From: Rhizopus arrhizus
Lineage: Eukaryota > Mucoromycota > Mucoromycetes > Mucorales > Rhizopodaceae
Length of the DNA stretch: 64,000 bases
Reading direction: 5' to 3'
Assembly: GCA_024220505.1 (NCBI GenBank)
Contig: JAKZZE010000027.1
Coordinates: 372,001-436,000 of the forward strand
The notes beneath the pieces were generated by a model. It had not been told where the DNA came from. It did no database searches and saw only the letters and a list, made by a program, of their open reading frames with translations. Position numbers and translations under genes: made by a program. Position 1 is the first letter of the stretch, and each line of letters opens with the position of its first letter. Shown here piece by piece: positions 1-64,000 of this stretch.

Positions 1-2
1 GT

Positions 3-854
3 CTGGTTCGTATCAAAACTGGTGAGTCTATTTTCTCTACTTCTACTGCAAGCAAGAAGGAGCTTTACCCAGACGCCAAAGATATCAGAGGGTTCAAGAT
101 TGATATCAGATTTATTGTTGATGTTGATAGAAAAGAGATAGATGTAGCAGTGGCCGAAGTAGCAAAGGATGACAACAAGGATAAAACAATAAGTGATCAA
201 GGAAAGCTATCGCGCGAGGGAAAAGACATTATTGACAACCTTGTTGATATTGTTGATGTCAAAACCATCAAGTCATGTCGTGCTTATCTATTTCAAATTG
301 CTGGCAGTGAATGCATAGTATCGAGTATTTCTCTTGGTAGCAATGGATTATATGTTGTCCTTCATCAAAATGACATTTCACTTCCTTGCTCTCCTCAGGA
401 GCTTGATAATCTCAGATCATTTTTGCCTTTCCTCTCATCTTATAAAAGGGAAATTGAACCTTTGGCTTTAGAGGTTAAAAGCAAATCATCTCAAAAGTTT
501 GGCACAAGGAAAGTCTTGGGTTTGGAGCAAACCAAAAAAGTATGGGAGTGCATCCATTGGGTGCGAGATACGTACTACTCACCACCACCAAAGAGCATCT
601 CCGCCATTCCTTGCTCTCTTTTCGGTAGTCCGCCACCTAACATTTTGTCAAAGTTGAAGTCAGCTTACGAAAAAGATACCGGCCGCGCTTATCGACAGGA
701 AGAAGAGGAAGAAGAGCAAGAGAATCCTAGTGAGTATGATGTGTACGGGTGGAAAAGGAGAAACGATGGAAAGTTCTATAATAAGTTTAGCAAAACAGTT
801 GCTGATGAACATCCCGCAAAGAGAAATGAAAAGGGAAAGCAAAAAGCTTCCTGA
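3..854 (+). CDS. C-terminal part of a lineage-expanded protein of unknown function (5' end outside window)
   Basis: The frame is open from the window edge to a TGA at 852-854, giving 283 visible residues. I know no function for it. It is paralogous to the protein at 40867-42517: both have FKIDIRF, then an acidic stretch, then REGKDI(I/L)D, then a segment ending SSI.L...LYV, and both end with a YSPP motif in a proline- and charge-rich tail. The tail here is Glu-rich and then Lys-rich. No membrane segment or catalytic motif is visible. From memory, similar proteins occur in many copies in Mucorales genomes, but I cannot verify that here. The frame shows no lesion. The true start lies upstream; the GTG at 150 is internal. 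Confidence 0.7.
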   Translation: MVRIKTGESIFSTSTASKKELYPDAKDIRGFKIDIRFIVDVDRKEIDVAVAEVAKDDNKDKTISDQGKLSREGKDIIDNLVDIVDVKTIKSCRAYLFQIAGSECIVSSISLGSNGLYVVLHQNDISLPCSPQELDNLRSFLPFLSSYKREIEPLALEVKSKSSQKFGTRKVLGLEQTKKVWECIHWVRDTYYSPPPKSISAIPCSLFGSPPPNILSKLKSAYEKDTGRAYRQEEEEEEQENPSEYDVYGWKRRNDGKFYNKFSKTVADEHPAKRNEKGKQKAS

Positions 855-1640
855 ACTTCCTTTTTGATTTAATATACGAGCTGTTTCCTTTGCGTTTTAT
901 TGAAAAACTTTTATTTATGCTTTTCTTGCGTCTATACATATCTTATGTAGTACTTATAATTTACATAACGTGTAATGGTATTGTAATATCTGAGATAATG
1001 TATATAATAAAATTAAGAATATGAAAAGAATCATAATTTTATTAAAGAAAATAAAGGGCTATTTATACAAATTATAATTAACTAGACAAAAGATAATTAC
1101 TAAGAAATAAGCACCAATTGATATCAATATGAATATGTCAGAAGGATTCATATTGTTATCTTACAGGTTATTGGCTACTTGATTTCTTAGGACAGCATTT
1201 CCACAACCTTCGAGATTATGCCTAGCTGAGCTACCAATTGAAGATTCGTCTGAAGTTGGAGACATCACAGGTATTGCCAGTGGCTAGTCTTTAAGATAAT
1301 TGTTACTTTTTTATGAAGAAGCTTCTTTGGCAAAAGCAGGTAAAATTATGCTGGATAAAAAGAATAAATAAATACTGATTTGTCAATTAAAGTCATTTAT
1401 AGTATTTATGGTCTTATTCTAAAAGAAAAAAGAAAAATATTTATTCTCTAAGGTTAAAGTTATATATTTCCTGATGATGCTTTTTGGTCGTGCTACTTAT
1501 TGTCTAGTATTTAGATCGTGAGTTAGATAACTAGCATTCATTTGCGAAACAAAGGATAGTACCTGTTGGTCAGATTAACATATTTACGTTTGCATCAAAA
1601 GAGCGGGTAGTATTTGTATTCAAATGCAGGAAAACACTAA

Positions 1641-2070
1641 TTTTTTTTATGTATGAGGAGTTTATTCTTGTGCCGCCTTTAGACGTACATTGTAAGAAAG
1701 CATTTAAATAGATAGAATAAAAGTATAAAATTAATGTGATATCTGATTATTGTCTTGGAATTCTTTCTGATAAAGATTTTCTAAGAAATGAGTTGAAAGT
1801 GTATCCCACATAGGTTGTTTAAGTGGACAAGGCCAGAAGAAATGTTCATCAGATTCGATTGCGCCACACAGCATACACCTTTTATCAGTAATAGTGTTTG
1901 GCATGATTTTGGTGCAATCGGGATCATGTTGGCAGCTTGGAATGATAGAGTCGCCAAAGAATGGTTCGTGCTGGATGCGGAATTGAGGCGTGCCAAAACT
2001 GTGTCCAGGATGACTTGCTGGTTCGAGGGTAATGAGAAGGCAAACTAGCTAGCGGCAGCTTGTCAATATG
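1641..2070 (-). mobile_element. Decayed 3' end of a LINE (reverse transcriptase C-terminus)
   Basis: On the minus strand, one frame reads WTQFWHASIPHPARTILW followed by RLYHSKLPT and a stop. After a shift, a second frame reads DKRCMLCGAIESDEHFF, then a CP and a W, up to a stop at 1731-1733. This C-x2-C...H...C pattern is the usual C-terminal zinc-binding motif of LINE ORF2 proteins. Downstream on the minus strand are a 3' UTR containing AATAAA and an A tail (T run at 1641-1648). The 3' UTR end resembles that of the copy at 28844-29040. The copy is 5'-truncated and frameshifted, so it is dead. Confidence 0.75.
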
Positions 2071-3224
2071 ACGAAACCATTTTGTTGATATATATACCCG
2101 ACCCTGGTACTGTTTTTTTTTTGGGTAAACAGCTTTTATTTATTATTCTTATATTATCATTATCATTATTATTATTTTTATTAGTATCCCTCCCTGAAAA
2201 AAAAAAAAAAAAAAATTGAATAGGTTAACTTAGCTTGAAAGATATGGAAAAGAAAGAGAAAACAAGTTTAATATCATTATAAAAAAAGGAAAATAGAGCA
2301 TGGCTCAGAGAGCATGTATCACACCTTCAGTCTTCGTTTCGTCAACATTGGCATTTTATTTTTCAAAAATCCTATTTTCAAACACAAAACACTGTAAGGA
2401 GAGGTGCATTATCTTTTTATCTTGAAAAAGATCTGTTATTCTGACATTTAGAAGCATAGAAATGATGCCCAAAATAAGTCTAGATTCTAAAAATCGATAA
2501 TTATCTTTTTCGTAATGTAAGCTATTTAAATAGCTTTTTATAATAAAAAGTCGTTTATTAACTACTCTTTTCTTTCGTTACAAAACATCTTGTAGTAATG
2601 TTCCTCGTAATTATTCTTGCTATATGTACTAAACATTATCATTAAGTGGATGATTTTTTTTAGAATTATAATTATAGAAATCTGTCAATATAGCGATCCA
2701 AAAAAGAAAAAAAAAGTTAATCAAAAACAAACTATATATTTGTGAAACGTGTCGATTGCATCTTAAAGGAGGAATTTGGGAAATACGTTATTGTTTACAA
2801 GTATTAAAGAAGGTTTTCCTTCTGAAGGGGTACATTTATGCATGAAACTCCTCTACAATTGAATGCTGAAGCTCTGCTCCTAAAAATATAACCGAACGAA
2901 GAGAAAATCGTATCTGAAATTTTTAATAAATGTAGCCGAGAGATAGGAAGCGGGAGGTGGACTAGATTCAATCACTGCTAGATTTTTTTTTTTTTGAAAG
3001 AGCAGAAACCGTTAAGCATATTTTTATTCAAATAGAAGAAATTGGAAGTTTAAAAACGATTAAAAGTTCTATTTTTGTATACGTTTTTTAAACAAATTCC
3101 AAGAGCATTAAAGATATTTATATTTTTTTTTATTTGAGCAGAAGTAATTAGTTTAATAAGAAAACATGAATAAAACTTAAAAGAAACTTTGTCAACTTGA
3201 TGGATGTAAAACATATTCGAATTC

Positions 3225-3260
3225 TCTTTGGTTGATTTGATGCTTCTTTGGGAAGCACTC
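3225..3260 (-). repeat. Dispersed AGTGCTTCC repeat, copy A
   Basis: The minus strand reads AGTGCTTCCCAAAGAAGCA and then AATCAACCAAA. Diverged copies with the same order of blocks occur at 29064 and 32706. CAGT starts are typical of Tc1/mariner terminal inverted repeats, so this may be an eroded transposon end. No partner repeat was found nearby. Confidence 0.4.
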
Positions 3261-5035
3261 ATTTTTCAGCTAAATGCAGTGACTCTGTGCGCTCCCTTTA
3301 CTATTCTATCCAAGTACCGCTTCTTTTCTAGTGGCCGATCACGATCATAAATTGTAACTTGCCAATATGTTTATTTGAATTTTAATTTGTAGTCAGAGCC
3401 ATATAAAGATAATGTTTCATATGGGTTTATTTGAGTATTCTATTGCTTAAGCTTTCTCTATTTATTTAAAGTTAAAGGAAACTTGTTGAAAGAATTAATA
3501 AAAATAATCGCATTATTTGTAGACTTAGTAAATGCACGATAGTGCATATAATTTGTATTCCCGCTGAACAATTGATCTCTTTGAGAGAAATAAAAAGAGT
3601 ATGGCTCAGAAAAGATCGCTTATACGAAAAAAAAAATGCAATTGAGCGATATATTAAATGTACTACATTCAAATTTACTGGGAAAGAAAAAAAAAATAAA
3701 GAGTCAAGAACAATCTAAACAAGTGTACCATCATCAACTAATATTTGTCGGGAGAAAGAAAATGTGCACCAATTTTTATTTATACACACAAATTTATGTG
3801 TTACTTTAAGAGATCTTCGTTTCAACTCACTGGCACATACACGTTCTAACTTATATTTTCATTAGTATAGTAATGATTATCTAAGCATGCTTTGATACTC
3901 TCAAAGGAGAACAATAAAAGCGCGTCCTTTTTATTTTATTTTATTCATGCAATTTTTTTCTTTGAACGCATCTTCTCAAATGGATTTCATGCTTATTGTA
4001 ACCTACAATATTGTAATTATTTCTTTGTAAAATTAACCTTTTGGGGATATTTCATTTAACTTTATACTGCCATGTGCTAGTTTAGAGAGAATTGGTGGAT
4101 GGCTGACCTTAATATTAATTTACCTATTTGGGGTCTCCAGCTAATTTTTCTTAGAATAAAGAACCAAGATTTAAGATCTTAAAGTTCTATTTTAGTATCA
4201 GAGCACTTTATACGCCCAGCTCATCATCCTTTCTTTTTACTTCTCCAGCATACTTGCAAGAGTTATAAATAAATTTCTGATTCAATCCTTAATCCAGAAT
4301 GAAATTCAACCCAGTGAAAACAAACGGAGATTGTGATAAATTTTAGTTAATCCGACACCCAAAAATTTATTACCTTTTCTAAAGTCTGAGTTTTGTAAAG
4401 AAACTTGCTGAAGACGAGACCCGAAACATACAATAATGAGATATTTATATTATTCGACTAAAGAATAAAAATAAAGAGGCATCTTATTAATTCATATAAA
4501 CCATATAAAGAAAGATAGAGAATGGGTAATTAAGGTTAAATAATGGAGAAAAGAAAATATAAAAAAGAATGCCTTTTTGTGTAAAGAAAATCATATCATT
4601 TTTTCAAATATTTTACACAAAGCTCGCAATTATTTTCTGAAATTTAAGACCTTGGCCAATATGAATATTAGGGTTTTTATTAGAGAAGATATTAGCTTAA
4701 CTGAAAAATGTTTTAGATAAATAAATAATGAAGAAGACAATGATTATTTAGCTTAAATCAGTTTGCATATAAAGCATTGACTATTTAGTGCTTGGGATTG
4801 TGGTTGGGAAAAAAGTGTGTTAATTAGGGAAATAGGCGTACAAAGAGATAACGAAGAAACCTAGAATTGTATACAAAAATAAATTTCATTTCTCCACGTT
4901 CTGTCTTGGTTACTTTTTTTTTGTTTGTGTAGAGAAAGAGACGCGAAGGTGCTGTGACTGAGAAGTTAATGCTGTCCCTTCATTTTAGTATAGCTTTCAT
5001 ATGCAAATACATTTCATTATTTTTTGATGTATAGA

Positions 5036-5085
5036 CCCAGGGGGGAGCGAAGCACGAGGTGTACAACACTCCATGTGCCTCAAAA
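5036..5085. other. Short GC-rich island with nested inverted repeats
   Basis: A strikingly GC-rich block in an AT-rich background. It contains a run of G residues and self-complementary pieces such as GTGT...ACAC and GAGG...CCTC. It does not fold as a recognisable tRNA and has no clear A and B boxes. Its function is unknown. Confidence 0.25.
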
Positions 5086-5533
5086 TTGGAGTTCAACGGT
5101 TGTTTATAATAATAAAGAAAAATACTTGATCTATGCAAAAAAACAGGATGTAAAGATGTCAAATAGTTTGTGTAAGAATACCTTGTATTAAATGAATAGT
5201 ATTTGAATATGTAGTCTGGATGATCTGTGATCTTTTCATGACTGCTGTGATATGGGCTATTCAGTCGGAGAGAGCACTAAAGAAATGAAGGTGTGACAAA
5301 ATTTACAAGTGGCACGTTCTTTTTTCTTTACGCATTATTTTGGTCTTTTTAGTTTAAATAAAGTTCGAGTGCTATTTTCCCTCGCTTCTCCCCTTATTTT
5401 AGAGTATCGGGCCAACCATGTTGTACTACTTTCTCCTTTTAGCTATCTTCTAATTTCTTATATAAATTGTGCGTCTTTTTTCTCAGTTAATCGTCTTTTT
5501 CCTTAATTCTTTTTTACTTGTTATCTTTTATAT

Positions 5534-6961
5534 ATGATGAACTACTCTAAAGTAATGAAGCCTTATCAAAAAGAATCAAATTATTCCATATATAGACCGG
5601 CTTATCATCGTATTCCATCCACTGGTAATCCTCAAAAAGAAGTAACCCTTGAAATGACATCCCCTATTGTCGTACCTTCCATGTCCAATACATTGGTTTA
5701 CGATCCATCTTATGCTTACTATATGTATTACAAGCAACAGCTTTCTGTAAGTTCATAAGCCATTTTAAATTTATTTTTATTAATATATCTCTAGTATCAG
5801 CCTACAATGCACCATGTACCCATTCATCGTACATTAGAAAACGCTACTATTACTTATGATACAACCATTGAACATCAACAAAAAGATTTAGTCAAGGATG
5901 TCTTCTTTTCACCTGCAATGAATGATAGAGAAATGTCTCCTGCTCCTTCTTCTGCTGCATCCACTCAAAGCGATGATGATGATTGTTCGCTAAGCCCTAG
6001 TGAACTTTTGCCATTAGAAGAAGAAAGCAGTTTGTTTGACTTTGGTCTTGAGCTTCTTGACAAGAAGCCTGCAAAGGAACCTTCAACCATGGACTATGTA
6101 TTCTCTAATAAAAGAAGGTGGTCTGATTCTGTTTTAGAACAAAACAAAAAGCAAAAGATTCAAGAGTTAAATACCCCTCCTGTATCCCCTTCCTTGGAGT
6201 ACAGTGGATACTTTGATGCTTCCAATGAAGAAGAATCTGAATCAGATGATGAAGACAATGAATCAATCGGTCGTCATGGTAATACAGAGTTTCAACCATT
6301 CGAGCAAGAGGAAGACGATAACTCTTCTATTGGTTCATGGGAGGAATCCGAATTCAAGCCCTATTCAAAGAAACAACAGCAAAATAAGCATCAAAGGATG
6401 GAGCAAAAAATGATTGAAGAAAACGAATACAAAGACTTTCCCAAAACCGAGCCCCGTCCAACCGCCCAACCCACTATTTATCAAAAATTAACCAAGGCCA
6501 ATGTTGATTGGTGTAGGTATTGTGGTACAACTGAAGGTGTCAATTGGAGACCTGGACCATGGGGTAAAAGAACGTTATGCAACAAGCATGGATGCGACTA
6601 TAAAGGATATGGGTTTGCTTGCAAATTGCCAAGACTTGATTTAACTGGGTTCACAAGAGAATCAATCGATGAAAGAGATAGACCTGTACTTCAACTTTAC
6701 TGCTCCGCTTGTCAGCGCAAAGATTCATGGGAAGGTAATGTGTTGGTACGCTGCGAGGGGTGTCCCAAGGCTTATCATCAAAAGTGTTGCCCCCAAGAAT
6801 TAACAGATGAATTTGTTGCATCGAATGAATCCTGGTTTTGTGATGAATCTTGCTGTGAAAATAGTCGACGCAAGAGAATCATTGTCGAGTTGCCAAGAAA
6901 ACGCTTACCTTTAATGTGCGCACCAAGCAAATCAAACATGTTTGAAACCAAAAGACACTGA
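5534..6961 (+). CDS. GATA-like zinc finger plus PHD finger nuclear protein
   Basis: Two exons, 5534-5746 and 5795-6961, joined in phase 0 across a 48-nt GTAAGT...CTAG intron, give 459 residues. Two adjacent ATGs (5534, 5537) could start it. The first 300 residues are low-complexity, acidic and Ser-rich, with a basic stretch near NKRRW. Around residues 310-345 is a GATA-type finger, WCRYCGTTEGVNWRPGPWG, whose second half is atypical (CNKHGC rather than CNACG). A PHD finger follows at about 373-425, with a Cys4-His-Cys3 order visible as CSAC, CEGC, HQKC and C..SC. The tail is basic (RRKR). The domains predict a chromatin-associated regulator that reads histone tails and may bind DNA. The gene is convergent with the kinesin-4 gene; the two stop codons are about 160 bp apart. 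Confidence 0.85.
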
Positions 6962-7122
6962 AACATTCAGTTTATAATCCCAACCTTAAATATTCTCAAG
7001 TGTATATAAGCATCTATGCCAATCACATACAAATGTATAGTATATCCCTTTTTTTCAATCTGTAAATCATGCATCATAAGCCTCCCTTTTTATATACTGA
7101 ACAGTAATAAAAAATTATTTTA

Positions 7123-10100
7123 TTAAATAAAGTGACTCATTATTGCACTTTGTGGTCTTTTCTCTACTGGTTCCCATTTCATTTTTAGCTCTTCTACACT
7201 ACCACTACTATGTCGGTATGTTATTTTAGCTTTAGAAGATCTGGTGGGAGTCTGTGCTAATCTATAAAATACACTAGATGGCTTTTCATTTGTTGGAGCT
7301 TTTTTTATCAATTTTTGTATCGGACTAGGACGTTGATGCTGAGGTTGGTATGCTTGTGGTTGCTTTTGTTGATATTGATGTTCATGTTCTTGTGTTTGTT
7401 GTTGCTGTATAGATGCGTCTGATTGTACAGAAGACCTTCTTAAATGACTACTCCGAATAGATGATGTGCTAGAATCATGATCTGAAATATAAGCCTGGAT
7501 ATTTTCTGATTGTTGTTGTTGCCATGACAGCCTTGTTTGAATCAAGTTGTAAAACCTATCAGGAGAAGGCGTGATTGAGTCTCTTCTTATTTTTGGTGGT
7601 TGCAGATTAGTATTGTTATAAGGCGAAGCAACAGGTGAATTAGGTAAGCTGATTAATTGGGTATTATTATTAATGTTGGTATCACAATTAGGATCGATGG
7701 TAATATTATTGATATTGCTGCTGGTATCTTTTTTGGTCATTATATTTAATATGCTTTGCTCATTATTTTGCTTCATATGCTCTAATGTGCGTCTTAAATC
7801 AAGGATGGTTTGTTCCATATCCTTCACTGTCGTCTGTTTCTCATATTCGCTCATCTTTAACTCCATAATATCGTCCACCAAATTCTCTATAATATTATGA
7901 CATTCATCTGTCTCAAACGATTTGATTAGCTTGCAGCAAATATCATGAGCTACTTCAGGCGCCGCATTGATTGGTACAGTAAACTGTTCATCAAATGTGT
8001 CGATATCCATCCACTGCTGTTCATCGTGATTCATTTCTGTGACAATTTCGTCTACAAATGTGACATGCTTTGTTGGTCTGTGAATCATGACTGTGTCTAA
8101 TTGCTCCTCTGCTTGCAAACTTTCTTCTGCTGCTTCCTTTTGCAGACTACGTACTCTTGTTGATAAATATGATATCTCTGCGGACACAAGATCAATTCGT
8201 TCATCCATCAACTCAATAGCAATTGTATCCATTGGTTGGCCTGTATTCTCTTCATGTTCTCTCTCTACGTAGTACACTTGTTCTCTTTCTTCTTCTAGGT
8301 CTATTTTTTCTTTAACCAGTCTCTCTCTGCGAATAAGTAAGTTTTCCATTTCTACAATAGCTTGTTTTCCCTGAATGTATTGTGATAACGCTTTGTCCAG
8401 CAATTGCTTCTTACGACTCACCCTGATACCCAAAGGAACAGGGTTCTTCTTTTTTTTCTTTGGAAATCCGTGTCCTCCACCACGAGCAATGACAGCGAAA
8501 CTCCCACCCATAACCGGTGTCAGTTTTGCAAGCATTTTCTCGTCTAGTATACCTCCCTCTCTCACTGCTTTTTTCATGACGCTCATCATTTGCTTCAATT
8601 GACTTGTGTTCATCAAGATCTCTTCATTTTGTTTCTTGAGAATAATCTTTTGTTCTTCATGTTCTCTTTCTAATCTTTTCTTGGCTTGATTACATTGAGC
8701 TTGCTGTCGTTGAAGTTGCTGGATCTTTCGTTCTTGTCTTAGCATCTTTTCTCTTACACGCTCAGCTTCCATTCGCATACGCTGTACCAGCCTTTTCTTT
8801 TCTGTCTCTAATCGATGAATGCTCGTTTTGAGTGTCTTGAGAGCCGATTCATTTTGATGGCGTGCTGATTGGACGCTGGTGGTTGCACTTGAATATTTGC
8901 GAGTCAGATCCTGAATCTTTGCACTTAATTGTTTGATTTTTTGTTCATACACTTGTCGTATCTCTGGCTCCACTTGATGCTTCACGTCTGTCTTGACGGC
9001 GACATTGGACTTTGCTCGTATCAAGGCCATGTCTTTTTCTTTTTGAATATCTACCAGCTGTGCTTGAAGTAAGCTAATTCTTTCATCAAACTTTTTGCGC
9101 ATAAAGGTGTATTCGATCTCTGATTTTTCAAGATGTGATACTAGTTCTTCTTTCACTTTGATATCAGATTGAATCTGATGCAACATACGAGAGAGTTGTG
9201 CTGTGAATTTAGAATGAGGCAAACAAGTCTGTTGTTGAGAAAGTCGACTTTGAACTGTAGATTCATCACTCGAGTCCGATTTGAATGAATCCTTTCGTTC
9301 ACTTTGTTTCCATGTAGGAATAGTCTATCCAAAAGATTAATATTGTGAAAAATCAACATCCATTTTTACTCTTACGAATGATTCTATATCTTGAATAAAC
9401 TCTTCAATGTTCAATGAATACATGTTTTCATCTTGTTTATGCAGATTGTTTTCTTCTTTCTCGAAAACCTGAAAATAATTAGGGGGAAGGGTTACATCCC
9501 AATATTTTTCTGCTCCTTACTTTTAGTTCATCTTCCCAAGATGGGTTCTCCAGGGGCTATAAAAAAGAGAAAGAAAATCAACCCTTGTTATAAGGAGGAA
9601 ACATTTGATTGTTCTCTCTAACCTTGACCAATTCCTGAAGACTTTTTCTAATATCTGCACGTACTTTAGCAATGCTCTCCTTAACTTCCTCGTGTCGCAC
9701 AATGTCTTGTTCCTGAAAATCATTGACAAACCCTTCATCATCTTCCTCTTCCATCATCACTACCGACTTCTTATTGCTGCGCTTGTTGTTATGTTTCTTT
9801 CGTAAACTGGCGCTTGTGTTTACAATTGGTCTGCGTATCGCCCTACGTCTTGGGTTGCTATTACTTTTCGTTGGCTTTTTCTGCACGGGTGGATGAGAAA
9901 ATTTTTGAAGCGCATGACGCTCATCTTGCATCATCTTTAGTTTATCATGCGCATCTTGCAACTCACTTTGAAGTTGCTCATTCATCTTTTGGTATTTTTC
10001 AATTATAGGATGTGTCTGAACTGTTCGAGTGGATCCAATGTTTTCCAAAAGCGTATCTTCATCACATTGCTTAAATTCATTCAATTCGCGTTCTAGCAAG

Positions 10101-11608
10101 AGCGTGTCTCTTTCATTAGTTAATTGAACGATCTGTGCCGTCATTTCCTTTATCTTCTCGGCAGGTTGCTGTCCTGCACGTAACTCGGCAATCTCTATGC
10201 GTAATTTAGACACCAGGGCCTTAAGTTGTCCTACTTCTGCAGAGGAGCCTGTAAATTCTTGGTTGACACTCACACGGTTTTTGATATTGCGAGCACGGTT
10301 GGCATATTTGAGTGTGCTCAGCGTCTCCTGAAAATTAGTGTCAGCTGGTGAAACACAGGCGAGCATCAGTGTTTGACTGTTGCCACCTAAGGAGTCTTGT
10401 AAGAGTCTAGTGAGTTTACTGTCACGGTAGGGTATATGTGTCATCTTGCGAGCTTCATCTCCCAAGGCTGAGATAACATTGCCCAGTGCTAATAGTCCAG
10501 AGTTGATAGCAATACCTTCTTTAGCTCTATCACCCTGTGCATGTGTTCTTTTTAACTATTAAAGCCTTGTTAGTCAATTCCCAAAAAAAAAGAAGACATT
10601 TGTTTCTATTCTTTTACACGTTCAGAACCTGCTAAATCAACAAAATGAAATTTACTTGTCAGGGACTTGCTCACTTTTTTTCCTCCTTCTTCTTCTTGTG
10701 TTTTTTGCTGCTTTAATATAAGGGAGAAGATGGCATGTGATCTTGAAGAGACAGAATTCATCTCGGTAGATCCAGTGGTGCGATGAAGTGAGCCTTGAAT
10801 CAAGAAATTCAAGACATCCTCTGGACTATAACAGATTTCTTCCTTGACACCACTCCAGTAGATTTGCCCCGTCACATCTTCTCGAATGGATACTTCTGTA
10901 GTTTGTGGTTGATATGATTTACGCTTGGATGTGATGGTTAACAGATCAATAAATTCTTCATTGTAAAGTTCAAGGAAGGAGACATAAACTTCATATTTGA
11001 AGTCTGGATCTTGTTTTTCATTGGTCTTTAATATTTCAAATAATTCAATGATGCAACGAGGCACAATGCCTTAATGATCTACGTTTTAGTTGCAAAGTAA
11101 AATACAATCAATCATATATTTACCTTCATTTTCTGAATTGTCTTTTAAAGTTGTACCCATACTATATGTCTTGCCAGACCCTGTTTGACTATAAGATGCT
11201 TAAGAAACACTTTTTAATTACACGATTATTATCTTTACCCATAGGCTAAAATAGTAGCATTGAATCTTAAAAAAAAACATTTTAATAAAAAAATAAAATA
11301 AGAGCATTTTTAACTATATTTTTTTTTTCCTCTTTACCCATCAATGAATTTGTGCAATAATGGAGATGCTGCTTGCTGATATACTTGAGATTGATCTGTC
11401 TTGTTGTTAAATACATAATCATAAGTAAAAGATTTATCTGCCCCTATTAATATCTGTGGTGTGTTTGGTATAAATGATATACATTCTGTGCAATTATTCA
11501 TTATTTCCTTTTCAGTCAAAGGTCGAACTCGTAATCCAACCCTAAATTACTATTAGTATGATTTTATAATTAAATATTTTTTTTGTACCTAACTGCTGTT
11601 GAAGTCAT
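7123..11608 (-). CDS. Kinesin-4 family motor protein (KIF4/KIF21-like)
   Basis: Nine exons: 11608-11589, 11541-11338, 11265-11239, 11188-11124, 11069-10618, 10555-9623, 9556-9521, 9468-9376 and 9324-7123. All junctions are in phase and give 1343 residues. The N-terminal motor starts [15 protein letters not shown]. It has the P-loop GQTGSGKT at 84-91, switch I SSRSH at 213-217, switch II DLAGSER at 250-256, and [16 protein letters not shown] shortly after. Long coiled coils follow, with a basic KKKKK segment and a Gln/Ser-rich tail. A motor at the N-terminus with plus-end-type neck and long stalk matches kinesin-4/chromokinesins, which act on spindle or cortical microtubules; the choice within kinesin-4 is inference. 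Exon 3 is a 27-nt microexon encoding FNATILAY just before the P-loop, and exon 7 is only 36 nt. Confidence 0.92.
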
Positions 11609-13195
11609 ATTATGTACACTATATATAAAAGGAAGGAGTTAAAAAAAGGAAAGAAAAGTGAAAGAAAAGAAGGAGGAATCACAGAATAAAAAATAATGTG
11701 CTTTTTGTGCGTGTGTCGGCAAGGATTCCGAATGGGGGATTAAACAGTATAATTATCAGCGGCTCTTCTTTTTGCTTAACTTTTTATTTGAAAGGCTGTC
11801 TATGCCACCCCAACTCCCTATTCCATATATAGTAATCCTGTTTTCTTAGCAACCTGTCCGGTACCGGGCTATCAATAACCATAGTAGGTGATGGTATACA
11901 TGTGAAAAGAAAACATGTAAATCATGGGTTATAGTATTTATAGTAGTACTGGACTATGTAAGTAGAAGACCATATTGTGCTATAGACGAACTGTAGCTAA
12001 ACTTTTACAGGTTAGCATGGCAGCATTAATATAAAGTAGAGCGAGATAACATTCTCGTTTTGTATTTTTATTGCCATGTTTTATTAAAAATAATTGAGTC
12101 TTTTTTATTCCTACTTTTATCACTGGTACTTTTATTACAACCAGGACATAGTACTTTTAAATAGGACATGAGAGACCAACTTGCAGGTTGAAATAAAACG
12201 AATCACAACGCAGAATTTTAAATAATAAAAAAAAAAAAACTATAACCATCATGCATTCCTTCTTTTACTAAGGTTCTTCAAACTTAAGTTGAAATACCCG
12301 GCATCAATGTTAATTGGAAAGATATGTCATACAATGATCACAATGCCAATATACGGCTTTTTAAAATGAAGAGCTGGAAATAAAATTCCAAAGAAAGTTT
12401 TTTTTTCTTCTCAAAAGATAGTTTTTTCTTCTTTCAAAAGATGGCTATTTTGATTGCACCTTACTTCAATTAACAATAAAACGCAGAAAAGCACAACTGG
12501 GCACTCACTTTTTTATGAAAATGACTAAGGAAAGTTTGCTGACGAAAAAGAAAATGGAGCTATGGATTGAGATGCAAACCTCTTTCATTTAAAGACTTAC
12601 TACTTTGAGACAATATTAAAACGCACAGGAGTAAGATCAGCCTTTAATTGCTGAGAATTTAGAGGCAAAAATGGAGAATATTACTGCTTTTGTATAAAAA
12701 TAAAGAAGCAAAAGGAGTATTGTATTGAATACAGTAACGAGCAGTGATTTATCAAAATATTTAGAATTCAAAAATTAGACAAATTCCAAAGTTACTGTCT
12801 TATTAAGTGTGAATAAATGGAGTTTATTTATAAAATAAAAGTATTACGCATAATAATAAATGATAGACTCTGCGTTAGTCAATTAATATATATTTTTTGC
12901 AGCTCTAGAAATGTGAAAACAGTTTACTATAAGAAGATATTCTGGATTTATATGCTATCTATGCAATCAGATACATCCAAATTGATCTCTGATTGATCAA
13001 ACAGAAGCTACTTTTTGTATACTACAACAGAGTGAAGCTCTTCACGGCTGCAAATCCTGACAGATTAGTAGGAGATGTTTTTGACCGTATTAATTAAATA
13101 GGCAAAAAAAAAACACCAAAAAAGATAAAGAGTGGAATATTGAAAAACAAACAGAATCAATAAAAATATTCAGCTTGAGGACAAATACGATTAAG
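11609..13195. other. AT-rich intergenic stretch
   Basis: About 1.6 kb between the kinesin-4 start and the 3' end of the truncated LINE. I see A/T runs and dense stops on both strands. I found no gene, RNA or clear repeat. The first few hundred bases presumably hold the kinesin-4 promoter. Confidence 0.5.
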
Positions 13196-15012
13196 AATAA
13201 TTTTTATTTGACAATAATTTTTAATGACCGATGAGCACATAGCATTTTCATGCTGTATTGCCCGGGTCAGATCGCAGTGAAAAGGAGTGAAAAACCCTTT
13301 TGGGACTAAAGGGAAAACGTAAAAGTATTATGTATTAGAGATGATAATTAACTATCTGAAAATTTTTGCTGAATGTAACGAAGATGCTTGACAAAGGGCT
13401 CACCAAGATGGGTTGAAGCTTCAGGGAACTGAGAGTGGGCTAGGTAGTCCATTTCGAGTAATATCGCACATATGGAGGGCCAACGAATGAGCCAGGCATC
13501 AATTGATTGTCTCGCTTTCCTGGTGTGGAGTGTTGGTGGTAAGAGATTCAAAAGGTAGGAAAGCGGATTGTCGATAGATTTGGGCATCTGAAGGCGGTTG
13601 TGCATATCTAGACAAGAAAAACTATGCTGGCGTGTAAAAAGTTCATTTGGATGAAAGGGGCATGCTTGGGGCTTACCAAGAGGTAACCAACCAAGTCGCC
13701 ATCGCACGCAACGAGACCGTTCACTTTTTGTCATTGGTATCCGAAGGATGGGGTCGACAATTAGATCATTACGGCAGTGGGACAGAAGTTTAGCATGTTT
13801 TTCTTGAAGTTTTGAACGGTGACTGTCAATCAGGAATTGTCTTCGTTTTCTAATAAAATTCTTATGAGACATAGTTTCGAGATGTTCATTGCTGATTGAT
13901 GTCCAAAAAGGTGATCTAGATAGTTGGGACCATTTCGAGATGCGTTCAGATTGTATGTATGGCAGTAATTTTGTTAGTAATGCATCGTCTGGCAGGGAGG
14001 AGATTCTGAAAAGAAACTGTATTTGAAGTATGGAGATACGATCCTTCATGTTTGGTAAGTTTGCTAGATGTAGCATTACCTTGGTGGAGGTGAAGGGTCG
14101 TCCGCCGAAGATTTGCCGAATGCATTGGTTTTGACAATTTTCGAGAGCTTGAATTTCTCGTAAATTGAAGGTTGTAATTGCTAGACCATATTCCAGTTGT
14201 GGTCGGACTATCTGGGCATAGAAACGGGTTGAAAGAAGGTAACCAAGCCCGTTTTTGTTGACACCAAGGGTAACGAGCTGTCTCATCGTTCCAAGTGATT
14301 TGTTAATGTTTTGTTGCAAAAGTGCTGATTTGTCGATAATACCACCGGATTTTATAGGAACACCAAGGTACGGGAAGTAATCTTCATTGGGTAGTTCACT
14401 ATTGTAGAGGTAGTATTTTTGACGTGTAGGACTGGGATCAACAACGACGCACTTTTTAGGGTTCCATCGATAACCTAAAGAAAGGCTGTGCTCTTCGCAT
14501 TTGGAAAGGAGAGACTGTAATGAATCAGCATCAGCAATAAGAACTACATCATCCGCATACAATAGGCAGTTTAACTTTGGAGCGACAATGAGAGGATCAT
14601 TAAAATCCGTGTCGACGAGAGGTACTGATCGTAAGAAATTGGGAAGGCTATTGATATAGACTGAGTATAGGTAAGGTGATAATACAGACCCTTGCAAGAC
14701 GCCAGTTTTTGGGTGAAAGCGGGAGGATTTATGATTACTAAGGATCACTTCAACAGAAACATCTTCAAACATATTGTATAAGAGGGCTAACAGAGGTGTT
14801 GGTATGCTTGAAGAGAGCTCATTCCATATGATGTTACGATCAACCGTATCATAGGCTGATTTAATATCAAGAAAGGCTAGTACCGGGTTGTAGTGTAAAT
14901 GCTTGCGGTGATATAACTGACATAGTTCTGTTAGGCAAAGCACTTGATCGAGTGATCCTCTAGACTCACGGAAGCCTCCTTGGGCATTGAGGACAAATAC
15001 AGAGACTATCTC
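13196..15012 (-). mobile_element. 5'-truncated LINE with a long reverse transcriptase frame
   Basis: The frame is open from 15012 down to the stop at 13348 (about 555 codons). It enters in the middle of an RT domain: GGFRESRGSLDQVLCLTEL, then LDIKSAYDTVDRN, GVLQGSVLSPYLYS and the catalytic LLYADDVVL. Further on are thumb-like sequence and a C-terminal Cys/His cluster (CPFHPNEL...HSFSC). The endonuclease and the N-terminal half of RT are missing. The frame stops at 15013-15015 exactly where it meets a transposase relic, so the copy is probably 5'-truncated by incomplete reverse transcription. The motifs place it near the I/Jockey/R1/Tad group rather than with the L1-like element at 17012. The 3' UTR limit near 13196 is approximate. 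It cannot move by itself. Confidence 0.85.
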
Positions 15013-15310
15013 TTAAATTTTTATAAAGATCTCCCTCAAGCTTGTATCAATGATGTTATTCCATCTCTCACTAAGAAGAACGTGCCTCACAAGAAACAAC
15101 GAGATGAAACTTACCAATCGTATTGCATTGGCTAAAGAAGGGAGTAAAACTGATAAGAGCTTCCTTGAAAACTGTGTTTTCATTGGTAAATCTGAATTTA
15201 ATATTAACACGAAGCCTCCAGGTACATGATCTGTTAAAGATATACCAGCAATTGTTACTACTTTTTCTACCAAGTATCACAAGTTAAATAAAGGTGAGTG
15301 GCAGAGTTAC
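15013..15310 (+). pseudogene. Relic of a Tc1/IS630-like DDE transposase
   Basis: One plus-strand frame reads KTDKSFLENCVFIGKSEFNI followed by NTKPP, a stop, and then SVKDIPAIVTTFSTK. This resembles the second-aspartate block of IS630/Tc1-type transposases (usually CVFxDE.GF....R..SxKG.PA), with the catalytic DE apparently replaced. Another frame upstream reads DLPQACINDVIPSLTKKNVP. Frames shift and stops interrupt, so it is dead. The truncated LINE abuts its left edge. The family call rests on motif resemblance only. Confidence 0.5.
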
Positions 15311-16200
15311 ATGTGAAAGCAATAAAAAAGATGCTACTATGTCGAAAGAAATACTTTTATTATTGAAATACATGAACAAGTTAGTGCAACGTGAGTAATT
15401 TTTGTCTTAATAAATTAGAGCTTGGTGCATGCGAAGCAGCTTTATTATATGACTGGTCTTTTGATAAAAAATATCGCCATGAATCAAGGACCAATGTTCC
15501 AAAAAAAAAAGAAAAAGCTGAAAGATATATTATTTAACTTGTGCAAGTATGGTGATTGGGGCCGTGGAAATAACCAAGGTATATCAAAGCAGTAGAGTAT
15601 ATCCAAAGCGATAAATACCCAAAAAACCATATATTTGTTTTATTACTAATTATTGGAGATAGTCTTGGCCATTGAGCTTATAATAAACCATCCAAAAGGA
15701 TATATATGCCGTTTGAGTTGATCGAGAAACTACGAAATTAGCTATAATATTAATACTTTTCCAAAAATGTTGGAAATATCAGCGAAGTTGTTGATGATGA
15801 AGGTGAGAATAATAAATTAAAGTACTGATAAGGAAATAAGATGTAATGATGTTTTCTTTGCTTATAGTTTCATGTTGAGAATCGCGTAGAGTTATTACGC
15901 ATTCAACTTTCGGCATCAGTTCAGTAGAACATCATTCTTCCCTCCCCTCTCTTATCGAATCTATGCCAGCGTCATGACATATAATCTTACAATATCTACG
16001 CCGCAACGCATGTCATTTTATTTTATGTTATAATATTCTTAACATAACATCTACTCTGATTTCTTATAAATTGAATATGAATCATGTTTAAAGTATGTTG
16101 GGATACGACAGTGAGTGAATGGTATGAGCTTGCAACAAAAATATCAATTTTTTTTATCATGACAAAACATCTAAAATTGACCAACCAGATGAGGTCTGCA
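15311..16200. other. AT-rich stretch without a supported gene
   Basis: About 0.9 kb of AT-rich sequence with frequent stops. Nothing recognisable was found. Confidence 0.45.
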
Positions 16201-16290
16201 TACCTACCCATACCTGCCCATACCTGCCCATACCTGCCTATACCTGCCCATACCTGCCTATACCTGCCCATACCTGCCTATACCTGCCTA
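16201..16290. repeat. 10-bp minisatellite, nine units
   Basis: Nine head-to-tail copies of TACCTGCC(C/T)A; the first unit is TACCTACCCA. The repeat stays open in one frame and runs directly into the LINE fragment that follows. A similar TACCTACCC occurs just after that fragment at about 16435. The units have no spacers, so this is not a CRISPR array. Confidence 0.9.
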
Positions 16291-16299
16291 TACACCCTT

Positions 16300-16446
16300 A
16301 GCCCACAGCAACGCTCTCTCCGTTACCACAATGAATTCTGGACTGATGAACTAGACCGGCTTATGCAACACAGAGAATATTGTTACAAGAAATGGAGGAG
16401 AGCAATTGGTACTGCCAAACTAAGATTTTCACCGTACCTACCCTAG
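16300..16446 (+). mobile_element. LINE ORF2 fragment (endonuclease-RT linker region)
   Basis: The frame encodes SPQQRSLRYHNEFWTDELDR and then LMQHREYCYKKWRRAIGTAK. This looks like the segment between the endonuclease and RT domains of LINE ORF2 proteins, where FW.DEL..L...R...Y..WRR is common. Only about 45 residues survive. The fragment lies between the minisatellite and a further TACCTACCC. Confidence 0.5.
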
Positions 16447-16995
16447 GCCAGCAATATTTTGATTTGACAGAGAAATCTTGACATTCAGATTAATTTATAA
16501 ATATTCATTATGTTTATTACACTAAGTAAAAAGAGCCTGCTAAACTAAAGGGCATTTTGATACTATGTATGGTTACTCAATCCCAAAAGAACATATTTCA
16601 AATGATAAATAGAAATAAAGGCTGTGTTTTTTGTATTTTATTACTAATTTGAAATAAGGTACAATCAAAATAGCCACCTTTTGAAATACAGAAATCAACC
16701 CATTAGAAATTAAAAATGAAAATATTGAAAACTCTACATATCTAAGAAGGATTTTTCTAAGGTTAGTTGATCATTATTTTTGATACTTTAAAGAACGTAG
16801 TCAATAAGGGGTTAAAGTAACCTCAAGAAACATGCTTTCGTTGTGATCTTTTTCGAGATATTTTATTCTTTCATCAAAAGTTCCTTTTTTCCCTTCATAT
16901 ATTAATCAATTATATACACAAAGTACCAACCAAGAACGAACTGGAGTTTTGTTGCTTGTTTATTTCATGTTCCGATAATAAATCAAAAAATTGCT
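16447..16995. promoter_or_regulatory. Original upstream region of the AVO2-like gene, now separated from it
   Basis: This AT-rich region ends at the target-site duplication of the LINE. Before the insertion it lay directly upstream of the ankyrin gene at 22231, so it probably holds that gene's promoter and leader. It now lies upstream of LINE ORF1. No specific motif is certain. Confidence 0.45.
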
Positions 16996-17011
16996 TTTAT
17001 TACATCTCCTC
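16996..17011. repeat. Target-site duplication, 5' copy
   Basis: TTTATTACATCTCCTC, 16 bp, is identical to 22200-22215. It lies immediately before the first base of the LINE. A perfect repeat of this length indicates a recent insertion. Confidence 0.93.
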
Positions 17012-18352
17012 ATGGTTCTTCCCGACAATAATACTTTTGATCAGAACAGTGGCTTAGCCGAGCCACCCTCTTTGACATCTAAGGCAACATTGTCTACATC
17101 CTCTTCAACCAAGCGATCTTGGGCACAGGTGGTGACCAAAAACCGTAAATCACTTCTACTTTCTTCGACAACAACTCCTTCAACATCTGCATCTGACGCA
17201 ATTAACATGAAAGGATCAGCAGTTTCTAAGACGAGTATCTGGCGCCCTGGCCATGGCCCAGGCAGTGTATTTGTCGACATGACTGGACGAAAAGAATCCA
17301 AAGTTGAATTTCTAAGCTTAATTGCTAAACAGTACCCCTCTAGAGTGGGTGTTATCACTCAACAAGTGGGTTCTATGAAGTTTGCTGAGATTAATTTTGA
17401 TCCCGATGATACAGCTTTGAACGACTTTTTAACCAATGGTATTAAGTTTGCCGATAATTCAATCATCATTCCATGCAGGGCACTTGATAGCCAGATGGAA
17501 GTGATCCGTCTTCGTCTTTCCAATTTACCTTTTATGGGCGAAAGTGCTTTATTAGAAGGTTTACAAAAAAGCTTAAAAGTTTATGGAGAAATTCTTGATG
17601 TAGGGATCCTGTTAGAACCTACTACCCGTACTTATATGTGTACCGGTTATGCGGTTCTTAATGTTTCTGCTCAACATACTAAGTTTAAACAATTGACGCA
17701 TCTCATCCCTTGGGATGAAAAGCGTGAACAAGGTTTTTATGCAGTTTGGAACCAAATGCCTCATTATTGTCGTTATTGTCATGAGGAAGGGCATGTGGTA
17801 GTGGACTGTCCTAAGCGTCGTGCTAGAGCCTCCTGTTGGAATTGTGGTATTGATGGTCATATAGCTGCTTCATGTACTCGTGATAAGCCATCTAAGCGAG
17901 CTCGTAAACGACCAGAAACTAATGTTGCTATTCAACCATCTGTTGAAGAGGCCTCTACTTTACTCGCCACCACCGAATATCCCGAAACTACGGACGCACC
18001 CACGATAGACATAGATACTTGCCCCAATGTCGAAAATCAAGTTCATCCCGATGAGGCCCTCCCTCACAATCCACCAGTTGTACTTCCCACTCCTATTATA
18101 ACTAGTCCATCTTCCACTACGGTATCTCCTGGCAAGACAGGGCCCAAGCGTAGTCGGCCGCATGCTGCACAAAAGCCTTACGAACGTCCTGTAACTCGAT
18201 CTCAATCAGCTCCTCCTAAAGAACCCATCTATGTACCATCTGTTAGCATACAAGTCGGTCAAACTGACACCATGCTTACTGACTCTCCTATGGACTCTTC
18301 CTCATCCGCCATTCAAGCGGATGCAGGACCTACTACTCCCATGCTACAATAA
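17012..18352 (+). CDS. LINE ORF1 protein (nucleic-acid-binding, CCHC zinc knuckles)
   Basis: 446 residues from the ATG at 17012, which is also the first base of the element. The N-terminus is Ser/Thr-rich, followed by SWAQVVTKNRK, a motif seen in many LINE/gag-like ORF1 proteins. Around residues 90-240 is a folded region of the RRM-like type. Two zinc knuckles follow: CRYCHEEGHVVVDC and CWNCGIDGHIAASC. The tail is basic, then Pro/Ser-rich. Such proteins coat the element RNA to form the retrotransposition particle. The stop codon is one base before the ORF2 start codon. An in-frame TTG lies 21 bases upstream in host DNA, but the ATG is the sensible start. Confidence 0.9.
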   Translation: MVLPDNNTFDQNSGLAEPPSLTSKATLSTSSSTKRSWAQVVTKNRKSLLLSSTTTPSTSASDAINMKGSAVSKTSIWRPGHGPGSVFVDMTGRKESKVEFLSLIAKQYPSRVGVITQQVGSMKFAEINFDPDDTALNDFLTNGIKFADNSIIIPCRALDSQMEVIRLRLSNLPFMGESALLEGLQKSLKVYGEILDVGILLEPTTRTYMCTGYAVLNVSAQHTKFKQLTHLIPWDEKREQGFYAVWNQMPHYCRYCHEEGHVVVDCPKRRARASCWNCGIDGHIAASCTRDKPSKRARKRPETNVAIQPSVEEASTLLATTEYPETTDAPTIDIDTCPNVENQVHPDEALPHNPPVVLPTPIITSPSSTTVSPGKTGPKRSRPHAAQKPYERPVTRSQSAPPKEPIYVPSVSIQVGQTDTMLTDSPMDSSSSAIQADAGPTTPMLQ

Positions 18353-18353
18353 T

Positions 18354-21300
18354 ATGAGTAATAAGTCTCAACGCTTATTGCTGCATATTGCTTCATTGAA
18401 CTGCCACAGTTTAGTGAAGTCCAATAATCCAAAAAAACAATCACAATTTATACGATACTTACGCTCCTTAAAATTTGACATTATGACATTCCAAGAAACA
18501 CATGTTTCAGATAATACACTTTCTATAATCGATACTCAATTTCAAGCCCGCTATTCTTTGTGGACTCGTCACTGTGGTATTGTCTCTTTCAGTCCTTCCT
18601 TTATATTCTCTGATAACTTGGTCCCTGAAAACGATCGAATTATCCTGACAAAAGTCAAGCATCCTTACAATGCATTTGAACCTTTCTGGTTGCTTGTACT
18701 CTATGCCCCCGCCACTTCAGGTCAACAACGCCAACAGTTCTTTGATAATGTCCTTGAATTATTACACAATCAAGATCTAGATATCAACCTCGATCGTCTC
18801 TTCATTACTGGAGACTTCAACTACTCTTATTTACGTCCTCATTTATCATCACAGACCTCACTTCAATGGGTTTCTTTCTTGAATGATCATTTTTATAACG
18901 CCTTAATGAACGATGATCTTCATGAGATCCCTACTTTTAGGAGGAATGAAATTACTTACTCTACAATTGACTATATCTTTGTCAATCAGGCATTTCGTAC
19001 TCAAGTTATCGAAAGCAATTTACATAAGCTGGATGTATCCTGGACTGACCACTCTTTGCTCTCGGTTACCTGCTGCCTTGGTCCCTCACCCTCGGGTCCT
19101 GGTTTATGGCGGGGAAACCCACTTCTGGCTCGCAAGCCTGCTTATCAACAATATCTTCGGCAACATCTAGATGATATCCTGTTGAAAATACCTTCCGGAT
19201 GGAATGCTCAAAAGAAATGGGACTTTGTCAAGCAACAAGTCAAGAAAGTGACACGTACTTTTGCGATTGATTATAGCGATTGGCGAAAAAAGATGATTCG
19301 ACAATTACAGAGCGACAGAAATAGGTTTTTACGTAGCAAACCGTCACTGGATGCTCGTTTGCAACATCTCACTATTCTGGATCAACAAATAGCATCACTG
19401 CAACAAGAACTTTCGGAAACCCTTGCCCTCAAGGCTAACGTCCGTTGGCAGGAAGCAGGTGAGAAATCAGTCAAATATTTGAAGAATCTTTATCGCCAAC
19501 GTACTGTTGAGCAGCACATCACCACTCTACGGCCGAATGATTCTACAGACCCAGTAGAGAGTATTGATCGGATGCTACCCATTGCTCAACATTTCTATCA
19601 ATCTCTATTTACCACTGATCCGGTCGATGACTATCAAATAGAACACTACCTTGATGACATTCACGATTTGCCTCAATTGACTGACGATCACACAGACCAC
19701 CTACTGGAGCCGATCACCATTGAGGAAATCATTCATGAGACAGCTCGAGTAGAAAATAAAGTCAGCAGCCCTGGGGAAGATGGTCTTGGTTATGCTTTCC
19801 TATATCAACTATTCCGATATCCCCCTTTACAAGACCTGGTATTGGAAGTTTACAATCAAGCACTCAACTCAAAAAAATTCCCTAAATCATGGCAAGAATT
19901 GAGGGTAAGATTACTAGCAAAAAAAGGTGACTTAACCAGTTTGAAAAATTGGCGACCTATTTCTCTGATCAATTGCGATGCCAAAATCTACACACGGATC
20001 ATCAATTCTAGAATGAGACAAGTTATCTCTTCCATTATCAATCGTTGTCAAACGGGTTTTATGCCAAACCGTTTTATTGCAGAGAATGGGCTGGTCCTTA
20101 ATATAGTTATGGAGCATGCTCGACGGTGTAATCGAAATGACATTGCGCTTCTCTTGGATCAGGAGAAAGCATATGACCGAGTACATCCTTCTTATTTACG
20201 AGCTGTCATGCTGAAATTCGGCTTTCCTTTGGTCTTGGTAAACTCTATTATTGGGCTCTTCTTTGGTAATAGGGTCCGGATCAACATTAATGGGCACTTT
20301 ACAAATGAAATTCACCAATACCGTGGACTTCGTCAGGGTGATCCGTTATCACCACTACTGTTCAACCTTGCCTTAGAACCATTCTTACGGCATATCATTC
20401 AAGATAACTCCTTCCTTGGTTTCTCCTTTGCCCCACTGTCTCTAAACATATCTCCGCCACCAGCTTTGAAGGTACTGGCATACGCCGATGATGTCTGTGT
20501 TTTTCTTTCCTCTCCTGAAGATTTTGTGCGGGTGCAATACCACCTCCACATATACGGTCAAGTCTCCAATGCTAAAGTTAACCTATCGAAGACTGAGGCG
20601 ATTTTTTTGAATGGTTGTGCTTCTCCATCCTGGCAGCAAATGTTATTACAACATCAGGTTGTCAAATGGCATGATCACACTAAACCACAGCCACTTCGTT
20701 ATCTTGGATTCCCTGTTATCCAATCTATAGCTCAACGTAGATACGTGGAAGAACATCTATTACAAAATGTGAAAACTCAATGTGGACTATATTCCCAACG
20801 GCAATTGTCTATTCGAGGACGCGTGATTTTAGCTAACACACTGATATTGTCTAAATTATGGTACTCCTTACGCGTAGTGTCATTGCCCAAACATTTCTTT
20901 AAGCAAATCCGTTCTATAATTTATCAGTTTATTATGAAAGGGATTAAACCTGGATTTCAGTACGCTCATCTGTGTCAACCTATCATCAAAGGAGGCCTTG
21001 GTTTACTGGATCCTATGATTCAACATCGATGTTTACAATTTCGCTGGTTACGACAATTGTTCCAAGATGGCGACCCAGTCTCCTGCAGTCAAGTGTATAT
21101 GAAAGATTTTGTTCAACGGTTTCATTCCATGGGAACTACTTCCTTGTTGTCCCTCTTTTTCCCACCGCTGCGTGCAGCTGCTAACATCCATCTTGGTTCG
21201 TTTCTGCCTACCATGTATGAGGCTATGGACACCTTTCTCCAGAAGGGCTCCCCTGATGTTTGCTGTAATCCGTCCACTCTGCTGAGTCTACCCTTGTTAG

Positions 21301-22115
21301 CCTTGTTCTCGGATATCCCCTCAGGTCATTGGTTACTTAGTCATAGCCGCTCAAAATTGCAAGCTAACCAATTCTTTACCTACGACCAATCGCTCCATAG
21401 AGTTCGCCCTCTACTGCGACCAGACTCTCCGCCATACCCCAGACTATCTGGTCGTCTGGTGCGAGATTTGCAAAACCGAACTGTCACTCTCAACAACATG
21501 ACATGGAATTTAATTTTGAACGACTACCCTGATCCGGGCTCCGTTGATGATTTCCCATTTGTTTCGTGGTTGACTCGATCCATAGATTGGATATCTTTTC
21601 ATCCTCAAGACTACCGGCAGACCCAGTCCGACACACTTCTTACCCACCCACTTTCTACTTTATCTCCTCTCAAGTGGAAACAATTTTGGTCCTTGAAGAT
21701 TCTACCTGAAGCTCGAACAATTTGTTTCCGTTTCATATACAACAAGCTTCATTGTAACGCATCGGTATCTCGATTTGATCCTACTGTCACTGCTGCCTGT
21801 AGCCTATGTCATGATACACTGGAAGACGTTAACCACTTGTTGATCACTTGTTCATTCAAATGGTCTGTGTGGAAAGGAGTTCTATCCCGATTTGCGCCTT
21901 ATCTCGAGTTTCGACCCGAAGATATTGAAAGCATTCTGAGAAACTTCAGTCGTTTCGAATTTATAGATAATTCCCAATTGTTAAGAATCTGTTCACAAGC
22001 TCTGTTATACATCTGGCGAGCACACTGGCGCTACATTTTCGATGGAACGCCATTCTTACCACAGCAAATTGTTTCAATTATTTTTGAAAAGCTTAATTGT
22101 TATCGTCTACATTAA
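18354..22115 (+). CDS. LINE ORF2 protein: AP-type endonuclease and reverse transcriptase
   Basis: 1253 residues from the ATG at 18354 in the arrangement TAATATG, where TAA ends ORF1. The frame stays open upstream to 18231, but the endonuclease fold begins right after this ATG (LLLHIASLNCHSL). Endonuclease landmarks are QETHV, TGDFN, TIDYIFVN and SWTDHSLL, carrying the expected E, D/N and D-H residues. RT landmarks are RLLAKKGDLTSLKNWRPIS, GFMPNR, LLLDQEKAYDRV, GLRQGDPLSP and AYADDVCVF. The C-terminal zinc motif is CSLCHD...H...C. No RNase H domain is seen. The protein would nick target DNA and reverse-transcribe the element RNA onto it. All visible catalytic residues are present. Confidence 0.93.
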   Translation: MSNKSQRLLLHIASLNCHSLVKSNNPKKQSQFIRYLRSLKFDIMTFQETHVSDNTLSIIDTQFQARYSLWTRHCGIVSFSPSFIFSDNLVPENDRIILTKVKHPYNAFEPFWLLVLYAPATSGQQRQQFFDNVLELLHNQDLDINLDRLFITGDFNYSYLRPHLSSQTSLQWVSFLNDHFYNALMNDDLHEIPTFRRNEITYSTIDYIFVNQAFRTQVIESNLHKLDVSWTDHSLLSVTCCLGPSPSGPGLWRGNPLLARKPAYQQYLRQHLDDILLKIPSGWNAQKKWDFVKQQVKKVTRTFAIDYSDWRKKMIRQLQSDRNRFLRSKPSLDARLQHLTILDQQIASLQQELSETLALKANVRWQEAGEKSVKYLKNLYRQRTVEQHITTLRPNDSTDPVESIDRMLPIAQHFYQSLFTTDPVDDYQIEHYLDDIHDLPQLTDDHTDHLLEPITIEEIIHETARVENKVSSPGEDGLGYAFLYQLFRYPPLQDLVLEVYNQALNSKKFPKSWQELRVRLLAKKGDLTSLKNWRPISLINCDAKIYTRIINSRMRQVISSIINRCQTGFMPNRFIAENGLVLNIVMEHARRCNRNDIALLLDQEKAYDRVHPSYLRAVMLKFGFPLVLVNSIIGLFFGNRVRININGHFTNEIHQYRGLRQGDPLSPLLFNLALEPFLRHIIQDNSFLGFSFAPLSLNISPPPALKVLAYADDVCVFLSSPEDFVRVQYHLHIYGQVSNAKVNLSKTEAIFLNGCASPSWQQMLLQHQVVKWHDHTKPQPLRYLGFPVIQSIAQRRYVEEHLLQNVKTQCGLYSQRQLSIRGRVILANTLILSKLWYSLRVVSLPKHFFKQIRSIIYQFIMKGIKPGFQYAHLCQPIIKGGLGLLDPMIQHRCLQFRWLRQLFQDGDPVSCSQVYMKDFVQRFHSMGTTSLLSLFFPPLRAAANIHLGSFLPTMYEAMDTFLQKGSPDVCCNPSTLLSLPLLALFSDIPSGHWLLSHSRSKLQANQFFTYDQSLHRVRPLLRPDSPPYPRLSGRLVRDLQNRTVTLNNMTWNLILNDYPDPGSVDDFPFVSWLTRSIDWISFHPQDYRQTQSDTLLTHPLSTLSPLKWKQFWSLKILPEARTICFRFIYNKLHCNASVSRFDPTVTAACSLCHDTLEDVNHLLITCSFKWSVWKGVLSRFAPYLEFRPEDIESILRNFSRFEFIDNSQLLRICSQALLYIWRAHWRYIFDGTPFLPQQIVSIIFEKLNCYRLH

Positions 22116-22199
22116 AAGCATACCACTCAACAAGACGTGTGACTTATAACTAAATTTTATTAAATAACTCAATAAAATGATATTACAAAAAAAAAAAAA

Positions 22200-22215
22200 T
22201 TTATTACATCTCCTC
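22200..22215. repeat. Target-site duplication, 3' copy
   Basis: TTTATTACATCTCCTC directly follows the A tail and matches 16996-17011. The host gene's ATG is 15 bases downstream. Confidence 0.93.
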
Positions 22216-22230
22216 TCTTTTCCCCTCATT

Positions 22231-23644
22231 ATGATGAACGCACAACCAGAAAAAGGCAGACCTTTCCATTCATTTTTTGACTTACAAAGAGCTGCTGTTA
22301 TTAGAGATACAACGGCAGTTAGACTGAGAAAAGCAGCACAAGGTTTGAAAACAAGAAGCTTCTTTTTCCATTCTAATTATCTCCCATTTAGAGGGTAATC
22401 TTGCAGCTGTTAAACGACTTGTAAAGAAAGTACCAAATATACAGAACCCAGACCCAGAAACTGGATAGTGAGCTCCAATCCTGTTTGAGATTTAAACAAA
22501 GCGACTTATAAATTTGTATAGTACAACATTAATGTATGCAGCTGAAAAAGGGCATGTGGAGATTGTGGAATATTTATTGGATATTGGACATGAGGAGGAA
22601 GTTATCTCGGTTGTAAATACTCGTAAAATAAAAGGATAAGTTAGTTTGTGTATGACATTGAATACTAATAAAAATGTGTGTATTAGGATAATGAAGGCAT
22701 TACTGTCTTGATGATTGCTGCAATGTACAATCATATCGAGGTAAAATAAAACAAATATTATAAAATAGAATATAAATTGATATATTCCACTGTTGTAGAT
22801 TTTTTTCTTGTATGTTAAAAAATATAAAGAATGTATACATGCTATTAGTAAAAATGGATGGACAGCGTTATTGTATGCCGCACAAAATGGGAATACAACT
22901 ATTGTCGGTGTATGTATTTTGCATAAAAAATATAGATGCATTTAACCATTCTCTTTCTAGTTTCTACTATCTGTGCCCGTCGACCTTGATCATACTGACA
23001 ATGAAGGGAATTCGGCACTTCATTATGCTGCAGCTTGGGGACATATTAATGTAATGGATCTATTAGTGGTAAGAAGCATACAACAACAACAAAAAAAAGA
23101 GAGAATATTTTAACATAAATAAAGTCAGAAGGATGCAATGTAGACTTACAAAATAATGACCACGCCGCTGCCTATGACTATGCTTATAGTAAGGCCGTGC
23201 AAGAACATCTCAAAGGTAAGAGCAAATTGTAAAAAAATGAAGAGGGAGAGAGGAAGAGAGGGAGAGCTAACCTGTAGAAAAATAATAGAAATATCTCAAG
23301 TGCATTTCAATGATGATTCTTCATTATCAATCTCCTCTTCACAAAAACAGCAAAGCTTTACAAACGCCCCTTATTCATCTTCCTATTCTAGTGGCCATTA
23401 TTTAGGTCAAAGTTCCATATCCATTTCACGGGGACCCTCTTATCCAGGAGGGCAAGATTCGCCTGCTCCTCGTGCTTCTACTTCTTCCTCTTCCCTTGCA
23501 AACCCTGCTCTCATGTCTTCTAGTCCGCGAGGTTCGTATCACTTTCAACCACCGTCTAGTAGCAGTCCTGGGTCCTACTCTGAAATTGAACGACGAAGAG
23601 CAAGCAGTTTTGGTGATGCAAAACAAATAAAAACATATCGATAA
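22231..23644 (+). CDS. AVO2: AVO2-like ankyrin repeat protein (putative TORC2 subunit)
   Basis: Eight exons: 22231-22342, 22392-22467, 22522-22612, 22687-22740, 22799-22909, 22961-23068, 23125-23215 and 23289-23644, in phase, give 332 residues. The protein has about five ankyrin repeats, with cores such as LRKAAQEGNLAAVKRLVKK, TTLMYAAEKGHVEIVEYLL, WTALLYAAQNG and SALHYAAAWGHINVMDLL. A Ser/Pro-rich tail follows. The first repeats resemble the start of yeast Avo2 (VRLRxA..EGNL..VKRL and a later xGH...), and both proteins pair ankyrin repeats with a Ser-rich tail. That points to TORC2, which controls actin and membrane homeostasis. The assignment is from remembered similarity and is moderate. 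A LINE separates the gene from its original upstream region. It is convergent with the RasGEF gene. Confidence 0.78.
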
Positions 23645-23840
23645 AAAGTATACCATTAATAGCATTTTAATCTATTCGAAAAATAATAAAAAAGTTTTGT
23701 GTAAATACATGCAAGGAGACAAATACATGTCAATGTGAATACAGAACAAAGATTTATTTAAATCGTTTTTTATTGTTATTATACGTATATTAAGGCACTA
23801 CCAGAGTGATAAAAAAAAAAGGATTAGATATTGTAATTAA

Positions 23841-26800
23841 TTATTGAAGTTGAGCGCTTAATTCTCTGATTGTAGTAGCATCAAGCACCTCAAGATGTCT
23901 GCACATGTCTTTCAAAATCGGATCTTCATCAAAAGCATAACGCATTGCCAAACCTTGAAAGATTAATACCCTCTTGATAACTGTTGCAATCACACGATAT
24001 TTTCTAAAATTAACCAAGGGTTGGTTCAAGCAAGTTGGCATGTTTCTCGCCGTGTTTGCACTATAGATTCTCTGATTTTCCAAGTTAGGCTTGAGATAGC
24101 GAGGCTTTTCAGAGTTGAAGACGAGATCAGAAAGATAGATACCAAGGAAAGGGATGCATCCACCAAAGGGAATTTTGATACGTGTCTTTCTGAATTTTTG
24201 CTTATCTGCAGCTGTTCCAGGCATCTCTACCAGTACCTCAGCAGGAGAGTTGCCATACTCTTCAGCTACCTCTGTCATACTGTCACGAATGTGTTTCCAA
24301 TTCTTCATGGGAGAAGTGAATGCGGTCAATTTGTTGAGTTGTCTTTGGTACTTTGCGCTCACTTTAGACCATGTCTTTTCAAGGCGAGCAACCGCAGGAC
24401 TTTGAAGACCGAGTAAGATTTGAACGAGGGTAGCGTAGTTTGAATAGAGTTTACATTTCTAAGTGGAACTTTATCAGAAAAGAGTATATTCTTCATTTGA
24501 TTCCCTACCATAGCAAGTCTGATGAACTTTTCAACCAGTTTTACTCTATCGTTCAAATTTCTGGTTTTAATAATTTCCGAAGATACCCACAAACACACCA
24601 AATTGAATCTCTGTATAACATGCTCAATACCCTGTCCCTCAGCTCTCTTCTTTTCCAATTGCCGTGTATAACTAATGTCAGCCATCGTATTATCCAGGAG
24701 CATATCATCACGAGACCCACCATAGTTAATATTTATTTTTCCATTGGCGTCCATCTTTGTCCACCTACAGTGGATTAGTTCTTCCCAGCCTACCTTGACA
24801 AGTACATCGCGTTCAATAAAACAAAACTGACTGGCAAGCTTGCTGGTTCGATAGGACATGATGAAGCTTTTTCCTGAGTTTGTTGACGTATTGATATGCC
24901 TAGGGATGCTTGTGATTGGCTCTTTACTACTTTCATTGACGGAAGCATGATCTTCAGCTATCTTTACTTGATGTGTATTATTTGATGCCATCGACATTCT
25001 TTGGGCTTGGTTAGAACTTGCCTGGACATCACTTAAAGCTGATTTCTCTGAGTCCATTAAGCTAGAAGAAGAGCTTTGATCGTCATCCGAACAGTCATCT
25101 TCCTCCCTGTAGCTTCTACGCTTACTAGCCTTATTACCCGTACAGGACTCAATGATAGACCGTGTATCCAATTGACCCAAATAAACAGGTCCATTCTTGG
25201 GAATCTTGGGCTTTTTGCTGCGACTGTTGGAAGCATCTTCTTTTGATACTTGATGGTGACCTGAATCGATGCTTGCACCACGCCTTCTTCTTAACTCAAA
25301 GCTATGTCGTCGATCTTCGTCTGAAATGAGCATGGTGCTCATGCGTTTACAGATATTATTTTCTTCTTTACCTGCTTGCTTTGTAGCGCCATCTGTACCA
25401 TCAATCTCATCGCGACTTATATTGGTACGTAACTGTTCGGCGATCAAACTAACAAAACGACCAGCACTCTGCTGTTGCTGTTCTTCATTAGTTCTCACCA
25501 GAGTCTCTGATGGCGTTGGGTTCACGGCATCTTCCATATTATCCGATGGTATTTCTTGTTTTGCCACCTTCTCCTCTTCAGAATGGCTTGGTTTAAATAC
25601 CTTGGAGATCGCTCTTGAAATCTTTCGTTTATGATGCTTTTTATCGTCTTGGATTTCTTGAGTATGATTTTGAGTAGGATTCTCTGTCTGTTCATATGGT
25701 ATGGCAGCAAACGTCTCATTAGACTGATGATGAAGGTTGGATGACCCAAGTGGTGCCTCGCCCTTTTTGCCTTTTTTCGCTTTGTTCTTCTTCTTTACAG
25801 TGGCTGGAATACCATCCTCAAACATGTCTGCTGTCAGGGGTGGCATCTCTGGGATATCATTTTCGGATACATGGGTACCTCCCAAGAAAGGAGATGTAGC
25901 TGTTGATGAAGGAGCAGAGGATGGTGCAAGATCATCTTGCTGCAAACTTTTCTCGCTTTTGCGACGCTCAATACTCTTTTTTGATAAATGACGTGCTAAA
26001 CCACCAATGCTTGTATCAGCATCTAGCTCCTTTAATATCTCGTCTGGTAAAGCACCATCCTTTTCGAGCTTTTGACGATTTTGTTCTTCAAGACTGTTTC
26101 TGCACCATTTCTGTGAAGGGAGATGGCGTGCTTGATGGGGAACTTGAGTATGGTAAGCAAGAGGATTGGCCGAGGTTTGGTTGGTGACATCCGATGTATC
26201 GGCATGCATTGCTTTAGATACTTTTGATTCATTGTCATCCTTTGTAGGCACGTTGGGTTGTGATGTTTGGTTTTCTTGCTGTTGCCTTGAAAGGGAATTA
26301 AAATATTCCATAGTTTCTTCCTGTTCACGAAGCCAGTTTTCGTCAGGCTCAATATATGAGCCTTGCATTTGAGATTGATAATCATCATTTTCCTCGTCCT
26401 CATCCTCCTCATCTTCATATTCATCGTCATCGTCTGGTATCGTCTTTCCTGCGCTAATTTCGCTTTCAAGTGAATCCCCCGAGCCCCCGCTTGCGACGGA
26501 TTCCATGTCTCCAGAAGCTGCGTCAGGCATGTCAGGAACCTTACTTTGCTGATGAATTGAGATAGATTGCGTGTCCTCAGAGCGACGATGCACTGAATTT
26601 CCTGAAAAGAGTGAAGGACTTTGTGTATCCTTCTTTTTATTCAGACTGCCTACCACAACCACAGGTGCAAACCGTGTGTCTTGCACAGCCATGTTACCGT
26701 GATGATCACTGCTCATATCCATCCGGATCGCCGTCTTTCTCATGATTGAGTTCTGTGCCAATTTCGCACGCACCTTCTCGCCCATCTGTTCTTGTTCGAG

Positions 26801-28461
26801 TGTAGGTGGAGGTGGAGCAATGATCTTTACGCGAGACGCGCCAGAGGAGCGGGTGTAGTATAATTTTTTCAATCGACGGACGACGCGTTTGAGGGTCTTG
26901 ACGATACGCTGGTCTAAAGGAGAGGATTTGACGAGTGGGTGGCGAGAGAGCTGGTTTAAAAAATCGGTCAAAGTCTTTCGAAGATCATAATTTCCAAGGA
27001 AATCATGTACAAAGTAATTACTGAGCCAATGTCTGAATATGACGAAAACTCTAAAAGTTTGTGAGTAAACTGTCGGATTCGGTTCATACCCAATTACCTT
27101 ATTTTTACAATGCGTCTTGGCTCTTCATTATTTTTCATTGCCCAATCAAATCTTGAAATCAAAAGTTGACAGAGATCTGTCGCTTGAATGAAATCACGGT
27201 AGGTTAAAAAGAAATCAGTCATAAAGGTATAATCTAATAAGAAAAAAACTGTATAAGAAAAGAGAGTTATGAATTGATATCGTTTACCCAGTGTGCTCGT
27301 TAGCTTTTCAATCAATTTATGTATCGTGGCTGCCTCGATCACTTTTGGTACATTTTCTACTGCAGTAGAGGATATGCTTAGGGCATCGCTCGCGTCATGC
27401 TTGTTTCTTTTGATGCCAAAGGCCTTTTTCAATAAAAATGAACTACCACCACTTCCTTTCTCCACATCCTTGGGTCCAAAGCTAGAAAATGAGTGTCTAA
27501 GTGGCTTTGCAAATCGAAATCGCCTTGTTGGGTTACTTTGTATAGATGATTTACTACGATTTAGAGTGGTTGTTGTATTGGATGAAAATCCTTCAAGTTC
27601 TGGTCGTTCATACTGTTTATTATAAAGAGTTGCATAAGAAGAAGGCCTATCTAATGTAGCCGTTGCCATCGATGAAGAGAGCGCGATAGGATCAGGACCC
27701 CAGATGATGAATCGTTCATCGTCATCAAAGGTAATGAAATCAAAGATCTCAGAAGGACCGAGTATAAATTTGTTTTCCACAAATAAATCTTGGTTTGTGT
27801 TGCGTGTGCTGATGGTTGAACATGAATGAGAACGTGAGATGGGGTGAATAAGAACAGAGGAAGGATTGGCTGGAGCAATGAACTCTTCACTTTCTTCAGG
27901 TAAGAAATCGTTAAATTTGCTTACAGTAGGAATCTTGGGTAGTGAAAAGCTTTTTGAAGCTTGTGGTGTGGGTTGTAGAGATGGATTGAATGTGGCAACA
28001 GAGTCCAAAACAGAGTCAATATAGGACGGAAAGGCGTGGGTTTGTGTTGTATCTTCCTCCTCCTTTGATACTTTTGATAAGGGACGACTCATGACGGATA
28101 CATTGTTAACAGCAACATATCCATAGCGACTGTTGCTATCGCCTGTTTTTCCTTGCTGCTGCTGTTGTCTATCCCACAGTGACTTTGAATCAATATATTC
28201 AGGCACACCGAACACGGTTGCTAAAGCTGCACATTCTCTGCCTGCTTCTCCTGTTGTATTTGTCATAAACTCGATTGGGATCAGTGAGTTATTTCTTTTT
28301 CGAGGTCTTGATTCATTATCTTGAAGTGGTATTAATTTAGTTGTTGTCTTTAGTCTATTTTAACTTTATTAAATTTAATGTTTAAAAGGTGATTGTTATG
28401 CGAACCTATTATTATTATTATTATTGCTATTATTACTATTATTATTGTGAACTTTATTCAT
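23841..28461 (-). CDS. LTE1: Lte1-type Ras guanine nucleotide exchange factor
   Basis: Five exons: 28461-28406, 28354-27288, 27233-27098, 27050-24509 and 24458-23841, in phase, give 1472 residues. It begins MNKVHNNNSNNS (Asn repeat). A RasGEF N-terminal domain spans about residues 355-505, with LTSTLDYTFMTDFFLTYRDF and RVFVIFRHWLSNYFVHDFLG. A long acidic, Ser-rich middle follows, with a Lys-rich patch. A catalytic RasGEF domain covers about 1150-1440, with FNLVCLWVSSEII, NYATLVQILLGLQSPAVARL and IPFGGCIPFLGIYLSDL. The widely separated N- and C-terminal halves and the length match Lte1, which promotes mitotic exit and bud-neck/polarity signalling in yeast. Another RasGEF of the same layout is possible. 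The three 3' introns all fall inside conserved domain sequence. Confidence 0.85.
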
Positions 28462-28834
28462 ATTATGAAACTCAAGGCGTATAGCAGAAAGTAGTATCTA
28501 CTTTCAAATGAATTTATATATAAAAAAAAGGGAGAGGAGAAAGAAAAATGAAAAAATGACAGTTTGGTTAGAGCCAATAAACGAGATTAATAACCATTGA
28601 ATGATGTACAGGAATATTTAATTGCATCACATGCTTAATTGACTTTGATGGCAGGCTCACATTTTAATGAAATCAACAACATACAAACTATTTAAAGCAG
28701 AATTAAAATCAAAGTAAGAACGCATTCTATTTTGTATAAACAGGGCTCAGCAAAAAGAAAACAATCAACTTAAAAGTGTAGTAATTATTTATTTTGGTTA
28801 AAAAGTGTGGGTCTACATGCGTGGGTTACACAAG
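28462..28834. other. Upstream region of the RasGEF gene
   Basis: AT-rich, with an AAT-type trinucleotide run extending into the first exon. It probably holds the promoter. No specific site is called. Confidence 0.35.
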
Positions 28835-28843
28835 TACAGCATC

Positions 28844-29040
28844 TTTTTTTTTGTGTATGAGGATTTTATTCGGATGCCGCATTTTTAGTTGGTCATCATA
28901 AGAAACATTTTTTTAATAACAGGGCTTAAACCCACGAACAAACAAACAGAAAACGATCATGGAGATTGGAACTAGTACTGCCAGAAGAAATACTAATCCA
29001 GCAGAAAGAGCTTGACTACTTTGCTAAGGGATTTTATCCC
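28844..29040 (-). mobile_element. Very short LINE 3' end copy, 197 bp, with target-site duplication
   Basis: The minus strand ends in AATAAAATCCTCATACAC followed by nine As (T run at 28844-28852), like the LINE relic at 1641. The copy is flanked by TACAGCATC at 28835-28843 and 29041-29049. A 5'-truncated piece of LINE 3' UTR bounded by a 9-bp direct repeat is a typical dead-on-arrival insertion. It contains no coding sequence. Confidence 0.7.
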
Positions 29041-29063
29041 TACAGCATCCATTTTTTTTTGTG

Positions 29064-29860
29064 CAGTGCTTCCAACAAACAATGTCGCAATCAACCAAAA
29101 TCGATGTCGTTAGCCAAGTAAAAATAATGTCACTGGTCAATCAAACAGTTTCATATTTTTAGAAATTATGTCACTTGCTTAGAAATCACGTGTAATTTTG
29201 GCATTTGAAAATATGAATGGAGTGAAATATTTATTTTCATGGTTTTTGTTTTTCATTATTTTACAATTTAAATATGAGTATAATATTTATATATGAGGAT
29301 GGGTACGGAAATGTCGTTGATGAGCATGGTGGTCCTGAGCCTGTGGATTACATTGTTGATCAGAATAAATTTATAGTTGAGACAATTGCTAACTCTCTTT
29401 TACACCTCAGTCGACGTCAATCTGAAACTTAAAAAGGGCAATCAATATGGTTCTGATGATGAATTTCTGTTTTTTCAACTATCCCATCAGCATCGACCGG
29501 GAACATATTTAATATCGAAACATATATTATTAGACTTCACCATAATTAATATCATTGTTGAAATTTTGATTGGCTGTGATGCCAATAACGGATACTCAAC
29601 TTGGCCAAACCGTAGTATCTCGGATATATTATACTTGTCCAAGGCCCAATATAATAGCATACTCTTTTTTCAGATTTGAAGTTTAATTTAAAGGGGCCAT
29701 ATTCACAAGTTGGTAGTGATACCCAAAGAGCGATAAAGGAGAACGTCAATGCAACTACACCAGAAGATGATGCGAGTGCCCGCTTTAAACCTTTTATCAT
29801 CGACGAGAAGAAGTCATCGTATTTTACTTTATACTTTGCACCGCGTGAAACTCATTAAGC
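29064..29860 (+). pseudogene. Relic of a DNA transposon: repeat copy B plus a possible transposase N-terminus
   Basis: It starts CAGTGCTTCCAACAAACA, repeat family copy B. At 29274 an ATG opens a 52-codon frame (MSIIFIYEDGYGNVVDEHGG and on), ending at TAA 29430-29432. The next frame continues NQYGSDDEF. Later frames (29676-29858) are open but unrecognised. From memory, acidic YEDE-G-x-x-DEHGGP starts occur on Mucoromycota transposase-like proteins; I cannot verify this. The terminal-repeat-like sequence 210 bp upstream fits a Tc1/mariner-type layout. Frameshifts make it non-functional. Confidence 0.35.
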
Positions 29861-30524
29861 ATATCATCTGTCTGATTTTAGTTTCATTGATAGTTTTTCT
29901 CTAAACAAATAGAAAATAAAGATTTAAAGCTACAAAACTGGTTTTCTTTTATCTCTTTCCGAAAATTTTAAGCCGGACCAATAAAAGCGCAAACACAAAA
30001 AAACCGGCTGTGTTTTATTTACCACTTTGTAATAATGTACGCCTAATGGCACCTGAATATGATTCTCCTAAAAATTTATAGATTTAGTAATGTTGAGAAA
30101 TCCAAGTAGTTTTTACAAGCCTAATGATTTGTAGGGTAAAAAAAAGTTTTTGCTCAGAGATATATGCAGGTTCCCGAGTGAAATGAACGATTGGTAGTAA
30201 ATATATAGAAGGTATATTTATTTTATCTATATTTTTGTTCAGTGTATTCTGTATTCTCTTAAAACAATAGAAATAAGAGGTTTACATTGCCAAGAGAAAT
30301 ATAAAAAAAAAAAGGTTCAAAGTCGATAGTTGGTGCGACTATAGTAACCTTAAGGATGCATAATTAGGATATTTTTTTTTCTTTTTCTTTTTATTTATTT
30401 ATTTATTTATTAAAATGCAGTATTATTATTGGGTTATAAATAAGAGTAGAATGAATTTAATGAATATTTGTAAAAATATATAAAAGGTAGGATTATGTAC
30501 AAAATATATCACTTTTGGCTACAT
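29861..30524. other. Non-coding stretch
   Basis: AT-rich sequence with a (TTTA)n run at about 30385-30410 near the 3' end of the next gene. No gene was found. Confidence 0.45.
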
Positions 30525-31959
30525 TTAGCTTGTCTTTGTATTATGTAAATAATCATTAATTCTTTGATGCAAATTATGATTAAACATAGTCTCGGGTATT
30601 TGTTGCTGACCACCTTCGCTCACTGTATTATGTGCTTCATCTGAACTATAGTCAACCGATTCACAGCGATTTGAAGCTTTGTTAAGATTAAACGTGCCGA
30701 GTGTATGATTAGATTGAGCACTTGATCCGGAACCATACAAGAGTGTATTGCCACTCCCTCTTCTGGCATTTGGGTCTGTTAGTGAAGATGAATGAGAAGC
30801 GGAATCATCAGCTAACATTGTACTACTCCTGTTGGCCGCACCAAATGTATTATCCGAACCATGACTCAATGGCCTCTTTGGATTATTGACAAAGGGTAAG
30901 CTGGGTGGTAACAGGATTTCTTCATTGATAGAAAGAGAAGATGCGGATTCATAAAATGGTTGTATTACAAAACTACTGGCGGTATTAGAATTGGTTAAAT
31001 TACTGTTGTTATGAATAGGGCGATGATGGGTCGTTGGCGGGGCTGGTGGCGGTGGTCGAAGAGAAATTCTTTCTTTCTGTAGTTCAGAATTCCAAATTAT
31101 GTCTTGGTCAAGTACGGATGGTGGCATTATGTGGTAATCGTTTAATTTTTCTGTATTGGGTTGTACTGGCTGAACTTGATTAATCACAGTTCGTGTCCCT
31201 TGATCACTGTAAAAAGATAGACGATTATTTTCTGTTGTAAGCTTGGCCATTTTAACTTTTAGGTTATAGCAGCAAATGAAAGAGCAAATGATACCCAAAA
31301 GAAAAAGACCAAGAGAAATGCCGATCAAGATTGTTTCAACTTTAGATGTATTGATTTTACAAGTATAATCATGATTATTCAAATAGGCACACATGTTGTT
31401 TATCTTTGTTGAATAGGTTTGTAAGGTGAGACCATAAGGGATGGAAATGAGAATGATGTTGAACAGACAAAGACTACTGTTAATCCATAATAGAGCGCGC
31501 TGTTGAACAAGATTTTTAGTGTTATTTGGTAAAAGATAAAATGATATACTGGCAGAGATGATGGATACAAACGAAGCTAAAATTAACGGGATAAATCGAA
31601 TATAGCTTGTTAATGTTTCAGATATGGACGGAATAATAATAGATGAATCAAATGCGGCCAAAGTGTGTAATGTTCTACGTTCATCTAAATGAGATGTGAA
31701 TACAAAAAATGGGATCATTAAAATAAATTTTACCTAAATTGTAATTTATTCGAACAGGGGAACATGTAACAAAGCTATTATTCCAAACACATTGATTCCA
31801 TAGTCCAAAAGATAGACTCATAAAAGGAACATTTTTATTATACAAGTCGACGTTAATGATACTGAAGTATTGATAAGCTAACCCATTTGTCTCAAACCAA
31901 GAACCAAAAGAAAGTGTTGAACAAGCAAGTAATAAAATAAAAGAATAAACAGTTTTCAT
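30525..31959 (-). CDS. SUR7/PalI (Rim9)-like four-span membrane protein
   Basis: Exons 31959-31734 and 31684-30525, in phase, give 461 residues. The N-terminus (MKTVYSFILLLACSTLSFG) is a hydrophobic signal or first membrane span. An extracellular loop carries FGLWNQCVWNNSFVTCSP, the GLW...C...C pattern of claudin-like SUR7/PalI proteins. Three more hydrophobic spans follow (around IRFIPLILASFVSIISASI, LCLFNIILISIPYGL and ILIGISLGLFLLGIICSFI). The cytoplasmic tail of about 250 residues is Ser-, Pro- and Asn-rich. Family members act in eisosomes (Sur7) or in alkaline pH sensing (Rim9/PalI). Which role applies cannot be decided from sequence alone. The start lies 79 bp from the stop of the EF-hand gene in the same orientation. 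Confidence 0.72.
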
Positions 31960-32038
31960 AATAAAGAAGAAGAGAGGAAATGGTTGAAAAAAGAGGTCTT
32001 AATAAGTGGAATTAATGTAATACAAGACATTTTTTTTA

Positions 32039-32605
32039 TTAAGAAGGGATCAATTGTTTGAACTCTTCAAAGTCAATAAAACCATCCTTATTTGTATCAG
32101 CATCCTTCATCATATCCTTTATCTCTTTCTCACTCAATTTTTCTCCTATTTCATTCATCAATTCCTTTAATTCTTCTTCACTTATTTGTCCATCTCCATT
32201 TTTATCAAACTTTTCAAAACATGCTTTCAATTCATCTATTTCATGTCGACTCATACTTCGGACATAATTTCCTTTTTTTTGTATTGTTGGTGAAGAAGGT
32301 GGTGAGTGACTGATGAGTTCTGTCATGATATTCACAAATTCATCAAATTCTATCTTTTCATCCTTATTTTCATCATTTCTTATTACAAGTTCTTGTATAC
32401 TTTCGTCATTTAGGCTCATAATGCCTAGACTCTTTACTATTTTCATAACCTGGTCCAACTCAATAGCGCCATTACGTTTAGTGTCGTACAAATTAAATGC
32501 TTTGTAAACAAAAACAACACATAAGCCACAATATATACATACGCTTAGCATTCTTGGCTTACCTTCACGTAAACTCTTGAGTTCTTCCTTATTAACTGTA
32601 GGCAT
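32039..32605 (-). CDS. Calmodulin/centrin-like protein with four EF-hands
   Basis: Exons 32605-32563 and 32499-32039, joined in phase across a 63-nt intron, give 167 residues. The EF-hand loops are DTKRNGAIELDQ, DENKDEKIEFDE, DKNGDGQISEEE and DTNKDGFIDFEE. Loops 2-4 have acidic residues at the calcium-binding positions and Glu at position 12. Loop 1 has Gln at position 12 and may bind calcium weakly. A Ser/Pro-rich linker (SHSPPSSP) joins the two halves and is longer than in calmodulin. It is likely a cytosolic calcium sensor. Whether it is centrin (spindle pole) or a divergent calmodulin is open. Confidence 0.88.
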   Translation of the reverse strand: MPTVNKEELKSLREGKPRMLSVCIYCGLCVVFVYKAFNLYDTKRNGAIELDQVMKIVKSLGIMSLNDESIQELVIRNDENKDEKIEFDEFVNIMTELISHSPPSSPTIQKKGNYVRSMSRHEIDELKACFEKFDKNGDGQISEEELKELMNEIGEKLSEKEIKDMMKDADTNKDGFIDFEEFKQLIPS

Positions 32606-32705
32606 AAATAGAAGTAAAAAAAAGGAAAAGAGATGTGAATTATCTCATCAATTGACATAAATACACACTCAATTGTTTCGTGTGGAGACTAAAAAAATTA
32701 CATTT

Positions 32706-32897
32706 CAGTGCTTCCAACAAGCAATTTTGCAGCCAATCAAAGTCGATATTGCTCACTGCAATAATTTAATAAGTCGGTAATATTCGCTTGAAACTCGAAT
32801 ATTACCAAGTATTAAAACGGCGAATTTTACTTTTGAAATATAATTTCGTTTTACTCTAGTATTACGCACGCCAAAAAAAGCATTTGAAATCTTTGAT
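32706..32897 (+). repeat. Dispersed AGTGCTTCC repeat, copy C, with a hairpin; truncated by DIRS
   Basis: It begins CAGTGCTTCCAACAAGCA and keeps the ATCAAAGTCGAT block seen in copy B. It contains an 11-bp perfect inverted repeat, GGTAATATTCG (32776-32786) and CGAATATTACC (32796-32806), with a 9-nt loop. It could be a MITE or a transposon end; the DIRS element begins where it stops. Confidence 0.45.
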
Positions 32898-32940
32898 TCT
32901 TGATCGAGAAAATTCTCTTGAGAATTGTTTGAGACCGTCA

Positions 32941-33065
32941 GAACAAAATAGAAAATGTTATTATGCTAGGATTTTCTTGAAATTTTATTTTGTAGCGTGT
33001 TCTAAAGATATATAAGAATGAAATAAACAAAACTTTTAACGATTAATCTTCTTTTTCGCTCGGTC
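32941..33065 (+). repeat. DIRS left inverted terminal repeat
   Basis: It starts GAACAAAATAGAAAATGTTA and ends CTCGGTC. It is the reverse complement of 37158-37280 with scattered mismatches. About 43 unpaired bases of left-end extension precede it. Confidence 0.88.
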
Positions 33066-33133
33066 ATTTCCGACTGACTTTCTTATACTCAATACATTTT
33101 GCACTTTATCACTATTACACTTTCATAATTTCA

Positions 33134-34027
33134 ATGTCCTCTATTGAAGAACAATTCCACATGATGCAGCAATTTGTTGCTGCCCTTCAGGAACAACTCA
33201 ATGGTGCTTCTACTATGCAGTCAGCGAATGACACTGCTCCTATGCCTCTTCATTCAATGAGTACTCGCCCTCACTACGACTGGTCACCTTCCGATACTCT
33301 TACCAAATTGATGCACCTGGATACTCCTTTACATACCTCTACTTTACTCTCAGACTCTGAACGTAAGGCTATTATTGAGTCTTACCCTCCTATGGCTCAG
33401 CTTGAATATAAAACCCCTGCTACCATTCATACAGCTGAACGTTTAATGGCCAAAGGACAACGATATGAAGACAGATCTCTCAAGCATCTTCATTATCTTT
33501 CGTCCGCAGCTTTTCGTCTCTTGGATATTCTCAGCCATGAACTCGTCTCCTCTGAATCGGACAATTCATATCTCGAGCGTTACTGTACTATGCTCAGAGA
33601 TGTTCGTAAACTTTTGCTACATGTATGTTCTGCCATGGCCCAAGCTTGAAACAACATTGCTCTTCGAGCAGTCGATCCTTCATTTTTGTTAAAGCAGGAT
33701 CAAGAGGTACAATACACTCTTCCTTTGAATGAATTCTAAAATACTTTAATTCAACAAACTGCAGCAAGAAAGGCCACTCGTGAGGTAAATGTCAATAGAC
33801 GTCAACCTCATCGTTTTACATCAAGCAAGTCCGTTAGTTCCAGCTCCTTCTCGAATGCTCCGAATCAGCAGTTTTTTCGGTCGGGTCCACCCTCACAGCA
33901 GGGTGGTTACATCAACAACAGCCATGATAACAACTTCAACAACAACAACTCCAGCAACTTCAACAGCAACAACAATTTTCGACAGAATAACAACAAGAAG
34001 AAGAACACCAATCCCTTTCGTCCGTAG
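33134..34027 (+). pseudogene. DIRS gag-like gene with two internal stops
   Basis: The ATG at 33134 starts MSSIEEQFHMMQQFVAALQE. The frame has a TGA at 33647-33649 and a TAA about 90 bp later, but otherwise continues in the same frame to the TAG at 34025-34027. The C-terminal part is Asn/Ser/Gln-rich (NNFNNNNSSNFNSNNN) and basic. Apart from the two stops the frame is not shifted, so decay is by point mutation. Position and composition fit a DIRS gag; there is no zinc knuckle. Confidence 0.7.
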
Positions 34028-34129
34028 ATCCAACAACAACAGCAATAATAACACCTTGATTGTCAACAATAACAACAACCGATCCAGTAGGAGGTCGGCT
34101 CAGCAAATATACTGTAAAATAGATAGAAA

Positions 34130-35794
34130 TTTTCAACAACTCGTTTATCAACACAACAATTCAATCCAGTTACTACATCCCTTTCCATACACCACCTCCC
34201 ATTACCTCAACACCTACACCAATCGTGCCATTCTCAGCCGAACAATCTCATCTAATCGATCAAGCAATCCAATATTTGTTGGCGAAAGCAGCAATCGAGA
34301 AGGTATCAGCCCAACAAGTTCAGCAAAACCAGGGATTCTACAGTTCAATGCTTGTCATTCCCAAAAAGAATGGCGGCGTTCGACAGGCTTTCAATCTGAG
34401 GAAATTGAACCAATATTTGGAGGCTCCTCATTTCAAGATGGAAACAATCAGGGAAGTATCGCAAATGATAAGACCAAACGATTACCTAGTCTCAATCGAT
34501 TTTAGGATGCCTTTCTGCATATAGCTCTCCACCCGGAATCTCGACTGTTTCTACGGCTGAATTGGAAAAACCAAGTGTACCAATATTGTATCACCCCTTT
34601 TGGTTTGGCCACAAGTCCATTTGTCTTCACCAAAGTTTGCAGGCCTATATTAGAATACTTCCGCTCTCAAGACTTCAGGGCCTTTGCGTACTTGGACGAC
34701 TGAATTCTAGCTGCAAGCACCAAGCAATTGGCTATTCAACAAGTTCAAACAGTAGTGGCTCTTCTTCAACAATTGGGATGGATGGTCAACTTCAAAAAAT
34801 CAGTTTCGACTCCTACTCAACAACTGGGACACCTAGGCTTTGTATTGAATATCCGCACAATGACGGCATCACTTCCAATGAAGGAACTTCGCGACATTCG
34901 TCGTTCCATCAAGTAAGTATTGGATCACCCTCACAGACAATCTACTCGCGTAGTGCACAGTCTCACAATGCGAATACAGGTGGCAACCTTTGCCGTATTC
35001 CCAACCCGTCTGTATACACGACACTTTCTATACTACAAGAATCAAACTGTCAAATCGGAAAAAGACTGGGACCTTCTCTCACCCAGGACCCAGCCAGCAT
35101 ACACGAACTGAACTGATGGTATCACAACCTTCAGAAATGGAACAGTCGCTCTCTCCTTCCATCTACGCCCACCCAGACCATCTTTTTTGACGCCAGCGGT
35201 ACGGGTTAGGGATGCAGTTGGCAGAACCAACGAATTCATGACTATTGGACTCCAATCAAAGCAGCTCAATCGATCAATTGGCGGGAACTCAAGGCAGCTC
35301 GTTTGGCTCTGAAGACCTTTCGGGTACCGAAGAACTCAACCATTTTCATCAGGACGGGCAACACAACCAGCTTATCGTATATCAACAAGCATGGTGGAAC
35401 TCACTCTCTCCCATTATTGGAACTAGCGACAGAAGTTTGGAACTGGTGTCTTCGCCACAATATAATGATCCAGACTCAGCATATCAGTGGAATTTACAGC
35501 ACAATAGCGGACATGGAGTCTCGTCGAACCTACTTCAAGAACCAATGGCGGATCAAACCTTCTGTATTCGAGGAGCTCAATAAGATATGGGGTCCTTTTA
35601 CAATCAATCTCTTCGCCGATCGAACAATGAAATTGTTGCCAAGGTACTTATCCTGGCTTCCGGATCCGGATACTATCCACACGGATGTGTTTTCCATCCC
35701 ATGGACGAAACTAATGAATCCATACGGAAATCCTCCCTGGAATCTCATCTTTCGGGCATGCAGAAAATCAGGCAAAAACGACTCCAGTACATAG
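34130..35794 (+). pseudogene. DIRS reverse transcriptase-RNase H region, broken
   Basis: The first RT block reads GFYSSMLVIPKKNGGVRQAF and then NLRKLNQYLE. A frameshift near 34505 moves to the frame with DAFLHIALHPESRLF and YCITPFGLATSPFVF, then AYLDD directly followed by TGA. Later blocks read INWRELKAARLAL (RNase H), NLFADRTMKLLPRYLSW and NPPWNL, typical of the DIRS RNase H and following region. At least one frameshift and several stops separate these blocks, so no functional enzyme is made from this copy. Confidence 0.85.
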
Positions 35795-35810
35795 TTCTGG
35801 TGGTCTCTTA

Positions 35811-36971
35811 TTGGCTCAGTGCGATTTGGTTCCTCCAGTTAACCCAAATAGCCCTATCCCGTCCATTACTCCTTCCTCCTCAAGCAGTTCAAACGACATC
35901 TCACAAGACGACTCACCCTCAACTTTCTCAGAATTGGATGCTCTTCGTGTGGCAATTATCTGGAATAAACCGGTGAAGGCTAATCTGAATGAACAAGCTA
36001 TACAAGATTTGCTTACCCAAAAACTGGCTTCCAGCCCCACTAACAAGGCATATCGTAAAAATCAATTGCGTTTCTTGGAATGGGCTAATCACAATCAGGT
36101 ATCCTATACGGCTTTCTCTGGTGATGATCTGATAAATTTCTTAGCAGCTATCCGACAGACTCATAATTTCCAGGTTGCTACTCTCAAGTCGGTTCGGGTG
36201 GCAGTTGCTCATCTTCATGACAACCCTCCTGGTACCAGTGAAGCTTCTTTGGTCAATTCTTATTTGGACTCCCTCTCAAGACAGGCTCCTCCAATTTCAA
36301 TCCATCGAGAACAAGTCGATATGACCCCTTCCTTGGATTATGCTCGTTCGATTCCCTCTCAACCTGATACTTCTATCAAATTGTTACAACAAAAGTTAGC
36401 TTTTCTCTTGGCTATGGTTGCGTTCTTAAGACCATCTGACTTGGCTCAAATTCCCTTTTCCTCTTGTGAAGTTCATGAATCTGATGGCTATCTTAAATTT
36501 CAAGTGGTCTCTCCCAAGGAAACTCGCAAGAAAAGACGTATAGTCAAACCTTTTACTGTCCATCCACATACAAGGGATCAAGAACTGTGCCCAGTCCAGT
36601 GTTTCAAAGCATTACGAGATCATCCTGATTTGCAGGCTCATCCTACGAATTCTACGTTATTCATCAAATCCAACAACATTCGACAATCGTTATCTGCCAG
36701 CACTTTATCCTCTTGGCTTCATCGTGAGCTTATCTCTTTGTCCACCTCGGAATCTCGAGTCTCTATTCATTCTTTGACGTCTTTTAGAGCTCTAGATCAA
36801 GGCATCCCCATGGACCATATTGTGACTCTTGGTAACTGGGTTTCGTCAAGTACTTTTCAAGATCATTATCAACGCAATCAAATGGCTATGATCGACTTTA
36901 CTTCTACAGTCCTCTCTGGTTCCAATGATGATGAATTCTTTGATGCTTCAGATAACTTTTCTCTGGATTAG
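35811..36971 (+). CDS. DIRS tyrosine recombinase (long open frame)
   Basis: The frame is open for 386 codons to the TAG at 36969-36971. It has no early ATG, so it would need readthrough or a non-AUG start, and it overlaps the upstream region as in other DIRS elements. Residues resemble phage-integrase-type recombinases: an arginine in AFLRPSDLAQIPFSS, then IHSLTSFRALDQGIPMDHIV, TLGNWVSSSTF and a tyrosine in QDHYQRNQ. The usual HxxR motif reads HSLT, so the second catalytic Arg is either lost or supplied by a shifted residue. It would integrate the circular DNA copy. Activity is doubtful. Confidence 0.75.
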   Translation: MAQCDLVPPVNPNSPIPSITPSSSSSSNDISQDDSPSTFSELDALRVAIIWNKPVKANLNEQAIQDLLTQKLASSPTNKAYRKNQLRFLEWANHNQVSYTAFSGDDLINFLAAIRQTHNFQVATLKSVRVAVAHLHDNPPGTSEASLVNSYLDSLSRQAPPISIHREQVDMTPSLDYARSIPSQPDTSIKLLQQKLAFLLAMVAFLRPSDLAQIPFSSCEVHESDGYLKFQVVSPKETRKKRRIVKPFTVHPHTRDQELCPVQCFKALRDHPDLQAHPTNSTLFIKSNNIRQSLSASTLSSWLHRELISLSTSESRVSIHSLTSFRALDQGIPMDHIVTLGNWVSSSTFQDHYQRNQMAMIDFTSTVLSGSNDDEFFDASDNFSLD

Positions 36972-37083
36972 CATAATAACATTTCCTATTTTGTTCTGAC
37001 GGTCTCAAACAATTCTTAAGAGAATTTTCTCGACCTAGAATTGATAATTAGACCTGAAGAACAAAATAGGAAATGTTATTATC
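36970..37083. repeat. DIRS internal complementary region
   Basis: The first half is complementary to the left end of the element (GTCTCAAACAATTCTT and flanks). The second half (ATAATTAGACCTGAAGAAC) is complementary to the right end. Together they are the reverse complement of a right-end/left-end joint. Confidence 0.88.
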
Positions 37084-37157
37084 CCACCCTTCATTTTTAT
37101 TATTATTATCCCTTTAGTATATGATTTATTTTCCCTCCCTTCTTTATCTTATATTTT

Positions 37158-37280
37158 GACCGAGCTTAAATTCGATTAATTGTTAAAAGTTTGTTTATTT
37201 CACTCTTATATATCTTTGGAATACGCTATAAAATAAAAGTTCAAGAAGATTCTAGCATAATAACATTTCCTATTTTGTTC
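37158..37280 (-). repeat. DIRS right inverted terminal repeat
   Basis: It pairs with 32941-33065. About 19 more bases (TTCAGGTCTAATTATCAAT) form the right-end extension. Confidence 0.88.
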
Positions 37281-37299
37281 TTCAGGTCTAATTATCAAT

Positions 37300-37785
37300 G
37301 TTTATTAAAACTCATCAAAGAGTATAAGGATTAAGAGCGATACAAGTGTATTAAACAGTGACTTATAAAAATACAAAAGAAATTAGCATAGAGAATTGTA
37401 AGCAGATAGTTTCAATAGCTCCTTCTGGATTTGATTGATGACAATCTCATCCACGACAGGAGTCTGTTCAAAGAATTGTTGCCAGTGGGCTTTCCAAATG
37501 AATCGAATGACTGTAGCAAAAAAAATCATAGATTGTAAACTTGTCATGATAGTGTAAGATGTAATACTTGGATAACCTAAGTGTGGATAAATCCTCGAAT
37601 ATTGAGCTACAGTTGGGATCTTTAGGATTTGACAAGTATTTCTTGAAGGCTGCGTTCCACAAGTCTTGCTTTTGAATACAAGTAAAGAGCATATGCTGCT
37701 CTGTTTCTGGTAGCTTGTACAATTGGCAATAGTCGTCATCTACCTTTGCTGGGATGATTCTATGCAAATTGGCTCGAGTGGATAA
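37300..37785 (-). mobile_element. LINE relic: 3' end of an ORF2 related to the intact LINE
   Basis: The minus strand reads STRANLHRIIPAKVDDDYC, then a divergent zinc motif (C...C...H...C) and W. After a frameshift it reads IWKAHWQQFFEQTPVVDEIV to a stop at 37383-37385. This parallels the ORF2 end of the intact LINE (IWRAHWRYIFDGTPFLPQQ). It is 5'-truncated or interrupted at the left end of the Fanzor element. The DIRS element lies in or beside its 3' UTR. Non-functional. Confidence 0.75.
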
Positions 37786-37787
37786 TA

Positions 37788-37833
37788 TAGTGTTTTAATC
37801 TAAAATAAAACGATTTAATAAAATAAATTAGAC
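37788..37833 (+). repeat. Left terminal inverted repeat of the Fanzor element
   Basis: It starts TAGTGTTTTAATCTAAAAT and ends TTAGAC. It matches the reverse complement of 40508-40553 with three mismatches. Confidence 0.9.
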
Positions 37834-38195
37834 AATGCAGATTCCTTTTGTAGACGATTTTTTTTATCATACTATCATTCTCCACCTTTTACTGTGGAGT
37901 GCAATGTAATCGAGCAACTGGCTGTATGCACACATATCATTAGCTTTGTAGTGCTGTATCTGAAATGGCAACAATATAAGCACTTTCTTCATAATGTCAA
38001 AGAGGGACAGAGTTTATAATTCATCATCGAGACATTATGTTATGAAGCACTGAACTATTTGATCATTATTCATCATATCATATAGTATAAGATTATAGAT
38101 AGAATTGTTTCATTGTTCTAACTCCATTCTATCAATGACAGCACAAATGACAACAGTAATAAAAAACACTGTCAATTTATCTTTTATTTTTCTTT

Positions 38196-40336
38196 ATGGA
38201 ACCGCCTCTAAAAATCATAACAGTTAAAAGTTCAATCGCTGGTATTGGGTGGAAGCCACAATATATTCCGCTACTCAAGACGCTTGTAGCTAATGTTCAT
38301 ACCCTTGTGTCACATACATTCTCCTTTTTGAAGTACATCTTTATTCATGAACTGGAAAATAACCCTGCGTTTCCCTTGGAGGATTTCATTAATGTTGACT
38401 TTTTTAAAGAAGTCTTTTTGTCACTCCTCAAAAACTACAAACCAGACAAGCAGAAAGCTTCGACAAAATCAAGAACTTACAAAGGGCAAGTACTCAACTA
38501 TCGACACCAGTACTTTCAGTGCTGTTCGTACGAGCCAATTAATATGAAGTATGCTCATCAGATAGCCTCTTATGAAATGGTAAAGATCGTCACTGCTTAT
38601 CTGAATGGGGTCAAGGTTCAATTCGGAAACAAAGTTCGAATGTTTCTTAACTTGCTCTTAAAGAAGAACGAAAGAATCAAGGCGCTGAAAAGCGAGATGA
38701 AGAAAAACGAGGGAACAGAGAAGGAGATTGTGGCAACTATAAAGACAATAACAGAGCAGATAAGCAAGGTCAAGTTGGCTATATCGTCAAGGAGCATTGA
38801 AGATGTTCCCAAAGAGTTTTTCTCCTCAAATGATTTAGATAAAATCCGTAATCTTTTTGACTCGTATTCGACGGATTATCGATTTGCGAAAGGCTCGATC
38901 TATTACGACTGCAAAGCTAACCCTCTCAAGCACATAAAAGCGTACTATAGACTATCAAGCATGTGCGAAGCGCTTCAAAACAAATCATTCAATTGCTTTC
39001 CATTAAGAAAGGGCTTCATACCATCGTATATGACGATTGATACATATATTTTAAATACTCAAATCTTGAAGAATTCCATCATCAGCCACTTGGATAAAGA
39101 AGTAGTATGGGGAGCCGTTCTTGATGTTAGATCAAAAGCGATGAAACCACAAGGAGAAAGAAGGATCATAGAGTTTAGAGGTACGATATACACAGATGGC
39201 GTAGGTGTGTCGGTGTTAAAGCAAAGCTACGATACAATGAAGAAAGGTGGCAGCAGTGGTGGAAAGCCAAAGTCTATTAAAGCAGAAGAATTCCAGTACA
39301 TTGAGAAGTTGGGAAAAGAAGAGTTGCTGGCTGGTGTTGGCAAATGTGTATTAATTGATCCTGGCCGTCGAGACTTGCTTTACTGTATGCATGAAAAGAG
39401 TACTGTTGAAAATAAAATGATTTACCGATATACAAGCAACCAAAAAGCAATCGAAACTAAATCTAGAAAATTCAGGAAGCTCAGGAACAACTTGAAGAGA
39501 GACGAAGTGATTGCAGCCGAGCTTTCCCTGTCGCATTTCAAATCTTCAACTGTCAACAAAGACAAGTTTATCGAGTATCTTCAAGAAAGAGCCAAAGTCA
39601 CCCATGTCATGAAAGCGTACTACTTAAATGAAGATCGCCCTGCAGCAGAAGATCAGGGTGCCGGTGGTTTTTTACCCTTTAGAAAAATGAAGTTCTCAAG
39701 TTTCATCAATCAGCAACAAGCAGACAAACGGTTAGCCAAGAAGCTTAGAGAGAGGTTTGGGAATGATTCTATCTTAATACTTGGTAATTGGTCGGCAGGA
39801 AAGGTAAAGTATCATGAACCCATTAGAGGTGTCGGAATGAGAAGAATGTTAGCCAAAGAAGGCTTCCAGGTGTACCTCCTTGACGAGTTCCGGACTTCTA
39901 GTCTGTGCCCTTCTTGCCAAAATGGTGAACTTGAAACGTTTAAAAAAGTGCAGAATCCTAGACCATATCAAAGAGAAAAGTATCCCGTTGTAGACCGTCA
40001 TGGCCTTTTAAGGTAAGTGCTTTTTATATGCAAGTAAAAAAAAATAACAAGCTTTCATAATTTCTGCTCAGGTGCAAAAACCAACAATGTTTAAAGGCTG
40101 TGATGAGCACAATAGAAACTACTGATAAAGCCCCTCTTCGTCGTCTTTGGAATCGTGATATGGCTGCTACGTTAAACTTTAGACAAATCCTTTTTAGCCT
40201 GCGTGCAAATGGTGAAAGACCAGAACGTTTCTGCAGATCGAAAAAACCTCTCTCCACCGGCTCTAAAAGAAAGGATATGTCATCACCATCAGCTAGTACT
40301 AGTCAACCGACGAAAAGACAAAATAATCCTTTGTAG
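38196..40336 (+). CDS. Fanzor RNA-guided nuclease (eukaryotic TnpB relative)
   Basis: Exons 38196-40012 and 40072-40336 join in phase across a GTAAGT...CTCAG intron and give 693 residues. The N-terminal half is Lys-rich and helical with a coiled-coil-like stretch (about 150-200). RuvC-I is CVLIDPGRRDLLY with Asp388. The RuvC-II region is ILILGNWSAGKVKYHEPIRG, where TnpB has Glu; here Asn531 is at that place and Glu564 in LLDEFRTSSLC is a candidate for the shifted glutamate reported in Fanzors. The zinc ribbon has CPSC (571-574) and CKNQQC (607-612), split by the intron. RuvC-III is WNRDMAATLNF with Asp635. The C-terminal tail is basic and Ser-rich. It would cut DNA using a guide RNA encoded at the element's right end. 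No lesion is seen, so it may be active. Confidence 0.92.
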
Positions 40337-40553
40337 TTAACGCTGCATTAATCCCAGATATAGTGTAAGTCTTTGAACAATAATATAAGGGATTGCTCGT
40401 CAACATTTTTTTGAACATGTGTCTACAAAAAGAACCTGTATTGTCTAATTTGTTTTACTCACTTGTCTCAAAAAAATCTGACGTTAGTCTCTTTTATCTT
40501 TTAAGCCGTCTAACTTATTTTATTAAATCGTCTCATTTTAGATTAAAACACTA
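40337..40553 (+). ncRNA. Candidate guide-RNA scaffold region of the Fanzor element
   Basis: 217 bp between the Fanzor stop and the right end of the element, including the right TIR. In Fanzor and TnpB systems the guide RNA overlaps the 3' UTR and runs through the right end into flanking DNA, which supplies the guide. The call is by position only; I made no fold or expression test. Confidence 0.4.
40508..40553 (-). repeat. Right terminal inverted repeat of the Fanzor element
   Basis: Partner of 37788-37833. The outer end reads ...AACACTA followed by TA. Confidence 0.9.
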
Positions 40554-40866
40554 TATATCTCAAGGAATAAAAATTAGTCAAGTTCTTTTATATTTTTATA
40601 TATACTTAACTCAATAAAGCAGGCTAACTTACTCATAAAAGTTCCTGATTTCTTATTTTACTTTACTTTTTATATTATCAAGAAACATTGTATTGATGTT
40701 ACATATAAGATCTGGTGGTCACTACTTAACAAGCATCCGCTTAAATTCTATACATGACAACAATTTACAAGGCAATCTTAATCTTACAATCAAGCTTTAC
40801 AAGCAAACTCTACTCTATTAAAATACAAACCTACAAGTCATCTAATAAAATAACAATATCGTTTGC

Positions 40867-42517
40867 TTGAGCATCAACCAGCACTTTCCCAATGTCGAAG
40901 CCTCAAAAGCCATCAGTCTATTCAAACATTCCTTGCGTTCCATCAACAAAAATACAACAAACATGCCCATGCAACTCTATACTGACCGATTAATCATCTT
41001 CCTCGACAAAAAGCCGACCAAAGATCGATTCATCAGCGCATACTCGCGCGTCATGGACAAAATGGCCATTCAAGGCACTGTCGATCATGCTAAAACAAAA
41101 AATGAATTGAAAGCCAATCTTCTCGGCACACCCACTGGTGGGAAATGCTTTAGACAAGCAGGCGCAAAATAAAATGGGTGGAAACACCATATCGAGCTCC
41201 AGCGCCAGTCTGAGCACCAACTCGAACCACCCACCCAGCGATGACAACGATGCAAACGACATGATACGAAAAGGCACAATTGAAGTTACCTCGAGCGCCA
41301 ACATTGCCCATTTATCCGAAGATTACAACGACGACGCAGATGAATGTGCAAGCATTATAACGACTAAAAACACTATTGAAAAGGCAGCCATCGAGGTACA
41401 CAAGCGATATACTCAAGGTAGCCTGATTTCCTCCGCTGAACAGTCTATTATGGCATCCGGCCTCTCAGGCATCCTCGACTTTGTAAATGCGAACGAAGAT
41501 GGTCAACGATTATTGTTTGGCACACCGCAGTGGATGAAGATGCATACACAATACGAGCACATGTTCAAGAAGACACTCACATTTGCTCGACCCTCTCATC
41601 TTGACGAAGTCCTGACGCACATCATCCATTTGTGCGAGCGATCCAAGGAGGCAGCGGCCAGGGTCTATTCGACCAAAGCCATGGAGGCAAACAATGTTGA
41701 CGAAGATTCGATGATGGTCTTGGGGCTTGTCTTGCAGCTCTTTGATTCATTGACCATTGATCGCACCATGCTGGATCCCTTGCAAAGGATCCAATTCACC
41801 GAGTATGACGTAGCCTTTAAATTGTGGCTACCACTGTTTGACCGTTTGTTTGCTGGCACGTACATCTCAGCCAGAATCGCCGAAACGAGCAACGCGTTTA
41901 CGGCTATCAATAAGCGAGCTATGTATGCAAATGGTCATCATCATCCCATTGCGTTCAAGATTGATATTCGCTTTGTCCATAACTGCCACCATACATCCAA
42001 AATGATCGACGTTGCCGCGGCGGAGGCCAACGACAAGATAATCAATGACAATGCAAAACTTCTGCGCGAAGGGAAAGACATTTTGGATAAGCTGCTGAAC
42101 ACCTCGCTTGAGAAACATGCTGCCAATGCCATGATGGGCATAGTCATTCAATTAGACGGCTTTCAAGGTGTAGTGTCATCGATCCATCTTGACCAAGATG
42201 ACCTTTATGTTGCCTTGCCGCGCCAGCGCCTACAATACCCGCGGTCTACAGCATCCCTTCGCCTCTTTTCTGATACCATGGACGCTCTTCTTGCCCTGAA
42301 GGATCAATTGTGCTCCATCAGTGCCATCATCAGCAGCCAGATGGATTTGTGTAAGGATAAGCGTGCCTCTCTTGGTTCAAAACACGCCCGCCCTGCGACC
42401 GCGGTACCGCCACATCATCTAACCGAAAGCCAACGAGCCACTTGGTATTCTCCACCTCACAACAATCCGTCTCTATCGTGTCTCCCTCCCTTGTCTCTCC
42501 CTTCTGAAGAGGACTAG
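40867..42517 (+). pseudogene. Damaged paralogue of the gene at the window start
   Basis: The first frame (40867-41172) reads from a TTG at 40867: SINQHFPNVEASKAISLFKH and on to LLGTPT, then goes out of frame. The second frame (open from 41138) continues VGNALDKQAQNKMGG and runs to the TAG at 42515-42517. One extra G near 41136-41140 would explain the shift. No ATG precedes SINQH in frame and a stop lies 21 bases upstream, so the start codon seems to have changed from ATG to TTG. The C-terminal half (FKIDIRF, REGKDILDKL, ATWYSPP) matches the protein at 3-854. Apart from these two lesions the frame is long and codon use looks maintained, so the damage is recent, or an unseen upstream exon or short intron exists. 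Function unknown. Confidence 0.65.
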
Positions 42518-45280
42518 TGTTTTCGCCTCCAAATTAGTATTCTATCTGCAGAGTTATAATATCCCTCTCATCTCCTTTTACCTTCTTCAAAGACTGGGCT
42601 TTACAGAATTTCCCAATGAATACACAAAAAACTCAGCACAGCCTATCCGTACCTATCTATACCTACAGGATTTAACAGTTTAAACTGACGATTATAAGCT
42701 TTTATTTTACTTTTTTTTTTTAATTCAATTTATGAATTATAGACTTTTTTTTTATTGTTGTTTTCAGTGTAATTAATTGATGGATGTAAAATAGTTTATC
42801 GTGCTCATCCATATATAAAAATATAGAATGTTACCATGTTTATTTGGCTAGTCCAATTTAATAAAATCAGTCTTTTGAATATCACAAGCTGCTTTTTTTT
42901 TAATCATCTTTTTGGGTATTTTAACTCGGATATTTACATCATCCTTAGTCTGATTATAGACAGGACCATCAAGAGAAACGCTCTATTTAAGGATGACATG
43001 GAGTTTTCCGTGTTCTGTAGTCATATCATTTGACATAGTCCTAGGGATAAGGTAGATTGAGGCGACAGTGAGTTTATCTACTTAGTATTAAATACATGGC
43101 CAATCTACATTTCCACATCGGCTTCAGGTTTTTCAATGAGAAAGAAAGAAATTGAGACAGCCTGAATACGTTGTCATTCGATGAAGCTCTCTTGGAAAGT
43201 GTTGTTATGCGTATAGAATCAGTTGATTAATTTGTCCTACGGCAGAAAGGAGACTATCTTTTTAATTTGAATGAATTCAACAAGAAAGAATACAAATGGT
43301 GACAATGAAAATGCAAGAACTAGCTTAGTAGACTTGTAAAGACTTGAGACAAGTATAGCTTGCGATAGTGTGATTCTATTTGCTACTTTTCAAACACACC
43401 CATCAAGTACGACATAAAGACAACCAGCAACCTCGTATCCCTTTTAACAAAAACAACAGCATGGAGCATATCCACCTCAAAATAGTATAGAAACCAGCCT
43501 CTTTAGGATCATACCTCAGAAGATTACTCGTGGACAGTCGGTCATTCCCTTTAGGAGAATATTCAAAGTTACATACGCAATACACATACAGGTCTCTGTC
43601 GTGGGCTTGGAAAAGTTTCACACATCAATTGCGTCCTACGTGAGCATTCCATAATGTCTTTCCAGAGATGACTTTTCTTCCCTGATGAAATGCAAGTGAA
43701 ATGATTTAGTATAAACAACTTTGTGAATCAAGGGATTTGTAAGATTAATTTTTCTAACGTGTTCAATTTGAAGGGTGTTTTCAAGGACCCAGCTGGCTTC
43801 TTCACAAGTTGATTTCAGTCATTCTACGAAAGTTTTTTTTTATATTGAATAAAATATCGATACGGAAATGCCGTTAGTATTGAATGAGCAAGACAAGGTC
43901 TAATGAAGGTTATTCAACATGATTTATATCCAAAAGTGCATCAATAACCAGACGCCCCCCTTTTTTAATTCAAACTTGAGAATTATAAGCAGTGAATACG
44001 AATTTGGTAATTAAAATTCAGACTTGCAAAAAAGTGTTGAGATAATACTACTTGGAATTACGAATAAGGCCCTACCCTGTTGCTGCAGACTGTTGTAGAT
44101 TATTATGCTGCGTTAAACTGTCTGTATCGGATTCTAAATCTAAAAGCATCATGAAAAGAGATTGCTATAAAAAGAAGGTGGTGCAGATTTTATCTACGTG
44201 ATTCTATAGGAAAATTGTGCAAAACAATTAAAATTGTAGAAAATTGGATTATGAAATTCTGTCATTTTTCTAACAATGATAATCATCCAATGATTATTAA
44301 TCTAACGGCTATCAAGCTTAATCCTGTTAAACTTTAGACCCAGTCTATAGAAATATTTAAGGAGAATGACTTGGCTTGTGTATTGAAGACTGTTTGCGCG
44401 TTGCAGAAATCGAAGGAAAATAGGTCTTAGTTTACATAATATATTACAACACATACAACATTTCATTCAATGTTGGGAATGCTGTAATTGCAATCTTACT
44501 TGGTGGGATAGAGATCAGGTATACCCAAAGTTGGTAGCAGCTTCAACATACTTGTAAAAGCAAACATGCAAATTAGACACTATAAGGAAATGATTAGCCC
44601 GACGATCATCATAAAATCCATTGTCTACGAATGTAAACATATCTCTCTTGACTCAAAGAGCTCGTCGTTTTCTTTATACAAGCCTATATCAGGTGCTCTT
44701 AGTCACTCTGAGAAGGGAAGGTCAAGGATAAACTCAAGTTTGAAAAGAAGAATACTTGAACTATATTTTATTTATTGATGGAGATAAATATCCCGCTATT
44801 ATTATTTTTAGAATAAACCAGAAAGAATCAATTGGTAATATCCGGATGACAAAGAGAGGTACTAAAAGTAGCTGAATGTCTGTGAATATGAATAAGTTAT
44901 GACTAAAATCATACAATCAATACTCAAAAGGTTTCTAATTTGAAAGGGTCATCAAGAGGATCAATGATAAAGAGCCCGATGACCTTACATACTTAAATAT
45001 GTCATGTGTAAAATAACAATTCATTGTGAGCACATAAAAAAATTAAAACGCGCAAATAATGAGGAAAACCCAGTGATAAGTAAACGGAAATCAAATAAAT
45101 AAAAGGAATCCAGTGATCGTGCTACGTAACTCAAAGAAAATGTTAGCATGAGAACAGCTATATATTTTATTAATATGATTATTTACAACATAAATAAATT
45201 TTGTTATGAAAATATACAAAGAAAAGAATAGGTGTCAACCTTTTTTTTATTAGTGTGAGAAAAAAAAAGGCAAAAATTTT
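42518..45280. other. Gene-poor stretch of 2.8 kb
   Basis: No intact gene. On the plus strand, about 43097-43680, short blocks look like eroded coding sequence (for example ANLHFHIGFRFFNEKE and FDEALLESVVMRIESVD, later DHTSEDYSWTVGH) separated by stops. I do not recognise them. The remainder is AT-rich with no clear repeat. Confidence 0.4.
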
Positions 45281-46828
45281 TTAAGCTGTACAGTTGAATT
45301 GGTTGACTCCAAATGAGCTGAATGGAGAATATTCGGAGTTTGTTTCATTTTTATTATTCAAATGAATAATGCCTTCCATGAATTGATAGGTGGTTTCTTT
45401 TGTTTCAATCGATTTATTGGCAGTCTTTTTTCTTTCTTTTAATCTATTTTCATTATTTGATGAGTTGTCTGTTCTCTGTCTCTTTTTAATATTATCCGTT
45501 TTCATCGATAGCGGTCGTTTTTCATGGTGTAACTTTAAGCTTTGTGTAAACATTAGTAAATTAGCCCCTTGTAACTCAAAATCTGTTTTCTGTAAAAAAA
45601 AAAAAAAAAAAAAAAAGTACTTACTAAAGACCACATGCATTGCATAAAGGCGACCCATCAACATCACGTCTCCAAAGTGGGGTTGTAGATGTACCACAGT
45701 TTGAGCAAACAGGCTGAATCATATTCTCTTCATCTTTTGTATCTTTTCTTGATGACTGTGGCTTCAAGTGTTTTGGTCTTGGTGCATTATGTAGCTTCAA
45801 ACTATATGAAACATGAGTAATTGTCTTGAGAAAAAATAAGGAATACTTACTATAATCCACAAGCGTTACACAATAATTCATCATCCACAGATCTTCTCCA
45901 TAAAGGTGTAGTCGTCGTATTACAGTTACTACAAATAGGTGCTTTTCCTTCTGCAGGTGAACCACTAATAGGACCTCTTCTCATCAAGCAATCCTTCTTT
46001 GCTGGTAGAGGTGGTGAAGGTGGACGAAATTCAGGAGAAGAAACCCGTGAAGGTGGAAGGGATTGTGACTGTTGAGACATGTTATTGTTGTCATTAGTCT
46101 CATTTATGATGTTTAATGACGATGTAGTATAAGAATGATATGAAGTAGAATGTTGTGGCAAGGATGGTCGTTGTTCTATAGGCTGCTGTGATACCTTTTG
46201 TTGTGATAATTGTTGTGGCTTTAGTAAGGGTTGTTGTGATAATTGTTGTGGCTTTAGTAAGGGTTGTTGTGACAAGGATTGCTGTGATAATTGTTGCTGT
46301 GATAATTGTTGCTGTGGTAATTGTTGCTGTGGTAATTGTTGCTGTGGTAGTTGTTGTTGTGGTAATTGCTGTTGTGATAGAGATTGTTGCTGTGGTAGAG
46401 GTGGTTGTGCTATTTGCTGGTGTTGTAATGGTTGCTGCTGCAATAACGGCTGTTGATGTGGTGATAGTATTTGGTGTGGGTGATGAACAAAGGGTGACGA
46501 AGAAGAAGAGGAAAATGATAGGAAGGGTGTGTTTGGTGTGGATTGAACGAATGGTGAGGATTGGGGTTGCTGTAAATACATGTCATTTTCTGTTGAAGAT
46601 AATATCAGTCTTTCAGCAGACTCAAGTGTCTCTTTTGGTAAAGTTGACAATAGTCTGTTATGAAGGGTGCCAATGGGTATAGGAGGCATTGTTTCTGCTG
46701 AAACGTAAAGGGCTGAACTTTGAGCATAAAATTCTTGTTGTTGTGAGTAGTCTTGGTCACAAGGTAAAGAATAATTTTCTATTGGCCAGGTTTGATTTAT
46801 TAATGTGTCTGTGTCAATCGGTTTCTGT

Positions 46829-46890
<62 letters not shown>

Positions 46891-46894
46891 TTGC

Positions 46895-46929
<35 letters not shown>

Positions 46930-47421
46930 CTGTTGCTGTTGCTGCTGTTGTTGCTGTTGCTGTTGCTGTTGATTTGTAGTGTCAGTAGAATTGGAGGTAC
47001 TAAAATATGTCTTAAAAATGTCATCCAATTGAATGACTTGATCACCCGCTTGATCTGAGGTGAATTTTTGCAGCGTGAACTGCTCTTGTAAAAGGTGTTG
47101 TACCTGCTTCTGTTGTTGGAGTTTCAAATTTCGTTTGTATTCAATTTCTTTTTCTTTTATAGTTTTTCTCTTAATATTAAAATCAAAATTATCAGGAATC
47201 TTGAACGAGGAGACAACAGGAGAAGTAGTTTTCTTCTTTTGATTAATATTATGTGCAAACCATAATCTCCAAGATAAATTCTCGAGTCTAGTGCCGTTTT
47301 CAAGCGAGTCTTTAACTTTAGTACAAACTCTCCAAGTCTTTGAAAGATCTTCTGTTGAATCAAGATTACCAAAAGGTAATGACTTTTCGTTTCCTTTCAC
47401 TTTCAATAATATAGGTGCCAT
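45281..47421 (-). CDS. GATA-type transcription factor with two zinc fingers and a long polyglutamine tract
   Basis: Exons 47421-45851, 45801-45625 and 45539-45281, in phase, give 668 residues. The N-terminus has [12 protein letters not shown], resembling the SWRLW motif (DUF1752) of AreA-type GATA factors. The middle is dominated by a 49-Gln run and by [10 protein letters not shown] repeats. Two GATA fingers follow at about 497-523 and 556-580 ([14 protein letters not shown]...CNACGL and [14 protein letters not shown]...CNACGL), about 33 residues apart. After each intron the frame continues [11 protein letters not shown] or LKLHHEKRP, so each finger is split at the same place. Two fingers are typical of iron regulators (SreA/Fep1), but the Cys-rich spacer of that group is absent. 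The SWRLW motif favours a nitrogen or general regulator. The target genes cannot be inferred. Confidence 0.88.
46825..46971 (-). repeat. Polyglutamine-coding CAG/CAA tract, 49 codons
   Basis: 147 bp of uninterrupted Gln codons inside the GATA factor, a mix of CAA and CAG rather than pure CAG. The opposite strand is open as poly-Leu or poly-Ala/Val frames, which are shadows. Length variation between strains is likely. Confidence 0.93.
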
Positions 47422-47830
47422 GTTGTTGTTTTTTTTTTCTTTCTCTTTTTCAATTTAGATATTCTTTTCTTATTTGTAATAATAACAGAAAAAAAAAAAA
47501 AAAAAAAAAAAAAAGAAATAAAGAAGAAAAAAGGAATAATTTTATTTTGTTTGGAATGAAAATTTTCTATTATAGTTTGTTCGCGGAGAAGGAAAAAAAA
47601 GCAAGGGGCATTTTACACACACAACAAAAAAAAAAGTAATCTTTTCACTCACTATGCATTTTGTGATTCATTTGACTAAAAATGTAATACTACTGAAAAG
47701 TAGTGTAACATTCATTTTACCCCACTTTTTAACTGGTAAAAGCGGTAAATGTTGGAGTAAGAAAAAGAACAAGCAATAATTAAGGGGTAAAAATGATGTC
47801 ATTTGGGAATAGTCAAAAAAAGCCGCCTAT
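47422..47830. promoter_or_regulatory. Upstream region of the GATA factor
   Basis: 409 bp between the GATA start codon and the stop of the uridine-kinase-like gene. It contains a long A run (about 47490-47514), which is a T tract in the GATA factor's sense orientation and probably promoter or leader. No other signal. Confidence 0.4.
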
Positions 47831-48838
47831 TTATTTTGGAATATGCTTATATGAGCTTTGAATGTGTTGAGCCAATATTTCCGCTGCACCAGGATTAGCA
47901 ACGCTCGTTTCTTTCTTTTCTTCCAATACATAGCGGGAATCAAGGTATTCTTCTACTCTATTTGTCATGAGTTGCAGAGCAATTGTATTCTCTGCTCCTC
48001 TTGGAATCACAATATCTGCAAATTTTTTTGAAGGTAGAATATATTCCTCATACATTGGTTTAACACGATCCACATAGTCCATCAATATTTCCTTGAGTGA
48101 TAATTCTTTTCCATTTCTAATCTTCTTTTTGCGTACTCTTCTTGCTAATCTTTCATCACTGTCTTCGTCAATAAACACCTTCATGAACATCAAATTAACA
48201 ATATCTTTAGGATAAAGTACCAATGTTCCTTCAATTAAAATAACATCCACTGGCTCAATAACATAGGACCCTTTTCTATTTAATGCCTTTGGTTAAAAAA
48301 AAAGATGCATTTAAACTTGTGTCTATTTACCTTCTATGATTAGATGAATCCCATTCGGGAACAGTTGTAGGCTTGCCTGATAATAATGTTTTTATCGTAT
48401 TACCAAGTAGTTCAAAATCAAAAGCATCTATTTAAATGTTATAATCATTTTTCTTTGCATTTATTTCTCTCTTTTCTTTACTTGGATGGTCACTATAGAA
48501 ATTGCCTGCTTCATATTTAACTCTTTCTTCAGCTGTTAACTCGCGATAGAATTGAGTTAATCTAATAAGTGCTACCCTAGCATGATACTTTTTATTGATT
48601 TTTGTTGTTAATGCATCACAAAAGGCTTTCTAATTAAAGAGTCAATCGTTCCATAATTGAATTAAATTTCATTTTTCCTTTTACTTTTCCGGAATCAGCG
48701 CCACCAGCAATGGCAATAGCCATAGGAGTTTTTAAGGAAACTTTGAAATAACTATTTCTCTTGATTAGCACAATCCTAGCTATTCTTTTTCTCTTCAATT
48801 TACTTTGGATCCGAATACTTGGTAGGATCAATGGACAT
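47831..48838 (-). CDS. Uridine kinase-like P-loop protein (divergent Walker A)
   Basis: Exons 48838-48804, 48751-48685, 48629-48482, 48427-48331 and 48275-47831, in phase, give 263 residues. It starts MSIDPTKYSDPNYFKVSLKT. The P-loop is AIAIAGGADSGKKAFCDAL: the Ser/Thr expected after GK is Lys. Other family features are present: QFYRELT, a DHPNAFDFELL block, SGKPTTVPEWD, VDVILIEGTLVLY and DEDSDERLARRVRKK. Uridine kinases phosphorylate uridine and cytidine with ATP or GTP in pyrimidine salvage. The altered Walker A may mean reduced activity or a regulatory paralogue such as the Das2 group; this is inference. It lies on the minus strand, between pyruvate kinase and the GATA factor. Confidence 0.82.
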
Positions 48839-49227
48839 CTTTTATTGAAATAATAGTAAAAATAAAATAAAAAACTTTTTGCAGTTTTGCAAAAGCATTT
48901 CAAAGACCGAACATTTTTCAATTTGAATGCAAACTGGGTATCAATAATTTTCTCATAACTTTAACTGCAACAGTAATTGTATCATGATGTAAGCAAATTT
49001 TAGCAAATGTGAAAGAGTATATGGCAATTACTTCATTATTGTAGGGAAATGTACTTTGCTGTAAATAATTCTCACGCTATCTCGTATCTTTAATGTTTGT
49101 CTGTTTTTGTGACACGATTTTTTTTGAATAAACTTTATCTTCAAATGAGTAAAGTAGTACGTTTCAGACGGGAAAGGGGCTTTTTATTTTGAGTTATAGC
49201 CTAAAATTGATATAGACTAATGCGGAT
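48839..49227. other. Intergenic region, pyruvate kinase 3' side
   Basis: 389 bp, AT-rich, between two minus-strand genes. It holds the pyruvate kinase 3' UTR and the promoter of the uridine-kinase-like gene. Nothing specific is seen. Confidence 0.4.
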
Positions 49228-51214
49228 TCATGGTGCATAAATGATACGAAGAGTATTGGTATTCCCGAGGCCTCCCTTCCATCCCTGAACAGCTACCACC
49301 GGATCACCACGCTTAAGAAGCTTGTTTTTCATGGCTTGCTCCAATCCTGTAAGACACTTAAGTATTTTTTGAATATATATTCTAAATTATTTATGTACCC
49401 CATCTAATTCTGCGATCCACATCTTCCTGCCATGGTGATTGGTCTTCAGAAGACGCCTTTGGACAATAAAAGGCAAAACATCCTCTGTGCAAAGGAATCT
49501 GTCGAGTGGTTTGTTGGCTGCGTGTGACAACAACAATTGGCGCATTAGGTCTGTATTTTGAGATGAGCCTAGCAGAGTTACCAGAGGTAGTCAAGACAAC
49601 AATACACCCAGCATTTTGTTCATGAGCTGCTGCAACAGCAGCACAAGCAACAGTTTCCGTCGTCTCGGTAGGTAGCGGTGTGAGATGTCGAAGCTGATGA
49701 AAGACCGTAGGATAGCAAAGTACAGATTCTGCCAACTTGCAAATATCGTGCATTGTTTTTACAGCATCCACAGGATAATCCCCTTTTGCTGTTTCACCAG
49801 AGAGCATGACTGAGTCAACACCATCTAAAACTGCATTTGCTACATCAGACACTTCGGCACGTGTAGGCCTTGAGTTGTACTAAAATATAAATAGTATTCA
49901 TTAGCCAAGTCTATTTTTTTAAGAAAAAAATAAATAAAACGTTACAGTCATGGATTCCAACATTTGAGTTGCACTAGGAGAAAAGAAATGTTTAGTTTCT
50001 TGCTTGTTTGTTTGTTCACTGTAACCTTACCAGATAACAGGTTTACCGGCCAGGTTACATTTAGTAATCATCATTTTTTGAGCAATAAAGACGCGTTCAA
50101 GAGGAATTTCAATACCCATATCCTATCATAACTCATTAATAATCATTTATATAATGGTTAAATGATACCAACTCCACGGGCAACCATGATACCATCCGTT
50201 TCTGCAAGAATATCATCGAAATTTTCAACGCCTTGATGATTTTCAATCTTTGAGATGATCTTGATATTCTTTCCTTCTGGACCCAAAACCTTTCGAATAT
50301 CACGAATATCTTGACCTCGTCGTATAAAAGAAGCAAAGATGAAATCAACTTTTTGCTGAACACCGAATTTTAAATCTGTTTCATCTTTTGCTGATAGAGC
50401 AGGAAGATCAATAGGCGTGTTTGGTAAATTGACACCTTTGTGAGATGATAGCTTGCCACTGTTTTTAGCAACCACACGAATATTGTCTTCTTTTACTTCC
50501 AAAACTTCAAATGAAAGAATACCGTCATCAATAAAGATCTTTTTACCTACTTCAATCACTTTGGGTAAATTCTTGTAATCAATATAAATGATTTCATTGG
50601 TTCCTTCATCCATATATTTGTCATCCACACTAAAGGTCATTTCATGACCAACTTCAATAGGAATCTTTTTTTTTTCTCTCTTTAATTTCACATTGCTCAC
50701 TTTTGCTTTATTATCTTACTTCAACTTCATTTTTCATGTTGCCTGTACGAATTTCTGGTCCTTTGTTGTCAAGTGCAATGGCAACAGGATGCCCAGGGTA
50801 AACTAAAAGAATGGCATAAGTATTGTGTATAATTAATTCATCCGTTCAACTTACTCTCTACACTTTTACGAGTGTTATCAATGACAGATTTGTGGTACTA
50901 ATAATATTTTTTCATGATTTAGATGAGGCGTTGACAGAACATGTAACTTACTTCATGGCTGCCGTGAGAAAAATTCATGCGAACGATGTTTAAACCAGCA
51001 TTTCTAAGTTGAGTTATTGTTTCAACACTATTACTTTTGGGACCTGGGTGAATCAAAGACTATAAATAATATTCGCGATTGATAAGAATTGGTATAACAA
51101 ACCGATCGTTCCAATGATACATGTTTTTCGACCGTGAATGGGTTCAATATCAACATTCAATCTTGATAACCATTGAATATTAGAAGTCATACTGGATGCA
51201 GAAAGAGGTGCCAT
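49228..51214 (-). CDS. PYK1: Pyruvate kinase
   Basis: Nine exons: 51214-51103, 51043-50952, 50897-50855, 50802-50720, 50664-50173, 50122-50031, 49973-49946, 49879-49399 and 49346-49228, in phase, give 513 residues, the normal family size. Landmarks are [53 protein letters not shown] with the catalytic Lys, [50 protein letters not shown] and [10 protein letters not shown]. It converts phosphoenolpyruvate and ADP to pyruvate and ATP, the last step of glycolysis, in the cytosol. Exon 7 is only 28 nt. The intron before exon 5 ends in an A-rich AAAAAAAAAAG instead of a pyrimidine tract. The conserved DLGIEI reads DMGIEI. Confidence 0.96.
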
Positions 51215-51980
51215 TGTAACTGATAAATAATTTGAAACAAGCTAAAAAGAAAAGTGAAGAAGAAAAAGAAAACCCTTTTAACTTTATGCATTTTTTTTGT
51301 CATTTGGAGCTACTTGTTCATTTTTAAACACAGTTTGAACTCTGTTGTATCGGTTTATACATTCTCAGACATTAGTTTAATACGAATGAAAACACATTTA
51401 CGCTAGGACATAAGATTAGTTTCTTGACAACTATGTTTGAGTATGCTATGTAGATCTAATTATTCTCAGAAGTGCAAACAATTTATAAACCCATTCAAGA
51501 AAAATTTCAATGTTCGTTAGAAATAGTATTTAAATTAATATTTTGCTTATTTTCGTATAAAGAAAATTAGCCTTGAATCTTATATTGACTTCAATATATT
51601 TGTCTACAGAAATAAAGCAAAATAAAATGGCGTGTTTGTATCATTAAAGCTATTGTTACACTAAACATTTAGCGCGATATTTTAGCCCATGATCTAATTG
51701 ACGTCAAGAGTAATAATAAAGATCACTTGCATAAAAAATGTACAAAATGCCTACAATTTCTCTTCTGTTTTAGTTGGCTTCTTGAGATTGCTGTTTATTT
51801 AGTTTACAAAAAGCAAGTTCAATTTGCAAACAAAGTAAAGGATGTAGAGATATACAAGGGTTCATTTTCAAGATAATAATAAAAGGAAGCATATAGTATT
51901 TATTCACATTAATTTTACCAAATAAAATGATGCAGAGAGTATTTACAAATGTATTGAAGGTAATGCAATTGTATATACAC
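51215..51980. promoter_or_regulatory. Upstream region of pyruvate kinase
   Basis: 766 bp of AT-rich sequence that should hold the promoter of a highly expressed glycolytic gene and the 3' UTR of the next gene. No motif is certain. Confidence 0.4.
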
Positions 51981-54600
51981 TTAATACTTCATTATTGATA
52001 ACTCTGATCGCTCACGGAATGAGTGAGTTCCAGTCGCTTGTTCATAAAGAATATTCTCCATGAATTCTTTATGCTCTTTTAGGGTCTGCATATAGAAGTC
52101 AAAGAGTTGTTTTGAATAACGATAGAGGAAGGGGGAAAAGCAACTTACATCAAATGTAGAAAGTGAATGTGATAGCATGTTTTCACGCCTTTGCAGCTGC
52201 TTTGCTAGATCACGGTTCATTTCAACCTGTTCGTTATATAAAATTTGAAGTTCTGTAAGCCTAATCTTAGCTTGGTCACATTCCCTGCTTTTGTCTTCAA
52301 GTTCCTGTCTCAATTCATAGCTTATTCTTTGTAGTATTTGCTCTGCTTTGTTAGGTTTCAAGTTACTCTAAAAAATACGTACTTAATAAGTATCATCTGG
52401 TTTACACGAAATATTTTCAAATACCTCTGCATCTTTACGGGATTGAACCAACAACTTATTCAGTTTCTCGTTTTTTTCACTTGTCGTAGTCCATTTATGC
52501 TTTAGGGAACGGTAGGCAGCTAACTGATCTTTTAATCTATACTCCAAAGCAAAAACTTTCTCTTTCCAGTGCTCGTCATTTTGAGATAACTTCTGTAATT
52601 GCTAAAGAAATATAGTTTATTTGAAAAATAAGTATTTGAGTATGGCTCTTAGTAGTTACCTCTTTAAGATCTAGCATTTCTGAATCATCCGAGTTTTTTT
52701 GATCTGTCATTGCTTTTAATTCTTGAATACAATCTTCTTTTTCTTCCATTTCTTGAAACACCAGTTCAAGCTTTTGACTTAATTCTTCAATCTCTTCTTG
52801 TAAAAGCTCCTTTTCTCTTTGCATTGTATCTATTATCGCTTCGTGCTCACCTTCTAAGGTCGCTATTCTTACTTCTCGTTCTCTGATGGCAACTGCAAGT
52901 TCATTAAACTGTTTATTCAGCTTATCCTCACATTCTTTTTGAACTTGGTCTGCTTTTTCAAGAGATTCTTTTAATTCTATCATGAGATCTTTTTTGTTAT
53001 TATTATTTTCCTCTATTTTCTGCTGAAGCTTTGAAATATGCTCTTCCAAATTTTCAATATTCTCATAATGGGATTTGTTAATGTTCTTTAGATCATCTTT
53101 CAATGTTGATATTTTCTCATCTCGCTCCTGAATCATTGCTTCTAATGACATCACTCTTTCATCTTGCTCTTGGTTGTCAATAGGATCATTCGCACCGTTT
53201 CCTTCGCAGTAAGAGAGAAGCTAAATTGATTTTACAGTTTATCGCGTGTTTACAAATATAATTTTTGTCAACTTGAATAGAGTACCTTAATCACTTCGTC
53301 TTCCAATGCAGCAATTTCCTGTTCTCTACTTTGTAGTTCAGAGACGAGTAAACGATTTTCTTTTTTCAACTGCTCCACTGTTTCGTCAGATATTGATCTT
53401 ACGCTGGTACCGCTTTCCTTGCATAAACTTTGGCATTCCTCCATCTTGTCTTTAAGTCTTTGATTTGTATCATGTAAATTTTTATTATATTCATTTGTCT
53501 CGTTCTGTAAATCTTTGATTTGCTTCTTCTTTTGCTCAAGTTCATTCATCACTGCATTATTCTCTAGCCTTTGTCCTTTCAATTCCTATATGAATAGCAT
53601 AAATACAAAAGCCTATAGATACATCATAGAAACTAACATTTTCTAATTCTTTTATCTTATTTAACAAAGAATAGTCATCTTTGTATAGTCTTGGTGAATT
53701 TGATTTTGGCTTTGCCTTTAACGCTTGAATCTGCTGCTGCTGTTCTTGAATCGTAATCTGTGCTTGTCTGTATTTTCGATAGATGTCCGTTTCTTCATGC
53801 TCCGATTTAGCTGATCGCAGAGCAGCGCGTAGCCTGACATTTTCAGCAGATATATCAGCTACCATCTTGCTTAGTTTATCATTTTCCTCATGATATTTTT
53901 CAACTTCGGAAACAGCCGCCTTTAATTCATCTTTCTCTGCTTGTGACATGCCATGCTGCTTTGGGCATGGCTTATTGACTATCTCCAGAGCTGCATTTAA
54001 TTCTAAAATCATCTTTTTATATTTTTTCAATTCCTTGGTAAGTCTTTGAACAGTAACTTTCAGGTCCACATTCTAATTTAAAATTAATAATTTGCGTGTG
54101 CGCAGATAAATTATGCGCTTTTTTTTTTTTTTTCTTTTTTTTTACTTCTTTCAAGGCATTTTCAAGATTAGTAGGCGATAGATCGTGCAAACGAGTTTCC
54201 AAGAAGTATATTTTCAGTCTCAAATCAAAGTTTTCTTTCTTTAAAATATCCACCGTCTAAAGAAGTTAAAAGTCAATTACGTTTTTTCTATTTGTATGTC
54301 TTTGTGTTACATTTTCTTGGTGTTTCAAAGGCACTGAGAAACTAGCCGATTTCTTGGTTTTTTCTTTGTGTACAACTTCAGCAAGATTTTCTAAAGGAGC
54401 CTCTACTACATTCCACTGTTCACTAGAGTTACTGCTTCCGCTGTTGTTGATGTGGTTTATATCATTTTGTTGCTTTTATGACTGTTACTGTCAAGCATGC
54501 TGTTTTTTGTATAGGAACTAGGTACGTTCTCTGTTTGTCTTGGTGATTCCACTTCGTCAAGTAGAGACACGTTTGTGGTTGAGAATATGTCGTCTTCCAT
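51981..54600 (-). CDS. Mto1/Pcp1-like microtubule-organising coiled-coil protein (CM1 domain)
   Basis: Nine exons: 54600-54526, 54472-54311, 54256-54146, 54072-53638, 53585-53286, 53220-52660, 52601-52425, 52367-52149 and 52085-51981, in phase, give 714 residues. The start MEDDIFSTT is the first ATG; the frame is open further upstream but without one. At about residues 80-140 is the centrosomin motif 1 (TVDILKKENFDLRLKIYFLE, then LSPTNLENALKENVDLKVTV), which recruits the gamma-tubulin complex in Mto1, Pcp1 and centrosomin. The rest is almost continuous coiled coil with heptad-like L, E and K. It should sit at the spindle pole or cytoplasmic nucleation sites. All introns are phase 0. Mto1 and Pcp1 cannot be told apart from this. 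Confidence 0.87.
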
Positions 54601-55465
54601 TAACTTTGTTTTGGGTTTTCTTTCTTTTTGAATTTGATATGGCAAGAAAAATATATTGGAAAGAAATGAATAAAAAAAATAATATTTGAAGTTGAATAAA
54701 TAAGGAGATTTAAAAAGGAGATGACCACAATCAACCGCGCTTTAAAGAATTATTCTTTAAAATGTTAATTGATTCCACTGAGCCGAGAGAGCCTCCTTTT
54801 TGTTCAAAGAGATAATGACATTGGAATACTGTTGTAATAGTGATAGTTTGCATATATAATCTTTATAAACCATAAAACCCTATCATATATTTTAGTCAAC
54901 ATAAGTACAATCCATTCTATCTGAAAAGCATTCATTCTTGTTTTATCATAATCATGATAAATAGCTAGTGCAATTTATCCATCTTCTTACATTCCGTTTG
55001 ATATTTTATCGTTTACATTTAATTTGAATAAATTCCATTTCGTATTATTTTCAAATAAACAATCCTTTAGTCTAATGGCGCCTTTCATTTATTAAAGTGG
55101 CTCCCCAACATCCAACGTTTTAAGGGATTACTTAATCTTCTTCTTTTCATTGTAGCATTGTTGTTGTACTTGGGTTAATTGAAATAATTTGTATATCAAG
55201 TAGTGGATTTGATTTGCTTTAAACACGTCTTAAATTTCATAAATAAAGCTCAGGGTAATTCTAGTTTTGGAAAACATAAATTTATCCACTTCATTTTTTT
55301 GATTTCATACGATACATAGCATAGTAAAGGCTGTGAAATCCTAAAAAAAACCTAGACGATAAGCCTGTCTCTTCTCTTTGAAAAATTATTGAATGTTTTT
55401 ATGAAATAAAACTAGAAGGTTTTTTTTTTTCAAGTTCTTACTTTTTTTTTTCTTCATATATTTTC
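54601..55465. other. Non-coding stretch
   Basis: AT-rich; no gene seen. Its left part should carry the promoter of the microtubule-organising gene. Confidence 0.4.
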
Positions 55466-56350
55466 TTTTTAATATCTTACAACTTGGAAGATCTTGCAAG
55501 TTCTGTTCGTGAATGCAATAGAAACATCAACTTATTATGCATTGAGACACAAGATGAGATTGGTCAGCTGAAAGACGCGGTGGATGAGTTAAAGACGACG
55601 ATTAAAAAACACTGGAACAAACGACTCATTTTCAGGTAATAAAAAAAAAAGAAAATATTTTAAGCATTATCACTTAAAAATACGTGTTGGCCGATTACTT
55701 AGGACATTCAAACATTTCAAATCAAACAAACATAGAAACTGCTGTGGCGTTAGACGACCCTAGATTTAGGATATTCCACGCATCCCAAAACGCCTTAGGA
55801 GTGGCAATTTTACTGAAGCAGAGCAAGGTAAAGCCTTTCTTCGAGAAACATTGAATCTTGAGCCATATGCGACAGACAAAGAAGAGATTAAAGCGGCAGA
55901 AAAAAAAGCTACAGATAGATACAATATATAAACATCTTTGCGATATGCAAAGAATTATCTACAATCGATTTAAAAATAAATTTGATGCAGATGAAAATTT
56001 AACTAGTACCATGGCCTAGAAAAAACCTCCTAATTTATGTAAGGACTTGGAACAAGCAGCAGCAAAGATCAATATACATTTAAAAGCAGATATACTGATC
56101 ATTGGAGAGTCAGGATCATGACAGCAAAATGCTACCAAACTAAAACAAGTCTGTTAGGGAAAGGGTATGATACTTCAATATTTTATTCTTGGCTTGAATT
56201 ATATAAGATAGAATGAACTTGAGCGTAAAAGAGGTGATTATAATGATAACAATACTGCATCTGAAGAACCAAATAATGCTGACTCGGCTTAAAATGAAAA
56301 CGATAATAATGATGATATAAGCATGAAAAATGAATCAAACGCATGAAATA
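55466..56350 (+). pseudogene. Eroded gene of an apparently repeated Mucoromycota family
   Basis: The plus strand reads LEDLASSVRECNRNINLLCI and then ETQDEIGQLKDAVDELKTT, ending IKKHWNKRLIFR at a GTAATA splice site. After a TTAG acceptor near 55701 come GHSNISNQTNIETAVALDDP and RFRIFHASQNALG. Further blocks (FEKHLNLEPYATDKEEIKAA; DMQRIIYNRFKNKFDADENL) are separated by stops and shifts. The order, a short coiled coil followed by an ALxDPRF block and a YRxxxxxRxxxxKxxFD block, recalls from memory a multi-copy hypothetical family of Mucorales. The first exon has no ATG in view. Function unknown; non-functional here. Confidence 0.5.
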
Positions 56351-57606
56351 AAAAAAAATACTACATGTGTCTGTAACTCATTTTAAGCTTTATATAATAT
56401 TGATGTTTAAAGGCTTCCGAAAAATGTTTACAAATTGTTGTTATGCTCTTGAAATAACCAGAGAGCCTTTTAATGTATACTTCCAGGACAATGAGAGGAA
56501 AAATATGACCAAATGAGTTGTAGCTTTCTTAGAACAGCAGTTTCAAACAAAGAAAGGCCGGTTATAAAAACTCTTAATTCAATAATTGGTTTTACAAGTG
56601 GTTAGCTTTAATAAATTAAATGGTGATGGTATTCCAGTAACTCAAATTAAAATATTTACGTTGTTCTCAAACTGGATTCAAGAAAATACTAGCAGATAAT
56701 AATGCACTGCAATTAGACTCACCTCAAGTATCCCCCCCCACACAAAGGCTAATACCATCTTTAAGAGTGTTGCGTAAGTTACACTTTTAACTTTGAATAT
56801 AATAGATTTATTAAAAATATGCTTTCCATGTGAAAGCATTGGATTTAGGATTTCTACGAGAATGATAACATGTCACTTCATCATTTATATCAAAAGTAAT
56901 CACAGGCAACTTGGATCAGCACAGATATTTGAAATGTCATTACATAATAATGAACACTATACTCATATTATTCTTAGCATCGAAGGAGGAATTGCACATT
57001 GTGAATATGGCCTTGTAAGCTCTTTTGACAATAGCGAGCTTGGAATCATAAGACACATGAGCTTCGCTGAAATCATGTCGTCTTTTTTTTTTTTCATTAT
57101 TTTACTACCTTTCGTTTGGAATTGATGAAATAGGCTTGGTTGGTCAAAACATGTCTATTTCCCGCTAATCAAACGGTTTGATTTCTTGTGAAATTTTGTA
57201 TTATTGCAAATTATAAAATTTAGTTTTGTTACTTTTCAGTCTTTTAATTAGCTACCCACGCTTTTTACTTGGTGGCAATTTTAAAAATCCATTACTGATT
57301 TGTTATTAATCGGAACCGATAAAGTAGGAGTTTATTTTCAATTGCTTTGCTTAACAAACTTATTGTTCAAAACTCACAATTATAGAAAGATTCAAAGATT
57401 AAAGATGATTATTAATACAACAAAAGTGCTATTGAATGAATTCCAAATTTTCAAATGATGCAAAAGTTAATTTAGCATATAACGTGTGAATAAATAAGAT
57501 TAATCACTTCATCACATTGCCTTGAGTCTAAAATGATATACCTTGGTGACACATACACAACGATCTAATCTTTTTAGAGCGGATTTCTTTTTATTTACAA
57601 GGATAA
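56351..57606. other. Non-coding stretch with one unrecognised open frame
   Basis: AT-rich. A plus-strand frame of 110 codons (56793-57125) is open but resembles nothing I know and has no supporting splice or context signal. Blocks before it (about 56450-56700) may be eroded coding sequence. Confidence 0.35.
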
Positions 57607-58989
57607 TTATACAAATATAGTCTTTGGCTTCTGTTTTGTTACTTTTTCAGCCATGATTTCCTCTGTCTTTTCAATATGAGTTGTTGAAGCAGTTATTTCT
57701 GAATCAGATCGATCTTGATAATATTGCTCTTCCTTTTCTTCCTCTTCATCCTCTAGCACCATCTCAAGTCCTTCACTTGACCTTCTTAATGAAGAAGAAG
57801 AAGTACTGAGTGGACTCAAAGTATCATAACGAGTTGTGTAAGATCCAATTCTGATAGGCACATTCTGATTAGGTATTTGACGTATAGCACGATAGCAAAA
57901 GTCAGCAAAGGTACCGTTTGCGCGTTGACAAACACTTTTATCTTTCACCACCTCAGGCACCACAAACCAGTTATGAACACAGTCTTCGATCACTGTTTCC
58001 CAGTTGACCTGATCATTCTCTGCTCGCATGGCCAAATCAAGAGCGTCATCACGCAAAACCTCCTTGTTGCCAATGTACATGAGTACTTGATCAGGAAGAA
58101 AGGAACGAAATCCAGTTTCGAGTTTGGCAATTCCCAAGACTTGATGAGCATCCGAGGAGGAATTAGGACCGCTGGGCTCAAAGTAATCTTTCTTGATGAC
58201 TTTTGCAGTGTATTGTGAAATATAATCGTACTTTAAGTTTGTTTTCCATGATTTTGAGGTTGTTTCATTTGTCACAATAGGAGAGATGAGTACAGCAGCA
58301 GCAGGACGAGGTAGTTCGGTGAGCGTAGGCGTACTATCGTCTGTACTTTCATCTGCTTCATCTGTCACAATCTCAAACATGCTTGGATCATGCGTGATAA
58401 ATAACATCTCGAGGATCAGGGAGGCACCAGCAGAGTCACCAATGACAATGATCTTTTCAGGATGAACGTTGAGTGCTCTGATCAAGTATTCATAGCCTCT
58501 CACTACGTCCTCCACCGGGCTTGGGTATTTATATTCAGGTGCCAAACGATAATCGATTGACATGATCATGGCTTCCAGACCATAATTATATTTTAATAGT
58601 TTAATCCATTCAATATAAGTATCCATATACATTGTACATGTACCCACCCTGAATCCACCACCTATGTTCATTATATTGAGTCAGCTTTTACTTTTAAATG
58701 ATTACATCTGTTACTTACCATGTACATTAAAGAAGATGATATCAGCATTTTGAATTCTCTTTACTAATTCTTCATGATTTAATTGATTCACATTTTCACC
58801 AATCCAACAACCAGACCATTCATTATTCCAAGGTACTTTAAGTATCCAAGGTTTATGTGAAGAGCGAGGTTTTGTCACATCGTTTAAAATCAGCCTTGCT
58901 GCAGGTGCAGGCAAAGAAAATACTTTTTTTAATATTTTGACGGTAGTGCCTGCTGGTATTTTATTAAATGCACTTCTTAAAGAATTCAT
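57607..58989 (-). CDS. Alpha/beta hydrolase of the hormone-sensitive lipase (fold-3) type
   Basis: Exons 58989-58719 and 58661-57607, in phase, give 441 residues. The oxyanion-hole motif HGGGF lies at 90-94 and is split by the intron. SIDYRLAPEYKYPSPVED follows. The nucleophile elbow is GDSAG with Ser167. YIGNKEVLRDDA supplies the acid (Glu291 at the usual place), and EDCVHNWFV supplies His320. The last 90 residues are acidic and Ser-rich (EDEEEEKEEQYY). Such enzymes hydrolyse ester bonds of lipids, acetylated sterols or small esters; the substrate is unknown. No clear membrane anchor is seen, though the N-terminus has amphipathic helices. Confidence 0.88.
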
Positions 58990-59356
58990 TATAAAGAGAA
59001 AAAAAAGGGAAAAGTAATTAAGTAAAAAAGAAAGGAAAAGAAAAATGTTTCTTTTTGTACGTTTCCCCAGTGATTCCCATTGTTATACACATCCACAAAT
59101 GCATTCACTTTTCCCAACCAATTTTTCTAGTGTTACAGTATGACAAGGTATGAATCAACAAAAGAAAGTATGAGAGGGAAATCAATCATATGAACTCATC
59201 TTTATTTAAAATAGTCTGCTTATAATTTTATTAATAGTTTCACAGGAGGATTAGTTTAATCAACACAAAAGAGCATTGCTTTTTTTTTTTTTTTTTTTTT
59301 TTTTTGGTTTTTTTAAAAGGTATGTGTACATAAAGCGTGTGTTGGGGGGCATATTT
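58990..59356. other. Intergenic region with a 26-bp T homopolymer
   Basis: 367 bp between the hydrolase start and the kinesin-1 stop. A T run at about 59280-59305 lies in the kinesin-1 3' flank (A run on the sense strand). No gene. Confidence 0.5.
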
Positions 59357-62300
59357 TTATGAGCGAGCTGTGTTGATAAAGTTAGGCATCCAGGAACCAC
59401 GCTTATTGTTATTGTTATTAGTATCACGTTTTTCTGCTTCACCATTACTTGTATTATCTACTACGACTCCTCCACCTCTTAAAGGTTTAGCTATTCTACC
59501 AACAAGACTTATTGCTGGTAAAGCAGGCTGATTAGATTTCTGTATCCTTGCTTGTCCTAATCTGTCTCTGACAGCTTGAAGTTGGGCTTCAAACTTTTGG
59601 TTTTGATGGAGTAATTTCTCTTGTGCATCACCTAACAGTGTTTCTAAACTTTGAATACGTTCATTTCTTGCTATCAATTTACGCTCCGCCAATGCAACTT
59701 CCTTTTTAAGTGCACTGTTTTGTTCAACGAGCTACAATCCAATCAGCATCTAATGTGAATAAAAAAGGGTATTTAACTTACTTGCTTTTGAACATTGGCC
59801 AAATGTTCAAGATCTCTAACAAGGAAAGCCATATTTTTTTGTTGTCGTTTATTATTACTTGCTTTCAATACATTATTGTATTGTTCACGGGTCTCATCCA
59901 GGGACATTTCCAATTCCACTACTTTCTCACACCTTCCCTGAAGATCTCTCATCAATGCCTTCTTCATCATTTCAAAATCAGCCAATTGCTGAGCCATTGT
60001 CTTCTTCATTCGTTCAAGGTCTTTTTCTTTTTCACTAATATCAGTGGGTGCCTTCTGAGATTGTTCTGTAAGAGCAACCTACATAATAAACATGAGTAAA
60101 GTGTTCCTCATATATCAGATTGCTAGCATTACTTGGAGTTGATCATTAGCTGTTTTTAAATCATGGATAGTTGTACTCAACTTTGTGTGTTCATTTGTCT
60201 TTTGCTCTAATTCTAATTTAAGCTGATCAATCTCTCTTTGTTGACTTTCTTTTCTAGTCACATATTGCTGTTCTAATTTGGTCTATCAAAGCATATCAGT
60301 AAAAAAAAGTAACACCATTTTTACCAAATACCTTGAGAGCACTAATTGTTTCATCAATATCTGCACTCTTTTGAATTTGTGCTTCTTCCTCAGCAATCGT
60401 TTTATCCAACAATTCCTCGTATTCTTGTTCAAGATTAGCAAATTTGCCTTCAAGGTCAGACTTCTTTTGTTCAATCATCTTCTTTTCTTCCGTCAAGTCA
60501 TCAATGGTCTTTGTGTGTTGTTCAACCAAGGCACGAGAATCGGAAAGGTCACGTCGTAGTGATACAAGTTCTTCTACACTAAGACCATTACCATCTAACT
60601 CCAATTTGACAAGCACATCTCTTATTTGTCGTTCTTTTTCATTCATTTCGTTGGACACATCAAATCCAGACATAATTTGAGCCATTTTTTCTGCCTTCTT
60701 CTTTTCCTTGTCGCTTTGATTGGCTTTACTTTGAGCATTCTTGATCTCGACCAAATTCTTTTTGAGTTCTTCCAACTCGGATATTAATTCTTGATTGGCC
60801 TCCTTGAGTGAGTCTACTGTGATTGCATTCTCATTACTTTCAAATGAAATCTTTTGTAATTGAAGTCGTAAGCCATTAACCTCAGATGTCATTGCTTGAT
60901 TTTCTTGAGTCGCAGCCTGTTCTTGTTCCTTATAGTAAGACATTTCCTCTCTCAAAGACTCCAGGAGTTTTTCACGGTTAGCTAATTCTGTTTCCTTTTC
61001 TGTAATCTGATCCATCAGCTCATTCTCTCTTCTCAAAAATTCATCGCGTTCATCCTTCTCGAGCACAATGGCAGGTGTGGCAGGACGAGAGAAATCATCC
61101 GAAGGTAAAGGACTTTTAAAACCCGAAGCAGGGGGCAAAGCAGCAAAGTCGCCTCTCGTCACTTTATCCATCGTCACCCATTTATCTTCAGGCACCACTT
61201 GACCCGATCGCCAGATACCTACTTCACCTTCCAAGGCAGCAATATAGCTTTTGAAGGTGACTGTCTCTGTCTTGACCTTTTTCAAGAGGGCCTTTAGTTC
61301 AGCAGGGGAAAGATCGGCATTGACCTTGGCCTTATTCTTGATCGTCTTGGCTCGCATACCAAAACGTAGGGTGGAGAGTGTTTCAGCCTCATTGTACGAC
61401 GACGGAGAACAATTGATGATGAGTGTTGTGCGTGAATTACCACCCAAGGATTCTTGTAAAATACGAGTTAATTTGGAATCTCGATAAGGGATGTGACTTG
61501 ACTGTGCTCAATTTTATTAGCTGCTGTCTATTTTATTTTTATCTTACCTTTCCATCTGTGAGTGCATTAATGACCATACCAAGGGCAGTCAAGGATTTAT
61601 TAATTTTCTTTGCCTCTTCTAACGTTTGACCTGATGCCCCGGTCTTGCCTACTTTTTCTGAGCCTGCTAAATCAACTAAGTAAAGTTTACCGCTCTTGGC
61701 TGCTCCAGTATCCACATTCTTTTGTGTAATAGTGACGACGACGATGGAGTGAGAACGAGAACTTTCAGCATTCATGTTGGTTGCTGAGACAACACGATTG
61801 GCACTACCATTTCTCATGACTTCATACACATCATCTTGTGATCCTACATAGACTTCTAATAAGCCTTTGACGTAAACACCGTGTGTCTTGTCCTCATGAA
61901 TAGGTAAGTTGTCCTGAGAGGCTTTATAGGGGTTAGCATATTTATCTGATAACTATTTATTTGTAAGCTTACGGTTTAATAAATCTCGAACTTTTTCCAT
62001 ATAAATTTCCATAAAAGACACTTTGACAGTAAATTCCAGATTGCTAGGAGCAGCCATGATGCTTGTGAATATTTGCTCAACAATACGAGGAATGATACCC
62101 TTTGTATTCTCATCATCAATATCCGCACCCTAAATAAAAAAAGAATCAGTAGTGAGTCATATAAAGTAATATATTGTTACCATCATTGTAAAGGTCTTTC
62201 CTGAACCTGTTTGGCCATATGCAAAGACAGTTCCATTGTAACCAGCAGTGACATCTAATAATTCATATTTAGAATACCGATTATCATTTGAGAAAGAGAA

Positions 62301-62588
62301 AAAAAAAATACCAACCATCTACTATAGTTTTGATAGAATATTCAAATACATCTTTTTGTGGTGTTTTCATTCCAAACACTTTATCAAATGAGAAGCTTCC
62401 TTGAAAGTCTTTGCCCTGAAATAACCATATATAAGTTGATGATGAAATAAAGCGAATATTTGTATTTTTACCTTCAATGCTATCTGAGTTCCTTCTTCAT
62501 CAATATCAATAATAGGTACACCTCCCTCTCTTATTTCTAAAGCATTTTGAGGTCTAAACCTACACACGACCTTAATATTATTTGACAT
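59357..62588 (-). CDS. Conventional kinesin (kinesin-1 heavy chain)
   Basis: Nine exons: 62588-62472, 62415-62316, 62254-62181, 62129-61973, 61921-61548, 61501-60332, 60282-60133, 60078-59782 and 59731-59357, in phase, give 937 residues, the size of other fungal conventional kinesins. The N-terminal motor starts [15 protein letters not shown]. It has the P-loop GQTGSGKT at 86-93, SSRSH at 203-207 and [15 protein letters not shown] with DLAGSE at 233-238. A long coiled-coil stalk follows. The tail has the autoinhibitory motif [11 protein letters not shown] (IAK at 893-895). It carries vesicles and other cargo to microtubule plus ends, important for hyphal tip growth. Its start codon is 142 bp from the divergent dymeclin start. 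Confidence 0.96.
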
Positions 62589-62730
62589 CGTATTTTTAAT
62601 TTAAAAAAAAAAAAAAATAAAGAAAGAAAGAGAAAGAGAGTGAAAGAAAAGGAAATAAATAAAAAATCAACTTTTTATAAAATTGGGGTGTGTTCCGCGT
62701 TTTAAGATTTTTATTATTATTATTATTCAA
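62589..62730. promoter_or_regulatory. Divergent promoter between kinesin-1 and dymeclin
   Basis: 142 bp separate the two start codons. The region has an A-rich half next to kinesin-1 and an ATT repeat (about 62711-62728) next to dymeclin. Both genes must share or closely pack their control elements here. Confidence 0.6.
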
Positions 62731-63969
62731 ATGAACCCATCCACTAAACTACCAGCATTAGTCACTGCACCCAATAAAACATTTACTAAAAGACCTTCTA
62801 CCAGCAGCTATTCAAGTGCTAATTCACCACTTCCTTTAGAACTTGCTGATACTTTTTCACAGTTATCTATTCAAAGAACATTTCAGTCCAATAAATCACC
62901 TACAACTGAACATCGCTCTTATTTTAGTACATTACAGCTATCATCTATAAGACCTATTTGTTCTTCTTCACAAGTGTATGATTGGTCTTTTCTTTCTACA
63001 GAGAAATATCCTGCTTGCTACAGCTCGTAAGACGAAAAAAAAAAAGTATAAATAATATAAATAACCATGTTCTTTTATAGTCAAGATATGTATGATTTGG
63101 AAATGACAACATTAGGCTTATCTATTGAACTTGGTAATAACAATAACCCTTCTTGAAGAGCTCAAGTGACTTATGTGTATATAGCGGCTAACAATACAAG
63201 AACACGTAACTTGAATAGACTTGTCAATAAATTGATTGATCTTTTGAAACAAACCGTCCAGCAAAAGCATACAGAGTAATTATACAATGAATATATGAAT
63301 CATATAAGAAGCTTATCTCTATTATAGTGTGATTCCTGTTGAAACATACAATGCATTGTTCCTGACTCGTGTGTTTATGAAGCATTTTGCAGATAATTTG
63401 ACAAATAAGGAAATTATGGAACAAATAGAAGATCATCCAAATGAGTGTAAAGCAGAACAATTATTAGAATCACTGTTATATATTTTAATGAACATGGACC
63501 CAAAGTACATACATAATTATTACGAGATATAATATAAAGTGACTAATACAACTATAAATTTATAGCACAAGCTATGCCTGTTATGAGTTTTATGTGGAAA
63601 TACTTAACATGTTTCTTACGCTCTTTTCAACACAACTAAGGAATCCACTGAAATCAACCAATTATTTCTTGGATATTTTCATGTCCAGATTTGTCAACAG
63701 AGCAGATGCAGTAGTTGCTAGGTTATTGGAAAATGTCATTAATCAACATCAAGCGCCACCTCAATCCAACAGTGTTATGTATACAGCCTATAGTTATATA
63801 TTTTCATCTTCAAAGCATCATTCATCTTCTTCATCACATACGGATACCATACCTGTGCCTGATCTCAGTTTATTCCTGCTCTTGTTGTTGGGTGTACAAT
63901 CAAAAGGAATCAATAGTGAATGGATAACTTGTTTTAGACAAGCTATAGCCGGTCTTAGTGATCATCATG
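62731..63969 (+). CDS. Dymeclin homologue (3' end outside window)
   Basis: Exons seen: 62731-63026, 63081-63133, 63185-63275, 63328-63504 and 63566-63969. The last ends at GTGAGT, and the gene continues past the window. 340 residues are visible. After a Ser/Pro-rich start of about 95 residues come conserved-looking blocks: TRTRNLNRLVNKLIDLL, ETYNALFLTRVFMKHFADNL, ESLLYILMNMD, CYEFYVEILNMFLTLFSTQL and PDLSLFLLLLLGVQ. The order and content follow dymeclin, including the part before its LLLLVL...YRQAI segment (here LLLLGVQSKG...FRQAIAGL). Dymeclin is a Golgi-associated protein involved in Golgi organisation and trafficking. The assignment is from remembered similarity. Confidence 0.82.
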
Positions 63970-64000
63970 GTGAGTGATTCAATTACTTAAAGGACGAGAG

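Follow-up and report, generated by a model that had tools for sequence, protein, structure and literature searches.

A TA-flanked Fanzor1 element of Rhizopus arrhizus with an intact nuclease gene, a fixed right end and a variable left end

Judged by its sequence, the protein encoded between inverted repeats in the window (the whole stretch of 64,000 nucleotides analysed here, G000:C20:372001-436000) is a member of the Fanzor1 RNA-guided nuclease family. The element that carries it is very probably a non-autonomous DNA transposon of the Tc1/mariner type, with an intact Fanzor1 as its sole gene, that would be mobilised in trans, would cut DNA by means of a guide RNA and has recently spread as a composite. 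In the genome searched (50.26 Mb, 41 contigs), its copies form a unit that is fixed at the right end and variable at the left. Coordinates are collected in Table 1.

Table 1. Features of the Fanzor1 element and its flanks (window positions).
Feature	Position	Strand	Remarks
DIRS-like element adjoining LINE-like fragment	32893..37296, approximate	+	tyrosine-recombinase-like frame, inverted end repeats
LINE-like retroelement, 3' part, joined to left repeat	37297..37784	-	frame end with sub-threshold zf-RVT match
Left terminal inverted repeat, outer part	37785..37833	+	49-nt arm
Fanzor1 exon 1	38196..40012	+	RuvC-I with D388, E564, first half of zinc ribbon (C571, C574)
Intron, GT..AG, 59 nt	40013..40071	+	splits Fanzor1 frame
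Fanzor1 exon 2, including stop	40072..40336	+	C607, C612, RuvC-III D635, basic tail
Right terminal inverted repeat, full 136 bp	40421..40556	+	presumed source of guide RNA 3' part
Repeat piece (side feature), dispersed, ~320 bp	40560..40857		forms right flank of window copy

The Fanzor1 gene, its product and the element ends

The joined exons encode 693 residues with no internal stop, which upholds the first-pass annotation of an intact, intron-containing nuclease gene. Compared with Parasitella Fanzor1, the joined frame aligns in one stretch across the exon junction (query 491-662). The gene had also been described as the only one between the repeats, and this stands: the longest other stop-to-stop frame wholly between them has only 92 codons, lies on the opposite strand and overlaps Fanzor1 exon 2.

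Comparison with all solved structures demonstrated a best match to Parasitella parasitica Fanzor1 (PpFz1; E 1.8e-164) and a second match to Spizellomyces punctatus Fanzor1 (SpuFz1; E 1.9e-52), the sole distinct sequences matched at E up to 10. Parasitella parasitica belongs to the Mucorales, as does the present fungus. The two matches bear out Fanzor1 within the TnpB/Fanzor assignment, and an unrelated RuvC-fold family is ruled out, since the solved-structure matches are all Fanzor1. In Pfam-A, the TNB zinc-ribbon model alone was matched, under the cut-off (E 0.037). The best protein match, P0001 (named Rhizopus arrhizus / R. oryzae), shares 100% identity over 83% of the query.

The Fanzor motif D-X(125,275)-[TS][TS]-X-X-C4-X(5,50)-RD, as given in the available text of PMC3627910, is present in full: D388, 178 residues, T567 and S568, C571/C574/C607/C612, 21 residues, and R634 D635. 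Residues D388, E564 and D635 align with SpuFz1 D383, E541 and D606, the metal-ion residues named in the available text of PMC10432273. The RuvC-I, RuvC-III and zinc-ribbon signatures noticed earlier are therefore sound, with all catalytic and zinc residues in place and in agreement with relatives of other genera. Among 63 aligned homologues, the three catalytic positions hold D in 57, E in 47 and D in 30, with gaps in 3, 12 and 30 (many records are partial) and other residues in 3, 4 and 3. Since activity has been demonstrated for close relatives, it is reasonable to regard the protein as a candidate active RNA-guided nuclease. Of that claim, made in the first-pass annotation, the intact Fanzor1 with all its catalytic residues stands, while activity itself is drawn from relatives and the right-end RNA has no significant fold.

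By analogy with published Fanzor loci, the right repeat presumably encodes the 3' part of the guide RNA. Folding of the right-end RNA against shuffles gave z +0.54 for 40421-40556, z -0.48 for 40470-40556 and z -1.68 for 40337-40480, and Rfam yielded zero matches at E up to 1 on the candidate guide-RNA region. For PpFz1, a guide RNA of only 75 nt is described (available text of PMC11423790), so a small scaffold could escape the fold test.

The arms at 37785-37833 and 40508-40556 are 94% complementary, with TA at both outer ends. They are the outer parts of full repeats that measure ~136 bp in sibling copies. In the window copy, a loss between two short direct repeats has taken 89 bp out of the left repeat; this stretch is kept in the seven sibling copies with a left-repeat region, leaving the window copy alone without it among eight young copies. 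The 46-bp TA-flanked repeats first described are thus real as paired 49-nt arms with TA, but the true repeats are longer and the left TA lies in a junction to a LINE-like fragment, with no clean target-site duplication. The accompanying claim of a full element context fails on the missing 89 bp, the lack of a transposase and a left flank that is a shared LINE-like fragment.

Right ends read CACTR-TA in 12 of 17 inspected, followed by differing sequence; the exceptions are L012, L018, L019, L020 and L028 (5/17). The Tc1/mariner-type hallmark of terminal inverted repeats with a TA target is present. No transposase was found within the element, where Fanzor1 is the only sizeable gene between the repeats, and an element without its own DDE transposase is non-autonomous at best. 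Nor was a transposase gene seen between the same repeats elsewhere, as judged from the location of at least 41 repeat matches rather than from their interiors read one by one, because all repeat matches coincide with Fanzor-element places. The ~320-bp repeat to the right has 40 other genome places among the matches listed, and on several contigs some of its copies recur at intervals of 7.2-7.3 kb.

Copies in the genome and their flanks

The right 136-bp repeat has at least 41 genome matches, both copy ends counted (best 40 of 42 candidates). The whole element has at least nine young copies, 97-100% identical and including the window, alongside at least 15 older pieces with stretches at 80-91% identity and at least five short fragments (best 40 of 228 candidates for each). 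The repeat of the first-pass annotation is thereby confirmed as belonging to a multi-copy element, and a chance palindrome is ruled out.

The frame is open in seven of the nine young copies (the window and six siblings). Against the window frame, L009, L010, L011, L012 and L014 have no stops and no indels, and L015 differs by a single in-frame 3-nt deletion; codon 532 is a stop in both L013 and L016, the latter being truncated as well. All 12 older pieces checked (L017-L026, L028 and L029) are broken; the check covered 12 of 15, leaving out L027, L030 and L031, and frame-comparison counts for truncated pieces are meaningless outside the matched part. Unique substitutions in the young copies (n = 49) comprise 16 synonymous, 32 non-synonymous and one stop, with an observed N/S of 2.00 against 2.28 expected (p 0.64), as for random change; four older copies gave rough ratios of 0.73-0.77. 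The young copies are recent and without measurable selection. Because young age alone accounts for this neutrality, it cannot tell a dead from a living family.

The junction between left repeat and LINE is common to the window, L009, L010, L012, L013 and L014 (six of nine young copies), and joins the left repeat to the final ~489 bp of the LINE-like element in antisense. Three features underlie the LINE label: a zf-RVT match below threshold (E 0.011), the dispersal of the copies and the presence of T runs. There are at least 32 stand-alone LINE matches (best 40 of 290 candidates); all 11 that were inspected (L046-L056) continue uninterrupted past the junction site, and nine of them have a T run at the end, representing the poly(A). 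Right flanks differ among the young copies, and the compared pairs show no match past the right end. The common left LINE flank and differing right flanks together indicate that Fanzor and LINE tail were propagated as one unit. As the source of the common left flank, homologous recombination within the LINE was rejected: there is no sign of exchange with resident LINEs, because the LINE-part stretch of the window matches that of each of the other five composites at 99.7-100% identity, against 90-96% for stand-alone LINEs (among the matches listed).

The left boundary of this unit takes several forms. In L009, L010 and L012 the unit starts with the poly(A) of the LINE (34, 31 and 25 T, respectively), and the flanks beyond are all different, that of L010 having no further genome match; no target-site duplication was found in these three copies. 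Copies L013 and L014 are bounded on the left by a repeat, flanked by TA, that belongs to a 1.78-kb Tc1/mariner element, and a DIRS-like fragment lies between that repeat and the LINE part. In the window the boundary is the DIRS-like element, and L009 and the window have the same DIRS-like left neighbour (window 33633-37040) at 90% identity, with few places listed that have it. Copy L011 has lost the left-repeat tip, and L016 begins within the gene, its left end absent. Copy L015 is a recombinant, old-type to window position 38105 and young-type onward, with the change ~90 bp before the start codon; its young part has only six differences from L010, and its old-type left end has a LINE-like piece 19 bp from the left repeat. 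With L015 set apart, a left repeat whole to the tip plus a left flank of its own is absent from all eight remaining young copies. The older copies L017 and L026 have both, with TA adjoining the repeats at both ends.

A representative of the 1.78-kb Tc1/mariner element, L069 (G000:C40:130900-132900), has ~120-bp inverted repeats, TA flanks and a 471-codon open stretch with DDE_3 (PF13358, E 4e-29). Its repeat has many genome matches, and the family may be what supplies the Fanzor element with transposase. When the comparison is anchored at the ends, the alignment of the outer 50 bp of the L069-type and Fanzor repeats is equalled or surpassed by only 4 of 1000 shuffles; unanchored, the score is reached by 90 of 1000 shuffles and is not significant.

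On the basis of its architecture, we take 32893-37296 to be DIRS-like. This region has inverted end repeats, an internal complementary stretch and a tyrosine-recombinase-like frame at 35718-36971 (PF00589, E 9.1e-05, under the cut-off). A minus-strand frame at 32039-32644 shows EF-hand-like repeats by eye, presumably of the calmodulin type. The frame at 35210-35794 has a sub-threshold Dam-methylase match (E 0.00094), and Dam-methylase domains occur in DIRS elements (available text of PMC6338049).

How the element may spread and persist

Under the favoured explanation, the element would be moved at TA sites by a Tc1/mariner (DDE) transposase supplied in trans. Fanzor1 would bind a guide RNA from the right end and adjoining flank, and the complex would cut matching DNA, such as an emptied site, whereupon repair off a sister copy would retain or gain an element copy. 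The recent spread would have taken place as a LINE-tail composite and seems to have followed at least two routes. Copies L011, L015 and L016 would fit repair-type copying that starts from the right end, the poly(A) copies L009, L010 and L012 would fit LINE retrotransposition of an antisense composite RNA, and L013 and L014 would fit mixed-end Tc1/mariner transposition. We also propose, tentatively and with some doubt, a chimera of Fanzor1 and LINE tail that would move in some cases by LINE retrotransposition and in others, through the use of mixed ends, by the Tc1/mariner transposase of another element, keeping the guide-bearing right end and leaving the left one free.

Retrotransposition of a composite RNA (Fanzor antisense, LINE tail and poly(A)) would explain the poly(A) left boundaries and the different flank of each of L009, L010 and L012, and we give it somewhat less than an even chance. 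Copy L012 is without the last right-repeat nucleotides, as 5' truncation predicts, and antisense copying retains the intron, which all three copies span without a coding indel. However, a target-site duplication is found in none of the three, L009 and L010 stop exactly at the right-repeat TA, a better fit for a TA transposase, and L011, L013, L014 and L016 are left unaccounted for. For L013 and L014, a Tc1/mariner transposase may instead have paired the Fanzor right repeat with the left repeat of another element; this is a real possibility that falls a little short of being probable. Their left boundary is an L069-type repeat and TA flanks the unit on both sides, in keeping with the end-anchored similarity of the two repeats, but the unanchored comparison does not bear that similarity out. 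Mixed ends cover just two of nine young copies, and since L013 and L014 share further left sequence, these two may descend from a single event.

The intactness of the young copies could also be the mere result of very recent amplification in a family that is already extinct, its function no longer retained because the family is silenced or without a transposase. The neutral-looking substitutions of the young copies, the breakage of every older piece checked, the lack of a tip-complete left repeat with its own left flank in any young copy (n = 8, L015 aside) and the shortened left repeat of the window copy are what such a family would leave. We consider it unlikely, given that the frame is kept in seven of nine young copies and that the catalytic and zinc residues are as in relatives of other genera. 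A domesticated host gene, to which the open frame and intron could belong, is highly improbable: there is no selection signal among the copies, and the many dispersed copies with inverted repeats and differing right flanks led us to reject it.

Relation to known Fanzor1 systems

PpFz1 (PDB 9cf0-9cf3; PMC11423790) is of the same family as the present protein, aligns over nearly its full length and has the same RuvC and zinc-ribbon set. It differs in the FRI, an insertion of ~100 residues in RuvC that binds cyclophilin and, according to the available text of PMC11423790, is reported solely from Parasitella and Rhizopus. The present protein has 21 residues at this place, and the cyclophilin-binding insertion is absent. 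Four of the 63 homologues (P0033, P0040, P0049 and P0055) have 107-117 residues there; P0058 has 38, by eye resembling the start of the FRI-like stretch, and P0048 has 170, by eye unlike it. Thus the present Rhizopus protein is without the FRI, whereas P0040 (R. azygosporus) has an insertion of FRI size. SpuFz1 (PDB 8gkh), as described in the available text of PMC10432273, is likewise encoded by a one-gene element between inverted repeats, with many copies and a catalytic D/E/D. It is the more distant match in sequence, and its N385, also at the metal ions, is G in the present protein.

Fanzor1 of Rhizopus has been in print since 2013, with four families for R. oryzae RA 99-880 in the available text of Bao and Jurka (2013, PMC3627910), and the present element may be one of these. 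One family, ROr-4, is MuDR-type with 9-bp duplications, whereas the present element is TA-flanked. In the same text, the mariner-type PUl-4 resembles it in having Fanzor1 only, inverted repeats and TA, but the PUl-4 repeats are identical to those of confirmed mariner members, while the likeness of the present element to the resident Tc1/mariner is weak. One-ended transposition is reported there for Fanzor-bearing Helitrons in Chlamydomonas; no Helitron signs mark the present copies. Among the 15 of 141 papers listed in a literature search, none dealt with Fanzor-LINE composites, as judged by title or start of abstract; the one Fanzor passage of PMC6338049 likewise concerns other matters.

The element is of a known Fanzor1 type, in a genus with known Fanzor1, and has an unusual history of recent spread. 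It represents a recently expanded Fanzor1 family with several intact copies, near a solved structure but without the cyclophilin-binding insertion, and is therefore a natural comparison for the role of that insertion. With copies that are fixed at one end and variable at the other, comparison of strains can directly test how Fanzor aids its transposon.
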